This document shows, in pieces, positions 1 to 40,029 of a DNA stretch of 40,029 nt. Positions within the stretch are counted from its first letter, which is position 1. Every line of letters starts with the position of its first letter. Made by a program: the position numbers and the translations under genes. This DNA comes from Sediminibacterium sp. Gen4 (lineage in GTDB: Bacteria; Bacteroidota; Bacteroidia; Chitinophagales; Chitinophagaceae). The stretch covers positions 1-40,029 of the forward strand of contig JACBFI010000031.1 of assembly GCA_013391385.1 (NCBI GenBank). The letters run 5' to 3'. The notes under the pieces are model-generated. The model had not been told where the DNA came from, did not search any database, and was given only the letters and a program-made list of their open reading frames with translations.

Positions 1-2996
1 CATTCACGTATCAGTTGGTATCGGTACAGGAAAGCAGTGCAACAGCATGTGTGAATGCGCAAACAGCATCTATAACAGTTACTGTGAATGCTTTACCTAC
101 TGTAAATATTACTCCAGGAGGTACTACTACATTTTGTGCGGATGGATCAGTGACTTTAACTTCTACTACAGGTAATAGTTATTTATGGAGTACAGGAGCG
201 ACAACACAGTCTATAAATGTGAGTAATCAAGGTAATTATAGTGTAACGATGACGGATGGTAATGGTTGTACAAATAGTTCATCTGTAACAACTGTTACTG
301 TAAATCCATTACCTACCGCAACAATTGCTAGGTCTACTGCTGCAGTATGTGTAAATGGAATAGCGCCAACGGTAACACTGACAGGTATAGGTGGAACAGC
401 ACCATATACATTTGTGTACACAGTAAACGGAGGAGTGAATCAGACGATTACTTCAACTGTGAATACAGCGACGATAACAGTACCAGTGACATCTGCAGGT
501 ACATTCACTTATCAGTTGGTATCGGTACAGGAAAGCAGTGCAACGGCATGTGTGAATGTACAAACAGCATCAACAGTTGTATCAGTAAATCCATTACCGA
601 TAGCAACAATTACCCCTTCCGGTTCTACTGCATTCTGTGCAGGTGGTTCAGTAACATTGAATGCGAATAGTGGAACAGGATTGAGTTATGCTTGGACAAA
701 TGGTGGCACATCCAATTCGAGAATATACAATACAGCAGGTAGTTATACTGTGACTGTTACAGATGGTAATGGTTGTTCAAATACATCGGCTCCAACAGTT
801 GTGTCAGTAAATACGTTACCATTAGCTACTATCACCGCGTCTAGTTCTACCACCTTCTGTGCAGGTAGTTCAGTAACATTGAATGCGAATAGTGGAACAG
901 GATTGAGCTATGCTTGGACAAACGGTGGCACATCCAATTCGAGAACATACAATACAGCAGGTAGTTATACTGTGACTGTTACAGATGGTAACGGTTGTTC
1001 AAATACATCGGCTCCAACAGTTATTACCGTAAACCCATTACCAACTGCCACCATCACCCCCAACGGTCCACTCACCTTCTGCGCCGGCAACTCCGTCAAC
1101 CTCACTGCCAGCAATGCTGTTAGTTATTTATGGAGTAATGGTGCTACTACCAACACTATTTCAAATATTACCAATTCAGGTACCTTCAGTGTTAGCATTA
1201 CAGATGCAAATGGATGTTCCAATACCGCAGCACCTGTTGTGGTGACCGTTAACGCATTACCAACTTTAAATATTACCAACCCAGCACCGGTCTGCTCTCC
1301 CGGCACCGTTAATCTCACTGCCGCGGCTATTACCACTGGCAGTAGCACAGGTCTGCAACTCTCTTATTGGAGTAACGCCAATGCTACTACAGCTCTGGCT
1401 GCACCTTCTTCAGTTGGTACCAGCGGTACTTATTATATACGTGCTATTGAAACAGTCAACAACTGTTCTGTTATCAGACCCGTAACCGTTGCTATTTTAC
1501 CACAAGCGGCCATGGTGGTAAATACACCGGCTGCTGTATGTGCACCGAATACCATTGATATTACTGCAGCTGCTGTTACCAATGGAAGCACTGCCGGACT
1601 CACCTACACCTATTTTACAGATGCGCTGGGTACTGTTACTTTAAACAATGCCAATGCCATTGCACAATCGGGTACTTACTATATCAAAGGAACACCCACA
1701 ACAGGTTGTAGCGCTGTAGTGCCGGTTCAAGTCATTATTAATCCACCGCCGGTATTGGTGGTGAATAATCCAACCGCCGTTTGTGCGCCATCATTGATTG
1801 ATCTTACGCGCAATGAAATCACGGCGGGAAGTGAAAACAATCTGCGGTTCAATTATTTTATCGATGCGGCATTGAATGCAGAGATTGGTAATCCTGCCCA
1901 AATCAACAATTCAGGTACCTACTATATTCGTGCTACCAGTAATGTAACCGGTTGTAGGAGTAGCTTACCGGTAACGGTTACGGTAAATCCAATTCCTTCG
2001 GGACAATTGCAAACACCTCCGGTTAATTTTATTTGTGAAAACGGTACACTCACATTAACCGCATCAGGATCTGCTAATTATCAGTGGTTACGAAATGGAC
2101 AAACTATTCCGGGTGCTACTACTGCTTCTTACGATGCTGCCACTGCAGGAACTTATACGGTTCGTTTTATTTCCGCACAAGGTTGTGCCAGACAAGCATC
2201 AGAAAATATTGTATTGGAATTATTGTCGCAACCCATCGTTGATTTTGCTGTTACCAATACTTGTGTGGGTGTAAGCGCGTCTTTCCAAAATAGATCACAA
2301 ACCAATAATGCAGGTGGTATCAACTGGCTATGGGAGTTTGGTGATGGCTCTAGTTCCAATCAATTCTCTACGCAATACGCATATATTACGCCGGGTGTTT
2401 ATCAGGTGAGGTTAACCGCCAGCAATCCAAGCTGTGCAGTGAGTGCCAGTAAAACAATGGAATATATTGTACGCACTGCTGCCAGGTCTGTTCGTTATCC
2501 GGATGTAGAAACATTGCGTGGTGTAGCGGTGGCGGTGAATGCTAGAAGCAATATCGGAAATCAATATTTGTGGTCACCGGTAGCAGGTGTGAATCAGCCT
2601 ACGATTGCTTCACCTATTATTACGGTGAATGAAACCACTTTATATACCGTGTCAATTACATCAGATATAGGTTGTGTAACAACAGATACCGTACTCATAA
2701 AAATTATTCCGGGTACAGATATTTTTGTTCCACAAGGATTTACCCCTAACAATGATGGACAAAATGATCGACTGTTTCCGATATTGGTGGGGATGCGTCA
2801 ATTGAATTATTTCAAAGTATTCAATCGTTGGGGTAATATGATCTTCTCAACCAACAGTGCTACGCCTGCGGAAGGATGGAATGGTGTATACCTGGGTGCA
2901 GCACAACCCACCGGCGCCTACACCTGGATCGCCGAAGCAGTAGACCTGCAAGGCCGAGTGGTGAGAAGAACGGGAACGGTGATGTTGTTGAGGTAG
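1..2996 (+). CDS. T9SS type B cargo protein with Ig-like/PKD repeats (5' partial)
   Basis: The reading frame is open from base 3, so the gene starts before the window; the visible part is about 997 codons. Most of it is a chain of Ser/Thr/Asn-rich beta-sandwich-like repeats, each with a Cys pair and motifs such as 'YTVTVTDGNGC' and 'TVNPLPTATI'. A PKD domain ('WLWEFGDGSS') lies at about 2230-2475. The last ~280 bases encode the gliding-motility-associated C-terminal domain ('FTPNNDGQNDRLFPI', 'FNRWGNMIF', 'PTGAYTWIAEAVD'), the type B sorting signal of type IX secretion. It is therefore expected to cross the outer membrane and act at or outside the cell surface, probably as an adhesin or matrix protein (inference). 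Two stretches of the repeat region are near-identical at DNA level. The downstream PorP/SprF gene is a usual partner of such proteins. Confidence 0.9.
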   Translation, partial: FTYQLVSVQESSATACVNAQTASITVTVNALPTVNITPGGTTTFCADGSVTLTSTTGNSYLWSTGATTQSINVSNQGNYSVTMTDGNGCTNSSSVTTVTVNPLPTATIARSTAAVCVNGIAPTVTLTGIGGTAPYTFVYTVNGGVNQTITSTVNTATITVPVTSAGTFTYQLVSVQESSATACVNVQTASTVVSVNPLPIATITPSGSTAFCAGGSVTLNANSGTGLSYAWTNGGTSNSRIYNTAGSYTVTVTDGNGCSNTSAPTVVSVNTLPLATITASSSTTFCAGSSVTLNANSGTGLSYAWTNGGTSNSRTYNTAGSYTVTVTDGNGCSNTSAPTVITVNPLPTATITPNGPLTFCAGNSVNLTASNAVSYLWSNGATTNTISNITNSGTFSVSITDANGCSNTAAPVVVTVNALPTLNITNPAPVCSPGTVNLTAAAITTGSSTGLQLSYWSNANATTALAAPSSVGTSGTYYIRAIETVNNCSVIRPVTVAILPQAAMVVNTPAAVCAPNTIDITAAAVTNGSTAGLTYTYFTDALGTVTLNNANAIAQSGTYYIKGTPTTGCSAVVPVQVIINPPPVLVVNNPTAVCAPSLIDLTRNEITAGSENNLRFNYFIDAALNAEIGNPAQINNSGTYYIRATSNVTGCRSSLPVTVTVNPIPSGQLQTPPVNFICENGTLTLTASGSANYQWLRNGQTIPGATTASYDAATAGTYTVRFISAQGCARQASENIVLELLSQPIVDFAVTNTCVGVSASFQNRSQTNNAGGINWLWEFGDGSSSNQFSTQYAYITPGVYQVRLTASNPSCAVSASKTMEYIVRTAARSVRYPDVETLRGVAVAVNARSNIGNQYLWSPVAGVNQPTIASPIITVNETTLYTVSITSDIGCVTTDTVLIKIIPGTDIFVPQGFTPNNDGQNDRLFPILVGMRQLNYFKVFNRWGNMIFSTNSATPAEGWNGVYLGAAQPTGAYTWIAEAVDLQGRVVRRTGTVMLLR
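502..1022 (+). repeat. Near-identical in-frame intragenic repeats in the adhesin-like gene
   Basis: Bases from about 635 to 800 recur almost unchanged at about 857 to 1022, a period of 222 bases (74 codons). A second pair, starting at bases 1 and 502, recurs with a period of 501 bases (167 codons). Both periods are multiples of three, so gain or loss of a copy keeps the frame. The DNA identity is higher than in the diverged repeats further 3', which suggests recent duplication or gene conversion. Confidence 0.85.
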
Positions 2997-3013
2997 GTGT
3001 TGGCTAATAGCTT

Positions 3014-3249
3014 ATAGGTGATAGCTTATGGTAGGAAAAATATTGTTTTACTATTCGCTATGATCTATAAGCCATCAACAGATAGCAAATAGCACATAGG
3101 TGATAGCTTATAGTAGAAAAATATTGCTCTACCATACGCCATGGACCATAAGCCATCAGCAAATAGCACATAGCCAATAGCGTATAGGTCATAACTTATA
3201 GTAGGAAAAAATATTGCTCTACCATACGCTATGAACTATAAGCCATCAG
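3014..3249. repeat. Three imperfect tandem units of a TATAAGC/GCTTATA-type extragenic repeat
   Basis: The gap before the PorP/SprF gene holds three related units starting at about 3014, 3096 and 3184 (spacing 82 and 88). Each unit has an 'ATAGCTTATAG' arm, an 'AAAAATATTG' spacer and a 'CTATAAGCCATCA' arm, so each can fold back on itself. A similar word occurs at about 7520-7535. No coding potential was seen. Function unknown; it could be an extragenic palindromic repeat or part of the 3' end of the adhesin transcript. Confidence 0.75.
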
Positions 3250-3270
3250 CTACAAGCCATAAGCCAAACA

Positions 3271-4269
3271 ATGAGAAAACTCATACTATACCTCTTACTC
3301 CTCTTCTCTTGCAGTGTTGCAACGGGACAGGATCCTTATTTTTCTCAGTATTTCAGTTCTCCTTTGAGTTTTAATCCTGCATTGACGGGATATATAGATG
3401 GGTCGCAACGGTTGGCGGTGAATTTTAGAAATCAGTGGGCGAATATTTCAACGCCTTATCAAACGGCTGCGGTTTCTTTTGATACCAGAATCATGCGCAA
3501 ACAATTGCCTGATCGCGATCGATGGGGTTTGGGATTACATGCGATGTATGATGTAGCCGCCGGTGGTATTTATAAGAATAGTTATATCGCTTTATCAACA
3601 GGATTCAATAAAGGATTGGATGAAGAGGGCAATCAATCCATCGGTATTGGTATACAAGCTGCTTTTGGCAGAAATGTGGTAGACTTTAATAAGATCAGTT
3701 TTGGTAATCAGTTTACCAGCAGTGGCTTTGATCTTTCGGTACCCAGTGGTGAGAGCATTAATAATCGTTCAGTGGCATATGCTTCAGTGAATGCCGGTAT
3801 CTTGTACAACTATGCAGATGAAGCGGGCAATGCATTTAGTTTTGGTGCGGCGGCTTTTAATCTCACCGGTCCGCGACTGAATTTTTTTACCGGACAGAAT
3901 AGTCGACTTGCACGTAGATATGTATTACATGGAAGTGCATTACTAAAAACAAATGAACAGGATGAAGTTTTCTTCAGTGCCAACCTTATGCAACAGGCAA
4001 GGAATACGCAAGCTGTTATCGGCGGAGCTTATGGTTGGGGTATTGGTAGCAGTGGATATCATTTATATACAGGAGCTTGGTTGAGAGCGGGTGATGCGGT
4101 GTATCCTTATACAGGATTGAGAACGGAAAAGTTTCAGGTAGGTATCAGTTATGATATTACACAATCTGATCTGCGTAAAAGCAATGGCTTTACCGGTAGC
4201 AGTGAGATTTCTTTTATCTGGTTTTTTGATCAGCGTAATAAGGGGAAGATCATTCCTTGTTTTTTTTAA
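3271..4269 (+). CDS. PorP/SprF family type IX secretion system membrane protein
   Basis: 332 residues with an N-terminal signal peptide (hydrophobic stretch ending near 'SVATGQ') followed by the family's opening motif 'DPYFSQYFSSPLSFNPALTGY' region, then alternating beta-strand sequence typical of an outer-membrane barrel. Members of this family are usually encoded just after large proteins with the gliding-motility C-terminal domain and are thought to help surface presentation or anchoring of that cargo. That is the arrangement here, although about 270 bases of repeat DNA separate the two genes. Length is normal for the family. The ATG at 3271 gives the signal peptide directly. The gene ends in a T-rich stretch followed by an inverted-repeat element that separates it from the convergent methyltransferase gene. 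Confidence 0.88.
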   Translation: MRKLILYLLLLFSCSVATGQDPYFSQYFSSPLSFNPALTGYIDGSQRLAVNFRNQWANISTPYQTAAVSFDTRIMRKQLPDRDRWGLGLHAMYDVAAGGIYKNSYIALSTGFNKGLDEEGNQSIGIGIQAAFGRNVVDFNKISFGNQFTSSGFDLSVPSGESINNRSVAYASVNAGILYNYADEAGNAFSFGAAAFNLTGPRLNFFTGQNSRLARRYVLHGSALLKTNEQDEVFFSANLMQQARNTQAVIGGAYGWGIGSSGYHLYTGAWLRAGDAVYPYTGLRTEKFQVGISYDITQSDLRKSNGFTGSSEISFIWFFDQRNKGKIIPCFF

Positions 4270-4281
4270 CGAAGGATAGGC

Positions 4282-4352
4282 CGCAGATTTTTATGATAAT
4301 TATGATTGACGCAGATTTTATTAAAAATCATAACCTATCATAATAATCTGCG
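4282..4352. repeat. Palindromic GCAGATTTTTATGAT element between convergent genes
   Basis: The left part begins CGCAGATTTTTATGAT and the right part ends ATCATAATAATCTGCG as its approximate reverse complement, so the element can form a long hairpin. It lies between the stop codons of two convergent genes and could serve as a two-way terminator. Relatives occur at 11585-11664 and 20462-20580. Confidence 0.7.
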
Positions 4353-4357
4353 TTCCA

Positions 4358-4954
4358 TCAACCGCCTAACACGAACAAACTAATATCATTACCAAACACT
4401 TCATGATGCTGTTGATACGGCATCCACTTTTCTATAAAAGATTTGCCCATGATGCGCTGTGGTGTGCTTAATAAGATGAGTGTATGTTGGTCTAAGAAAT
4501 ATTGGAGCATTTGATTGAGTGCATCAAAATCAGAAGGGTTGTAGTTGATATCACTCAATAGTAATACATCAGCGGTGAGACCCTTGGGTAGTTGTTGCCA
4601 ATGAATCAATCGCGTGGTAAGACGCTTCACACCATTTAAGTCTGCAGATGCCTGCACATACTGCAATGGCTCAGGAAGAAAATCAGAACAACACACTTCT
4701 TTTGCATATCGTGCTGCAATGAGTGATGGAAGTCCGAGTCCGCCTGCCAGTTCCAATACTTTTTTATCTTGAACATAATGTGGATGTTGTACCAGAAAAC
4801 CCGCCAATGCTTCTGCCGCAGGCCAGCACTTTCCCCAAAATGGGAAATGTGTTAACCGATTTTCCTGCCAGTCTTTGCGGAGCTCATTTTGTTTGGGTGT
4901 TACCAATGTAATCGTGGTTTCACCGAACCTGTATGTTTGCTGTTGAGTGTGCAA
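4358..4954 (-). CDS. Class I SAM-dependent methyltransferase (METTL/NNMT-like family)
   Basis: 198 residues. The SAM-binding motif I is visible as 'VLELAGGLGLPSL' near residues 66-78, followed by an acidic motif II region ('CCSDFLPEPLQYV') and a 'ADVLLLSDINYNP' strand typical of the lysine- and nicotinamide-methyltransferase-like family. The N-terminal 'FPFWGKCWPAAEALAGFL' segment is also characteristic. The substrate cannot be read from sequence; protein lysine methylation is one possibility. It starts with TTG at 4954, 18 bases after the stop of the S41 peptidase gene, and is the last gene of a four-gene minus-strand operon. The TTG start is the first possible start after that stop codon. 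Confidence 0.8.
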   Translation of the reverse strand: MHTQQQTYRFGETTITLVTPKQNELRKDWQENRLTHFPFWGKCWPAAEALAGFLVQHPHYVQDKKVLELAGGLGLPSLIAARYAKEVCCSDFLPEPLQYVQASADLNGVKRLTTRLIHWQQLPKGLTADVLLLSDINYNPSDFDALNQMLQYFLDQHTLILLSTPQRIMGKSFIEKWMPYQQHHEVFGNDISLFVLGG

Positions 4955-4972
4955 TAGTGGTATCGCCGCTTT

Positions 4973-6388
4973 TTATTGTATCAGTTCCATCAGTTTTTCA
5001 ATCACCGGATCTTTTCCTGATAACAATGCAGACGGCTGGAAAGGTATAAAAATAGTGGGCTGTACGCCTTTTGATTTTTTATCGGCAATTGCCCCTTCAT
5101 ATACCGCTAAGGAGCAATAACCATATAGTTTAGTATTTGGCAAAGTAAAACTGGCATTCTCTCCTGTAAGATCAATGCGTTCTCCGGTAGGCTCGCCGAT
5201 GATTGTACCCAGGTTAGCAGCTTTTACAGATAAAGCCGTCATGTGTGCGGAAGAATACGTAACAGGTCCTGTTAACAGATAAAACTGACCACGGAAAATA
5301 TTTTCTTTTTTGATGCTGGTATCCAATGCTTTTGTTTGGAAACGTAGGGTATAGTTGTTTCCTTGTTGCACACCGTTCTTGATAAAATTTTGCATCACAC
5401 GTTGCATACCACTGTTTTCTTTGAAACGATGCATCATGGATCCGTTGCGCAATGTTTTACTATACACATCGATATAAGGCTTTTGCGCGATATAGGCCAG
5501 TAAATGATCACCAATCGATGAATTACCTCCGCCATTGTTGCGAATATCAAATGCCAGGTGTTGAATATTTTCTTGTTTGAGTACCGCAAATGCAGAATCA
5601 ATGAATCGGATGGCTTCCGCATAATTATTGTAAGATGAACAACTGATAATGGCCAGCTGCTGTTCTTTGAATAATTGCATATTCCATTTTTTGCGCGGAA
5701 ACTGACGTTGAAAAAAACCATTCATGGTGATTCCCTCTGCTGTAATGCTACTGGTTTTTTGTTGATAAGGATTCTGTAATACGATCTGATATTGGTCTTC
5801 CCATCCATACAAAGACCATAGCAAAAAGGGAAACAGTCTGGATAAAGAAGCTTCTTTCATCCTGTAATGATCTGCCGGAACGACAGGCAATAGGCGCTTG
5901 ATAATATCTTGAATATCGACACCATTGATGGATTGTACCATCATGCCATGGTAAAGCGAAGAACTGTCTTTCCAGTTTTCAGTGATCCATACAGTATCAT
6001 TATAAAGTCTTACACGATATGGAAAAAGCTTTCCCTTTCTTGTTATGAGTTGCTCTACTTCTTCAAAATCAAAATCATAAGTGAGTGCTGTATGTCCATC
6101 ATTGTATTGCGTGGTTGCCGGCGCTATCAGTTCTATGAATTCCCATCGCTTCATGGGACGATTGATCTTTCTTCTGATCTCTTTCCATCGTTGTTCGGTG
6201 GATGCGCTATCAGCATCAGCCCATAAGGCCGGATGATTGCCTGTGATGATCGAATGTAAACTATCATAATCGTTCAATAATTCCTGTACAGAAAAAATAC
6301 GCAGGTGTGATGAATCCTGCATCGCAGTTGCTTTTGTTGCAGTGATCATGAGCAATAGTGATGATAGTAGTTGGGTCAGCAGCTTCAT
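4973..6388 (-). CDS. Secreted S41 family peptidase
   Basis: 471 residues with a signal peptide (about residues 1-22, ending 'TKATA'). The C-terminal half is a tail-specific-protease (TSPc) domain: the strand 'LAFDIRNNGGGNSSIGD', and 'GPVTYSSAHMTAL', where the Ser after Tyr-Ser is the probable nucleophile, then 'GEPTGERIDLTGENASFTLPNT'. The PDZ part is short or atypical ('HGMMVQSINGVDIQDIIKRL'). It probably acts in the periplasm or on the surface on an unknown protein or peptide. The gene follows the 85-residue membrane protein with a 2-base gap, and the methyltransferase follows it, so the four genes are probably cotranscribed. Confidence 0.85.
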   Translation of the reverse strand: MKLLTQLLSSLLLMITATKATAMQDSSHLRIFSVQELLNDYDSLHSIITGNHPALWADADSASTEQRWKEIRRKINRPMKRWEFIELIAPATTQYNDGHTALTYDFDFEEVEQLITRKGKLFPYRVRLYNDTVWITENWKDSSSLYHGMMVQSINGVDIQDIIKRLLPVVPADHYRMKEASLSRLFPFLLWSLYGWEDQYQIVLQNPYQQKTSSITAEGITMNGFFQRQFPRKKWNMQLFKEQQLAIISCSSYNNYAEAIRFIDSAFAVLKQENIQHLAFDIRNNGGGNSSIGDHLLAYIAQKPYIDVYSKTLRNGSMMHRFKENSGMQRVMQNFIKNGVQQGNNYTLRFQTKALDTSIKKENIFRGQFYLLTGPVTYSSAHMTALSVKAANLGTIIGEPTGERIDLTGENASFTLPNTKLYGYCSLAVYEGAIADKKSKGVQPTIFIPFQPSALLSGKDPVIEKLMELIQ

Positions 6389-6390
6389 AA

Positions 6391-6648
6391 TTATTGAATT
6401 AGATCATTGGGGATCATTGTTGTGTGAATGGAAGAAAGATTACTCTCTTTTTCTATAAATTTATGCTCTTCATCAAGACTTTTATACAATTCGATAGCTG
6501 CTGGTGATGCTTCCATTTCAGTGGTATAATGCTTTTCCACGGTCTTTTGTAATAACAGCAATACCACGACCAATATACCGATCGTTACTACAGCAAAAAT
6601 AATTAGCCGTAGTAGCCTTTTTTTAAAATGTTGATGGGGTGATTGCAT
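6391..6648 (-). CDS. Small single-pass membrane protein, unknown function
   Basis: 85 residues. A basic N-terminus ('HFKKRLLRL') precedes one transmembrane helix at about residues 14-34, followed by a charged, mostly helical tail. No family was recognised. It lies 1 base after the lipoprotein gene and 2 bases before the S41 peptidase gene, so it is very likely translated from the same mRNA. The tight spacing on both sides is the main reason to accept such a short gene. Confidence 0.65.
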   Translation of the reverse strand: MQSPHQHFKKRLLRLIIFAVVTIGILVVVLLLLQKTVEKHYTTEMEASPAAIELYKSLDEEHKFIEKESNLSSIHTTMIPNDLIQ

Positions 6649-6649
6649 A

Positions 6650-7444
6650 TTACCAATAAGTATAAGAGAATGTAATAGGGATAATAGGATTGGGCATATT
6701 TTCTACAAAATGCTTTTTAGTGAGTACATATCCATCGCTGTCATACGTATATTCAAAACGATCGATCCTGCCGGCAACTCCCATATTATCTACATTGATG
6801 ATTTTTCCAGGATTGTTTTTCATGAGCACAAAACCCGGCAGAAAATAGTCGGTGCTGACTTCTTCAGGAACCGCTACTTTATTGTCATAGTCTTCATACA
6901 ATTGTTTATAATGCAACTCAAATGGATCATTCAAGTTCTGACGCGCATAATGTTCTCTACGCACGAGATTGCCTTGTAGATTATAAAAGAATAAAGTTTT
7001 GGTTTCTCCAAGATCATTCGACATTGGAATTTTAAACTGCTCTACGATTTCAGTGATCTGATTCTTTGTATTAATTGTCAGAAAGCTGGTAGCAAAAAGA
7101 CCATTGTTCTGATTATAGCTTTGAATGGTATGGGGTTTGCCATCTTTGTAATAGTACAGGCTATACCCGTTCACCGCCTGCATTTTTACCAATCGTTTTT
7201 GGTCGTATTGAAATGTAAGACTGTACTGACTAACGGCGCCATCTGTGCGACTGGTGAATTGTGATGCATATTGTTGTAAACTGCCATCGCTGTGAAAAGT
7301 ATATGCTCTGAAATCGTTGGGTGAGTTTCTGATTTCTTTGATCTTTTTTACAATAACAGGTAAGTTCGATATTGGTGCGTCAATAGGTTTACTACAAGAT
7401 GCCACAGTTATACCCGCAATGAGTAACCACAATACATATTTCAT
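6650..7444 (-). CDS. Lipoprotein with YD-like repeats, unknown function
   Basis: 264 residues. The N-terminus carries a lipoprotein signal with lipobox 'VASCS' near residue 17, so the mature protein should be lipid-anchored in the cell envelope. The body has tyrosine-rich motifs such as 'FQYDQKRLVKM', 'YYYKDGKPHTI' and 'FEYTYDSDGYVLTKK' that resemble YD/RHS-type or DUF4595-like repeats common in Bacteroidota lipoproteins. First gene of the four-gene minus-strand operon. No enzymatic motif seen. Confidence 0.75.
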   Translation of the reverse strand: MKYVLWLLIAGITVASCSKPIDAPISNLPVIVKKIKEIRNSPNDFRAYTFHSDGSLQQYASQFTSRTDGAVSQYSLTFQYDQKRLVKMQAVNGYSLYYYKDGKPHTIQSYNQNNGLFATSFLTINTKNQITEIVEQFKIPMSNDLGETKTLFFYNLQGNLVRREHYARQNLNDPFELHYKQLYEDYDNKVAVPEEVSTDYFLPGFVLMKNNPGKIINVDNMGVAGRIDRFEYTYDSDGYVLTKKHFVENMPNPIIPITFSYTYW

Positions 7445-7581
7445 ATTCGTCTTGGTTTAAATGAATACCCAAAACTCATGAATAGCTGATGGTAGAACAA
7501 CCGCATGATGGTGTGAGCTTATAGGTGAAAATTGGGTTGAGTGGTGAATACGCTCATCCAATGGTAAGCAACCATGCAACG

Positions 7582-7597
7582 TCACATATTTATGTGA
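7582..7597. promoter_or_regulatory. 16-bp palindrome TCACATATTTATGTGA
   Basis: Arms TCACATA and TATGTGA surround a TT centre. It lies between the end of the sensor kinase gene and the start of the lipoprotein operon, about 138 bases upstream of the lipoprotein start codon. The 14-mer CATATTTATGTGAT inside it recurs at 10710-10723 upstream of the sensor kinase gene. It may be a binding site for a dimeric regulator (inference). Confidence 0.4.
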
Positions 7598-7605
7598 TAG
7601 AAGAA

Positions 7606-10600
7606 TTAATGCACCGGGATATTGAGGGTAATTCTTGTGCCTTCTCCGGGTTTGGATTGTATTTGTATACGACCTTTTAAAGAAGCAGCTCTTTTGTACA
7701 TATTGCCAAGCCCATTTCCATCGGCTTTGTCAATGTCAAAACCAATGCCATCATCCTGAACAATCATGATGAGTCGATGGTGGTGTAATGCCAAATGAAC
7801 CTGGGCTTTGTTGGCATGTGAATACTTGGCGATATTATTAATCGCTTCTTTGAATACGAGGAAAAAATCTCGACGAGCTTCCATATCCATTTTTACTTCT
7901 TCAATCGAAGGATCGGTTCTGAAGTCGAGGTCAATATCTTTTGCTTCTAATACACTGGTGGCTATCTCACGCATTCGTGCCGTTATTTTTTGCATGGAAT
8001 CGTTCATGGGTTTGATACTCCATACAATATCATCCATGGCTTCCATCATGCGTTGACTGTTATCACTGATCTTACCGAGGTATTCACTCACACGCACGTT
8101 ATCCGTATTCAGCTTACTTTTCGCCATGGTGCTGAGAATATTGATGGTACTCAGTGTTGAACCCATATCATCATGCAGATCACGTGCAACACGGTTGCGT
8201 AGGTTTTCAACGGCTAATATTCTATTGATACGTAAACGGTGTATAAAGTATAAAAGTCCGAAAAATGCCAGACCCATTAAACTCAGGAACCACCATGTTT
8301 TCCAGAATGGGGGCTTGATATGAATGATCAGTGTCGTGATATCTCTGGATCTTACACCGTCAATATTTTCACAATACACGTTGAATACATATTTACCCGG
8401 TGGGAGTAATGAATAATTGACCAGCTTTTGTCGATCTGCTCTTTGCCAATTTTCATCGATGCCATCCATTTTGTAATAATAGATCAGCTTATCACGATTG
8501 ATATAACTCAGTGAAGAAAAATAAAGGCTAAAAGAGTTTTGATCATATTTCAATTTTACCTGATTCTGTGCCACCAGGGAGTCAATGGGTAGGTATTCAT
8601 TGAATAATTTGAAATCCGTGATACTAACATCCGGAGGTTGTTGATTGGTTTCAAACATTTCCGGTTGAAAGAACATCAGTGAATTAGACCCCGCAAACAT
8701 TACATAGCCTTCACTGCAGAGATAATCAGCTGTTTTCACTTTCTCACTCATCACCATACCGTCTCTGCTCGAATAGGTAGTGATATTATTATTATACGGG
8801 TTGTACCTGCATAAACCATTATTGGTATTGATCCATAAATAGCCGGCTCTATCGATTCGCAAACGTTGGATGGAGTTGGAGGGTAATCCTTGTTCGTAAG
8901 AAATAACTTTTACTTTTTTTGTTTGCTTATTGATAAGATTCAATGCACCTGCTCCAAATGCAATCGTGCTGTCATTCAACTGATCAATATCTGTTCCGGT
9001 AGAAGCATACAATCCATTGTCTGCTTTGGTATATTGTTGTAGTATTTGTCCGGTTTCACTGTTGATGGCAATAATACCTGTTCCCTGAACAGCTGCCCAT
9101 AGCCAGCCGTCTTTATCAAACATGAGTTTAGGAATGATAGCAGTTCCAAAATCTTTGACAACGGTAAATTTTTTGTTGTCATACATGATGATTCTTCCTC
9201 TTTGTGTGCTGAACCACAAACGTCCTTTTTTATCTTCTGTGATATATCGAACGGTTGCGTTGGCAAACTCGGGTGGATTGTAGTATGTAGTTTTATCGGT
9301 TACCGGATTATAGCGAGTAAGAATACCCCCGTTTGATCCAATCCAAACATCACCGCTGGCTTTTTCCTGATGCATACACCAGGTTAGGGTTACGCCTTTT
9401 TTTGCAGCTAAAGGCCAAGAGGCAGGTCTGGGTTTAAAAATATTGTACTGCTTCTTTTTAAAAGATCGATCAAGTGTTACAACACCCATACCCCAACTGG
9501 TTAACCAATAATCGCCATTATTGAGTTCCAGAATATCGGTGAATTCATGAGATCCCTTCTTATCCATCACCATCATATTCTGTACGCCATTGCCATCGGT
9601 GCCGGGAGAAGAAAAATACAAACCTTCATTGGTGGCAACCCAAATGCCACCTTCTCGGTCTTCCATAACTTGATGTACAACTTCATAATGGATGTCAAAA
9701 TTTCTGAGCGGGTCACTTTTATAAAAAACAAATCTGTTTGATTTTTTATTAAAGCTGAATAATTTATCCAACCCAAAAACCCAAAGCCCGCTTTTTGGCA
9801 GTTCCGCCATATTCCTGTACTCACCATATTTACCGGTATATACAACAAGTCCGGCAGTGTCTTTCAAATAACGAGTTCCTGTTGAATCCAAACAATGCAT
9901 CACTTCACCACCACCAGCCCAAACCGGCCAGTTATACAACCAATAGCGACCACTTTTATCAATGAATATATTGGCGATACTTTCTTGTACGCGCCAGTTA
10001 TTGAGCAATGGAATTTTTTTAGGATTGTATAAGCGAGTGTAAGTTTCTCCTGTTTTATAATCGTATGCTGCCAAGCCCTTATCTCCAAACGTAAGCCATA
10101 ACAATCCGTTACGTGGATCTTCAGCAGAGCGAATACCATAGTTCCAATTTTCAGGAGCTTTAAAAGGAGCAGAAGATGTAAAAGCGCCGGCAGCACTGTC
10201 ATACATTAGAATGCCGGTAGGTTGAATGGAAAGATAAATACTTCCCATTCTGTCTTTCCACAATCGTGCATTGATTCTTGGTGGAATGGGTTTGTCGGGA
10301 CGGATGGGAACTTTTTGGTAAGTAAATTTTGAAGGATCAAAAATGCCTACTTCACGCAATTCAGGAAAATAGAGCCATAACTTTCCGTTTTTTCCGGGTA
10401 CTATATAGTCGAGCGTTGAAATGGGTAATGGATCGCTGTCTTTTTTGCCGGGCATGAAAAAGTTCACAAACTTGGTACCATCAAAGCGTTGTAATCCATT
10501 TGAACTTCCAATCCAGATAAAACCTTTTTCATCCTGATGCAATGCATGTACGTCGTTACTGGCAAGACCATCATCTGTATTGAGCTGGGTGAATGTATAA

Positions 10601-10671
10601 CCTACTTGTGCAGTAGCCATCACTGCACAAAACAGAAATCCCACTATATAAGAAGATATACGAAGCAGCAC
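7606..10671 (-). CDS. Two-component-propeller sensor histidine kinase
   Basis: 1021 residues. After a signal peptide comes a long periplasmic region of propeller repeats beginning 'FTQLNTDDGLASNDVHAL' with recurring 'GxxWIGSSNGL' and 'LWINTNNGLCRYNP' motifs, then a Y_Y_Y domain (about 700-765, 'YYYKMDGIDENW'), one transmembrane helix (about 793-815), a HisKA_3 dimerisation helix with His833 in 'ARDLHDDMGSTLS', and a HATPase_c domain ('FKEAINNIAKYSHA', 'DDGIGFD', 'GNGLGNM'). It should sense an extracytoplasmic signal and phosphorylate a response regulator. Unlike hybrid members it has no receiver or DNA-binding domain, and no regulator is encoded in the window. The start is GTG; an in-frame TAG lies four codons upstream. 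The ligand is unknown. Confidence 0.9.
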   Translation of the reverse strand: MLLRISSYIVGFLFCAVMATAQVGYTFTQLNTDDGLASNDVHALHQDEKGFIWIGSSNGLQRFDGTKFVNFFMPGKKDSDPLPISTLDYIVPGKNGKLWLYFPELREVGIFDPSKFTYQKVPIRPDKPIPPRINARLWKDRMGSIYLSIQPTGILMYDSAAGAFTSSAPFKAPENWNYGIRSAEDPRNGLLWLTFGDKGLAAYDYKTGETYTRLYNPKKIPLLNNWRVQESIANIFIDKSGRYWLYNWPVWAGGGEVMHCLDSTGTRYLKDTAGLVVYTGKYGEYRNMAELPKSGLWVFGLDKLFSFNKKSNRFVFYKSDPLRNFDIHYEVVHQVMEDREGGIWVATNEGLYFSSPGTDGNGVQNMMVMDKKGSHEFTDILELNNGDYWLTSWGMGVVTLDRSFKKKQYNIFKPRPASWPLAAKKGVTLTWCMHQEKASGDVWIGSNGGILTRYNPVTDKTTYYNPPEFANATVRYITEDKKGRLWFSTQRGRIIMYDNKKFTVVKDFGTAIIPKLMFDKDGWLWAAVQGTGIIAINSETGQILQQYTKADNGLYASTGTDIDQLNDSTIAFGAGALNLINKQTKKVKVISYEQGLPSNSIQRLRIDRAGYLWINTNNGLCRYNPYNNNITTYSSRDGMVMSEKVKTADYLCSEGYVMFAGSNSLMFFQPEMFETNQQPPDVSITDFKLFNEYLPIDSLVAQNQVKLKYDQNSFSLYFSSLSYINRDKLIYYYKMDGIDENWQRADRQKLVNYSLLPPGKYVFNVYCENIDGVRSRDITTLIIHIKPPFWKTWWFLSLMGLAFFGLLYFIHRLRINRILAVENLRNRVARDLHDDMGSTLSTINILSTMAKSKLNTDNVRVSEYLGKISDNSQRMMEAMDDIVWSIKPMNDSMQKITARMREIATSVLEAKDIDLDFRTDPSIEEVKMDMEARRDFFLVFKEAINNIAKYSHANKAQVHLALHHHRLIMIVQDDGIGFDIDKADGNGLGNMYKRAASLKGRIQIQSKPGEGTRITLNIPVH

Positions 10672-10709
10672 TTTACAAATCTACTATCTGCAAAGGGTAT
10701 AAAAAACAG

Positions 10710-10723
10710 CATATTTATGTGAT
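10710..10723. promoter_or_regulatory. Second copy of the CATATTTATGTGAT motif
   Basis: This exact 14-mer also forms the core of the palindrome at 7582-7597. Here it lies 39 bases upstream of the GTG start of the sensor kinase gene, but the left arm of the palindrome is incomplete. Possible shared operator. Confidence 0.35.
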
Positions 10724-10740
10724 GGATTACCCCGCTAAAC

Positions 10741-11556
10741 CTACTTTTCAAGCAATCGTAATGCCTCAAAAAGTCTGGCGGAAAAACTATTGTCAGTATA
10801 AATTCCAAAATCTACCTGATCCACAGCTGTTACCGGGATGATTCGTTTGGTAGAACTGGAAACAAAAGCTTCTTTGGCATTACGGATATCATCCAGACTT
10901 ACCGGTCTTTCTTCCACCTGCATGATTTCCCTAGCTACGGAAAGGATATTGGCCCTTGTTACTCCTTTCAACATTCCTTCATTAGGGGTTATAAGCATGT
11001 TTTCTTGTGTGATAATAAAGAAGTTGGAACGTGGACATTCACTCACCCATCCATCGGAATGATACAATACATCTTGTGCGCCTTGCTCTTTGATCCATGG
11101 TTGTAGCCAGATGGCCATGAGATAATCTGTGGTTTTTACCTCGGGTAATTGTCTGCGGTATTGATGGGTAACCAGTTGGTAGGGTGATGTCAATATTGTA
11201 TCCGGTGGTTCAGGAATGGGCTGTTGTACAATGATAAGATGCGGCTCAACGGGTGTATAGCCATCCGGTGAAGCACCACCAGTTACGGTGATGCGTATGC
11301 CTGAATGTGGTAATTGATTTTGATCAATTAATGATTGGATAATATTTATCAGTTCTTCTTTGCTGTGCGATAACTGTAATCGCATATGCGCTAAAGAGCG
11401 ATACAATCGATCGATATGCTGTTGTAGAAAAAGAGGTTGAGACCCTTTTACACGCAAGAAATCAAAAACACCATACCCACGTTGTAAACCCAGATCGTTG
11501 ACGGGAATGGCGGCGGCTGTTGAATCAATAAATGTTCCGTTGATATAACTAATCAT
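10741..11556 (-). CDS. Class IV PLP-dependent aminotransferase (BCAT / D-amino acid aminotransferase-like)
   Basis: 271 residues from the ATG at 11556. The opening 'SYINGTFIDSTAAAIPVNDLGLQRGYGVFDFLR' region is the hallmark of the fold type IV family. Lys141 ('EVKTTDYL') is the expected PLP lysine, Glu173 ('WVSECPRSN') the PLP-nitrogen ligand, and 'GVTRANIL' (200-207) the phosphate-binding segment. Sequence alone does not separate branched-chain aminotransferase, D-amino acid aminotransferase and aminodeoxychorismate lyase. A longer frame opens upstream but its extra residues come from the repeat at 11585-11664, so the inner start is preferred. The P1 peptidase gene lies upstream on the same strand, separated by that repeat. 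Confidence 0.85.
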   Translation of the reverse strand: MISYINGTFIDSTAAAIPVNDLGLQRGYGVFDFLRVKGSQPLFLQQHIDRLYRSLAHMRLQLSHSKEELINIIQSLIDQNQLPHSGIRITVTGGASPDGYTPVEPHLIIVQQPIPEPPDTILTSPYQLVTHQYRRQLPEVKTTDYLMAIWLQPWIKEQGAQDVLYHSDGWVSECPRSNFFIITQENMLITPNEGMLKGVTRANILSVAREIMQVEERPVSLDDIRNAKEAFVSSSTKRIIPVTAVDQVDFGIYTDNSFSARLFEALRLLEK

Positions 11557-11584
11557 GATGCAAGTAATAGTTTTTTGTATAATA

Positions 11585-11664
11585 GAACACAGATTCTCAT
11601 GATTTTCATGATCAACGCGGATAGTTTTTAAAAAAATCATGATTGATCATGACAATCCGTGTTC
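11585..11664. repeat. Palindromic GCAGAT/ATCATGA-family element
   Basis: It begins GAACACAGATTCTCATGAT and ends ATCATGACAATCCGTGTTC as the approximate reverse complement, with an internal TTTTTAAAAAAA. It is the same family as 4282-4352 and sits between two minus-strand genes, so it may end transcription of the P1 peptidase gene. Confidence 0.7.
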
Positions 11665-11672
11665 CATCCTCC

Positions 11673-12797
11673 TCATTTAATCTTATTATACTTTCTCAAA
11701 ATCTCTTTCACCCTCTCCACAGGCAATCCCGGTATTTCACGATTATTTTTTCCTTTCATAGTAACAGACATGAACAAAGAATTCAACACCGCTTCTTCTG
11801 TGGCTTCAATAGCCGCAAGAAACAAAGGTGTAACAGCATCGTTCATCAACAATGAGGAACTGATGGTTCTTGTACGCGCAACATGCGGCACTCTTAAACT
11901 ACTATCTGTTGAAAATGCAATCACATAATCACCGCTACCATTGGAAGCGATACCTCCTGTTTTCGCTAATGCCATGAATGCACGTTTGGCTAAGCGTTCC
12001 AGGTTGCGGCTATCTAATGGAGCATCTGTAGCTACAACAATCATGCAAGAGCCATCAGATTTTTTACTCAACTCTTTGCTAAAACTAAATTGACCGAGCT
12101 CTTGTCCAACAGGCACTCCATTGATCTCTAATACACCACCAAAATTCGTTTGTACAAGAACGCCTACAGTATAGCCACCTAAACTCTCCGGTAATTTTCT
12201 GGAAGAACTACCAATACCCCCTTTGAAACCAAAACAAACCGTTCCGGTACCGGCACCCACTGAACCCTCTGTTACCATTTCATCGGAAGCTGTATGAATA
12301 GCATTCAACACGTCTTCTTTACGAACATGTCTGCCACGAATATCATTCAAACCACCGTCATTGGTTTCACCCACCACTGCATTGACAGATTGTACTTCTT
12401 CATTTCCTTTTTGAGTAAGGGTATGATCAATCACTGCTTCCATGGCAGTGGCTACACTTAATGTGTTCGTGAGAATGATGGGCGATTCGATATTACCCAG
12501 TTCTTTTACTTGTGTGCTGCCTGCCAGTTTACCAAACCCATTTCCCACATAGATAGCAGCAGGTACTTTTTGCTGAAAAAGATTGCCGGCATGAGGCAAA
12601 ATAGCCGTAACACCGGTACGTATATCAGTGCCGCGAATCATTGTGGTATGTCCCACTTGTACACCTTTCACATCGGTAATGCTGTTTAGTTTTCCGGTTT
12701 CGAGTACACCTATTTTCAACCCGACCTCACGCGCTCTTTGCTGTGCAGTTGAATAATGGAAGCAAAGTATCAGTAAAAAGGCAGGTACAATTTTCAT
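11673..12797 (-). CDS. P1 family (DmpA/S58-type) self-processing aminopeptidase
   Basis: 374 residues from the ATG at 12797, which gives a signal peptide ending 'YSTAQQ'; a longer open frame upstream lacks this logic. Family motifs are clear: 'ITDVKGVQVGHTT', 'GVTAILPH', 'VGNGFGKLAGSTQV', 'GETNDGGLNDIRGR', 'GAGTGTVCFGFKGGIGSSSR' and 'GSCMIVVATDAPL'. In DmpA-type enzymes the chain cleaves itself between Gly and Ser and the new N-terminal Ser is the nucleophile. Here that site is predicted at Gly249-Ser250, leaving a C-terminal subunit of about 125 residues. Likely an exported aminopeptidase or amidase acting on small peptides; substrate unknown. Confidence 0.9.
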   Translation of the reverse strand: MKIVPAFLLILCFHYSTAQQRAREVGLKIGVLETGKLNSITDVKGVQVGHTTMIRGTDIRTGVTAILPHAGNLFQQKVPAAIYVGNGFGKLAGSTQVKELGNIESPIILTNTLSVATAMEAVIDHTLTQKGNEEVQSVNAVVGETNDGGLNDIRGRHVRKEDVLNAIHTASDEMVTEGSVGAGTGTVCFGFKGGIGSSSRKLPESLGGYTVGVLVQTNFGGVLEINGVPVGQELGQFSFSKELSKKSDGSCMIVVATDAPLDSRNLERLAKRAFMALAKTGGIASNGSGDYVIAFSTDSSLRVPHVARTRTISSSLLMNDAVTPLFLAAIEATEEAVLNSLFMSVTMKGKNNREIPGLPVERVKEILRKYNKIK

Positions 12798-12853
12798 GAA
12801 ACTTGGTTTTAAAACAAAACTAAATATAGTAATATCAGCTGTGATTCCCCCTT

Positions 12854-12919
12854 CGTGCAACTCTGTGCCAAACTCTGCTTCCTCTGTGGTTTTTTTTAAC
12901 CACAGAGTTACACGGAGAG
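12854..12919. repeat. CACAGAG-type inverted repeat between divergent genes
   Basis: Perfect arms CTCTGTGGTT (12882-12891) and AACCACAGAG (12898-12907) flank a T-run, and the outer parts (AACTCTG and CAGAGTT) extend the symmetry. It lies between the divergent P1 peptidase and tricorn-like genes. Such CACAGAG phrases are common extragenic repeats in environmental bacteria. Function unknown. Confidence 0.6.
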
Positions 12920-13011
12920 ACTTTGTTTACCGATTTTAGGGGTCATTCATCAAACTCCTTATAAATCTTGTCTGTTCTTTCTTAAATTACCGCTTCATTT
13001 TAATTACTGTT

Positions 13012-16000
13012 ATGAGAAAATTATCCATTGCCTTGTTTTCTTTGATGGCTTGTTTACAGTCATCAGCTCAAAACGATCCTAACTGGATGCGTTATTCAGC
13101 TATATCACCCGATGGTAAAACCATTGCATTTACGTACAAAGGAGATATTTATAAAGTGCCTTCTTCTGGAGGTACGGCTACCATGCTCACATTGCATGAA
13201 GCCAATGACCTCATGCCAATCTGGAGTAAAGATGGTAAACATATTGCTTTTGCAAGTGATCGTCATGGCGACTTTGATGTTTTTCTGGTAGCTGCCGAGG
13301 GTGGAGAGCCTAAGCGACTTACCTATCATTCCGTACCTGAATTTCCTTACAGTTTTACAGCAGATAATAAATCTATACTCTTTGGTTCAACCCGTCAGGA
13401 TGCTGCGAGTAATCGTACCTATCCTACCGGTTCACAACCTGAATTATATAAAGTATCTGTAAATGGTGGTCGTGTAGAGCAAGTGCTTACTACACCTGCG
13501 GAATGGGTTAACCTGAGCAGCAACGGACAATTCATGTTGTATCAGGATAAAAAGGGAGGAGAGAACCAATGGCGTAAACACCATACTTCTGCTATAGCCA
13601 GAGATATCTGGATCTATGATAACAATGCAAAGACACATAAAAAGATCACTACATTCAACGGAGAAGATAGAAATCCGGTTTTCACAGATGCAGATAAAGC
13701 TTTTTATTATCTGAGTGAAGAAAGTGGTTCTTTCAATGTACACAAATTGGGAATTGAGGGGGGTAAATCGCAGCAATTGACCAGCTTCAAAAAACATCCT
13801 GTTCGTTTCCTCAGTGTAGCGAATGATGGTACACTTTGTTTTGGCTATGATGGCGAACTGTATACCATGAAAGGAAATGGACGTCCACAGAAAGTGAGTG
13901 TCAATATTATAACAGATGTACGCAGTAATAATACAAGAGTAGTACCCGTAAATGGTGGCGTAAGAGATATGGCGGTTTCTCCTAACGGAAAAGAAGTAGC
14001 TTATATCTTCCGTGGTGAAGTATTTGTAAGCAGTGTGGATGGAGGTGTTACCAAAAGAATTACCAATACGCCGGAGCAGGAAAGGTTGGTAAGCTTTTCT
14101 CCGGATGGTAAAACATTATTATACAGTTCTGAAAGAGGCAATAGCTGGAAAATATTTGAAACCAAAAAACAAAGAAGTGAAGAGCCTTATTTCTATGCTT
14201 CCACTGTATTGAATGAGACGGCAGTTATTGCTAATAACAATGAAAACTATCAGCCTGCTTATTCACCAGATGGAAAAGAAATTGCTTTTATTGAAAATAG
14301 AATGACACTGAAAGTGTACAACATTGCTACTAAACAAACCAGAACCATTCTTACTGATAAAGAATTGTTCTCTAATGGAGATAATGATCAGTACTTCCAG
14401 TGGAGTCCGGATGGTAAATGGTTCTTGTTTGACTATTCTGTTCCCGGTGTTGCTCCAGGCGAAATAGGATTGGTGTCTGCTGATGGAAAAGGGAAAGCTA
14501 TTAATCTCACTGAAAGTGGTTTTAATGATAGTCGTGCAAAATGGATACTAGGCGGAAAAGCCATGATGTGGTTCAGCAATAGAGATGGTTTGAAAGCGGT
14601 TGCCCAGAGTGGCGGTGCTCAGGCAGATGTGTATGCTATGTTCTTCACACAAGAAGCCTTTGACAAATTCAAGCTGAGTAAAGAAGATGCTGCATTGCAA
14701 AAAGAAATAGAAGAAACGAAAGCAAAAGCAGATACCAGCAAAAAATCAGCAGCCAAAAAAGACAGTGTGGTGATTGAGTGGGAAGGATTGAATATGCGCA
14801 AAGCCAAATTAACCATCCATTCATCTCAAATGAGTGATGCATTGGTGAGTAAGGATGGAGAAACCCTTTACTATCTCACACGTTTTGAAAGAGGCGTGAA
14901 TCTCTGGACTACCAATCTGCGTACACGCGAAACGAAGATGCTGGTAACCTTGAATGCACAAGGTGGAAACATGGTATGGGATAAGGAGCAGAAAAATATT
15001 TTCTTATCTGCCAATGGCGGGATATCAAAAATTGAACCCAACAGCGGTAAAAGAGATATGGTAAGTATCAATGGTGAAATGACATTGGATGTAGCGGCAG
15101 AAAGACAATTCATGTTTGAGCATGTATGGCGTAGAACCAAAGAAACTTTTTATACCAGAACCATGCATGGTATTAATTGGGATAGTTATAAACCCGATTA
15201 TGAGCGTCATCTCGCACACATTGGTAACAATTTTGAATTTGCAGAAATGCTGAGTGAATTATTGGGTGAGTTGAATGTGAGTCATAGCGGTGCTTCTTAT
15301 AATTCATTTGTAGCCAATGCAGATGCAACAGCTTCTTTAGGTGTATTCTATGATCAGAATTATAAAGGAGTGGGTTATAAGATTGAAGAAGTGATTAAAG
15401 GCGGTCCATTGGATCGTGCGGATATCAATATCAAACCCGGAATGCTCATTGAAGCCATCGATGGTGTAACCATTGCAGCAGATACGGATATTGCTCAATA
15501 CCTGAATCGTAAAGCCGGACAGAATACATTACTCACACTTGTAGACGGTACTACCAAAACAGAAGTAACCATAAAGCCTATTTCTACCGGTGAAGAAAAT
15601 GGATTGTTGTACAGAAGATGGGTGAAGAGAAATCAGGATGAAGTAGAGCGATTGAGTAATGGTCAATTGGGTTATGTACATATTCCAGGTATGAATGATA
15701 ATGCTTACAGAACGACATATGAAGAGATCATGGGTAAGTATGTCAATAAAAAAGGAATTGTAGTGGATACTCGTTTTAATGGTGGTGGTGACCTTGTTGC
15801 AGATCTTGCCATGTTCTTAAGCGGTAAAAAATTCTTTGATTATACTACGGATACCAGAAGCAATGGCTATGAACCCAATTTCCGCTGGACCAAACCTAGT
15901 ATCTCTATCGCTAATGAGGCTAACTACAGTGACGGACATTGTTATGCTTATGCTTACAAAGAACTCGGCATTGGTAAATTAGTAGGTATGCCGGTACCCG

Positions 16001-16215
16001 GTACCTGTACTTTCGCAGGTTGGGAATCTTTACAAGACAACAGTATTCGTTGGGGCGTTCCTCCTGTTGGTGTGAAAGGTATTAGAAATGAATACCTGGA
16101 AAATGCACAAACAGAACCGGATATCAAACTCATGAATGATTATGATGTAGTCATCAAAGGTCGTGATCAGCAGTTGGAAGCCGCGGTGAATGAGTTGATG
16201 AAACAACTGAAATAA
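13012..16215 (+). CDS. Tricorn-like S41 protease with beta-propeller and PDZ domain
   Basis: 1067 residues with a signal peptide ending 'CLQSSAQ'. Residues ~25-540 contain WD40-like/PD40 propeller repeats ('YSAISPDGKTIAFTYKGDIY', 'FSPDGKTLLYSSERG', 'YSPDGKEIAFIE'). A PDZ domain lies at about 775-850 ('GVGYKIEEVIKGGPLDRADI', 'KPGMLIEAIDG') and a TSPc core from about 885. Ser757-His758 ('NVSHSGA') and Ser973 ('NYSDGH') match the catalytic His and nucleophile regions of tricorn. Length matches the ~1070-residue family. A lysine/alanine-rich low-complexity linker occurs at about 565-590. Tricorn is cytoplasmic in archaea, while this copy carries an export signal, so it probably degrades peptides in the periplasm. 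It is monocistronic, followed by strong terminator-like hairpins. Confidence 0.9.
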   Translation: MRKLSIALFSLMACLQSSAQNDPNWMRYSAISPDGKTIAFTYKGDIYKVPSSGGTATMLTLHEANDLMPIWSKDGKHIAFASDRHGDFDVFLVAAEGGEPKRLTYHSVPEFPYSFTADNKSILFGSTRQDAASNRTYPTGSQPELYKVSVNGGRVEQVLTTPAEWVNLSSNGQFMLYQDKKGGENQWRKHHTSAIARDIWIYDNNAKTHKKITTFNGEDRNPVFTDADKAFYYLSEESGSFNVHKLGIEGGKSQQLTSFKKHPVRFLSVANDGTLCFGYDGELYTMKGNGRPQKVSVNIITDVRSNNTRVVPVNGGVRDMAVSPNGKEVAYIFRGEVFVSSVDGGVTKRITNTPEQERLVSFSPDGKTLLYSSERGNSWKIFETKKQRSEEPYFYASTVLNETAVIANNNENYQPAYSPDGKEIAFIENRMTLKVYNIATKQTRTILTDKELFSNGDNDQYFQWSPDGKWFLFDYSVPGVAPGEIGLVSADGKGKAINLTESGFNDSRAKWILGGKAMMWFSNRDGLKAVAQSGGAQADVYAMFFTQEAFDKFKLSKEDAALQKEIEETKAKADTSKKSAAKKDSVVIEWEGLNMRKAKLTIHSSQMSDALVSKDGETLYYLTRFERGVNLWTTNLRTRETKMLVTLNAQGGNMVWDKEQKNIFLSANGGISKIEPNSGKRDMVSINGEMTLDVAAERQFMFEHVWRRTKETFYTRTMHGINWDSYKPDYERHLAHIGNNFEFAEMLSELLGELNVSHSGASYNSFVANADATASLGVFYDQNYKGVGYKIEEVIKGGPLDRADINIKPGMLIEAIDGVTIAADTDIAQYLNRKAGQNTLLTLVDGTTKTEVTIKPISTGEENGLLYRRWVKRNQDEVERLSNGQLGYVHIPGMNDNAYRTTYEEIMGKYVNKKGIVVDTRFNGGGDLVADLAMFLSGKKFFDYTTDTRSNGYEPNFRWTKPSISIANEANYSDGHCYAYAYKELGIGKLVGMPVPGTCTFAGWESLQDNSIRWGVPPVGVKGIRNEYLENAQTEPDIKLMNDYDVVIKGRDQQLEAAVNELMKQLK

Positions 16216-16281
16216 AGCTAGTAAAGCTTCAAGTTACAGGCTGCAAGCCGCAAGTAAGAAACAAGAATCAAATTTAAATAG

Positions 16282-16309
16282 CGCCGGGCTTAAGCCCGGC
16301 GTTTGTTTT
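16282..16309 (+). terminator. Intrinsic terminator after the tricorn-like gene
   Basis: A perfect 20-base GC-rich palindrome built on GCCGGGC/GCCCGGC (16282-16301) is followed by TTTGTTTT. Confidence 0.7.
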
Positions 16310-16373
16310 GAAAAGGTTCAAGTTACAAGACACAAGATTCAAGAAAGATACAAGAACCAAGAAATCAATTTCA

Positions 16374-16402
16374 AAAACGCCGGACTCCAGTCCGGCGTTT
16401 TT
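16374..16402 (+). terminator. Second intrinsic terminator-like hairpin
   Basis: Stem AAAACGCCGGACT (16374-16386) pairs with AGTCCGGCGTTTT (16389-16401) around a very small loop and ends in a T-run. A-run on one side and T-run on the other make it usable on either strand. Confidence 0.65.
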
Positions 16403-16664
16403 AATAATCTGTGCATCTGTGGCTAAAGTAATATGATAAGCTACAAGTTACAAGCGACAAGCTTCAAGAAAGGCACAAGAATCAAGATACCAATTCGAAT
16501 AGCGCTATGCTTTGGTCAGGTGCTATCTTTTAAAGAAAAGTATGCCGTACAAATAAATTATTGAAAGCTGCTGAACCTTTCGTGCATTCTATTGTAAACG
16601 GATTTAAGGCAAGACTTTATTATTGATAAAGGCTACCTTATTATTCCCTGCTTAATAACAACAC

Positions 16665-17153
16665 ATGCTTAAGAAAATCACTCAACCCTTGGTAATGCCT
16701 TATTGGTGGCAGGACCTACTTATTGCTATTCCACGTATTGTATGCGGCTACTTATTGGCTGTTGATTTTGGGGCTTCCAAATTTGGAGTGCCCTGGTCTC
16801 CCGCAGATAAAAATCTCGGACTATTTGAAGTTGTGTTCTGGTTCCCGGAAGATGTAAAAGCCTATGGTGGCATTTTTGCTATGTTCCCTGGATTTTTTGC
16901 GTGGATGGGCGCGTTCAGTGAAGCGGTGGGGGGCGTTTTTCTGGTATTGGGTTTACAAACAAGATTGTTTTCATTTTTAGTAGTATGTACCATGATGGTT
17001 GCCGTCTTCATACAACAGATCAATAATGGCTTATGGGGTATGTTAGGTGGTATGGGTTTTCTGTGGGTTGCCATCTATACCCTGATCATAGGATCCGGCC
17101 GATTTGGATTGGATTATCTCATCACTAAAAAACAGTTTACCCATGCGAAATAA
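16665..17153 (+). CDS. DoxX family membrane protein
   Basis: 162 residues with four hydrophobic helices and the DoxX-type pattern: an N-terminal 'LLIAIPRIVCGYLLAVDFGASKFG' segment, 'MFPGFFAWMGAFSEAVGGVFLVLGLQTRL' region and a third and fourth helix ending 'IIGSGRFGLDYLI'. Family members are poorly characterised inner-membrane proteins, some tied to quinone or thiol chemistry. Its last 11 bases overlap the start of the next lipoprotein gene, so the two are translationally coupled. An upstream gap of 449 bases contains the CAAG repeat modules. Confidence 0.8.
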   Translation: MLKKITQPLVMPYWWQDLLIAIPRIVCGYLLAVDFGASKFGVPWSPADKNLGLFEVVFWFPEDVKAYGGIFAMFPGFFAWMGAFSEAVGGVFLVLGLQTRLFSFLVVCTMMVAVFIQQINNGLWGMLGGMGFLWVAIYTLIIGSGRFGLDYLITKKQFTHAK

Positions 17154-17505
17154 TTTGATATACATATGCTTATTCGCATTGTTGATTACCGGATGTGTTC
17201 AAAAAACTTATCAAAAGACAGTTGTATTTGAACTGGATGTAAGTCAGGTGAAAAATATTGAAACAGTAGGTATCAGAGGCGATGATCAACCGCTGAGTTG
17301 GGATAATAGTACTGCGATGACAGCTATCAAAAAAGATACAACCTATACAGTGACTGCCACTTTTGTTACCGGCTACAAATTCACAGAAGTAAAATTCACG
17401 GTGAATGATGAGTTTGAATTAAAGGGAAAAGACAACAGGCGTATCAATTTTTCAGAAAAGGATACAACCTATTACAAGGCATTTTTTGATAAAGTAGAAC
17501 AATAA
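17143..17505 (+). CDS. Small lipoprotein, unknown function
   Basis: 120 residues from the ATG at 17143, which overlaps the DoxX stop codon region. A longer frame opens at 17104 but only this start gives a clean lipoprotein signal with lipobox 'LITGC' at about residues 13-17. The mature part is predicted beta-rich ('FELDVSQVKNIETVGIRGD', 'TVTATFVTGYKFTEVKFTVND') and resembles a small Ig/CBM-like fold, as in starch-binding-type beta-sandwich domains (weak inference). Overlap with the DoxX gene points to a two-gene operon ended by the hairpin at 17504-17537. Confidence 0.7.
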   Translation: MRNNLIYICLFALLITGCVQKTYQKTVVFELDVSQVKNIETVGIRGDDQPLSWDNSTAMTAIKKDTTYTVTATFVTGYKFTEVKFTVNDEFELKGKDNRRINFSEKDTTYYKAFFDKVEQ

Positions 17506-17537
17506 CTTTTGGAAAGTTTGAAAACTTTCCAAAAGTT
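17504..17537. terminator. Long perfect inverted repeat after the DoxX-lipoprotein operon
   Basis: AACTTTTGGAAAGTTT (17504-17519) is exactly reverse-complementary to AAACTTTCCAAAAGTT (17522-17537). The stem starts in the lipoprotein stop codon. It lacks a long T-run but is A/T-flanked, and may end transcription from both sides. Confidence 0.55.
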
Positions 17538-18113
17538 AGCACCATTGTTTATTGTACCTTACTTCTAGTTTCTTTTTCAATTGTCTTTTTCAAAGCTTAG
17601 TCTTGCTTAGCATTATTGGCCTTATATCCAATTGCATCCTTAGGTGCATACCAGCTTAAAGTTTGACAACCCGCCATTACAATACCACCTTTTTGAAGAT
17701 AATCATCTATAGCTTTTTTCATGGATTCTTTTTCTGATACCTTTGATTTCCCAACTGCAAAAGTGTAAGTTCCCTTTTCATTTCCCATAAAGAAAGTGTA
17801 CCAGCCTTTAGTCTGGCTGCTGAAAAAAAGTTGACAATCTTCACCGCCGGTATCTAGGCATCTTTTTTGGGCTTCTTGTTTGGTTTGCCCCATATTCATT
17901 CTAGGTGCATTGCCATCATCAAAGGCAACGCCATATCTTCCTGTTTTGGTACAAACGTAAACAGCACTCTGGGCTTCTATTGTATTATATGTAAACAGCG
18001 TAAAAAAAAGGATGGCTACGCCAATAATCATTACTCGCATGAAAAACCATTTTTATATTCAATATTCACCATGCTGGATTTTTAACACTTTCCAAAAGTT
18101 AGCACCATTGTTT
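17524..18113. repeat. 27-bp exact direct repeats flanking a single gene
   Basis: A 27-base sequence beginning ACTTTCCAAAAGTTAGCACC and ending ATTGTTT occurs at 17524-17550 and again at 18087-18113, 563 bases apart. The two copies bracket the 147-residue secreted protein gene. The first copy also forms the right arm of the hairpin at 17504-17537; the second has no left arm. This may mark insertion or duplication of a small cassette, or two copies of an extragenic repeat. Confidence 0.8.
17597..18040 (-). CDS. Small secreted protein (DUF4189-like), unknown function
   Basis: 147 residues with a signal peptide of about 23 residues ('MRVMIIGVAILFFTLFTYN', cleavage near 'IEAQ'). The mature part has four cysteines ('AVYVCTKTG', 'KRCLDTGGEDC', 'VMAGCQTL') and an 'A...C' spacing ('QEAQKRCLDTGGEDCQLF') resembling DUF4189 proteins, which suggests disulfides and a secreted or periplasmic location. 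No catalytic motif is seen. It is the only gene between two exact 27-bp direct repeats. Assignment to DUF4189 is tentative. Confidence 0.65.
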   Translation of the reverse strand: MRVMIIGVAILFFTLFTYNTIEAQSAVYVCTKTGRYGVAFDDGNAPRMNMGQTKQEAQKRCLDTGGEDCQLFFSSQTKGWYTFFMGNEKGTYTFAVGKSKVSEKESMKKAIDDYLQKGGIVMAGCQTLSWYAPKDAIGYKANNAKQD

Positions 18114-18188
18114 CTTGAATCTTGTCTTCTTCTCCAACGGAGTCCTTTGGACCTTGTTACTTGTATCTTATTTCTTGTCTCTTACCTA

Positions 18189-20360
18189 TCACTCCCCCGG
18201 ATGATAGGTCTTCACTTTATTTTTCATCACATCTTCCTTATAAAAGAAAATATCCTTGAATTTCCCGTTGATAAAACCTTCGGCCTGATCTGTAAAATTG
18301 GGAGACTTAGGATCAGTGGATTGTCCGCCGGTGAGAATGGTTTTAGCTTTTAATCTTTTACCAAATTCAACAGCTGCAATAAAGCTATTTCCGGATACAC
18401 CATAACGTTTATTGTATCCATTACCCGATCTGCTTTCAAATGCGGGTAAAGAACCCCAACGGGATGATGCCAATGGAACAGCAATACTGGGTTTACTATC
18501 ATCAAATCTTTCCCCTTCTGCTACACGCTGATAGCGATTGATGGTACCCCAAGGCTGGCGCCAATCGCCATAAGTTTTGGTAAGATCATCCAACACTTTT
18601 TTCAGAGACTCCAGTTTCCGACTGGCAGAAAGCTTTGCCATGTCTTCATAACGTTTAATAGCATTGGTGCCTTCTTCCATGGTTTCGGCACGTGGTACAA
18701 ATTGTCCGAGTTGATTGGCCCAGTCAATAGCAACAGTTGTAGCCACAGAAGATACAGATGAGGTTTTATCCCAATTGCGAAGCAGCTCAATTGGTTCTCT
18801 TAGTGTTGCTTTCATATTGGCATCTGTATAGCCATCATAATCTTTCAGTAAAGCCGGAATCAAAAAATCAAAAGCAGCGAGATAACGGTTATAACCCAGC
18901 TCAATGACTTTATCTAATGTGAGGTTATTGGCTGTAGATAATAACCGAACGGCATTGATGCCTCTTGCATTTTCTCCATCAGGTGCCATGTAAGACGGGT
19001 ATTTATTTTTATCCGGACTATCTTTTCCCGATGCAGTGAATGGCGTAGCGTTGCAGTTTTGTATCCAACCTACAGATGGATTGTGTACTTGTACAATTTC
19101 TTCTAAGGGGTGAGCACCTTGCCATTCTGTTGCTTTGATACTTCCATCAACCGGTCTTGTGAAATCAAAAGAAGGGTCTCTCTTGGGAACAAAATCTCCA
19201 TGCCAGTAGGCAATGTTTCCTTTATCATCGGCATATACAGTGTTATTGGTTGTGTTGGATAATAAACGCATGGCTTCTTTAAACTCATCTAGATTATTGG
19301 CTTTGGTACTTACCCAAGATTGTATCAATGCGCTCAATGAACGATTGAATTCTTTCAAGGCCAACCATTTACCATTGCGGTTACCCATTACCGGTCCATG
19401 ATGGGTAAAATAGCCGGTGAAAGGAACAGCTATTTGTTTGCCATCTTTTAAATAGCTGACTGTAATGTTTTTTGTGTTTACTTTTTTAGACTCCTTTTCA
19501 TATTCATATACCCAAGCGCCATTGATGTTTCTTACTTTTTCTTCATATAGATCAGCCACATCAGCATAACCTGTGGTATGCATCCAACCACAATGCTCAT
19601 TGAAACCTTGGTATACAAACATTTGTCCCCAAGTAACAGCTCCGTAAGCATTCAATCCCTCTTCACTCACCATATGCATTTCTGGGCGGAAATAAAAAGG
19701 CACATGTGGATTGATATATAAAATGGCATTACCGTTACTGGTGAGCTTGGGTGCAATGGCAAAACCATTGGAGCCTCGTGTCTCAACATCTTGGTTAACT
19801 ACGGGTTGATAAGCTGTTGCATTTTTATTACCACTGTAAAAATTGCGTACTTCTTCTAAAGCAATACCCCCCGTTCTAGTAGCGGAAACACTACCATCGG
19901 TAAACATCAGATGAAACCAGGGTTCAAAACGGGTGAGTACTTTGGGTTTTGTTTGGGGATGTTTATACAGATAGTAATTAACGCCATCTGCAAAAGCGTT
20001 GAGTAGTTTTTTAAACCAGTCTGGACTATTGTTATAATCTTTAATGGCTTCTGCGCTATCTACAATCAAGCGCATTTGTAGATCTGCATATAACATTCGT
20101 TCACCATCGGCTTCTGCTTGTCTGCCTAAAACTTCTAAATAATTTCTTTCTACACGTGCAAAGTTTTCTTCGCATTGTGCATACAATAAACCAAAAACAG
20201 CATCAGCATCTGTTTTACCATAGATATGCGGAATGCCCCAGGTATCTTTGATGATGGTTACTTGTTTAGCTTGTGCTTCCCATCGCTGTATTTCAGCAGG
20301 GGTAAAATTTTGTGCAAATGAAAAAGAAGAAACAAGTAATAGACAAAGCAGTAATCGCAT
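18189..20360 (-). CDS. Exported penicillin acylase family Ntn-hydrolase
   Basis: 723 residues from the ATG at 20360, which gives a signal peptide ending 'SSFSFAQ'; a longer open frame upstream runs into repeat DNA. The family pattern is clear: 'VTIIKDTWGIPHIYGKTDADAVFGLLYAQ' region (alpha part), then 'RGSNGFAIAP', where Ser197 is the predicted nucleophile set free by self-cleavage after Gly196, then 'YINPHVPF', 'AYGAVTWGQMFVYQGFNEHCGW' and 'NTTNNTVYADDKGNIAYWHGD'. These enzymes hydrolyse amide bonds of acylated amines such as beta-lactams or acyl-homoserine lactones; the substrate here is unknown. A TATATTTG element sits 22-29 bases upstream of the start, supporting it. Confidence 0.9.
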   Translation of the reverse strand: MRLLLCLLLVSSFSFAQNFTPAEIQRWEAQAKQVTIIKDTWGIPHIYGKTDADAVFGLLYAQCEENFARVERNYLEVLGRQAEADGERMLYADLQMRLIVDSAEAIKDYNNSPDWFKKLLNAFADGVNYYLYKHPQTKPKVLTRFEPWFHLMFTDGSVSATRTGGIALEEVRNFYSGNKNATAYQPVVNQDVETRGSNGFAIAPKLTSNGNAILYINPHVPFYFRPEMHMVSEEGLNAYGAVTWGQMFVYQGFNEHCGWMHTTGYADVADLYEEKVRNINGAWVYEYEKESKKVNTKNITVSYLKDGKQIAVPFTGYFTHHGPVMGNRNGKWLALKEFNRSLSALIQSWVSTKANNLDEFKEAMRLLSNTTNNTVYADDKGNIAYWHGDFVPKRDPSFDFTRPVDGSIKATEWQGAHPLEEIVQVHNPSVGWIQNCNATPFTASGKDSPDKNKYPSYMAPDGENARGINAVRLLSTANNLTLDKVIELGYNRYLAAFDFLIPALLKDYDGYTDANMKATLREPIELLRNWDKTSSVSSVATTVAIDWANQLGQFVPRAETMEEGTNAIKRYEDMAKLSASRKLESLKKVLDDLTKTYGDWRQPWGTINRYQRVAEGERFDDSKPSIAVPLASSRWGSLPAFESRSGNGYNKRYGVSGNSFIAAVEFGKRLKAKTILTGGQSTDPKSPNFTDQAEGFINGKFKDIFFYKEDVMKNKVKTYHPGE

Positions 20361-20381
20361 GGTATTGGTTTTGAGTAATAC

Positions 20382-20389
20382 CAAATATA
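20382..20389 (-). promoter_or_regulatory. Bacteroidota-type -7 element for the acylase gene
   Basis: On the minus strand this reads TATATTTG, matching the TAnnTTTG consensus. It lies 22 bases upstream of the ATG at 20360. No convincing TTTG -33 element was found at the expected distance. Confidence 0.45.
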
Positions 20390-20461
20390 AAGAAGGTTTT
20401 TCATCACTCATTCTTGAGTATGATAATATCGGTGAAGTGATCTTTTGGCACGCTTTTATAG

Positions 20462-20580
20462 GCTGCAGATTTTCATGATCAACGCAGATGGATTTTACGG
20501 AGTAGATATGTGTTTCACTCAATTTCATGTTGGTCAGGCGACCAACATGGGCATGGCGAGATTTTCATGATTTGTGCGGA
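20462..20580. repeat. Partial GCAGATTTTCATGAT-family repeats
   Basis: The words GCAGATTTTCATGAT (about 20465) and GAGATTTTCATGATTTGTG (about 20560) are halves of the element seen at 4282-4352 and 11585-11664, here split by a GTTGGTC hairpin. Confidence 0.6.
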
Positions 20581-20641
20581 TAGATATTACTAAGCATGTA
20601 AATAATGAACACCATACTCATATTAGTCAGACGACCAACAT
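20527..20641. repeat. Pair of GTTGGTC-loop-GACCAAC hairpins
   Basis: At 20527-20548 ATGTTGGTC and GACCAACAT flank the loop AGGC, a perfect 9-bp stem. A second, imperfect copy lies at 20620-20641 with loop AGAC. They lie upstream of the acylase gene and downstream of the sugar isomerase gene. Both are followed by ATRGGC, so they look like two copies of one small repeat. Confidence 0.65.
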
Positions 20642-20694
20642 AGGCGCTCTATATAAAACTTGCAGCTTGTAGCCTGAAGCTTGAGGCATAGCCG

Positions 20695-21600
20695 CTAATA
20701 CCCCCACTCTCTCATCACTGCTAAATCCTGTCTTACACACTCAATTGGATCTATACCTTGATATGCTTCTTGTTCAATGATAAAATGCAAAGTGCCTCCT
20801 TTTGATTTGCAGAGATCGGTGATCGCTTTGGTATTGGCTACACCTTTACCCAAAATGGTGCTTTCAAAAGATTTACCATCGGCTTTTTGGATTTCATCTT
20901 TCACATGGACAGATACAAAACGTCCAGGATTATTGTGTACGATTTCCAATGCATTCACACCGGTATGATAAAGGTTACCCATATCCAATTGCTGCACTAC
21001 TAAAGAGGGGTCTGTATTTTTTAAAATGATATCATAAACGGTCATGCCATTGAGTTTGGCAGTGAATTCAAAATCGTGGTTATGATAGCCAAAACGCATG
21101 CCTGCGGCTTTACAGAGCTCTCCGCTTTTATTAAATACTTCCATGTAAGCCAACATTTCATCCAGCGTCTTGCGAAGGTCCGCATCTAACCATGGACTGA
21201 TGACCAGTTCTTGTCCAACTTCAGCGGCATCTTCTACTGTATACTTCCAGAGATCTGTAAATTCTTTTTTAGCCGCATCCCAATGCTGTTTTCCCATAAC
21301 GGTATGTCCACTGGGCATTTGCATACCCAGGTCAGCCAAGATCTTTTTAAATTCTTTAGCAGTGTATCCGTAAAATTTTCGGTTCACATAATTGGCATGT
21401 TCAACATAGCGATAGCCCATATCAGCCAAGGCTTTCAAGGTACCCAACGGATCTTTGCGCATGGCCTCCCGAACTGAATACAGCTGAACACCTGTCAGCA
21501 TCTTGGCATTACCGGATGCCAATAAAGATTTGGGAAATAGTGCAATGGCTGCGGCAGCAAAACCTGTGTTTTTCAGGAAAGACCTTCTAGTGGAATTCAT
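20695..21600 (-). CDS. Tat-exported sugar phosphate isomerase/epimerase (TIM barrel)
   Basis: 301 residues from the ATG at 21600. The N-terminus has the twin-arginine motif 'STRRSFLKN' and a hydrophobic segment ending 'SLLASG', indicating folded export through Tat. The rest is an AP-endonuclease-2-like TIM barrel: 'GVQLYSVREAMRKDPLGTLKALADMGYRYVE', 'GMQMPSGHTVMG', 'RFGYHNHDFEF' and 'VSVHVKDEI', containing the usual His/Glu/Asp metal ligands. Related proteins are xylose-isomerase-like or myo-inosose dehydratase-like enzymes; the substrate is not evident. A longer frame to 21645 lacks the Tat logic at its start. It is flanked by GCTTGCAGCTTGAAGCC-type repeats on both sides. Confidence 0.85.
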   Translation of the reverse strand: MNSTRRSFLKNTGFAAAAIALFPKSLLASGNAKMLTGVQLYSVREAMRKDPLGTLKALADMGYRYVEHANYVNRKFYGYTAKEFKKILADLGMQMPSGHTVMGKQHWDAAKKEFTDLWKYTVEDAAEVGQELVISPWLDADLRKTLDEMLAYMEVFNKSGELCKAAGMRFGYHNHDFEFTAKLNGMTVYDIILKNTDPSLVVQQLDMGNLYHTGVNALEIVHNNPGRFVSVHVKDEIQKADGKSFESTILGKGVANTKAITDLCKSKGGTLHFIIEQEAYQGIDPIECVRQDLAVMREWGY

Positions 21601-21618
21601 ATGGAAAGCTTTGAGGAA

Positions 21619-21646
21619 TAAATATAAGCAGTTTTCTTCAGGCAAA
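21619..21646 (-). promoter_or_regulatory. Possible promoter of the sugar isomerase gene
   Basis: On the minus strand TTTG (21646-21643) is followed after 16 bases by TATATTTA (21626-21619), one mismatch from TAnnTTTG. The spacing is a little short. It agrees with the start codon at 21600. Confidence 0.35.
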
Positions 21647-21684
21647 TGCCTTGCAGCTTGAAGCCTGCAGCGTGTAGCTATTCT

Positions 21685-22728
21685 TTAACTCTCTTCATCA
21701 AAAAAGATTTTATAATAGTGCTTCCCGCTCATTTCATCATACCCCTTTTCAATCAAGTCTCTTCTGCCATGAATATAAATGTGAAAATTCTTATCCAGTT
21801 TTAAGACGCTTTTGAATACACGTTGTTGTTTTTTAACTGCTGCTAAATGGATGTCGAAACTGTCTTCGATATTTACCTGTCTGGCTACTTCGTATTGTTG
21901 TTTGTATTGTGTAAAGCTATCAATGACTTCAGGATGGTGTAAGACTTCTGTAGCAAATTCATTCAGATCAAAAGATTCTTTGGTACTGAAATATTCGATG
22001 CTTTTATTCAAGTAATCAATTTGGTCTGCTTTGTTCACTTCAAATTTTTCATGCAGCTCATTACTGATGAACAGTTTACACATACCCAAAGCTGCATCGG
22101 TATGATGGTAACTATTGGATGTTCTGCTCACTTGTAAAAAGTCTTGTACCCAATATTGCGTGTCTTGTTTGTTGGTATTATCCACTACACAAACTACATA
22201 ACCTTCTTCTCTGTTCTTTTTGAAGATCAAACAACCCTTATCCAGTTTGTTGATATTTACGCCGTCTTCAGCAATTACTTCCCAGCTTTGTCCGTGTGGA
22301 AATACTTTGAGGAAGGTCTCTTTTGTTTCACTTTTGAATAATCCAATGGCATCTATGTATTCGGTTCCAAAAGGAATCTGATTAAACTTTGCTACATACA
22401 ACTCGCCTTCTTTTACCCTTGCATGTGTACTCTTGTTATATAGAAAAGAAGCGAGTAGCGCAGATTGAGATACAAAACTTTTCGGGTCCTCGAAAATACC
22501 TGTGACATATTGGTATACTTCATTCAGTTCTAAGCTGCTTAAGTGTGTGAACTGGTATTGTTCATGTTCATTGAAGGGTGACAAAAAATATTTTGTCAGC
22601 ATTCCTCTTACGATCTCGTCATTCAGGGTGAGTGGGTTGGCGGATAATTTCAGCTCTTCGCCACGTGTAGGGTTCCCGACTTTGTGAATAATCACCTGCT
22701 CCAGTTGAACGTCGTTAATGTTGGTCAT
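21685..22728 (-). CDS. 37-kDa nucleoid-associated protein family (NdpA/YejK-like)
   Basis: 347 residues, matching the family length. The opening 'QLEQVIIHKVGN' and the segment 'LSALLASFLYNKSTHARVKEGELYVAKF' region, with 'AIGLFKSETKETFL' and 'KGCLIF', fit the nucleoid-associated protein family (PF04245 type). The C-terminal part ('SFDIHLAAVKKQQRVFKSVLKLDKNFHIYIHG') is typical of the Bacteroidota branch. Role: binding DNA in the nucleoid, though the function is poorly known and some relatives occur near mobile elements. It is divergent from the sulfur regulon, sharing the intergenic region with its promoter. Confidence 0.8.
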   Translation of the reverse strand: MTNINDVQLEQVIIHKVGNPTRGEELKLSANPLTLNDEIVRGMLTKYFLSPFNEHEQYQFTHLSSLELNEVYQYVTGIFEDPKSFVSQSALLASFLYNKSTHARVKEGELYVAKFNQIPFGTEYIDAIGLFKSETKETFLKVFPHGQSWEVIAEDGVNINKLDKGCLIFKKNREEGYVVCVVDNTNKQDTQYWVQDFLQVSRTSNSYHHTDAALGMCKLFISNELHEKFEVNKADQIDYLNKSIEYFSTKESFDLNEFATEVLHHPEVIDSFTQYKQQYEVARQVNIEDSFDIHLAAVKKQQRVFKSVLKLDKNFHIYIHGRRDLIEKGYDEMSGKHYYKIFFDEES

Positions 22729-22816
22729 GCTGCAAAATAATGGTTCTGTAGTGTGGCTAAGAAAAAAAACTAACAGACATAAGGAAAATGATTTGACAAT
22801 TCTTTTACAAAAAAGT

Positions 22817-22831
22817 CTACCAAATTTGTAG
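22817..22831. promoter_or_regulatory. Palindrome CTACCAAATTTGTAG overlapping the sulfur promoter
   Basis: Imperfect 15-bp palindrome (arms CTAC and GTAG). Its TTTG at 22825-22828 is also the -33 element of the promoter below, so a bound protein would affect transcription. Similar 15-bp sites occur at 27934-27948 and 32259-32273, both in the sulfur cluster. The shape resembles Rrf2-type (CymR/IscR-like) operators, but no such regulator gene lies in the window (inference). Confidence 0.5.
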
Positions 22832-22857
22832 GGAATAAGAAAATGCCCTTATATTTG
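22825..22857 (+). promoter_or_regulatory. Bacteroidota-type promoter of the cys regulon
   Basis: TTTG at 22825-22828 and TATATTTG at 22850-22857 match the -33 TTTG and -7 TAnnTTTG consensus with a 21-base gap, within the known range. The start of transcription would be a few bases further on, just before the riboswitch at 22877. Confidence 0.7.
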
Positions 22858-22876
22858 GCTTGCGTTCTTTACATCA

Positions 22877-22984
22877 CTTATCCAGAAAGGCAGAGGGAAT
22901 TGGCCCTATGAAGCCTTGGCAACCACTTCCGCCTCAGACGGAAAAAGGTGCCAAATCCACCCGATCCGTATCGGGAGAGATAAG
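22877..22984 (+). promoter_or_regulatory. SAM-I (S-box) riboswitch
   Basis: P1 is formed by CTTATC (22877-22882) and GATAAG (22979-22984). Between them are conserved S-box segments: CCAGAAAGGCAGAGGGA, then TGGCCCTATGAAGCC, TTGGCAACC, and AAGGTGCCAAATCC, with a GATCCGTATCGGG hairpin (P4). S-box RNAs bind S-adenosylmethionine and usually stop expression of sulfur genes when SAM is high. Here it precedes a terminator (23028-23060) and the cysH operon. P1 shares bases 22983-22985 with a possible antiterminator arm, which fits a transcription-level OFF switch. Confidence 0.93.
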
Positions 22985-23060
22985 TCAGAAGTTTTTATAT
23001 ACAGCAACTGTAGAGTAGATATATAAGGCACCTCTGACTGAGCATCGGAAGTGCTTTTTT
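22983..23060 (+). terminator. Expression platform of the SAM riboswitch (antiterminator/terminator)
   Basis: Terminator: GCAC (23028-23031) and adjoining CTC pair with the arm ending GTGC at 23054, followed by TTTTTT. Competing antiterminator: AGTCAGAAGT (22983-22992) can pair with ACCTCTGACT (23030-23039), 9 of 10 positions, which would open the terminator. The antiterminator arm overlaps the 3' strand of P1. Confidence 0.75.
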
Positions 23061-23089
23061 ATTGATGTAATAGATGATGCAGTGACAAT

Positions 23090-23182
23090 ATGAACATGAA
23101 TCAATACCATATGACCTTATCAAACAACCTCTTCCCATATCGAAAGCAGATGTGTTGTTGTACCTGTTGTAAGGCCTGTTGA
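23090..23182 (+). CDS. Cysteine-rich leader peptide (30 codons) upstream of cysH
   Basis: An open frame from ATG 23090 (also in-frame ATGs at 23096 and 23111) to TGA 23180-23182. It encodes 30 residues ending 'MCCCTCCKAC': six of the last nine residues are Cys, all TGT codons, and the peptide ends on Cys just before the stop. It lies after the SAM-riboswitch terminator and 48 bases before the cysH start. Leader peptides rich in the end-product amino acid are the classic signature of attenuation, and polycysteine leader ORFs controlling cysteine operons are known in mycobacteria. Stalling of ribosomes on Cys codons when Cys-tRNA is scarce could alter folding of the leader: bases 23096-23104 are perfectly complementary to 23179-23187. 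The role is inferred; expression is not shown by the sequence. Confidence 0.7.
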   Translation: MNMNQYHMTLSNNLFPYRKQMCCCTCCKAC

Positions 23183-23187
23183 TTCAT
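23096..23187 (+). promoter_or_regulatory. Possible attenuator fold around the cysteine leader
   Basis: ATGAATCAA (23096-23104) is the exact reverse complement of TTGATTCAT (23179-23187), enclosing the leader ORF and overlapping its stop codon. CAAACAA (23121-23127) is likewise complementary to TTGTTTG (23188-23194), a crossing alternative, and ACAAC (23124-23128) can pair with the Cys codon run. A weak AAGGC/GCCTTTT hairpin (23171-23175 with 23209-23215) could terminate. Which fold is used cannot be decided by eye. Confidence 0.4.
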
Positions 23188-23230
23188 TTGTTTGTATCCC
23201 GATTGCCCGCCTTTTATTCATTGTATCATT

Positions 23231-23971
23231 ATGTCAGAAATTTTTAATAGCCATATTGTGGCGCAGTTAGCGCAGGAGATCAAAGATCGCAGCATCGCTG
23301 AATCCATCAGTATTCTGTTGCGTGACTATCCCAATGCCGTTACATTTTCTACCAGCTTTAGTTATGAAGATCAGGTGATCACGGATCTTATTCACCGTCA
23401 TCACTTACCGGTATCACTGTTTACTTTGGATACAGGTAGACTGTTTCCTGAAACCTATAGTACCTGGAGTCGGACATTGGAGTTTTATCAAACCACCATC
23501 AAAGCTTATTATCCCGATGCAACAGAGATCAGTCAATATGTAGAAGCGAATGGTCCCAATGCTTTTTATGAATCCGCTGCATTGAGATCAGCCTGTTGTC
23601 ATATCAGAAAAGTAGTGCCGTTGAAAAAAGCACTGAAAGGGCAATCTGTATGGATCACCGGATTACGTGCTGAACATTCTCCTGCACGTCAGGATCTGAC
23701 AGAACTGGAATGGGATGAAGCCAATCAGATCATTAAGTATCATCCTTTATTATCATGGAGTACAGAAAAAGTGAAAGAGTATATCCATCAGTACCATATT
23801 CCTTACAACCCTTTACATGATAAAGGGTTTATCAGCATCGGCTGTGCGCCTTGTACAAGGGCTGTTAAAGAAGGAGAAGATTTCAGGGCAGGAAGATGGT
23901 GGTGGGAGGATAGCAGTAAAAAAGAATGCGGATTGCATTCGCATCATTCAACAAAAACAACAGAAGCATGA
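23231..23971 (+). CDS. cysH: Iron-sulfur type APS/PAPS reductase
   Basis: 246 residues from ATG 23231; an upstream TTG-started extension has no family support. It reduces adenylyl sulfate (APS), or PAPS, to sulfite using thioredoxin-type electrons in the cytoplasm. 'SFSYEDQVITDLI' (about 42-54) and 'GLRAEHSPARQDL' are nucleotide-binding parts. Cys122-Cys123 ('ACCHIRKV') and Cys205/Cys208 ('GCAPCTR') form the CC...CxxC set that binds a [4Fe-4S] cluster and marks the APS-type enzyme, and the catalytic Cys233 is in the C-terminal 'KKECGLH'. There is no APS kinase in the cluster, which agrees with APS as substrate. First gene after the leader; its stop overlaps the cysD start by 4 bases (ATGA). 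Confidence 0.93.
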   Translation: MSEIFNSHIVAQLAQEIKDRSIAESISILLRDYPNAVTFSTSFSYEDQVITDLIHRHHLPVSLFTLDTGRLFPETYSTWSRTLEFYQTTIKAYYPDATEISQYVEANGPNAFYESAALRSACCHIRKVVPLKKALKGQSVWITGLRAEHSPARQDLTELEWDEANQIIKYHPLLSWSTEKVKEYIHQYHIPYNPLHDKGFISIGCAPCTRAVKEGEDFRAGRWWWEDSSKKECGLHSHHSTKTTEA

Positions 23972-24876
23972 GTGTTTACAGATTAGATTATTTAGATCAG
24001 TTGGAGTCGGAAGCGATTCACATTATGCGTGAAGTGGCCGGACAATTTGAAAGACCTGCACTCTTGTTTAGTGGGGGAAAAGATTCCATTACATTGGTAC
24101 ATCTGGCACTCAAAGCTTTTCGTCCGGGTAAGTTTCCTTTCCCATTGGTACACATTGATACCGGTCATAATTTTCCTGAAGCATTGGATTTTCGTGATGC
24201 GTTGGCAGAACGTATTGGTGAAAAACTCATTGTTCGTCAGGTAGCAGACACCATTCAAAAAAGACAACTCACGGAACCCAAGGGAAAATTTGCCAGTAGA
24301 AATGCATTGCAGACCTATACATTACTGGACACCATCGAAGAGTTTGGTTTTGATGCCTGTATTGGCGGTGCAAGACGTGATGAAGAAAAGGCAAGGGCCA
24401 AAGAAAGAATTTTTTCTGTGAGAGATGAATTCGGACAATGGAATCCCAAACTGCAAAGACCCGAGCTATGGAATACCTATAACGGAAGGATCAATAAAGG
24501 AGAGAATGTACGTGTATTTCCCATCAGTAACTGGACAGAACTGGATATCTGGAATTATATCAAACGCGAAAATATTGATCTGCCTTCCATCTACTTTGCA
24601 CATGAGCGTACGGTGTTGGAATATGAAAATCAACTGATCGCTTTATCGGAATTCATTCAGGTAGAGGAAACGGATGTGGTAGTGACCAAAAAAGTTAGAT
24701 ACCGTACTGTAGGCGATATGACCTGTACTGCTGCGGTAGAATCTGATGCTTCAACTATCAATGATATTATTCGCGAGATTACCGCTACGAAAACCAGTGA
24801 AAGGGGTGAAACTAGAATCGATGATAAAGTGAGTGAAGCGGCAATGGAAGACAGAAAAAAGAATGGTTACTTCTAA
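23968..24876 (+). CDS. cysD: Sulfate adenylyltransferase subunit 2
   Basis: 302 residues from ATG 23968, which overlaps the cysH stop as ATGA; a longer frame from 23926 overlaps cysH without reason. With CysN it makes APS from sulfate and ATP. The PP-loop 'SGGKDS' is at residues 35-40, followed by 'FPLVHIDTGHNFPEALDFRD', 'GGARRDEEKARAKERIFS' and 'FPISNWTELDIWNYI', all typical of CysD. Length is normal for the family (about 300). Cotranscribed with cysH and cysN. Confidence 0.95.
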   Translation: MSVYRLDYLDQLESEAIHIMREVAGQFERPALLFSGGKDSITLVHLALKAFRPGKFPFPLVHIDTGHNFPEALDFRDALAERIGEKLIVRQVADTIQKRQLTEPKGKFASRNALQTYTLLDTIEEFGFDACIGGARRDEEKARAKERIFSVRDEFGQWNPKLQRPELWNTYNGRINKGENVRVFPISNWTELDIWNYIKRENIDLPSIYFAHERTVLEYENQLIALSEFIQVEETDVVVTKKVRYRTVGDMTCTAAVESDASTINDIIREITATKTSERGETRIDDKVSEAAMEDRKKNGYF

Positions 24877-24886
24877 AAACAACAAC

Positions 24887-26128
24887 ATGGACTTACTTAG
24901 ATTTATAACAGCAGGAAGCGTAGACGATGGCAAATCAACATTGATCGGACGATTACTCTATGATAGCAAATCGATCATGATTGATCATTTGGAGGCGTTG
25001 GAAAAACAAAGCAAACACAAGGAAGACGGAGAAATCGATCTGGCTTTGCTAACAGATGGCTTACGGGCAGAACGTGAGCAAGGTATTACGATTGATGTAG
25101 CGTATAAATATTTTGCGACCCCTAAACGTAAATTCATCATTGCAGATGCGCCCGGACATATTCAGTATACCCGTAACATGGTTACAGGTGCTTCCAATGC
25201 AGATCTGGCGATTATTCTGGTCGATGCAAGAAATGGTGTGGTGGAACAAACCCGAAGACATTCGATTATTGCTTCTTTATTGAATATTCCACACATTGTA
25301 GTTGCCATCAATAAAATGGATCTGGTAGATCACTCACAAGATGTGTATAATAATATCGTGATCGACTATGCAGAAGTGGCAAAAAAACTCAACCTGAAAG
25401 AAGTAAAGTTCATTCCCATCAGCGCGTTGAATGGCGATAATATCGTAGAAAAGAGTGTGCAATTTCCCTGGTATGATGGACCTTCATTGCTGGAATTATT
25501 AGAAACAGTAACACTGGAACAGGATATTGATCTTACGCGTGCACGTTTTCCGGTACAATATGTAATTAGACCTCAAACAGATGCTTTACATGATTATAGA
25601 GGCTATGCCGGAAAGATCAATAGCGGGATTTATAAAAAGGGAGATGCCGTAACAGTACTTCCGGCAGGGATTGTAAGTAAAATTGTAGCCATTGAAGTCA
25701 ATGGCAAAGAAGTAGAAGAGGCATTTGCTCCACAAAGTGTAGTGTTGCATCTGGAAGACGATATTGATATTAGTCGGGGTGATGTGATCGTTAAAACCGA
25801 CGCAGCTCCGCAAGTAAGCAATGAACTGGAAGTATTATTATGTTGGATGGATCAAAAACCACTACTATCAGGTAATAAGTACTTGTTACAGATCAATAGT
25901 AAACAGGTTCGCTCTGTTATTAAAGAGATCGATTATCAGCTGGATGTAAACTCATTGGAGAAAATTCCTCATCCGGAAAATATTGGGTTGAATGCCATTG
26001 TAAAAGCAACGATCAAAACAGCGAGTCCGGTGGTGTTCGATCCTTATCAGGAATTGAGAAGTAATGGGGGAGCTATATTGATTGATGAAACCAGTCATGT
26101 AACAGTAGGTGCATGCATGATACAGTAA
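24887..26128 (+). CDS. cysN: Sulfate adenylyltransferase subunit 1 (GTPase)
   Basis: 413 residues from ATG 24887, 10 bases after the cysD stop; an earlier in-frame ATG at 24863 inside the end of cysD is a possible alternative. A translation-factor-like GTPase that drives APS formation by CysD. G1 'GSVDDGKST' (10-18), G2 'GITIDVAY', G3 'DAPGH' (87-91) and G4 'NKMD' (142-145) are all intact. EF-Tu-like beta-barrel domains follow. There is no C-terminal APS kinase (CysC) fusion, so the pathway here goes through APS. One base separates it from cysE. Confidence 0.94.
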   Translation: MDLLRFITAGSVDDGKSTLIGRLLYDSKSIMIDHLEALEKQSKHKEDGEIDLALLTDGLRAEREQGITIDVAYKYFATPKRKFIIADAPGHIQYTRNMVTGASNADLAIILVDARNGVVEQTRRHSIIASLLNIPHIVVAINKMDLVDHSQDVYNNIVIDYAEVAKKLNLKEVKFIPISALNGDNIVEKSVQFPWYDGPSLLELLETVTLEQDIDLTRARFPVQYVIRPQTDALHDYRGYAGKINSGIYKKGDAVTVLPAGIVSKIVAIEVNGKEVEEAFAPQSVVLHLEDDIDISRGDVIVKTDAAPQVSNELEVLLCWMDQKPLLSGNKYLLQINSKQVRSVIKEIDYQLDVNSLEKIPHPENIGLNAIVKATIKTASPVVFDPYQELRSNGGAILIDETSHVTVGACMIQ

Positions 26129-26129
26129 T

Positions 26130-26963
26130 ATGAAAGAAGAACAATTCATACAACAATTATTTCAGCGCAACCGAAAAGCTTTGCATCGTTTTCCGGATAA
26201 GGCTTTGGCAGAAAACTTCACAGAGGATCTGTTCAATTTTTTATTTGGTTCTTATGAGCGGAAGTTCGACTCAGAAAAAAAGCTCTCAGATGAATATTAC
26301 GAATTGAAGCATACTTTTTCAGCGATACTTTTTGAGTTAATAAAAGAGGAGTCAACGGTAAAAAAACATACCGAAACCTTTTTTGAAGCCTTACCTGCTA
26401 TTTATGAAGCACTGTTAACAGATGCAGATGCAGTATTGCGTTTTGATCCTGCTGCGCAGTCTATTGAAGAAGTCCTGGTCGCTTATCCCGGGTTTTATGC
26501 TACGGCTATTTATCGTTTGTCCCATCAATTGTATGTGCAGGGCATCAAAACCTTACCAAGATTACTTTCTGAATATGCACATAGTAAAACAGGAATCGAT
26601 ATTCATCCGGGAGCTACGATCGGCGCGGCATTTGCCATTGATCATGGAACGGGGATCGTGATTGGTGAAACGACTGTAATCGGCGAAAGGGTAAAGATCT
26701 ATCAAGGTGTAACCTTAGGGGCATTGAATGTTTCGAAAGAATTGGCAAGTATAAAAAGACATCCAACCATTGAAGATGATGTGATCATTTACTCAGGCGC
26801 TACCATTTTAGGGGGAGAAACCATCATCGGTACCGGCAGTATCATTGGTGGTAATATCTGGTTAACACATAGTGTGGCGCCTAACTCCGTGGTATATCAT
26901 AAAAGTGAAATACGCATCAAAGACAAAGACCCATTTCCTGAACCTTTAAATTTTGTGATCTAA
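26130..26963 (+). CDS. cysE: Serine O-acetyltransferase
   Basis: 277 residues. It transfers acetyl from acetyl-CoA to serine, giving O-acetylserine for CysK. A helical N-terminal half (about 1-140) is followed by a left-handed beta-helix of hexapeptide repeats ('GIDIHPGATIGAAFAIDHGTGIVIGETTVIGE' region, 'YQGVTLGAL', 'RHPTIEDDVIIYSGATILGG'), where the His of 'DHGTGIVIGET' is the expected catalytic residue. The gene begins 1 base after cysN and cysK follows after 12 bases. SATs often bind CysK through a C-terminal Ile; this one ends 'PLNFVI', so the Ile tail is kept and a cysteine synthase complex is plausible. Confidence 0.92.
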   Translation: MKEEQFIQQLFQRNRKALHRFPDKALAENFTEDLFNFLFGSYERKFDSEKKLSDEYYELKHTFSAILFELIKEESTVKKHTETFFEALPAIYEALLTDADAVLRFDPAAQSIEEVLVAYPGFYATAIYRLSHQLYVQGIKTLPRLLSEYAHSKTGIDIHPGATIGAAFAIDHGTGIVIGETTVIGERVKIYQGVTLGALNVSKELASIKRHPTIEDDVIIYSGATILGGETIIGTGSIIGGNIWLTHSVAPNSVVYHKSEIRIKDKDPFPEPLNFVI

Positions 26964-26975
26964 AAATAAAAACAG

Positions 26976-27887
26976 ATGAAAGCGAATAACATTTTAGAAA
27001 CGATCGGAAATACCCCTCATGTTAAGATCAATAAACTCTTTGGAGATCAGCATGAAGTATGGATCAAATTAGAAAAGAATAATCCCGGGTCCAGTATCAA
27101 AGACCGTATTGCACTCTCCATGATTGAAGATGCTGAACAAAAAGGATTGCTGCATAAAGACAGTGTGATCATTGAACCTACCAGTGGCAATACCGGTATC
27201 GGATTAGCACTGGTAGCTGCAGTAAAAGGATATAAGATCATTTTAGTGATGCCGGAAAGCATGAGCATTGAGCGAAGAAGACTGATGGCATTGTATGGTG
27301 CAGAGTTTGTACTCACTCCGCGTGAAAAAGGGATGAAAGGTGCGATTGAAAAAGCAACCGAGCTGGTTCAGGAAACACCCAATGCCTGGATGCCACAACA
27401 ATTTGATAACCCGGCCAACACGGCTATCCACAGAACTACGACAGCACAGGAGATCTTAGCAGATTTTCCTGATGGACTCGATTATATCATCACAGGTGTG
27501 GGTACCGGCGGACATATTACCGGTGTAGCAGAAATTCTGAAAGAAAAATTTCCGAATCTAAAAGTGTTTGCTGTGGAGCCGGAATTATCACCCGTGTTAA
27601 GCGGTGGTTCCCCGTCGCCACACCCTTTACAGGGAATAGGAGCCGGTTTTGTTCCTTCTATTTTGAATACCAAAGTTTTAGATGGCATTATTCAGGTTGG
27701 TAAAGACGAGGCCTTTGCATTTGCTCAGCGAGCTGCTAAGGAAGAGGGGATTTTACTAGGAGTATCTTCCGGTGCATCTCTGGCTGCTGTGGCAAAAAAA
27801 CTAGCAGAGATTCCTGCCGGTGCAAAAGTGCTCACCTTTAACTATGATACAGGTGAAAGATATTTATCAATAGAAGGATTGTTCTGA
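26976..27887 (+). CDS. cysK: Cysteine synthase (O-acetylserine sulfhydrylase)
   Basis: 303 residues. It makes cysteine from O-acetylserine and sulfide with PLP. Lys42 ('[10 protein letters not shown]') is the PLP lysine, 'TSGNTG' (69-74) binds the substrate carboxylate, '[13 protein letters not shown]' binds the PLP phosphate, and '[27 protein letters not shown]' is the CysK-type active-site loop. '[10 protein letters not shown]' follows near the C-terminus. Length agrees with CysK/CysM. It is the last gene before a terminator-like hairpin at 27896-27919. Confidence 0.94.
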
Positions 27888-27895
27888 TCATGAAT

Positions 27896-27919
27896 GGAGA
27901 AGTGAACCTTCTCCTTTTT
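27896..27919 (+). terminator. Intrinsic terminator-like hairpin between cysK and cobA
   Basis: GGAGAAG (27896-27902), loop TGAAC, CTTCTCC (27908-27914), then TTTTT. It would separate or damp transcription of the cobA-cysJ-cysI half from the cysH-cysK half. Confidence 0.75.
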
Positions 27920-27933
27920 CAACGTTTAATAAT

Positions 27934-27948
27934 CTACTAAAAAAGTAG
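27934..27948. promoter_or_regulatory. Palindrome CTACTAAAAAAGTAG before cobA
   Basis: Arms TCTACT and AGTAGA (27933-27949) around AAAAA. It ends 3 bases before the cobA start codon and resembles the site in the main promoter (22817-22831). It could be an operator or an RNA hairpin near the ribosome-binding site. Confidence 0.5.
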
Positions 27949-27951
27949 ACA

Positions 27952-28806
27952 ATGAATTTGGATAAAACCTATGGTAAAGTAATTCTTGCATCTGCGGGTC
28001 CGGGTGATCCTGAATTGGTGACGTTGAAAACAGTGCGCTGGTTACAACAAGCCGATGTAGTATTAACCGATCGTTTGGTGAGTAAAGAAATGCTGGAGAC
28101 CTATGTTCGGCAGGAAGCAGTGATCATTTATGTTGGTAAACAATGTAGACGTGGTGTCTCAACCCCGCAACAAAGCATCAATGAAATGTTAGTGTCTTAT
28201 GCTGAAAAATACAATACAGTAGTACGTTTAAAAGGTGGTGACACCAGCATCTTTTCCAATGTGTTGGATGAATTACAAACATTGGTACAGTATGGTATTC
28301 CTTATGAGATCGTTCCGGGTGTTACAGCAGCTTTGGGAGCGGCAGCCCATGCAGGCATTCCTTTAACAGCTAGGGGCTTATCAGTGGGTGTACGTTTACT
28401 GACCTATTACAAATCGGATATCGTTTCGGAAGATGTTTGGAAAGATTTGGCACAAACGGATGATACACTGGTTTTTTATATGTCGGGTGAAACATTATCC
28501 ATTGTTGTACAAAAACTCACAGAACACAAGATCGATGCTTCAAAATTATTAGCTGTGATAGAACAGGCCACTACGCCATTGCAACAAATTCATACTACCG
28601 GCTTATATGAATATAATGATACACTGAAAGATAAAAAGTTTCGATCGCCCGCTCTTGTCATCATTGGGAAAGTAGTGGCATTGCATGAACAATTTGCATG
28701 GCTACCCAATACGGATAGTACTGCTCACTATTTTGAACCATTGACAGGACGTGTATCGCAATTGGAAGAAACAGTAAAGGAAAAAAGACATGTTAGCAGA
28801 GCCTAA
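27952..28806 (+). CDS. cobA: Uroporphyrinogen-III C-methyltransferase
   Basis: 284 residues. It methylates uroporphyrinogen III twice to precorrin-2, the first step toward siroheme, the cofactor of sulfite reductase. Motifs: 'GKVILASAGPGDPELVTLKTV' region at the N-terminus, 'LKGGDTSIFSNV', 'YEIVPGVTAALGAAAHAGIPLTARG' region and 'LVFYMSGETLSIV'. These match stand-alone SUMT enzymes; the C-terminus runs about 30 residues past the core. The last 17 bases overlap cysJ, showing coupled translation. The next step of siroheme synthesis is encoded in the fusion gene at 35165. Confidence 0.92.
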   Translation: MNLDKTYGKVILASAGPGDPELVTLKTVRWLQQADVVLTDRLVSKEMLETYVRQEAVIIYVGKQCRRGVSTPQQSINEMLVSYAEKYNTVVRLKGGDTSIFSNVLDELQTLVQYGIPYEIVPGVTAALGAAAHAGIPLTARGLSVGVRLLTYYKSDIVSEDVWKDLAQTDDTLVFYMSGETLSIVVQKLTEHKIDASKLLAVIEQATTPLQQIHTTGLYEYNDTLKDKKFRSPALVIIGKVVALHEQFAWLPNTDSTAHYFEPLTGRVSQLEETVKEKRHVSRA

Positions 28807-30475
28807 ATTCAAAGTATTATCAGAACTGATCGATCAGCTCAGTAAAGAAGAACTGATTTGGGTAAATGGTTATTTATCCGGATTAGTCGCTAATCCTTTG
28901 CCCAATACCAATACTTCGGGCATCACACAAAAGATCACCATTGCTTATGGAACAGAAACAGGGAATGCTAAAAAATTAGCTACTGATCTTGCTGCGAAAG
29001 CCAAGAAAAAAGGGATCCCAGTAAAACTAGCATCGCTTGATCAATACAAACTCACCGAATTATCGAAAGAAGAATATTTTATTACAGTGATCAGTACACA
29101 AGGTGATGGTGAACCACCTGTTGGTGCAAAAAATTTTTATGATCATATTCATAATAACGGATTCAAACTGCCACAATTGAAGTATGGTGTATTGGCATTG
29201 GGTGATACAGCCTATCCATTATTTTGTAAGACAGGAGAAGATGTAGACAAACAGTTTGAATATCTGGGAGGAAAAAGAATTGCTCCCTTACAAAAATGTG
29301 ACCTGGATTATGAAACAGATGCGCATAACTGGTTCGATCAATTGATTTCAAAACTTCATGCAACAGAAACCACAACAGGAATAACCCCGAAGACTACTGA
29401 AGTTAAAAAGACAGTTGGAAAACAATATTATGAAGGAACTATTTTAACGCATATCAATTTAACTGCAAAAGGATCTGCTAAAAAAGTATACCATATTGAG
29501 ATAGCTGCCGATGGTGTTGAATTTCTTCCGGGAGATTCTATTGGTATTGTACCTGAGAATGATGAGCAATTGGTTCAGCAAATATTATCCTTAACAAGCG
29601 TAGCTCCCGATACAACAATTGATTACAAAGGAGAATCCTCTACCATCCATGAACTACTTGTTTCAAAGCTGAATATCCGATACTTGTTAGATAAATCAGT
29701 GAAACACTATGCAACCACAGTCGGAAAAGAGATCAATGTACAGAAAACAGATCTTTTGTCATTGCTGCAACAATATCCCCTTGCATCAAAAGAACAATTT
29801 TTAAAAGTTGTTGAGGGATTGACTCAGATCGTTCCGCGCATTTATAATATTGCTTCATCTCCGGTTGCCCATAGCAACGAAGTACATATCACCGTATTAC
29901 AAGATGTATTTGAAACCAATCATGGAGTAGAAAAAGGATTGTGTACGCAATATTTGGAAAGTAAATATGAAGGAGATTGCGTTCGATTTTTCATTCAACC
30001 GAATAAACGATTCCGTTTACCAGCGGCTGATAAAGATATCATCATGATCGGTCCGGGTACAGGTGTTGCACCTTTTCGCTCATTTGTAGCCGAGAGAGAT
30101 GCCACAGGCGCAACCGGAAGGAACTGGTTATTCTTCAGCGAAGATCAGTTCACGACTGATTTTTTGTACCAAACCGAATGGCAGGCCTGGTTTGAAACGG
30201 AAACGCTTACGCGTATTCATTTGTCTTTTAAAAATGGGCAAGAAAATCATGTAACACTCTCACAAAAGATTGTTGAGCAAGGATCTGAATTATTCCAATG
30301 GCTGGAAGGCGGTGCCAGTATTTATCTCTGCGGAGAAAAAGAGCCGGCAGGAAAAGAGATAGAAGCAGCATTGTTAGAAGTTTTTGCTAAAGCAACTGAT
30401 GGCAAAACCGAAACTGCCATTGCTTATCTGGAAAAACTAAAAAAAGAAGAACGCTACGCAAAAGATCTGTATTAA
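28790..30475 (+). CDS. cysJ: Sulfite reductase (NADPH) flavoprotein
   Basis: 561 residues. It passes electrons from NADPH through FAD and FMN to CysI. After about 50 helical residues comes a flavodoxin domain ('IAYGTETGNAKKLA', 'VISTQGDGEPP', 'LALGDTAYPLFC'), then an FAD-binding domain ('RIYNIASSPVAHSNEVHITV') and a ferredoxin-reductase NADP domain ('MIGPGTGVAPFRSFVAERDA', 'IYLCGEKEPAGKEIE'). Slightly shorter than the ~600-residue enterobacterial enzyme but with all domains. It overlaps cobA by 17 bases and lies 25 bases before cysI. Confidence 0.93.
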   Translation: MLAEPKFKVLSELIDQLSKEELIWVNGYLSGLVANPLPNTNTSGITQKITIAYGTETGNAKKLATDLAAKAKKKGIPVKLASLDQYKLTELSKEEYFITVISTQGDGEPPVGAKNFYDHIHNNGFKLPQLKYGVLALGDTAYPLFCKTGEDVDKQFEYLGGKRIAPLQKCDLDYETDAHNWFDQLISKLHATETTTGITPKTTEVKKTVGKQYYEGTILTHINLTAKGSAKKVYHIEIAADGVEFLPGDSIGIVPENDEQLVQQILSLTSVAPDTTIDYKGESSTIHELLVSKLNIRYLLDKSVKHYATTVGKEINVQKTDLLSLLQQYPLASKEQFLKVVEGLTQIVPRIYNIASSPVAHSNEVHITVLQDVFETNHGVEKGLCTQYLESKYEGDCVRFFIQPNKRFRLPAADKDIIMIGPGTGVAPFRSFVAERDATGATGRNWLFFSEDQFTTDFLYQTEWQAWFETETLTRIHLSFKNGQENHVTLSQKIVEQGSELFQWLEGGASIYLCGEKEPAGKEIEAALLEVFAKATDGKTETAIAYLEKLKKEERYAKDLY

Positions 30476-30500
30476 AATTCACCATTGACCATTCACAAAT

Positions 30501-32171
30501 ATGGCTACAGAAAAAAAATTATCACCCATCGAATCCATCAAAACCAAAAGTGATGGTTTGCGGGGAACGTTAAAAGAAAGTTTAACAGATGAGATCACGG
30601 GCGCTGTTCGTGAACAGGATCATGCATTGATCAAGTTTCATGGTATGTATGAACAGGATGATCGTGACTTGCGCGAGGAAAGAGCTGCCAAAAAGTTAGA
30701 TAAACTATATTCATTCATGATCCGCTTACGGATACCGGGTGGATTCATGACTGCAGATCAATGGATCGCGGCGCATCATGTAGCCGGGCAATATTCCACA
30801 GGTGTCATCAAGATCACTACCCGGCAAACCATACAATTACATGGTATTCTCAAGCATCAGATAAAACCCACACTACAATCATTCAATAAGGTTCAGCTGG
30901 ACTCGATTGCTGCTTGTGGTGACGTGAACCGAAATGTAGCTTGTACCAGTCACCCGGCTGAATCGGACATTCATGAACATGTACATGCTTATGCAGATAA
31001 GATCAGCAGGTTGTTGTTGCCAAAGACAAGAGCCTTTTATGAGATATGGTTGGATGAAGAAAAAATAGCGGAGTATGATGAACAGGATCCGCTGTATCAA
31101 GACCGTTATTTACCCAGGAAATTCAAGATCGGTATCGCTATTCCACCCAATAACGATGTGGATGTGTTGACGAATGACCTGGGTCTCATCGCTATCATCG
31201 ACAACAATGAATTGATCGGTTTTAATATCGCAGTGGGTGGAGGCTTGTCTACCACGCATGGTAATCCGGATACCTATGCCAGACTGGCTACTGTCATTGG
31301 TTTCACAAGAGGGGAAGAACAAACTTTAAAAGCGGTATATGAGGTATTGACCATTCAGCGTGATTATGGAAACCGCTCTGACAGAAAGATGGCCAGATTA
31401 AAATACACGCTGGATAATATGGGTGTGGAAGCTTTTCGTAAGGAATTGGAGAAACGTTGCGGATTTGAATTGGAAGACATTCAACCGTATCAATTCACTG
31501 CACGGAAAGATCGTTATGGATGGATGCAGGATTATAAAGGTAATTGGCACTATACGCTATTTGTTGAAAATGGACGTGTTACCGATGAAAGTCCGATAGC
31601 CTTGCAAAAAGCATTGCTGGATATTGCGGAAACGCAAAAAGCAGTTTTTCGTTTTACCAGTAATCAGAATGTAATCATCAGTGATATTCAGCCACAGGAT
31701 AAAAAAGATATTGAAGATATTTTACAACAACATGGTATTCTGCTTCGCGATGAAAATATTTCATCCATTCGTAAAAATGCGATTGCCTGTGTAGCATTGC
31801 CTACCTGTCCATTGGCATTGGCAGAAGCACAACGTTATTTGCCTGATCTCATTACGAAAATCGAACCCTTGCTGATTAAGCATGGATTATCATCTGAAGA
31901 TATTGTATTGCGTATGACCGGTTGTCCAAACGGTTGTGCAAGACCTTACGCGGCAGAGATCGGTTTGGTGGGCACATCTCCGGGGCATTATAACCTGCAT
32001 ATTGGCGGAGACCATGAAGGGACACGTTTGAATGTGAAATTTAAAGAGCAGCTGGATGAAGCAAACATCCTCGTTGAATTGGATCAGCTCTTTAAGCAGT
32101 ATGCTGATAAACGCAATAAGCATGAACGTTTTGGTGATTTTGTTTTGAAGGAGGTGTTACATGTATCATAA
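30501..32171 (+). CDS. cysI: Assimilatory sulfite reductase hemoprotein
   Basis: 556 residues. It reduces sulfite to sulfide using a [4Fe-4S] cluster and siroheme. Cys430, Cys436 ('CVALPTCPLA'), Cys475 and Cys479 ('TGCPNGCARPY') are the cluster/siroheme ligands; Cys479 is the bridging one by analogy. The N-terminal parts 'RLRIPGGFMTADQW' and 'TTRQTIQLHGIL' are the sulfite/nitrite reductase ferredoxin-like domain, and arginines of this region line the substrate pocket. Length fits CysI. A 106-base gap separates it from the TonB receptor gene. Confidence 0.94.
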   Translation: MATEKKLSPIESIKTKSDGLRGTLKESLTDEITGAVREQDHALIKFHGMYEQDDRDLREERAAKKLDKLYSFMIRLRIPGGFMTADQWIAAHHVAGQYSTGVIKITTRQTIQLHGILKHQIKPTLQSFNKVQLDSIAACGDVNRNVACTSHPAESDIHEHVHAYADKISRLLLPKTRAFYEIWLDEEKIAEYDEQDPLYQDRYLPRKFKIGIAIPPNNDVDVLTNDLGLIAIIDNNELIGFNIAVGGGLSTTHGNPDTYARLATVIGFTRGEEQTLKAVYEVLTIQRDYGNRSDRKMARLKYTLDNMGVEAFRKELEKRCGFELEDIQPYQFTARKDRYGWMQDYKGNWHYTLFVENGRVTDESPIALQKALLDIAETQKAVFRFTSNQNVIISDIQPQDKKDIEDILQQHGILLRDENISSIRKNAIACVALPTCPLALAEAQRYLPDLITKIEPLLIKHGLSSEDIVLRMTGCPNGCARPYAAEIGLVGTSPGHYNLHIGGDHEGTRLNVKFKEQLDEANILVELDQLFKQYADKRNKHERFGDFVLKEVLHVS

Positions 32172-32258
32172 TTATTTAAAAAAACAGCAGCGTCTTTTTT
32201 ACGACAATAGCAAATGCCGATGTTGTATGGGATAAGAATATTTTTTTAATTTATTATC

Positions 32259-32273
32259 CTACCAAATCAATAG
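32259..32273. promoter_or_regulatory. Degenerate CTACCAAATCAATAG site before the TonB receptor gene
   Basis: It shares CTACCAAAT with the promoter palindrome at 22817-22831, but its right half is degenerate. It ends 4 bases before the ATG, a position very like that of the cobA site. Confidence 0.35.
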
Positions 32274-32277
32274 ACTA

Positions 32278-35163
32278 ATGAAATTATTATTTATATTTAT
32301 TGCTTTCTTCACATACTCCATAACAGGAATGTCGCAGGACTTGTATACCTATTCCGGAATATTGAAAGATGCTCAACAGGAAACACCATTGAGTGGCGCA
32401 GTTGTACGTATCAAACAAACCAACACATTTGCTGTAGCAAAAGAAGATGGGAGCTTTCAAATTAAAACAACTTTAAAGCCACCGTTTACCTTACAGATCA
32501 GTTCCATCGGTTATGAATCTCAGGAATTTGTGATCAGTAATACCGATAAACCCATCACACTTTCTCTCAACGTACAAAATGTATATGCCGGATTGGTGTT
32601 GGTTACGGCTTCTAGGGTTCCGGAAAGTATTTTGAAATCACCGGTAAGTATTGAAAAGTTGAGTTTATCTGCTATCAAAGAAGCAGCCGCTCCGAGCTTT
32701 TATGATGCACTGGAGAATTTAAAAGGCGTACAATTGACAACCTCCAGTATCACATTCAAAGTGCCGAATACCAGAGGCTTTAATGTGCCCAATAATTTTC
32801 GTTTTGTTCAGTTGGTGGATGGTGTTGATGTACAGGCGGCAACATTGGGGGTGTCGTTGGGCAACTCAGTAGGTCCTACTGAACTGGATGTAGAAAACGT
32901 TGAAGTAACACCGGGTGCTGCATCTGCTTTGTATGGAATGAATGCGATCAATGGTATGGCGAATATTACCACAAAGGATCCTTTTCGATATCCCGGATTG
33001 AGTATCTATCAAAAAACAGGCGTGAATCATGTGGATGGAAAAGACAGAGATCCATCCGTTTTAACAGAAACCGCCATTCGTTTTGCACAAACCTGGAAGA
33101 ACAAATGGGGTTTTAAAGTGAATGCCGGTTACCTGAAAGCTACTGATTGGGTGTCTGATAATAGAACAGATCAGAATCCGAATACTTTAAATACAGCCAA
33201 TCCATTGTATCAAGAGTTATCCGGTAATAACAATGTGGCTTATGATGCATGGAATAAATATGGTGATGAGAACAACAATGCCGTTACTATTTCCGGTATC
33301 AACTACAATGGTCCCAATAAATCTTTTCTGGTACGTAGAACAGGGTATTGGGAGAAAGATCTTACCAATCCAACCGTAGAAAATATCAAATTCGATCTTT
33401 CATTGTATCATAAATTTTCTAAAGGAGCTTTATTGTCTTATACGTATCGATTGGGTCAAATGGATGGCATCTTTCAACGTGGTAATAAAATACAACTGGA
33501 CAATACTTCCATCCAAAATCATAAACTGGAGTTTAAATCTGGTTCTCTTTCAGCACGTGCGTATGTATCTCTTGAAAATACCGGAGATTCTTATAATGTG
33601 AAACCATTGGCCGATAATCTTGAATTAACGCATCTTTCCAATAATGCCTGGAGAGATCGTTTCAGAAATGAGTTACAACTGCAACTCAACAACGGTGTTT
33701 CTCTTCCTGCAGCAATGTCAAGTGCCAGAACAGTTGCCGATGCAGGAAGGGTATTACCCGGAACAGCTGCGTTTGATCAATTGAAAAAGACCATCATTGG
33801 TATCAATAATTGGGATCATCTCAATTCAGGCATAACGGGAGCTCCGGCAACCGGTGGTGCATGGCTTACACAGCAAAGCAGAATGTATCATGGAGATGTA
33901 CAATGGGACTTGCGTTCTAAAATTAAATTCATCCAGCTTTTAGTAGGTGCAGACTATCGTTTGTATGAAGTGATACCGGATGGTAATAATTTTGTGGATT
34001 TTTCAAGAGCGTTAGCTGATAGAAATAAACCACTGAGTGATGGATCTTTTGGAGATCCTGTTACTTATTCAAAGTATGGATTGTTTGTACAGGGTACTAA
34101 AACTTTTTTTGATCAAAAACTAAAGGTAACAACTTCATTAAGATGGGATAATAATCCTGAATTCTCTCCGAAGTTGAATCCCAGAATTGCGGTGGTGTAT
34201 TCGCACGCTCAAAAACATCATTTCAGAATTTCATTTCAAAATGGATTCAGATTTCCCGCTTTATTCGAAGCTGTTTCTTTCGTGAATAATGGAAATGTAA
34301 GAAGAGTAGGTGGACTAGCTTATATCAATGAAGGATTGGGATATCTTGATAATTCCTACACACTCAGTTCCGTCAACACATTTAATGCGGCAGTTAATAG
34401 AGATATTGCTGCCGGACTAACCGCTAATAATGCAGCGCTGAAAAATAGAGATTTACTACAGGTAACTAGTTTGTCTACAACAAGACCAGAAAGGATCAAC
34501 TCGTTTGAAATAGGTTATAAAAGCGTATTGTTCAACAATCGCTTAGTATTAGATATAGAAGCTTATGCAAATGAGTATGATGGTTTTTTAGGACAGGTTG
34601 AGGTTGCTGTTCCGGAAAACAATACCGTTAAAGTTGGTTCAGATGCTGCAGTTATTGCCATGCTGGCATCTAACCGTTCCAAACAAACAAGATATCGTGT
34701 ATATACCAATGCAAAGAACAGGTATTATAACTATGGAGCGGCAGCGGGTGTGATTTATACCTTATACAAGAAGTTCATTGTATCCGGTAATTTAACTTTT
34801 AATAACCTGAATGAAAGCAAAGAGCGTGATGTTTTTGTGACAGGTTTCAATACACCTCGTTGGAGTTCTAATGTATCATTCAGAAATAGAGCATTATTTA
34901 AGCACACCGGATTTAATCTTGTTTGGAAGTGGCAGGATCAATTCAATTGGGAAAGCCCGCTGGCTAATGGAGCCATTCCTGCTTTTAGTACAATCGATTT
35001 ACAAGTAACCCAAGAGTTACCTGTGTTAAAAACCACCATTAAGATTGGGGGCAGTAACGTCCTTAATCACCGTTACATACAGTATGCAGCCGGACCAACC
35101 ATTGGAGCGTTATATTATGTAGCGCTTAGTTTCGATACTCATTTTAAACAAAAAAAACAATAG
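32278..35163 (+). CDS. TonB-dependent receptor in the sulfur regulon
   Basis: 961 residues. A signal peptide (about 1-20, ending 'GMSQ') is followed by a carboxypeptidase-regulatory-like domain (about 24-105, 'GILKDAQQETPLSGAVVRIKQT' region), a plug domain ('NTRGFNVPNNFRFVQLVDGVD', 'VTPGAASALYGMNAINGMANI') and a large outer-membrane barrel. Such proteins import scarce ligands using TonB energy. The ligand is not visible in sequence, but position between cysI and the siroheme synthase-transporter fusion (1-base gap to the latter) points to a sulfur-containing ligand or a cofactor of the pathway. There is no SusD partner, so glycan import by a Sus-type complex is unlikely. The barrel ends 'SFDTHFKQKKQ', without the common terminal aromatic residue. 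Confidence 0.9.
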   Translation: MKLLFIFIAFFTYSITGMSQDLYTYSGILKDAQQETPLSGAVVRIKQTNTFAVAKEDGSFQIKTTLKPPFTLQISSIGYESQEFVISNTDKPITLSLNVQNVYAGLVLVTASRVPESILKSPVSIEKLSLSAIKEAAAPSFYDALENLKGVQLTTSSITFKVPNTRGFNVPNNFRFVQLVDGVDVQAATLGVSLGNSVGPTELDVENVEVTPGAASALYGMNAINGMANITTKDPFRYPGLSIYQKTGVNHVDGKDRDPSVLTETAIRFAQTWKNKWGFKVNAGYLKATDWVSDNRTDQNPNTLNTANPLYQELSGNNNVAYDAWNKYGDENNNAVTISGINYNGPNKSFLVRRTGYWEKDLTNPTVENIKFDLSLYHKFSKGALLSYTYRLGQMDGIFQRGNKIQLDNTSIQNHKLEFKSGSLSARAYVSLENTGDSYNVKPLADNLELTHLSNNAWRDRFRNELQLQLNNGVSLPAAMSSARTVADAGRVLPGTAAFDQLKKTIIGINNWDHLNSGITGAPATGGAWLTQQSRMYHGDVQWDLRSKIKFIQLLVGADYRLYEVIPDGNNFVDFSRALADRNKPLSDGSFGDPVTYSKYGLFVQGTKTFFDQKLKVTTSLRWDNNPEFSPKLNPRIAVVYSHAQKHHFRISFQNGFRFPALFEAVSFVNNGNVRRVGGLAYINEGLGYLDNSYTLSSVNTFNAAVNRDIAAGLTANNAALKNRDLLQVTSLSTTRPERINSFEIGYKSVLFNNRLVLDIEAYANEYDGFLGQVEVAVPENNTVKVGSDAAVIAMLASNRSKQTRYRVYTNAKNRYYNYGAAAGVIYTLYKKFIVSGNLTFNNLNESKERDVFVTGFNTPRWSSNVSFRNRALFKHTGFNLVWKWQDQFNWESPLANGAIPAFSTIDLQVTQELPVLKTTIKIGGSNVLNHRYIQYAAGPTIGALYYVALSFDTHFKQKKQ

Positions 35164-35164
35164 C

Positions 35165-36694
35165 ATGGAAGTGATAGCGTCTGTAGATAAAAGCAATGCT
35201 GCATCCTTTGTTCATAAAAAGAACAATCGACTTTTTCCTGTTTTTCTTCAATTGGAAAGACTTAGGGTATTGATTATTGGCGGAGGTCCGGTAGCAGTTG
35301 AAAAGCTACAGGCACTATTAGCTAATGCACCTTGTACGAGAATACGAATCGTAGCAAAACAATTTTCTGAAGAACTGTTACATATCGCTGCAGATAAAGA
35401 CCATGTAGAGCTTGTTCCTAAAAGTTATTCTTCAGGCGATTTGTATGATGCAGATATTGTGATTGTTGCGGTCAATGATATAGTTACAGCAGAAGAAATC
35501 AGAAATGATGCAAAAGCCAGAAAAATCCTGGTGAATGTTGCTGATACGCCTGCACTCTGTGACTTTTATTTAGGCTCCATTGTACAGAAAGGGAATCTGA
35601 AAATTGCCATTTCTACTAATGGTAAATCACCTACAATCGCAAAAAGGGTAAAAGAAACATTGCATGAGGTGATCCCGGATGAAATGGATCTATTGCTGGA
35701 TAACATGCAGCAGATCAGAAATCAACTAAAAGGTGATTTTTCGGAGAAAGTTAAAAAGCTGAACGAGATCACATCAGTAATGTCTCCTCATCCGCAAAAA
35801 CAATTCTCGGTTGCTGAAAAAAGATGGAAAAAAATTGCTTCCGGATTCCTGTTTGCTTTCTTCTTCATGTTTGTGGGTCATCTTGTGCTATCCTATATTC
35901 CATTTACAACATTGTTCAGTGAATCTAAAAATTTACTACAGTCACTGGACAGTACTTTTTATTGGATGATATTGGCGGGCTTTCTGGCGCAATTAGTAGA
36001 TGGCGTATTGGGTATGGGATATGGAGTGGTATCTGCTACCGTATTATTGTCTCTTGGTGTTAAACTTCCTGCCATCAGTGGTAGTATTCATACCGCGGAA
36101 ATGTTCTCCAGTGCAGCATCAGGGTATAGTCATTATCGTTTTGGGAATGTCAATAAAAAATTATTCAAAACCTTACTGATACCGGGTGTCATTGGTGCGA
36201 TACTGGGTGCGGTTTTATTATCAACCTTGGCCGATCAATACACGAATTATATAAAACCGGCATTAGCTGCCTATACATTATTTCTGGGGATTCGAATTTT
36301 AAGAACCGGCTTTTCAAAAGAAAGAAAGCAAAAAAAATTTCGTCGTGTAGGATGGTTGGGAGCGATCGGTGGTTTTTTAGATTCTTTTGGTGGTGGTGGT
36401 TGGGGGCCATTGGTAACCAGTACATTGATTCTGAAAGGAAGAACACCGCGATATGTGATAGGCTCAGTGAGTATTACAGAGTTTTTTGTAACGCTGGCAA
36501 GTGCAGCAACTTTCTTTTCATTGTTGGGGATCTCTCATTGGCCGGTGATCGCAGGATTGATCATTGGTGGATTAATAGCAGCACCATTAGCAGCAAGGCT
36601 AACAGGAAAACTTCCTTTGAAAACCATGTTCATTGCTGTAGGGATCATGGTGATTATTTGGAGCTTGCGTATTTTATGGAACTCTGTTTTTTAA
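35165..36694 (+). CDS. Fusion of siroheme synthase (precorrin-2 dehydrogenase) with TauE/SafE transporter
   Basis: 509 residues in two parts. Residues ~22-210 are a Met8/CysG-N-type domain: 'LFPVFLQLERLRVLIIGGGPVA' region with Rossmann Gly-rich loop 39-44, 'IVIVAVND', 'ILVNVADTPALCDFYLGSIV' and 'AISTNGKSPTIAKRVKE'. It should oxidise precorrin-2 and possibly insert iron to give siroheme. Residues ~225-509 are a multi-helix TauE/SafE (TSUP) transporter with the two family repeats 'GFLAQLVDGVLGMGYG' and 'GAIGGFLDSFGGGGWGP'. TSUP proteins move sulfite, sulfonates or related anions. The fusion ties cofactor synthesis to transport at the inner membrane. No separate sulfate permease is seen in the window, so this domain is a candidate for the job (inference). 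Confidence 0.88.
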   Translation: MEVIASVDKSNAASFVHKKNNRLFPVFLQLERLRVLIIGGGPVAVEKLQALLANAPCTRIRIVAKQFSEELLHIAADKDHVELVPKSYSSGDLYDADIVIVAVNDIVTAEEIRNDAKARKILVNVADTPALCDFYLGSIVQKGNLKIAISTNGKSPTIAKRVKETLHEVIPDEMDLLLDNMQQIRNQLKGDFSEKVKKLNEITSVMSPHPQKQFSVAEKRWKKIASGFLFAFFFMFVGHLVLSYIPFTTLFSESKNLLQSLDSTFYWMILAGFLAQLVDGVLGMGYGVVSATVLLSLGVKLPAISGSIHTAEMFSSAASGYSHYRFGNVNKKLFKTLLIPGVIGAILGAVLLSTLADQYTNYIKPALAAYTLFLGIRILRTGFSKERKQKKFRRVGWLGAIGGFLDSFGGGGWGPLVTSTLILKGRTPRYVIGSVSITEFFVTLASAATFFSLLGISHWPVIAGLIIGGLIAAPLAARLTGKLPLKTMFIAVGIMVIIWSLRILWNSVF

Positions 36695-36701
36695 AACAAA
36701 A

Positions 36702-36732
36702 AACCTTTGCTGGAAAATATCCTGCAAAGGTT
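36702..36732 (+). terminator. Terminator-like hairpin at the end of the sulfur cluster
   Basis: AACCTTTGC (36702-36710) pairs with GCAAAGGTT (36724-36732), followed by a T-rich stretch after a short gap. The rest of the gap to 36959 holds only a small ATGTAT/ATACAT hairpin near 36897. Confidence 0.55.
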
Positions 36733-36959
36733 GCGTAGCGTTTGGTTTTTCTTTTCGGATATTACCTGTTTAACTTACACTACAAGAGTCAACAGGCTGC
36801 TTGGATTTTCTTAAGATGGTTGGATTCTAAAACAGTCCCTTTACGGGGTATTTTATAACACAAAGAAACAACGGGCCTGAGAAGTTGACAATAGCAATGT
36901 ATGTTAAATACATGTAGCAACATCACTACACCCGAGTCGTCTTTTCAACCGTTTTGCGT

Positions 36960-37553
36960 TCATTCAGATGTGAGATTCCCGTATCTGATATTACGGTATA
37001 AGTCTTCATGTATTTTTCTGACACTATTCATCACCTGAGGAATAATGTATTGCTGAACATGATCTAATCGATTCAATTGGACACTATTATAGGTTTCCAA
37101 ATCAAATTGTGGTGGACGCATTCCATTTCTGGAAGTGTTCGTAGTGAAGCATTTCAGGTCTGAAACCTTACTCTCGAAAGCACTGTCCTTAAAATTTACG
37201 GTCAACGTGTACATGACAAAAGTTTGTTCCATGTTTAAGCCAGACAAATCTTCCACCGGATACATGACATAGAAACCATATTTCCCGGAAATGCTTCGCA
37301 TTCGCGCATCTTCAGCTAGATAAACGGGTTTTCCTTTTTTGCTGATGTTGAAATAGTCTTCAAACTTTGAAGTTGCATATTGATACAATAACCAGTTTTT
37401 GGTTCGTTTATACATTTCGGATCTTGGTAAGATCACAGTAGATGTTTTTTTAAAAGCTACTTTTCCTGAAGGGTCATCTGTTGGGAATCGTAATTGTGTA
37501 TATGTATAACTAAAAACAGAAATCAGTAGTGTTAAAAAAAATAGCTTCTTCAT
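36960..37553 (-). CDS. Secreted DUF4468-like protein
   Basis: 197 residues from ATG 37553 (an earlier ATG at 37589 would spoil the signal peptide). Signal peptide of about 19 residues ('MKKLFFLTLLISVFSYTY'). The mature part has the pattern of DUF4468 (TBP-like fold) proteins of Bacteroidota: 'SEMYKRTKNWLLYQYATSKFEDYF', 'ISGKYGFYVMYPV', 'YTLTVNFKDSAFESKVSDLKC'. Function unknown; members are exported and often encoded singly. The gene is complete, unlike its upstream neighbours on this strand. Confidence 0.7.
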   Translation of the reverse strand: MKKLFFLTLLISVFSYTYTQLRFPTDDPSGKVAFKKTSTVILPRSEMYKRTKNWLLYQYATSKFEDYFNISKKGKPVYLAEDARMRSISGKYGFYVMYPVEDLSGLNMEQTFVMYTLTVNFKDSAFESKVSDLKCFTTNTSRNGMRPPQFDLETYNSVQLNRLDHVQQYIIPQVMNSVRKIHEDLYRNIRYGNLTSE

Positions 37554-37595
37554 AACGCAGCATTGGTTCCTGATACTCAAAATATGCAATAATTA

Positions 37596-38160
37596 TTAAA
37601 TAAAAGAAACAATCCCATCACGTTTCAGTGTTGTCCATTCTCGCCAATGTTTTTGATTTGCTAGAGTATCAATTATTTGGGTATATTTTTCTTTATCAAA
37701 TTCAATTGATAATATTTTAAGTTACCCAGGTCTACTTTAATTTTTCTTAGTTGACTTGATATTATTCCAATTAATAGTACCATTGCTGTACCAGGGGTCT
37801 GCCAACTCCTGCTCAATTGCCTAGAGCATCTGGTGCAACTTATATTTCAAACCTTACCTTATAATGTGTATTTGGTTTTGGTTCAGAAACTTATTTTATT
37901 AGATACATAAGTAAATTATCTGAATGATTATTACCCGAAATAAATATAGTTTTATCACTTATATTCAGTGGTGACGGAAGATTACAGCGATCATGTTTTA
38001 TCTCACAAAAATCTTATTCATCAACTCGACATTCAGCAAAATCTACTTCTCACCAATCATAATCTTTATCGAAATCATGATTGATTGTAATAATCAGGTT
38101 TTCCGAGGTTTCTTTTTTCTACAGGTCAATTAGCTAATGATCAGTAACAAATAAAAACAT
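37596..38160 (-). pseudogene. Decayed gene with seven in-frame stops and frameshifts
   Basis: On the minus strand, from ATG 38160, one frame reads as sensible protein ('FLFVTDH', 'KKETSENLIITINHDFDKDYDW', 'SPLNISDKTIFISGNN', 'VSEPKPNTHYKVRFEI') but is broken by stops at 38134-38136, 38119-38121, 38050-38052, 38014-38016, 37891-37893, 37840-37842 and 37813-37815. Most are TAA/TAG and could have come from Gln codons by C-to-T change. After about 37810 the protein-like reading moves to other frames, and a C-terminal piece ('IEFDKEKYTQIIDTLANQK', 'TTLKRDGIVSFI') ends at TAA 37596. Similar wording ('VAxxALGNxAGVGG.PGTA') occurs in a family of secreted proteins I recall only loosely. No function is assigned. 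Confidence 0.7.
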
Positions 38161-38214
38161 GTGTTTCATATCAAACTTATTTACTTTTAGAGTACAAGAA
38201 TATATAGTGAACCT

Positions 38215-38922
38215 TCACTTGATATATAGTGGTACAAAAAATCTCATAGACTCTTTTTTAATTTTCAGTTCATCAAGATGCCCTATGTATTTTTTATCAG
38301 CAGTTATCAAATGCATATGCAGGTATGTATCATGATGAGTGAAGACACTTTGATGTTTTCTAGAAAAGAAACCAATAATTTCAACTGATTCTTTTTTTAA
38401 AGAATAATTTCTTTGACCCTGGTGCGCCTGTTCAGGCGAATCGACTTTTGTTCCTGGTGGTAGATTTACAACGTGGATAGATGAGCTTATAATCGTACCA
38501 TTTAATTTAAAACAAAATGGGTTGTTTATCCCCCTAGAAATACTATCAATAAATTGTTCCAATTGTAAGAGATTTTCTATGGAGTCAGGCAAAGCAATTT
38601 CCATCCACTCATCTACGTGTGTGTACACAAAAAAAGGAGCCTTGGTCTTATATGTTTCTGTTACTTTAATGTTACCATCTGCGGCTACTGTAGATAGATA
38701 AGAAACACCATCAATGATTAATAGTTCTCCGGATAACTTCTCATTTGGACCTAAACCATACAAATGTTTTTTTGGATAAATAGTGTCAAGTAAAATATTT
38801 CCACCAAGTTATCCTTTCCACATTACATTGCGCATGGCTCCAACTATCATGACAGGGGTTTCTTGCTGCGCTTTCGATATGAAAAAAACGAATAAGAAGG
38901 TGAGTAGTAATATTTGTTTCAT
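38215..38922 (-). pseudogene. Acetolactate decarboxylase-like gene broken by a nonsense codon
   Basis: The frame from ATG 38922 encodes a signal peptide ('MKQILLLTFLFVFFISKAQQ') and family-like start ('VMIVGAMRNVMWKG'), then a TAA at codon 38 (38809-38811), then continues in the same frame to 38215 with 'YGLGPNEKLSGELLIIDGVSYLS', 'GTKVDSPEQAHQGQ', and 'THHDTYLHMHLITADKKYIGHLDEL'. The HxH...H set at the end matches the zinc ligands of alpha-acetolactate decarboxylase (BudA). The stop probably replaces a Gln (CAA to TAA). Only a 182-residue fragment from ATG 38763 remains openly readable; it lacks the signal peptide. Sequencing error is possible but the neighbours are decayed too. Confidence 0.75.
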
Positions 38923-39000
38923 GAGTGTTATTTTAATTTTTAGCTTTTTTACCATCTATTTTATTTCATTTTCCTCCAACCATTTAATTCGGTAATATAT

Positions 39001-39561
39001 TTACAAATCAAGCAGGAGCCATTTTAATGAAGATGTTGTGGTAGCATCGGATGGATAGGCAGGCAGTATGTCTGGTGCGGCAATTGATAGCATTAGTCTT
39101 ATTGACCTATTAGAAAACCTTGACTTATGTAACTGGAATTCTTTTGCTTCATCAGCAAGGAAACTGCTGGCAGTTACCGGACGACTCACCGTTGCAACCC
39201 AACTATCATTGTTCCACCAAATCCATCCTCCGTAACTCATATTTGTAAAAGTACGCTCCCCTAACTGCGCAGATGCATGAAGATTAATCATGGTGCTGTT
39301 ATTGGTAATATAAAAATCAACGCCACGAAGTGCGGGTTTTTGAAACATCCCTTGAAGACACCAATAGATATAGTGGTGATCTTGTTTAAAATGCAACATT
39401 AACGAATCAGATAATTTTACTTTGATCGCATCATCCCATTCGGCAGGATTGAATTTGCCATCAATCATGACGGCTGACTTTCCATATGGTATTTTAATGG
39501 ACTGGCTGCTTCCTGTATTGTAGATAAGAAGATTCAGAAGAATAAATAGTAATTGTCTCAT
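39001..39561 (-). CDS. Secreted CBM9-like/DOMON-like protein, unknown function
   Basis: 186 residues with a signal peptide of about 19 residues ('MRQLLFILLNLLIYNTGSS'). The mature start 'AVMIDGKFNPAEWDDAIKVKL' is the typical opening of family 9 carbohydrate-binding-like domains ('IDG...EW..A'), followed by beta strands ('HHYIYWCLQG', 'VDFYITNNST') and a Trp-rich stretch 'YGGWIWWNNDSWVAT'. It may bind a sugar or haem-like ligand outside the cell; there is no catalytic partner. No internal stop was seen although genes on both sides are decaying. The 78-base gap down to 38922 is AT-rich and may hold the end of another lost gene ('RIKWLEENEIK'). Confidence 0.6.
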   Translation of the reverse strand: MRQLLFILLNLLIYNTGSSQSIKIPYGKSAVMIDGKFNPAEWDDAIKVKLSDSLMLHFKQDHHYIYWCLQGMFQKPALRGVDFYITNNSTMINLHASAQLGERTFTNMSYGGWIWWNNDSWVATVSRPVTASSFLADEAKEFQLHKSRFSNRSIRLMLSIAAPDILPAYPSDATTTSSLKWLLLDL

Positions 39562-39579
39562 AGAATATATACTTAATGA

Positions 39580-39678
39580 TTATTTTAGAAAATGTGGAAG
39601 TTTAAATCTACTACCTCTATTAAATAAATCTTTTGCTTTAATATCTTTCCATTCTTTATCAGATATAATAATTAAAAA
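39580..39678 (-). pseudogene. Short C-terminal gene remnant
   Basis: Minus-strand frame reading 'FLIIISDKEWKDIKAKDLFN' then 'RGSRFKLPHFLK' to TAA 39580-39582. It is preceded by an in-frame TGA (39679-39681) and has no start codon. It looks like the tail of a lost gene. Family unknown. Confidence 0.35.
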
Positions 39679-39707
39679 TCAGCTTAATTTAACCGGGTAT
39701 TAGTGAT

Positions 39708-40029
39708 TTATGGAATCAATTTTTTGTGCATGGCAACAGCACTGGCAGAACATAAGCTGCTGAATTCTTTTGAAGCCTGCACTTCATCTGGGACCTCATT
39801 TCTAAAAGAATACTTATAACCTCTCTTTTCAAAATACACAGCTGCTGTTTCTGTTAGAAGGTAAAGAATCGTGATTCCTGATTTGTTACCGATTTCTTCA
39901 AGATTGTTTATAAGTAATGATGCAATACATTTACTCCTATAACATGGGTGTACAACCAAAGATCGAAGTAACCCGTGTAAGCTCCCCATAATTTAGTGCC
40001 ACGTTTAGTTAGAGTTTTCTAAGGTAATA
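39708..40029 (-). pseudogene. Degraded ArsN2-like GNAT acetyltransferase (partial)
   Basis: The open part from ATG 39989 gives 93 residues that match the C-terminal two thirds of arsenic-resistance-type GNAT proteins: 'GLLRSLVVHPCYRSKCIASLL', 'ITILYLLTETAAVYFEKRGY', 'EVPDEVQASKEFSSLCSASAVAMHKKL'. Two signs of decay: the acetyl-CoA-binding loop reads 'YRSKCIA' instead of a glycine-rich 'YRGKGIA' form, and the upstream residues ('NVALNYGE') lie in a different frame with a stop just before them, so a frameshift near 39985 is likely. The window edge cuts the rest. An intact but truncated start at 39989 is the alternative. Confidence 0.55.

Follow-up and report, generated by a model that had tools for sequence, protein, structure and literature searches.

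Putative cysteine leader ORFs ahead of cysH and cysE in Chitinophagaceae, Rufibacter and kin

Does a short open reading frame crowded with cysteine codons, lying just ahead of a sulfate-assimilation operon, allow that operon to sense cysteine? The question is raised by the window, the 40,029-nucleotide stretch of DNA from Sediminibacterium sp. Gen4 analysed here. On its plus strand an ORF (23090..23182) runs from an ATG at 23090 to a TGA at 23180-23182 and encodes the 30-residue peptide MNMNQYHMTLSNNLFPYRKQMCCCTCCKAC. The last nine codons form a cysteine tract, CCCTCCKAC (23153..23179, plus strand), in which six are Cys codons, every one of them TGT. A spacer of 48 nt (23183..23230, plus strand) follows before the cysH ATG at 23231. 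The first-pass annotation had reported this ORF, and its coordinates, peptide and six TGT codons match the window sequence exactly; its placement directly upstream of cysH is borne out by the 48 nt between leader stop and cysH start. It had also judged a chance origin unlikely, and the counts agree. Among the 1,072 short ORFs of the window (8-60 residues, both strands) the leader is the sole case with at least five Cys in its last nine codons. Shuffling the window 200 times with its dinucleotides preserved gave 298,347 short ORFs, none with at least six Cys among those codons and three with at least five.

Matches to NCBIfam profiles identify the genes behind the leader, on the plus strand, as a sulfate-assimilation operon with cysH in first position. 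The (P)APS reductase gene cysH (23231..23971) matches PF01507 and, at 263 bits, NF002537, which names the product phosphoadenylyl-sulfate reductase; its start is the ATG at 23231, the TTG at 23192 of the raw ORF list being an upstream extension. It is followed on the same strand by cysD, for the small subunit of sulfate adenylyltransferase (23968..24876; TIGR02039, 422 bits), and cysN, for the large subunit (24863..26128, start approximate; TIGR02034, 557 bits). Next come an internal cysE-like serine O-acetyltransferase gene with no leader of its own (26130..26963; TIGR01172, 162 bits, below the model cut-off of 210.65) and the cysteine synthase A gene cysK (26976..27887; TIGR01139, 416 bits). 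Genes for uroporphyrinogen-III C-methyltransferase, a cysJ-like protein and cysI occupy 27952..32171, with TIGR01469 and TIGR02041 above cut-off and TIGR01931 (cysJ) at 510.6 bits, below its 668.15. Farther along, a gene that by eye is TonB-dependent receptor-like (32278-35163) precedes an ORF at 35165-36694 in which a siroheme-synthase N-terminal domain (TIGR01470, residues 24-194) is fused to a long hydrophobic part; by eye this part resembles a TauE/SafE-type permease.

Is the leader peculiar to this genome? Sediminibacterium is a member of the Chitinophagaceae by taxonomy look-up, and the nearest named relatives by cysH are a metagenome-assembled genome labelled Sphingobacteriales (93%) and Sediminibacterium genomes (72-76%). 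We collected cysH loci through a search of relatives (cysH match in 40 of 150 genomes, 30 loci taken), a search of named genome contigs (80 cysH loci) and a family search (cysH in 234 of 394 genomes, with 28 further loci and 80 upstream stretches taken by place). This gave 216 cysH loci, 212 of them with 265 nt upstream and 199 distinct in the 150 nt ahead of cysH; L016 and L020 were left out because their cysH starts off the contig. A leader was called where a short ORF ended at most 260 nt from cysH and held at least three Cys, two of them adjacent, in its last twelve residues. The cysH strand carried such an ORF at 97 of the 199 distinct cysH loci and the opposite strand at 15; shuffled upstream regions had it in 66 of 3,980 cases (Fisher p 5e-21 for the strand difference, in a set where the loci are not independent). 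The same tail test applied to other residues gave, out of 199, two loci for Trp, none for His and one each for Met, Asp and Glu; for common residues the counts on the cysH and the opposite strand were 85 and 82 for Leu, 35 and 22 for Lys, and 28 and 14 for Phe. The conserved Cys-rich ORF that the first-pass annotation proposed to look for in relatives therefore exists.

An in-frame ATG is found in all 97 leader-positive loci. The longest frames run from 13 to 83 residues with a median of 24, the quartiles of the distance from leader stop to cysH are 48, 56 and 72 nt, and the last Cys is the final codon of the leader in 65 of the 97. As is the hallmark of amino-acid leaders, codons for the amino acid that the operon itself makes, here cysteine, lie close to the leader stop. 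A different count, on the first 110 loci, pointed the same way: 27 short intergenic ORFs carried three consecutive Cys near their end, 23 of them with a gene within 300 nt and 24 ahead of cysH, the others being L004 and L036 on the minus strand and L079. The three-in-a-row control on these loci gave Trp 0, His 2, Gln 1, and Leu 57, of which 26 had a gene that near. Searches anchored on cysH and cysE were used in place of genome-wide TGY patterns; the latter proved useless, the run TGYTGYTGYTGY followed by TRA matching 365 of 396 genomes and a looser pattern matching 144 + 178 places in the genome of the window itself (control 22 + 27). As an untried reading, this background may consist mostly of poly-Gln stretches on the other strand.

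The leader is not evenly spread. By source it was present in 14 of 17 loci among L001-L018, none of the 11 distant loci L019-L030, 19 of 74 named contigs and 64 of 97 in the family set; by this criterion it was missing from 102 of the 199 loci. The family search as a whole had it in 66 of 99 cysH loci and lacked it in 33. All five loci of Rufibacter (Cytophagales by taxonomy look-up) and Sabulibacter carry it, and in Spirosoma, Dyadobacter, Larkinella and similar genera it is nearly absent (1 of 37). A phylum-wide search (cysH match in 155 of 345 genomes) supplied 28 new loci, with a leader in three of six family members and doubtful, more distant cases in three of the 22 others. Candidates at L288, L291 and L305, which lie farther upstream or in long frames, were left uncounted. 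On this sequence evidence the putative cysteine leaders are widespread in Chitinophagaceae, Rufibacter and kin, and the finding is real and larger than first noted.

The leaders are not confined to cysH. A scan of cysK loci revealed Cys-tailed ORFs ahead of cysE, and we examined cysE genes identified by their likeness to the cysE of the window, 50 distinct loci from 58 places with duplicates merged by genome by hand. A cysE was taken to have a close upstream ORF if one of at least 100 residues ended within 150 nt upstream of it. Leaders were found at eight of the 23 cysE genes lacking such an ORF and at none of the 27 that had one (Fisher p 9e-4); a ninth, at L321, was recognised only by the criterion of the cysK scan. 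A leader ahead of a cysE that heads its unit, and none at an internal cysE such as that of the window, would be expected if transcription units are under cysteine control. One hit, at L052, was dropped, its downstream ORF being unconvincing. The polycysteine short ORFs ahead of cysE are those of L316, L318, L319, L321, L343, L344, L347, L354 and L355.

We then asked whether the cysteine run is read as codons. Of 58 pairs of neighbouring TGY runs, 53 share a frame (47 of 52 when distinct strings are counted), and a reverse-strand control gave one of four; in five of the 58 pairs a stop codon lies between the runs in the frame of the first. Runs held in one frame argue that the signal is coding, since an RNA-only role would allow any frame. 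Over the 97 loci the leaders use TGT 339 times and TGC 162 times. By eye, the N-terminal parts of the peptides look unrelated between clades, with the Cys tail and its position kept; tails that recur are CCCC, CCKSKCCC and CCNKYCCCC directly before the stop, and CCCSSCCCC followed by one residue. The flanking DNA, whose drift the first-pass annotation had proposed to check, likewise differs between clades by eye. Its expectation of coding constraint fared unevenly. The frame of the runs upholds it, but the synonymous count is weak: in 18 aligned groups, with gapped columns dropped and with L043 and L205 coming from the same contig, Cys columns were unchanged in 156 cases, synonymous in 16 and non-synonymous in 30, and other columns 317, 44 and 170. 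Judged from these comparisons, the pattern is that expected of a translated frame under selection.

The start of the leader in the window is less obvious, because an internal ATG at 23150 (giving MCCCTCCKAC) is an alternative candidate. In the closest relative, L031, whose cysH is 93% identical, the codon matching 23150 is ATC, and the upstream ATGs persist together with the Cys tail, QICCCCVC before the stop. This favours a start at 23090 or 23096. The tails of the two leaders, CCCTCCKAC and CCCCVC, are related through substitutions and an in-frame 9-nt difference. In the window the leader is also in frame with cysH, with no stop codon between the TGA and the cysH ATG (23180-23231). Over the 97 loci the spacing between leader stop and cysH, taken modulo three, was 0 in 41, 2 in 29 and 1 in 27. 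As it is a multiple of three in only 41 of 97, the shared frame is probably due to chance, and we discarded a reading in which ribosomes read through from leader to cysH.

Several elements lie upstream of the leader. An imperfect palindrome, GTCTACCAAATTTGTAGGG (22815..22833, without strand), is a possible repressor operator; our guess is that it is perhaps the operator of an Rrf2-type repressor. The word GTAGAC occurs upstream of cysH in 39 of the 97 leader-positive loci and 16 of the 102 leader-negative ones. A promoter-like element predicted from sequence, TATATTTG (22850..22857, plus strand), fits the Bacteroidota -7 element TAnnTTTG. The riboswitch mentioned in the first-pass annotation is real: cmscan places a SAM-I aptamer, RF00162, at 22875..22986 on the plus strand with 79.8 bits (E 2.3e-17), above the gathering score of 44.4. 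A terminator-like hairpin with a T-run, assigned to the riboswitch, follows at about 23025..23060 on the plus strand (-12.2 kcal/mol in a stem-loop scan); it is absent from the list of a consensus terminator scan. SAM-I riboswitches were found in 15 of 60 scanned sources. Two pairs of sources were the same locus, and of the 58 distinct loci 13 have the riboswitch on the cysH strand and 45 have none on that strand; at L207 it lies on the strand opposite cysH. Three of the 60 sources, L008, L015 and L017 from the closest set, have no leader by the criterion. The riboswitch is an ordinary member of its family and a module separate from the Cys leader. On the minus strand of L018, from another family of the same order, an ORF ending in seven Cys (2373-2520, about 156 nt before cysH) sits close behind a SAM-I riboswitch (2522-2619).

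How might the leader affect the genes behind it? In the window, RNA 23062-23262 has a fold z-score of -2.91, with one of 200 shuffles as stable, and the cysH AUG is predicted to be buried in a long-range helix of 20 bp. The 5' arm of this helix (23062..23085, formed by 23062-23069 and 23074-23085, plus strand) stops 4 nt short of the leader ATG, and the 3' arm (23218..23237, plus strand) contains the start codon of cysH. When the leader was masked in the model by making every nucleotide as far as 9 nt beyond the last Cys codon unavailable, an extreme form of ribosome queue, the cysH start became more open (predicted openness 0.71, against 0.28 unmasked). The unmasked value depends on the upstream context included, being 0.28 with 30 nt, 0.67 with 10 nt, a context that removes the 5' arm of the helix, and 0.46 when folding begins at the riboswitch. 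Across loci the gain in openness on masking was greater for native than for shuffled spacers (p 2e-5 for 97 loci, 1e-4 for 58 sequence clusters).

Leaders were also matched with cysH starts swapped in from other loci, and native pairing was the stronger (0.306 vs 0.239, p 9e-4) in the 90 of 97 loci with a stop-to-start distance of up to 100 nt that were used in the pairing and swap tests. By the 58 clusters the swap test gave p 0.013, with a mean empirical p of at most 0.1 in 18 of 58. A first, coarser division into 24 clusters gave p 0.057; it had lumped loci via shared TGT words (one cluster held 37 loci) and was replaced post hoc by the 58. We had considered that the Cys codons pair with the cysH start everywhere, and this fails: direct pairing of the two was not significant over 97 loci (p 0.57), nor were duplex-energy swaps of Cys codons against the cysH start (p 0.11 to 0.14), and duplex swaps with the upstream arm were marginal (p 0.057). 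We retain it for some loci. In 12 of 16 well-pairing loci the Cys codons are partnered with a 3' arm located between -14 and -2 of cysH, with matching arms of differing sequence (CGTGTTG:CAACACG, TTCTGTTG:CAACAGAA and TGCAATTGTT:AACAATTGCA); these loci were picked for good pairing, so their helices serve as illustration and not as a test. The word ACAACA falls within 30 nt of the cysH start in 8 of 97 leader-positive and 3 of 102 leader-negative loci. Since the helix differs between clades, any single structural model is weakened. In the window, moreover, the distance from the 5' arm down to the Cys codons exceeds 60 nt, and a single stalled ribosome would therefore not cover that arm.

The comparative pattern strongly suggests that stalling on Cys codons acts as a cysteine sensor, and the regulatory interpretation put forward in the first-pass annotation gains support from the conservation of the leader, the in-frame runs and the cysE leaders. 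The leader is probably a ribosome-mediated attenuator that sets cysH output by translational attenuation, an output step reasoned from modelled folds. We favour this on the strength of the swap test, in which native pairing between leader and cysH start exceeded that of swapped combinations. From the sequences and predicted structures we infer stalling, opening of the start and the direction of the response as follows. When charged Cys-tRNA is scarce, ribosomes nearing the end of the leader would lose speed or halt on the Cys tract, and others would queue behind them. The queue would keep leader RNA away from the start of cysH, leaving cysH and the downstream genes to be translated. With plentiful cysteine, ribosomes would clear the leader, whose RNA could then pair with the cysH start and block initiation. 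In the window the predicted blocking helix would join 23062-23085, just upstream of the leader start, to 23218-23237 at the cysH start; in some relatives the Cys codons themselves may be the blocking strand. The upstream riboswitch would add a separate, SAM-dependent step, so that with both in place the operon would be transcribed at low SAM and translated well only at low cysteine. It may be, although we put this forward tentatively and lean against it, that these leaders form a large class of fast-turnover cysteine sensors of Bacteroidota. Here the Cys codons or the leader start region would serve at once as the sequence that the ribosome reads and as the strand hiding the start of a cysteine gene. 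Parked ribosomes would turn translation on with no terminator or conserved fold, helices of unrelated sequence would have been reinvented clade by clade, and in some clades a SAM riboswitch stacked upstream would let a single operon sense SAM through transcription and cysteine through translation.

The same leader and sensor could instead act through Rho-dependent termination, which we think unlikely but worth serious attention. A stalled ribosome would then mask a Rho site in the C-rich, G-poor spacer, and with enough cysteine the ribosome would leave and Rho would stop transcription before cysH. The composition of the spacers (6,229 nt from 97 loci) is suitable, with C at 0.245 and G at 0.114, and the median C/G ratio of the last 60 nt is 1.82, where 45 further gene starts of these loci give 1.28 (p 3e-4); yet G-poverty would equally keep the start region unfolded. 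That the Cys tract runs right up to the stop codon at 65 of the 97 loci also suits Rho, as does the rarity of terminator-like hairpins between Cys run and cysH, which were found in five of 97 loci (-7.1 to -10.6 kcal/mol). A similar suggestion, called weak, appears in the text on mycobacterial cys leaders in Seliverstov et al. (2005, PMC1262725). The excess of native over swapped pairing and the predicted opening of the start, however, would be unexpected if Rho acted alone.

It is very improbable that the ORF product is a working small Cys-rich protein, for example one binding metals or thiols, and no regulator. Richness in Cys is the only point in favour of such a role, but lengths that range from 13 to 83 residues, and N-termini unrelated between clades where just the Cys tail and its position are kept, argue against it, as does the absence of matches for six leader peptides compared with NCBIfam and four compared with Pfam. 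We give slightly less credence still to classical transcription attenuation of the trp/his type. The position of the leader peptide, its codon bias and the hairpin after the Cys run in those five loci would fit it, but the intrinsic terminator between leader and first gene that defines such attenuators was not found, the hairpin scan detecting none after the Cys run in the window or in 92 of 97 loci altogether; the terminator-like hairpin of the window precedes the leader and fits the riboswitch. Least probable of all is that the UGY repeats form an RNA element, an anti-start strand whose frame is incidental: Cys codons do show more downstream pairing than their shuffled counterparts (p 4e-5 for 97 loci, 0.008 for 58 clusters), with perfect helices between Cys codons and start region in some loci, but the frame is shared across separated TGY runs in 53 of 58 pairs, 65 of the 97 leaders end on Cys and many loci have no such pairing.

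Regulation by a stalled leader ribosome has parallels elsewhere. In tnaC of E. coli a ribosome stalled on the leader changes Rho access by masking, and in ermC a stalled ribosome on the leader frees a hidden start site. The proposals weighed here are alike in that a stalled leader ribosome would alter Rho access or a start site; the signals in tnaC and ermC are free tryptophan or an antibiotic, unlike the single scarce charged tRNA that we infer here. The tna operon is named in PMC1262725, and ermC in PMC2965389.

Leaders of this kind are known from Actinobacteria: mycobacteria have polycysteine leaderless short ORFs (Canestrari et al. 2020, doi 10.1111/mmi.14498), and Seliverstov et al. (2005, PMC1262725) treat cys and cbs leaders of that phylum. 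Like ours, the actinobacterial leaders are described as short ORFs with consecutive Cys codons shortly before the stop, placed ahead of cysteine genes and lacking an obvious terminator. The present set differs from the mycobacterial one, compared by description and from Bacteroidota sequences only, in its phylum, in the genes behind the leader (cysH or cysE) and in a start-region pairing that varies by clade. With a SAM-I riboswitch upstream on the same strand, the Bacteroidota ORF would also not be leaderless on the riboswitch transcript. In Rhodobacterales, PMC8632094 describes uORFC-8-2 upstream of cysS, which is similar in being a tandem-Cys uORF presumed to sense Cys-tRNA; it differs in having two Cys codons, a U run that would fit an intrinsic terminator, and a tRNA-synthetase as target. 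Within the Bacteroidota, clues to leader-peptide attenuation upstream of amino-acid operons come from Flavobacterium psychrophilum (PMC9723704), the same phylum and the same placement as here; the passage concerned deals with transcription elongation and names no cysteine leader or amino acids. Leader-like sORFs have also been remarked on in Bacteroides thetaiotaomicron. Our search of mostly open-access main texts turned up no account of cysteine leaders from Bacteroidota, consistent with the statement in the first-pass annotation that none was known; to that extent the present set appears to be newly described.

Start sites in Bacteroidota are mostly without Shine-Dalgarno sequences. If the reading of these leaders as translational attenuators is true, codon-run cysteine sensing would extend from Actinobacteria into a second phylum, and the Bacteroidota leaders would show how such a leader acts without a terminator. 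The tandem of SAM riboswitch and Cys leader would offer a ready two-signal system, and the results on frame, cysE and swapping yield predictions that can be tested in the laboratory.

Two loci show tandem arrangements. At L049 two short ORFs containing CC (3610-3700 and 3779-3884) lie one after the other ahead of cysH and are followed by a hairpin and T-run; they are not positive by the main criterion. At L291, whose genome belongs to another family of the same class, tandem Met- and Cys-rich short ORFs (1110-1185 and 1276-1387, with MMMCMCC and MMMMCC) precede cysH and may serve as leaders for the two sulfur amino acids.
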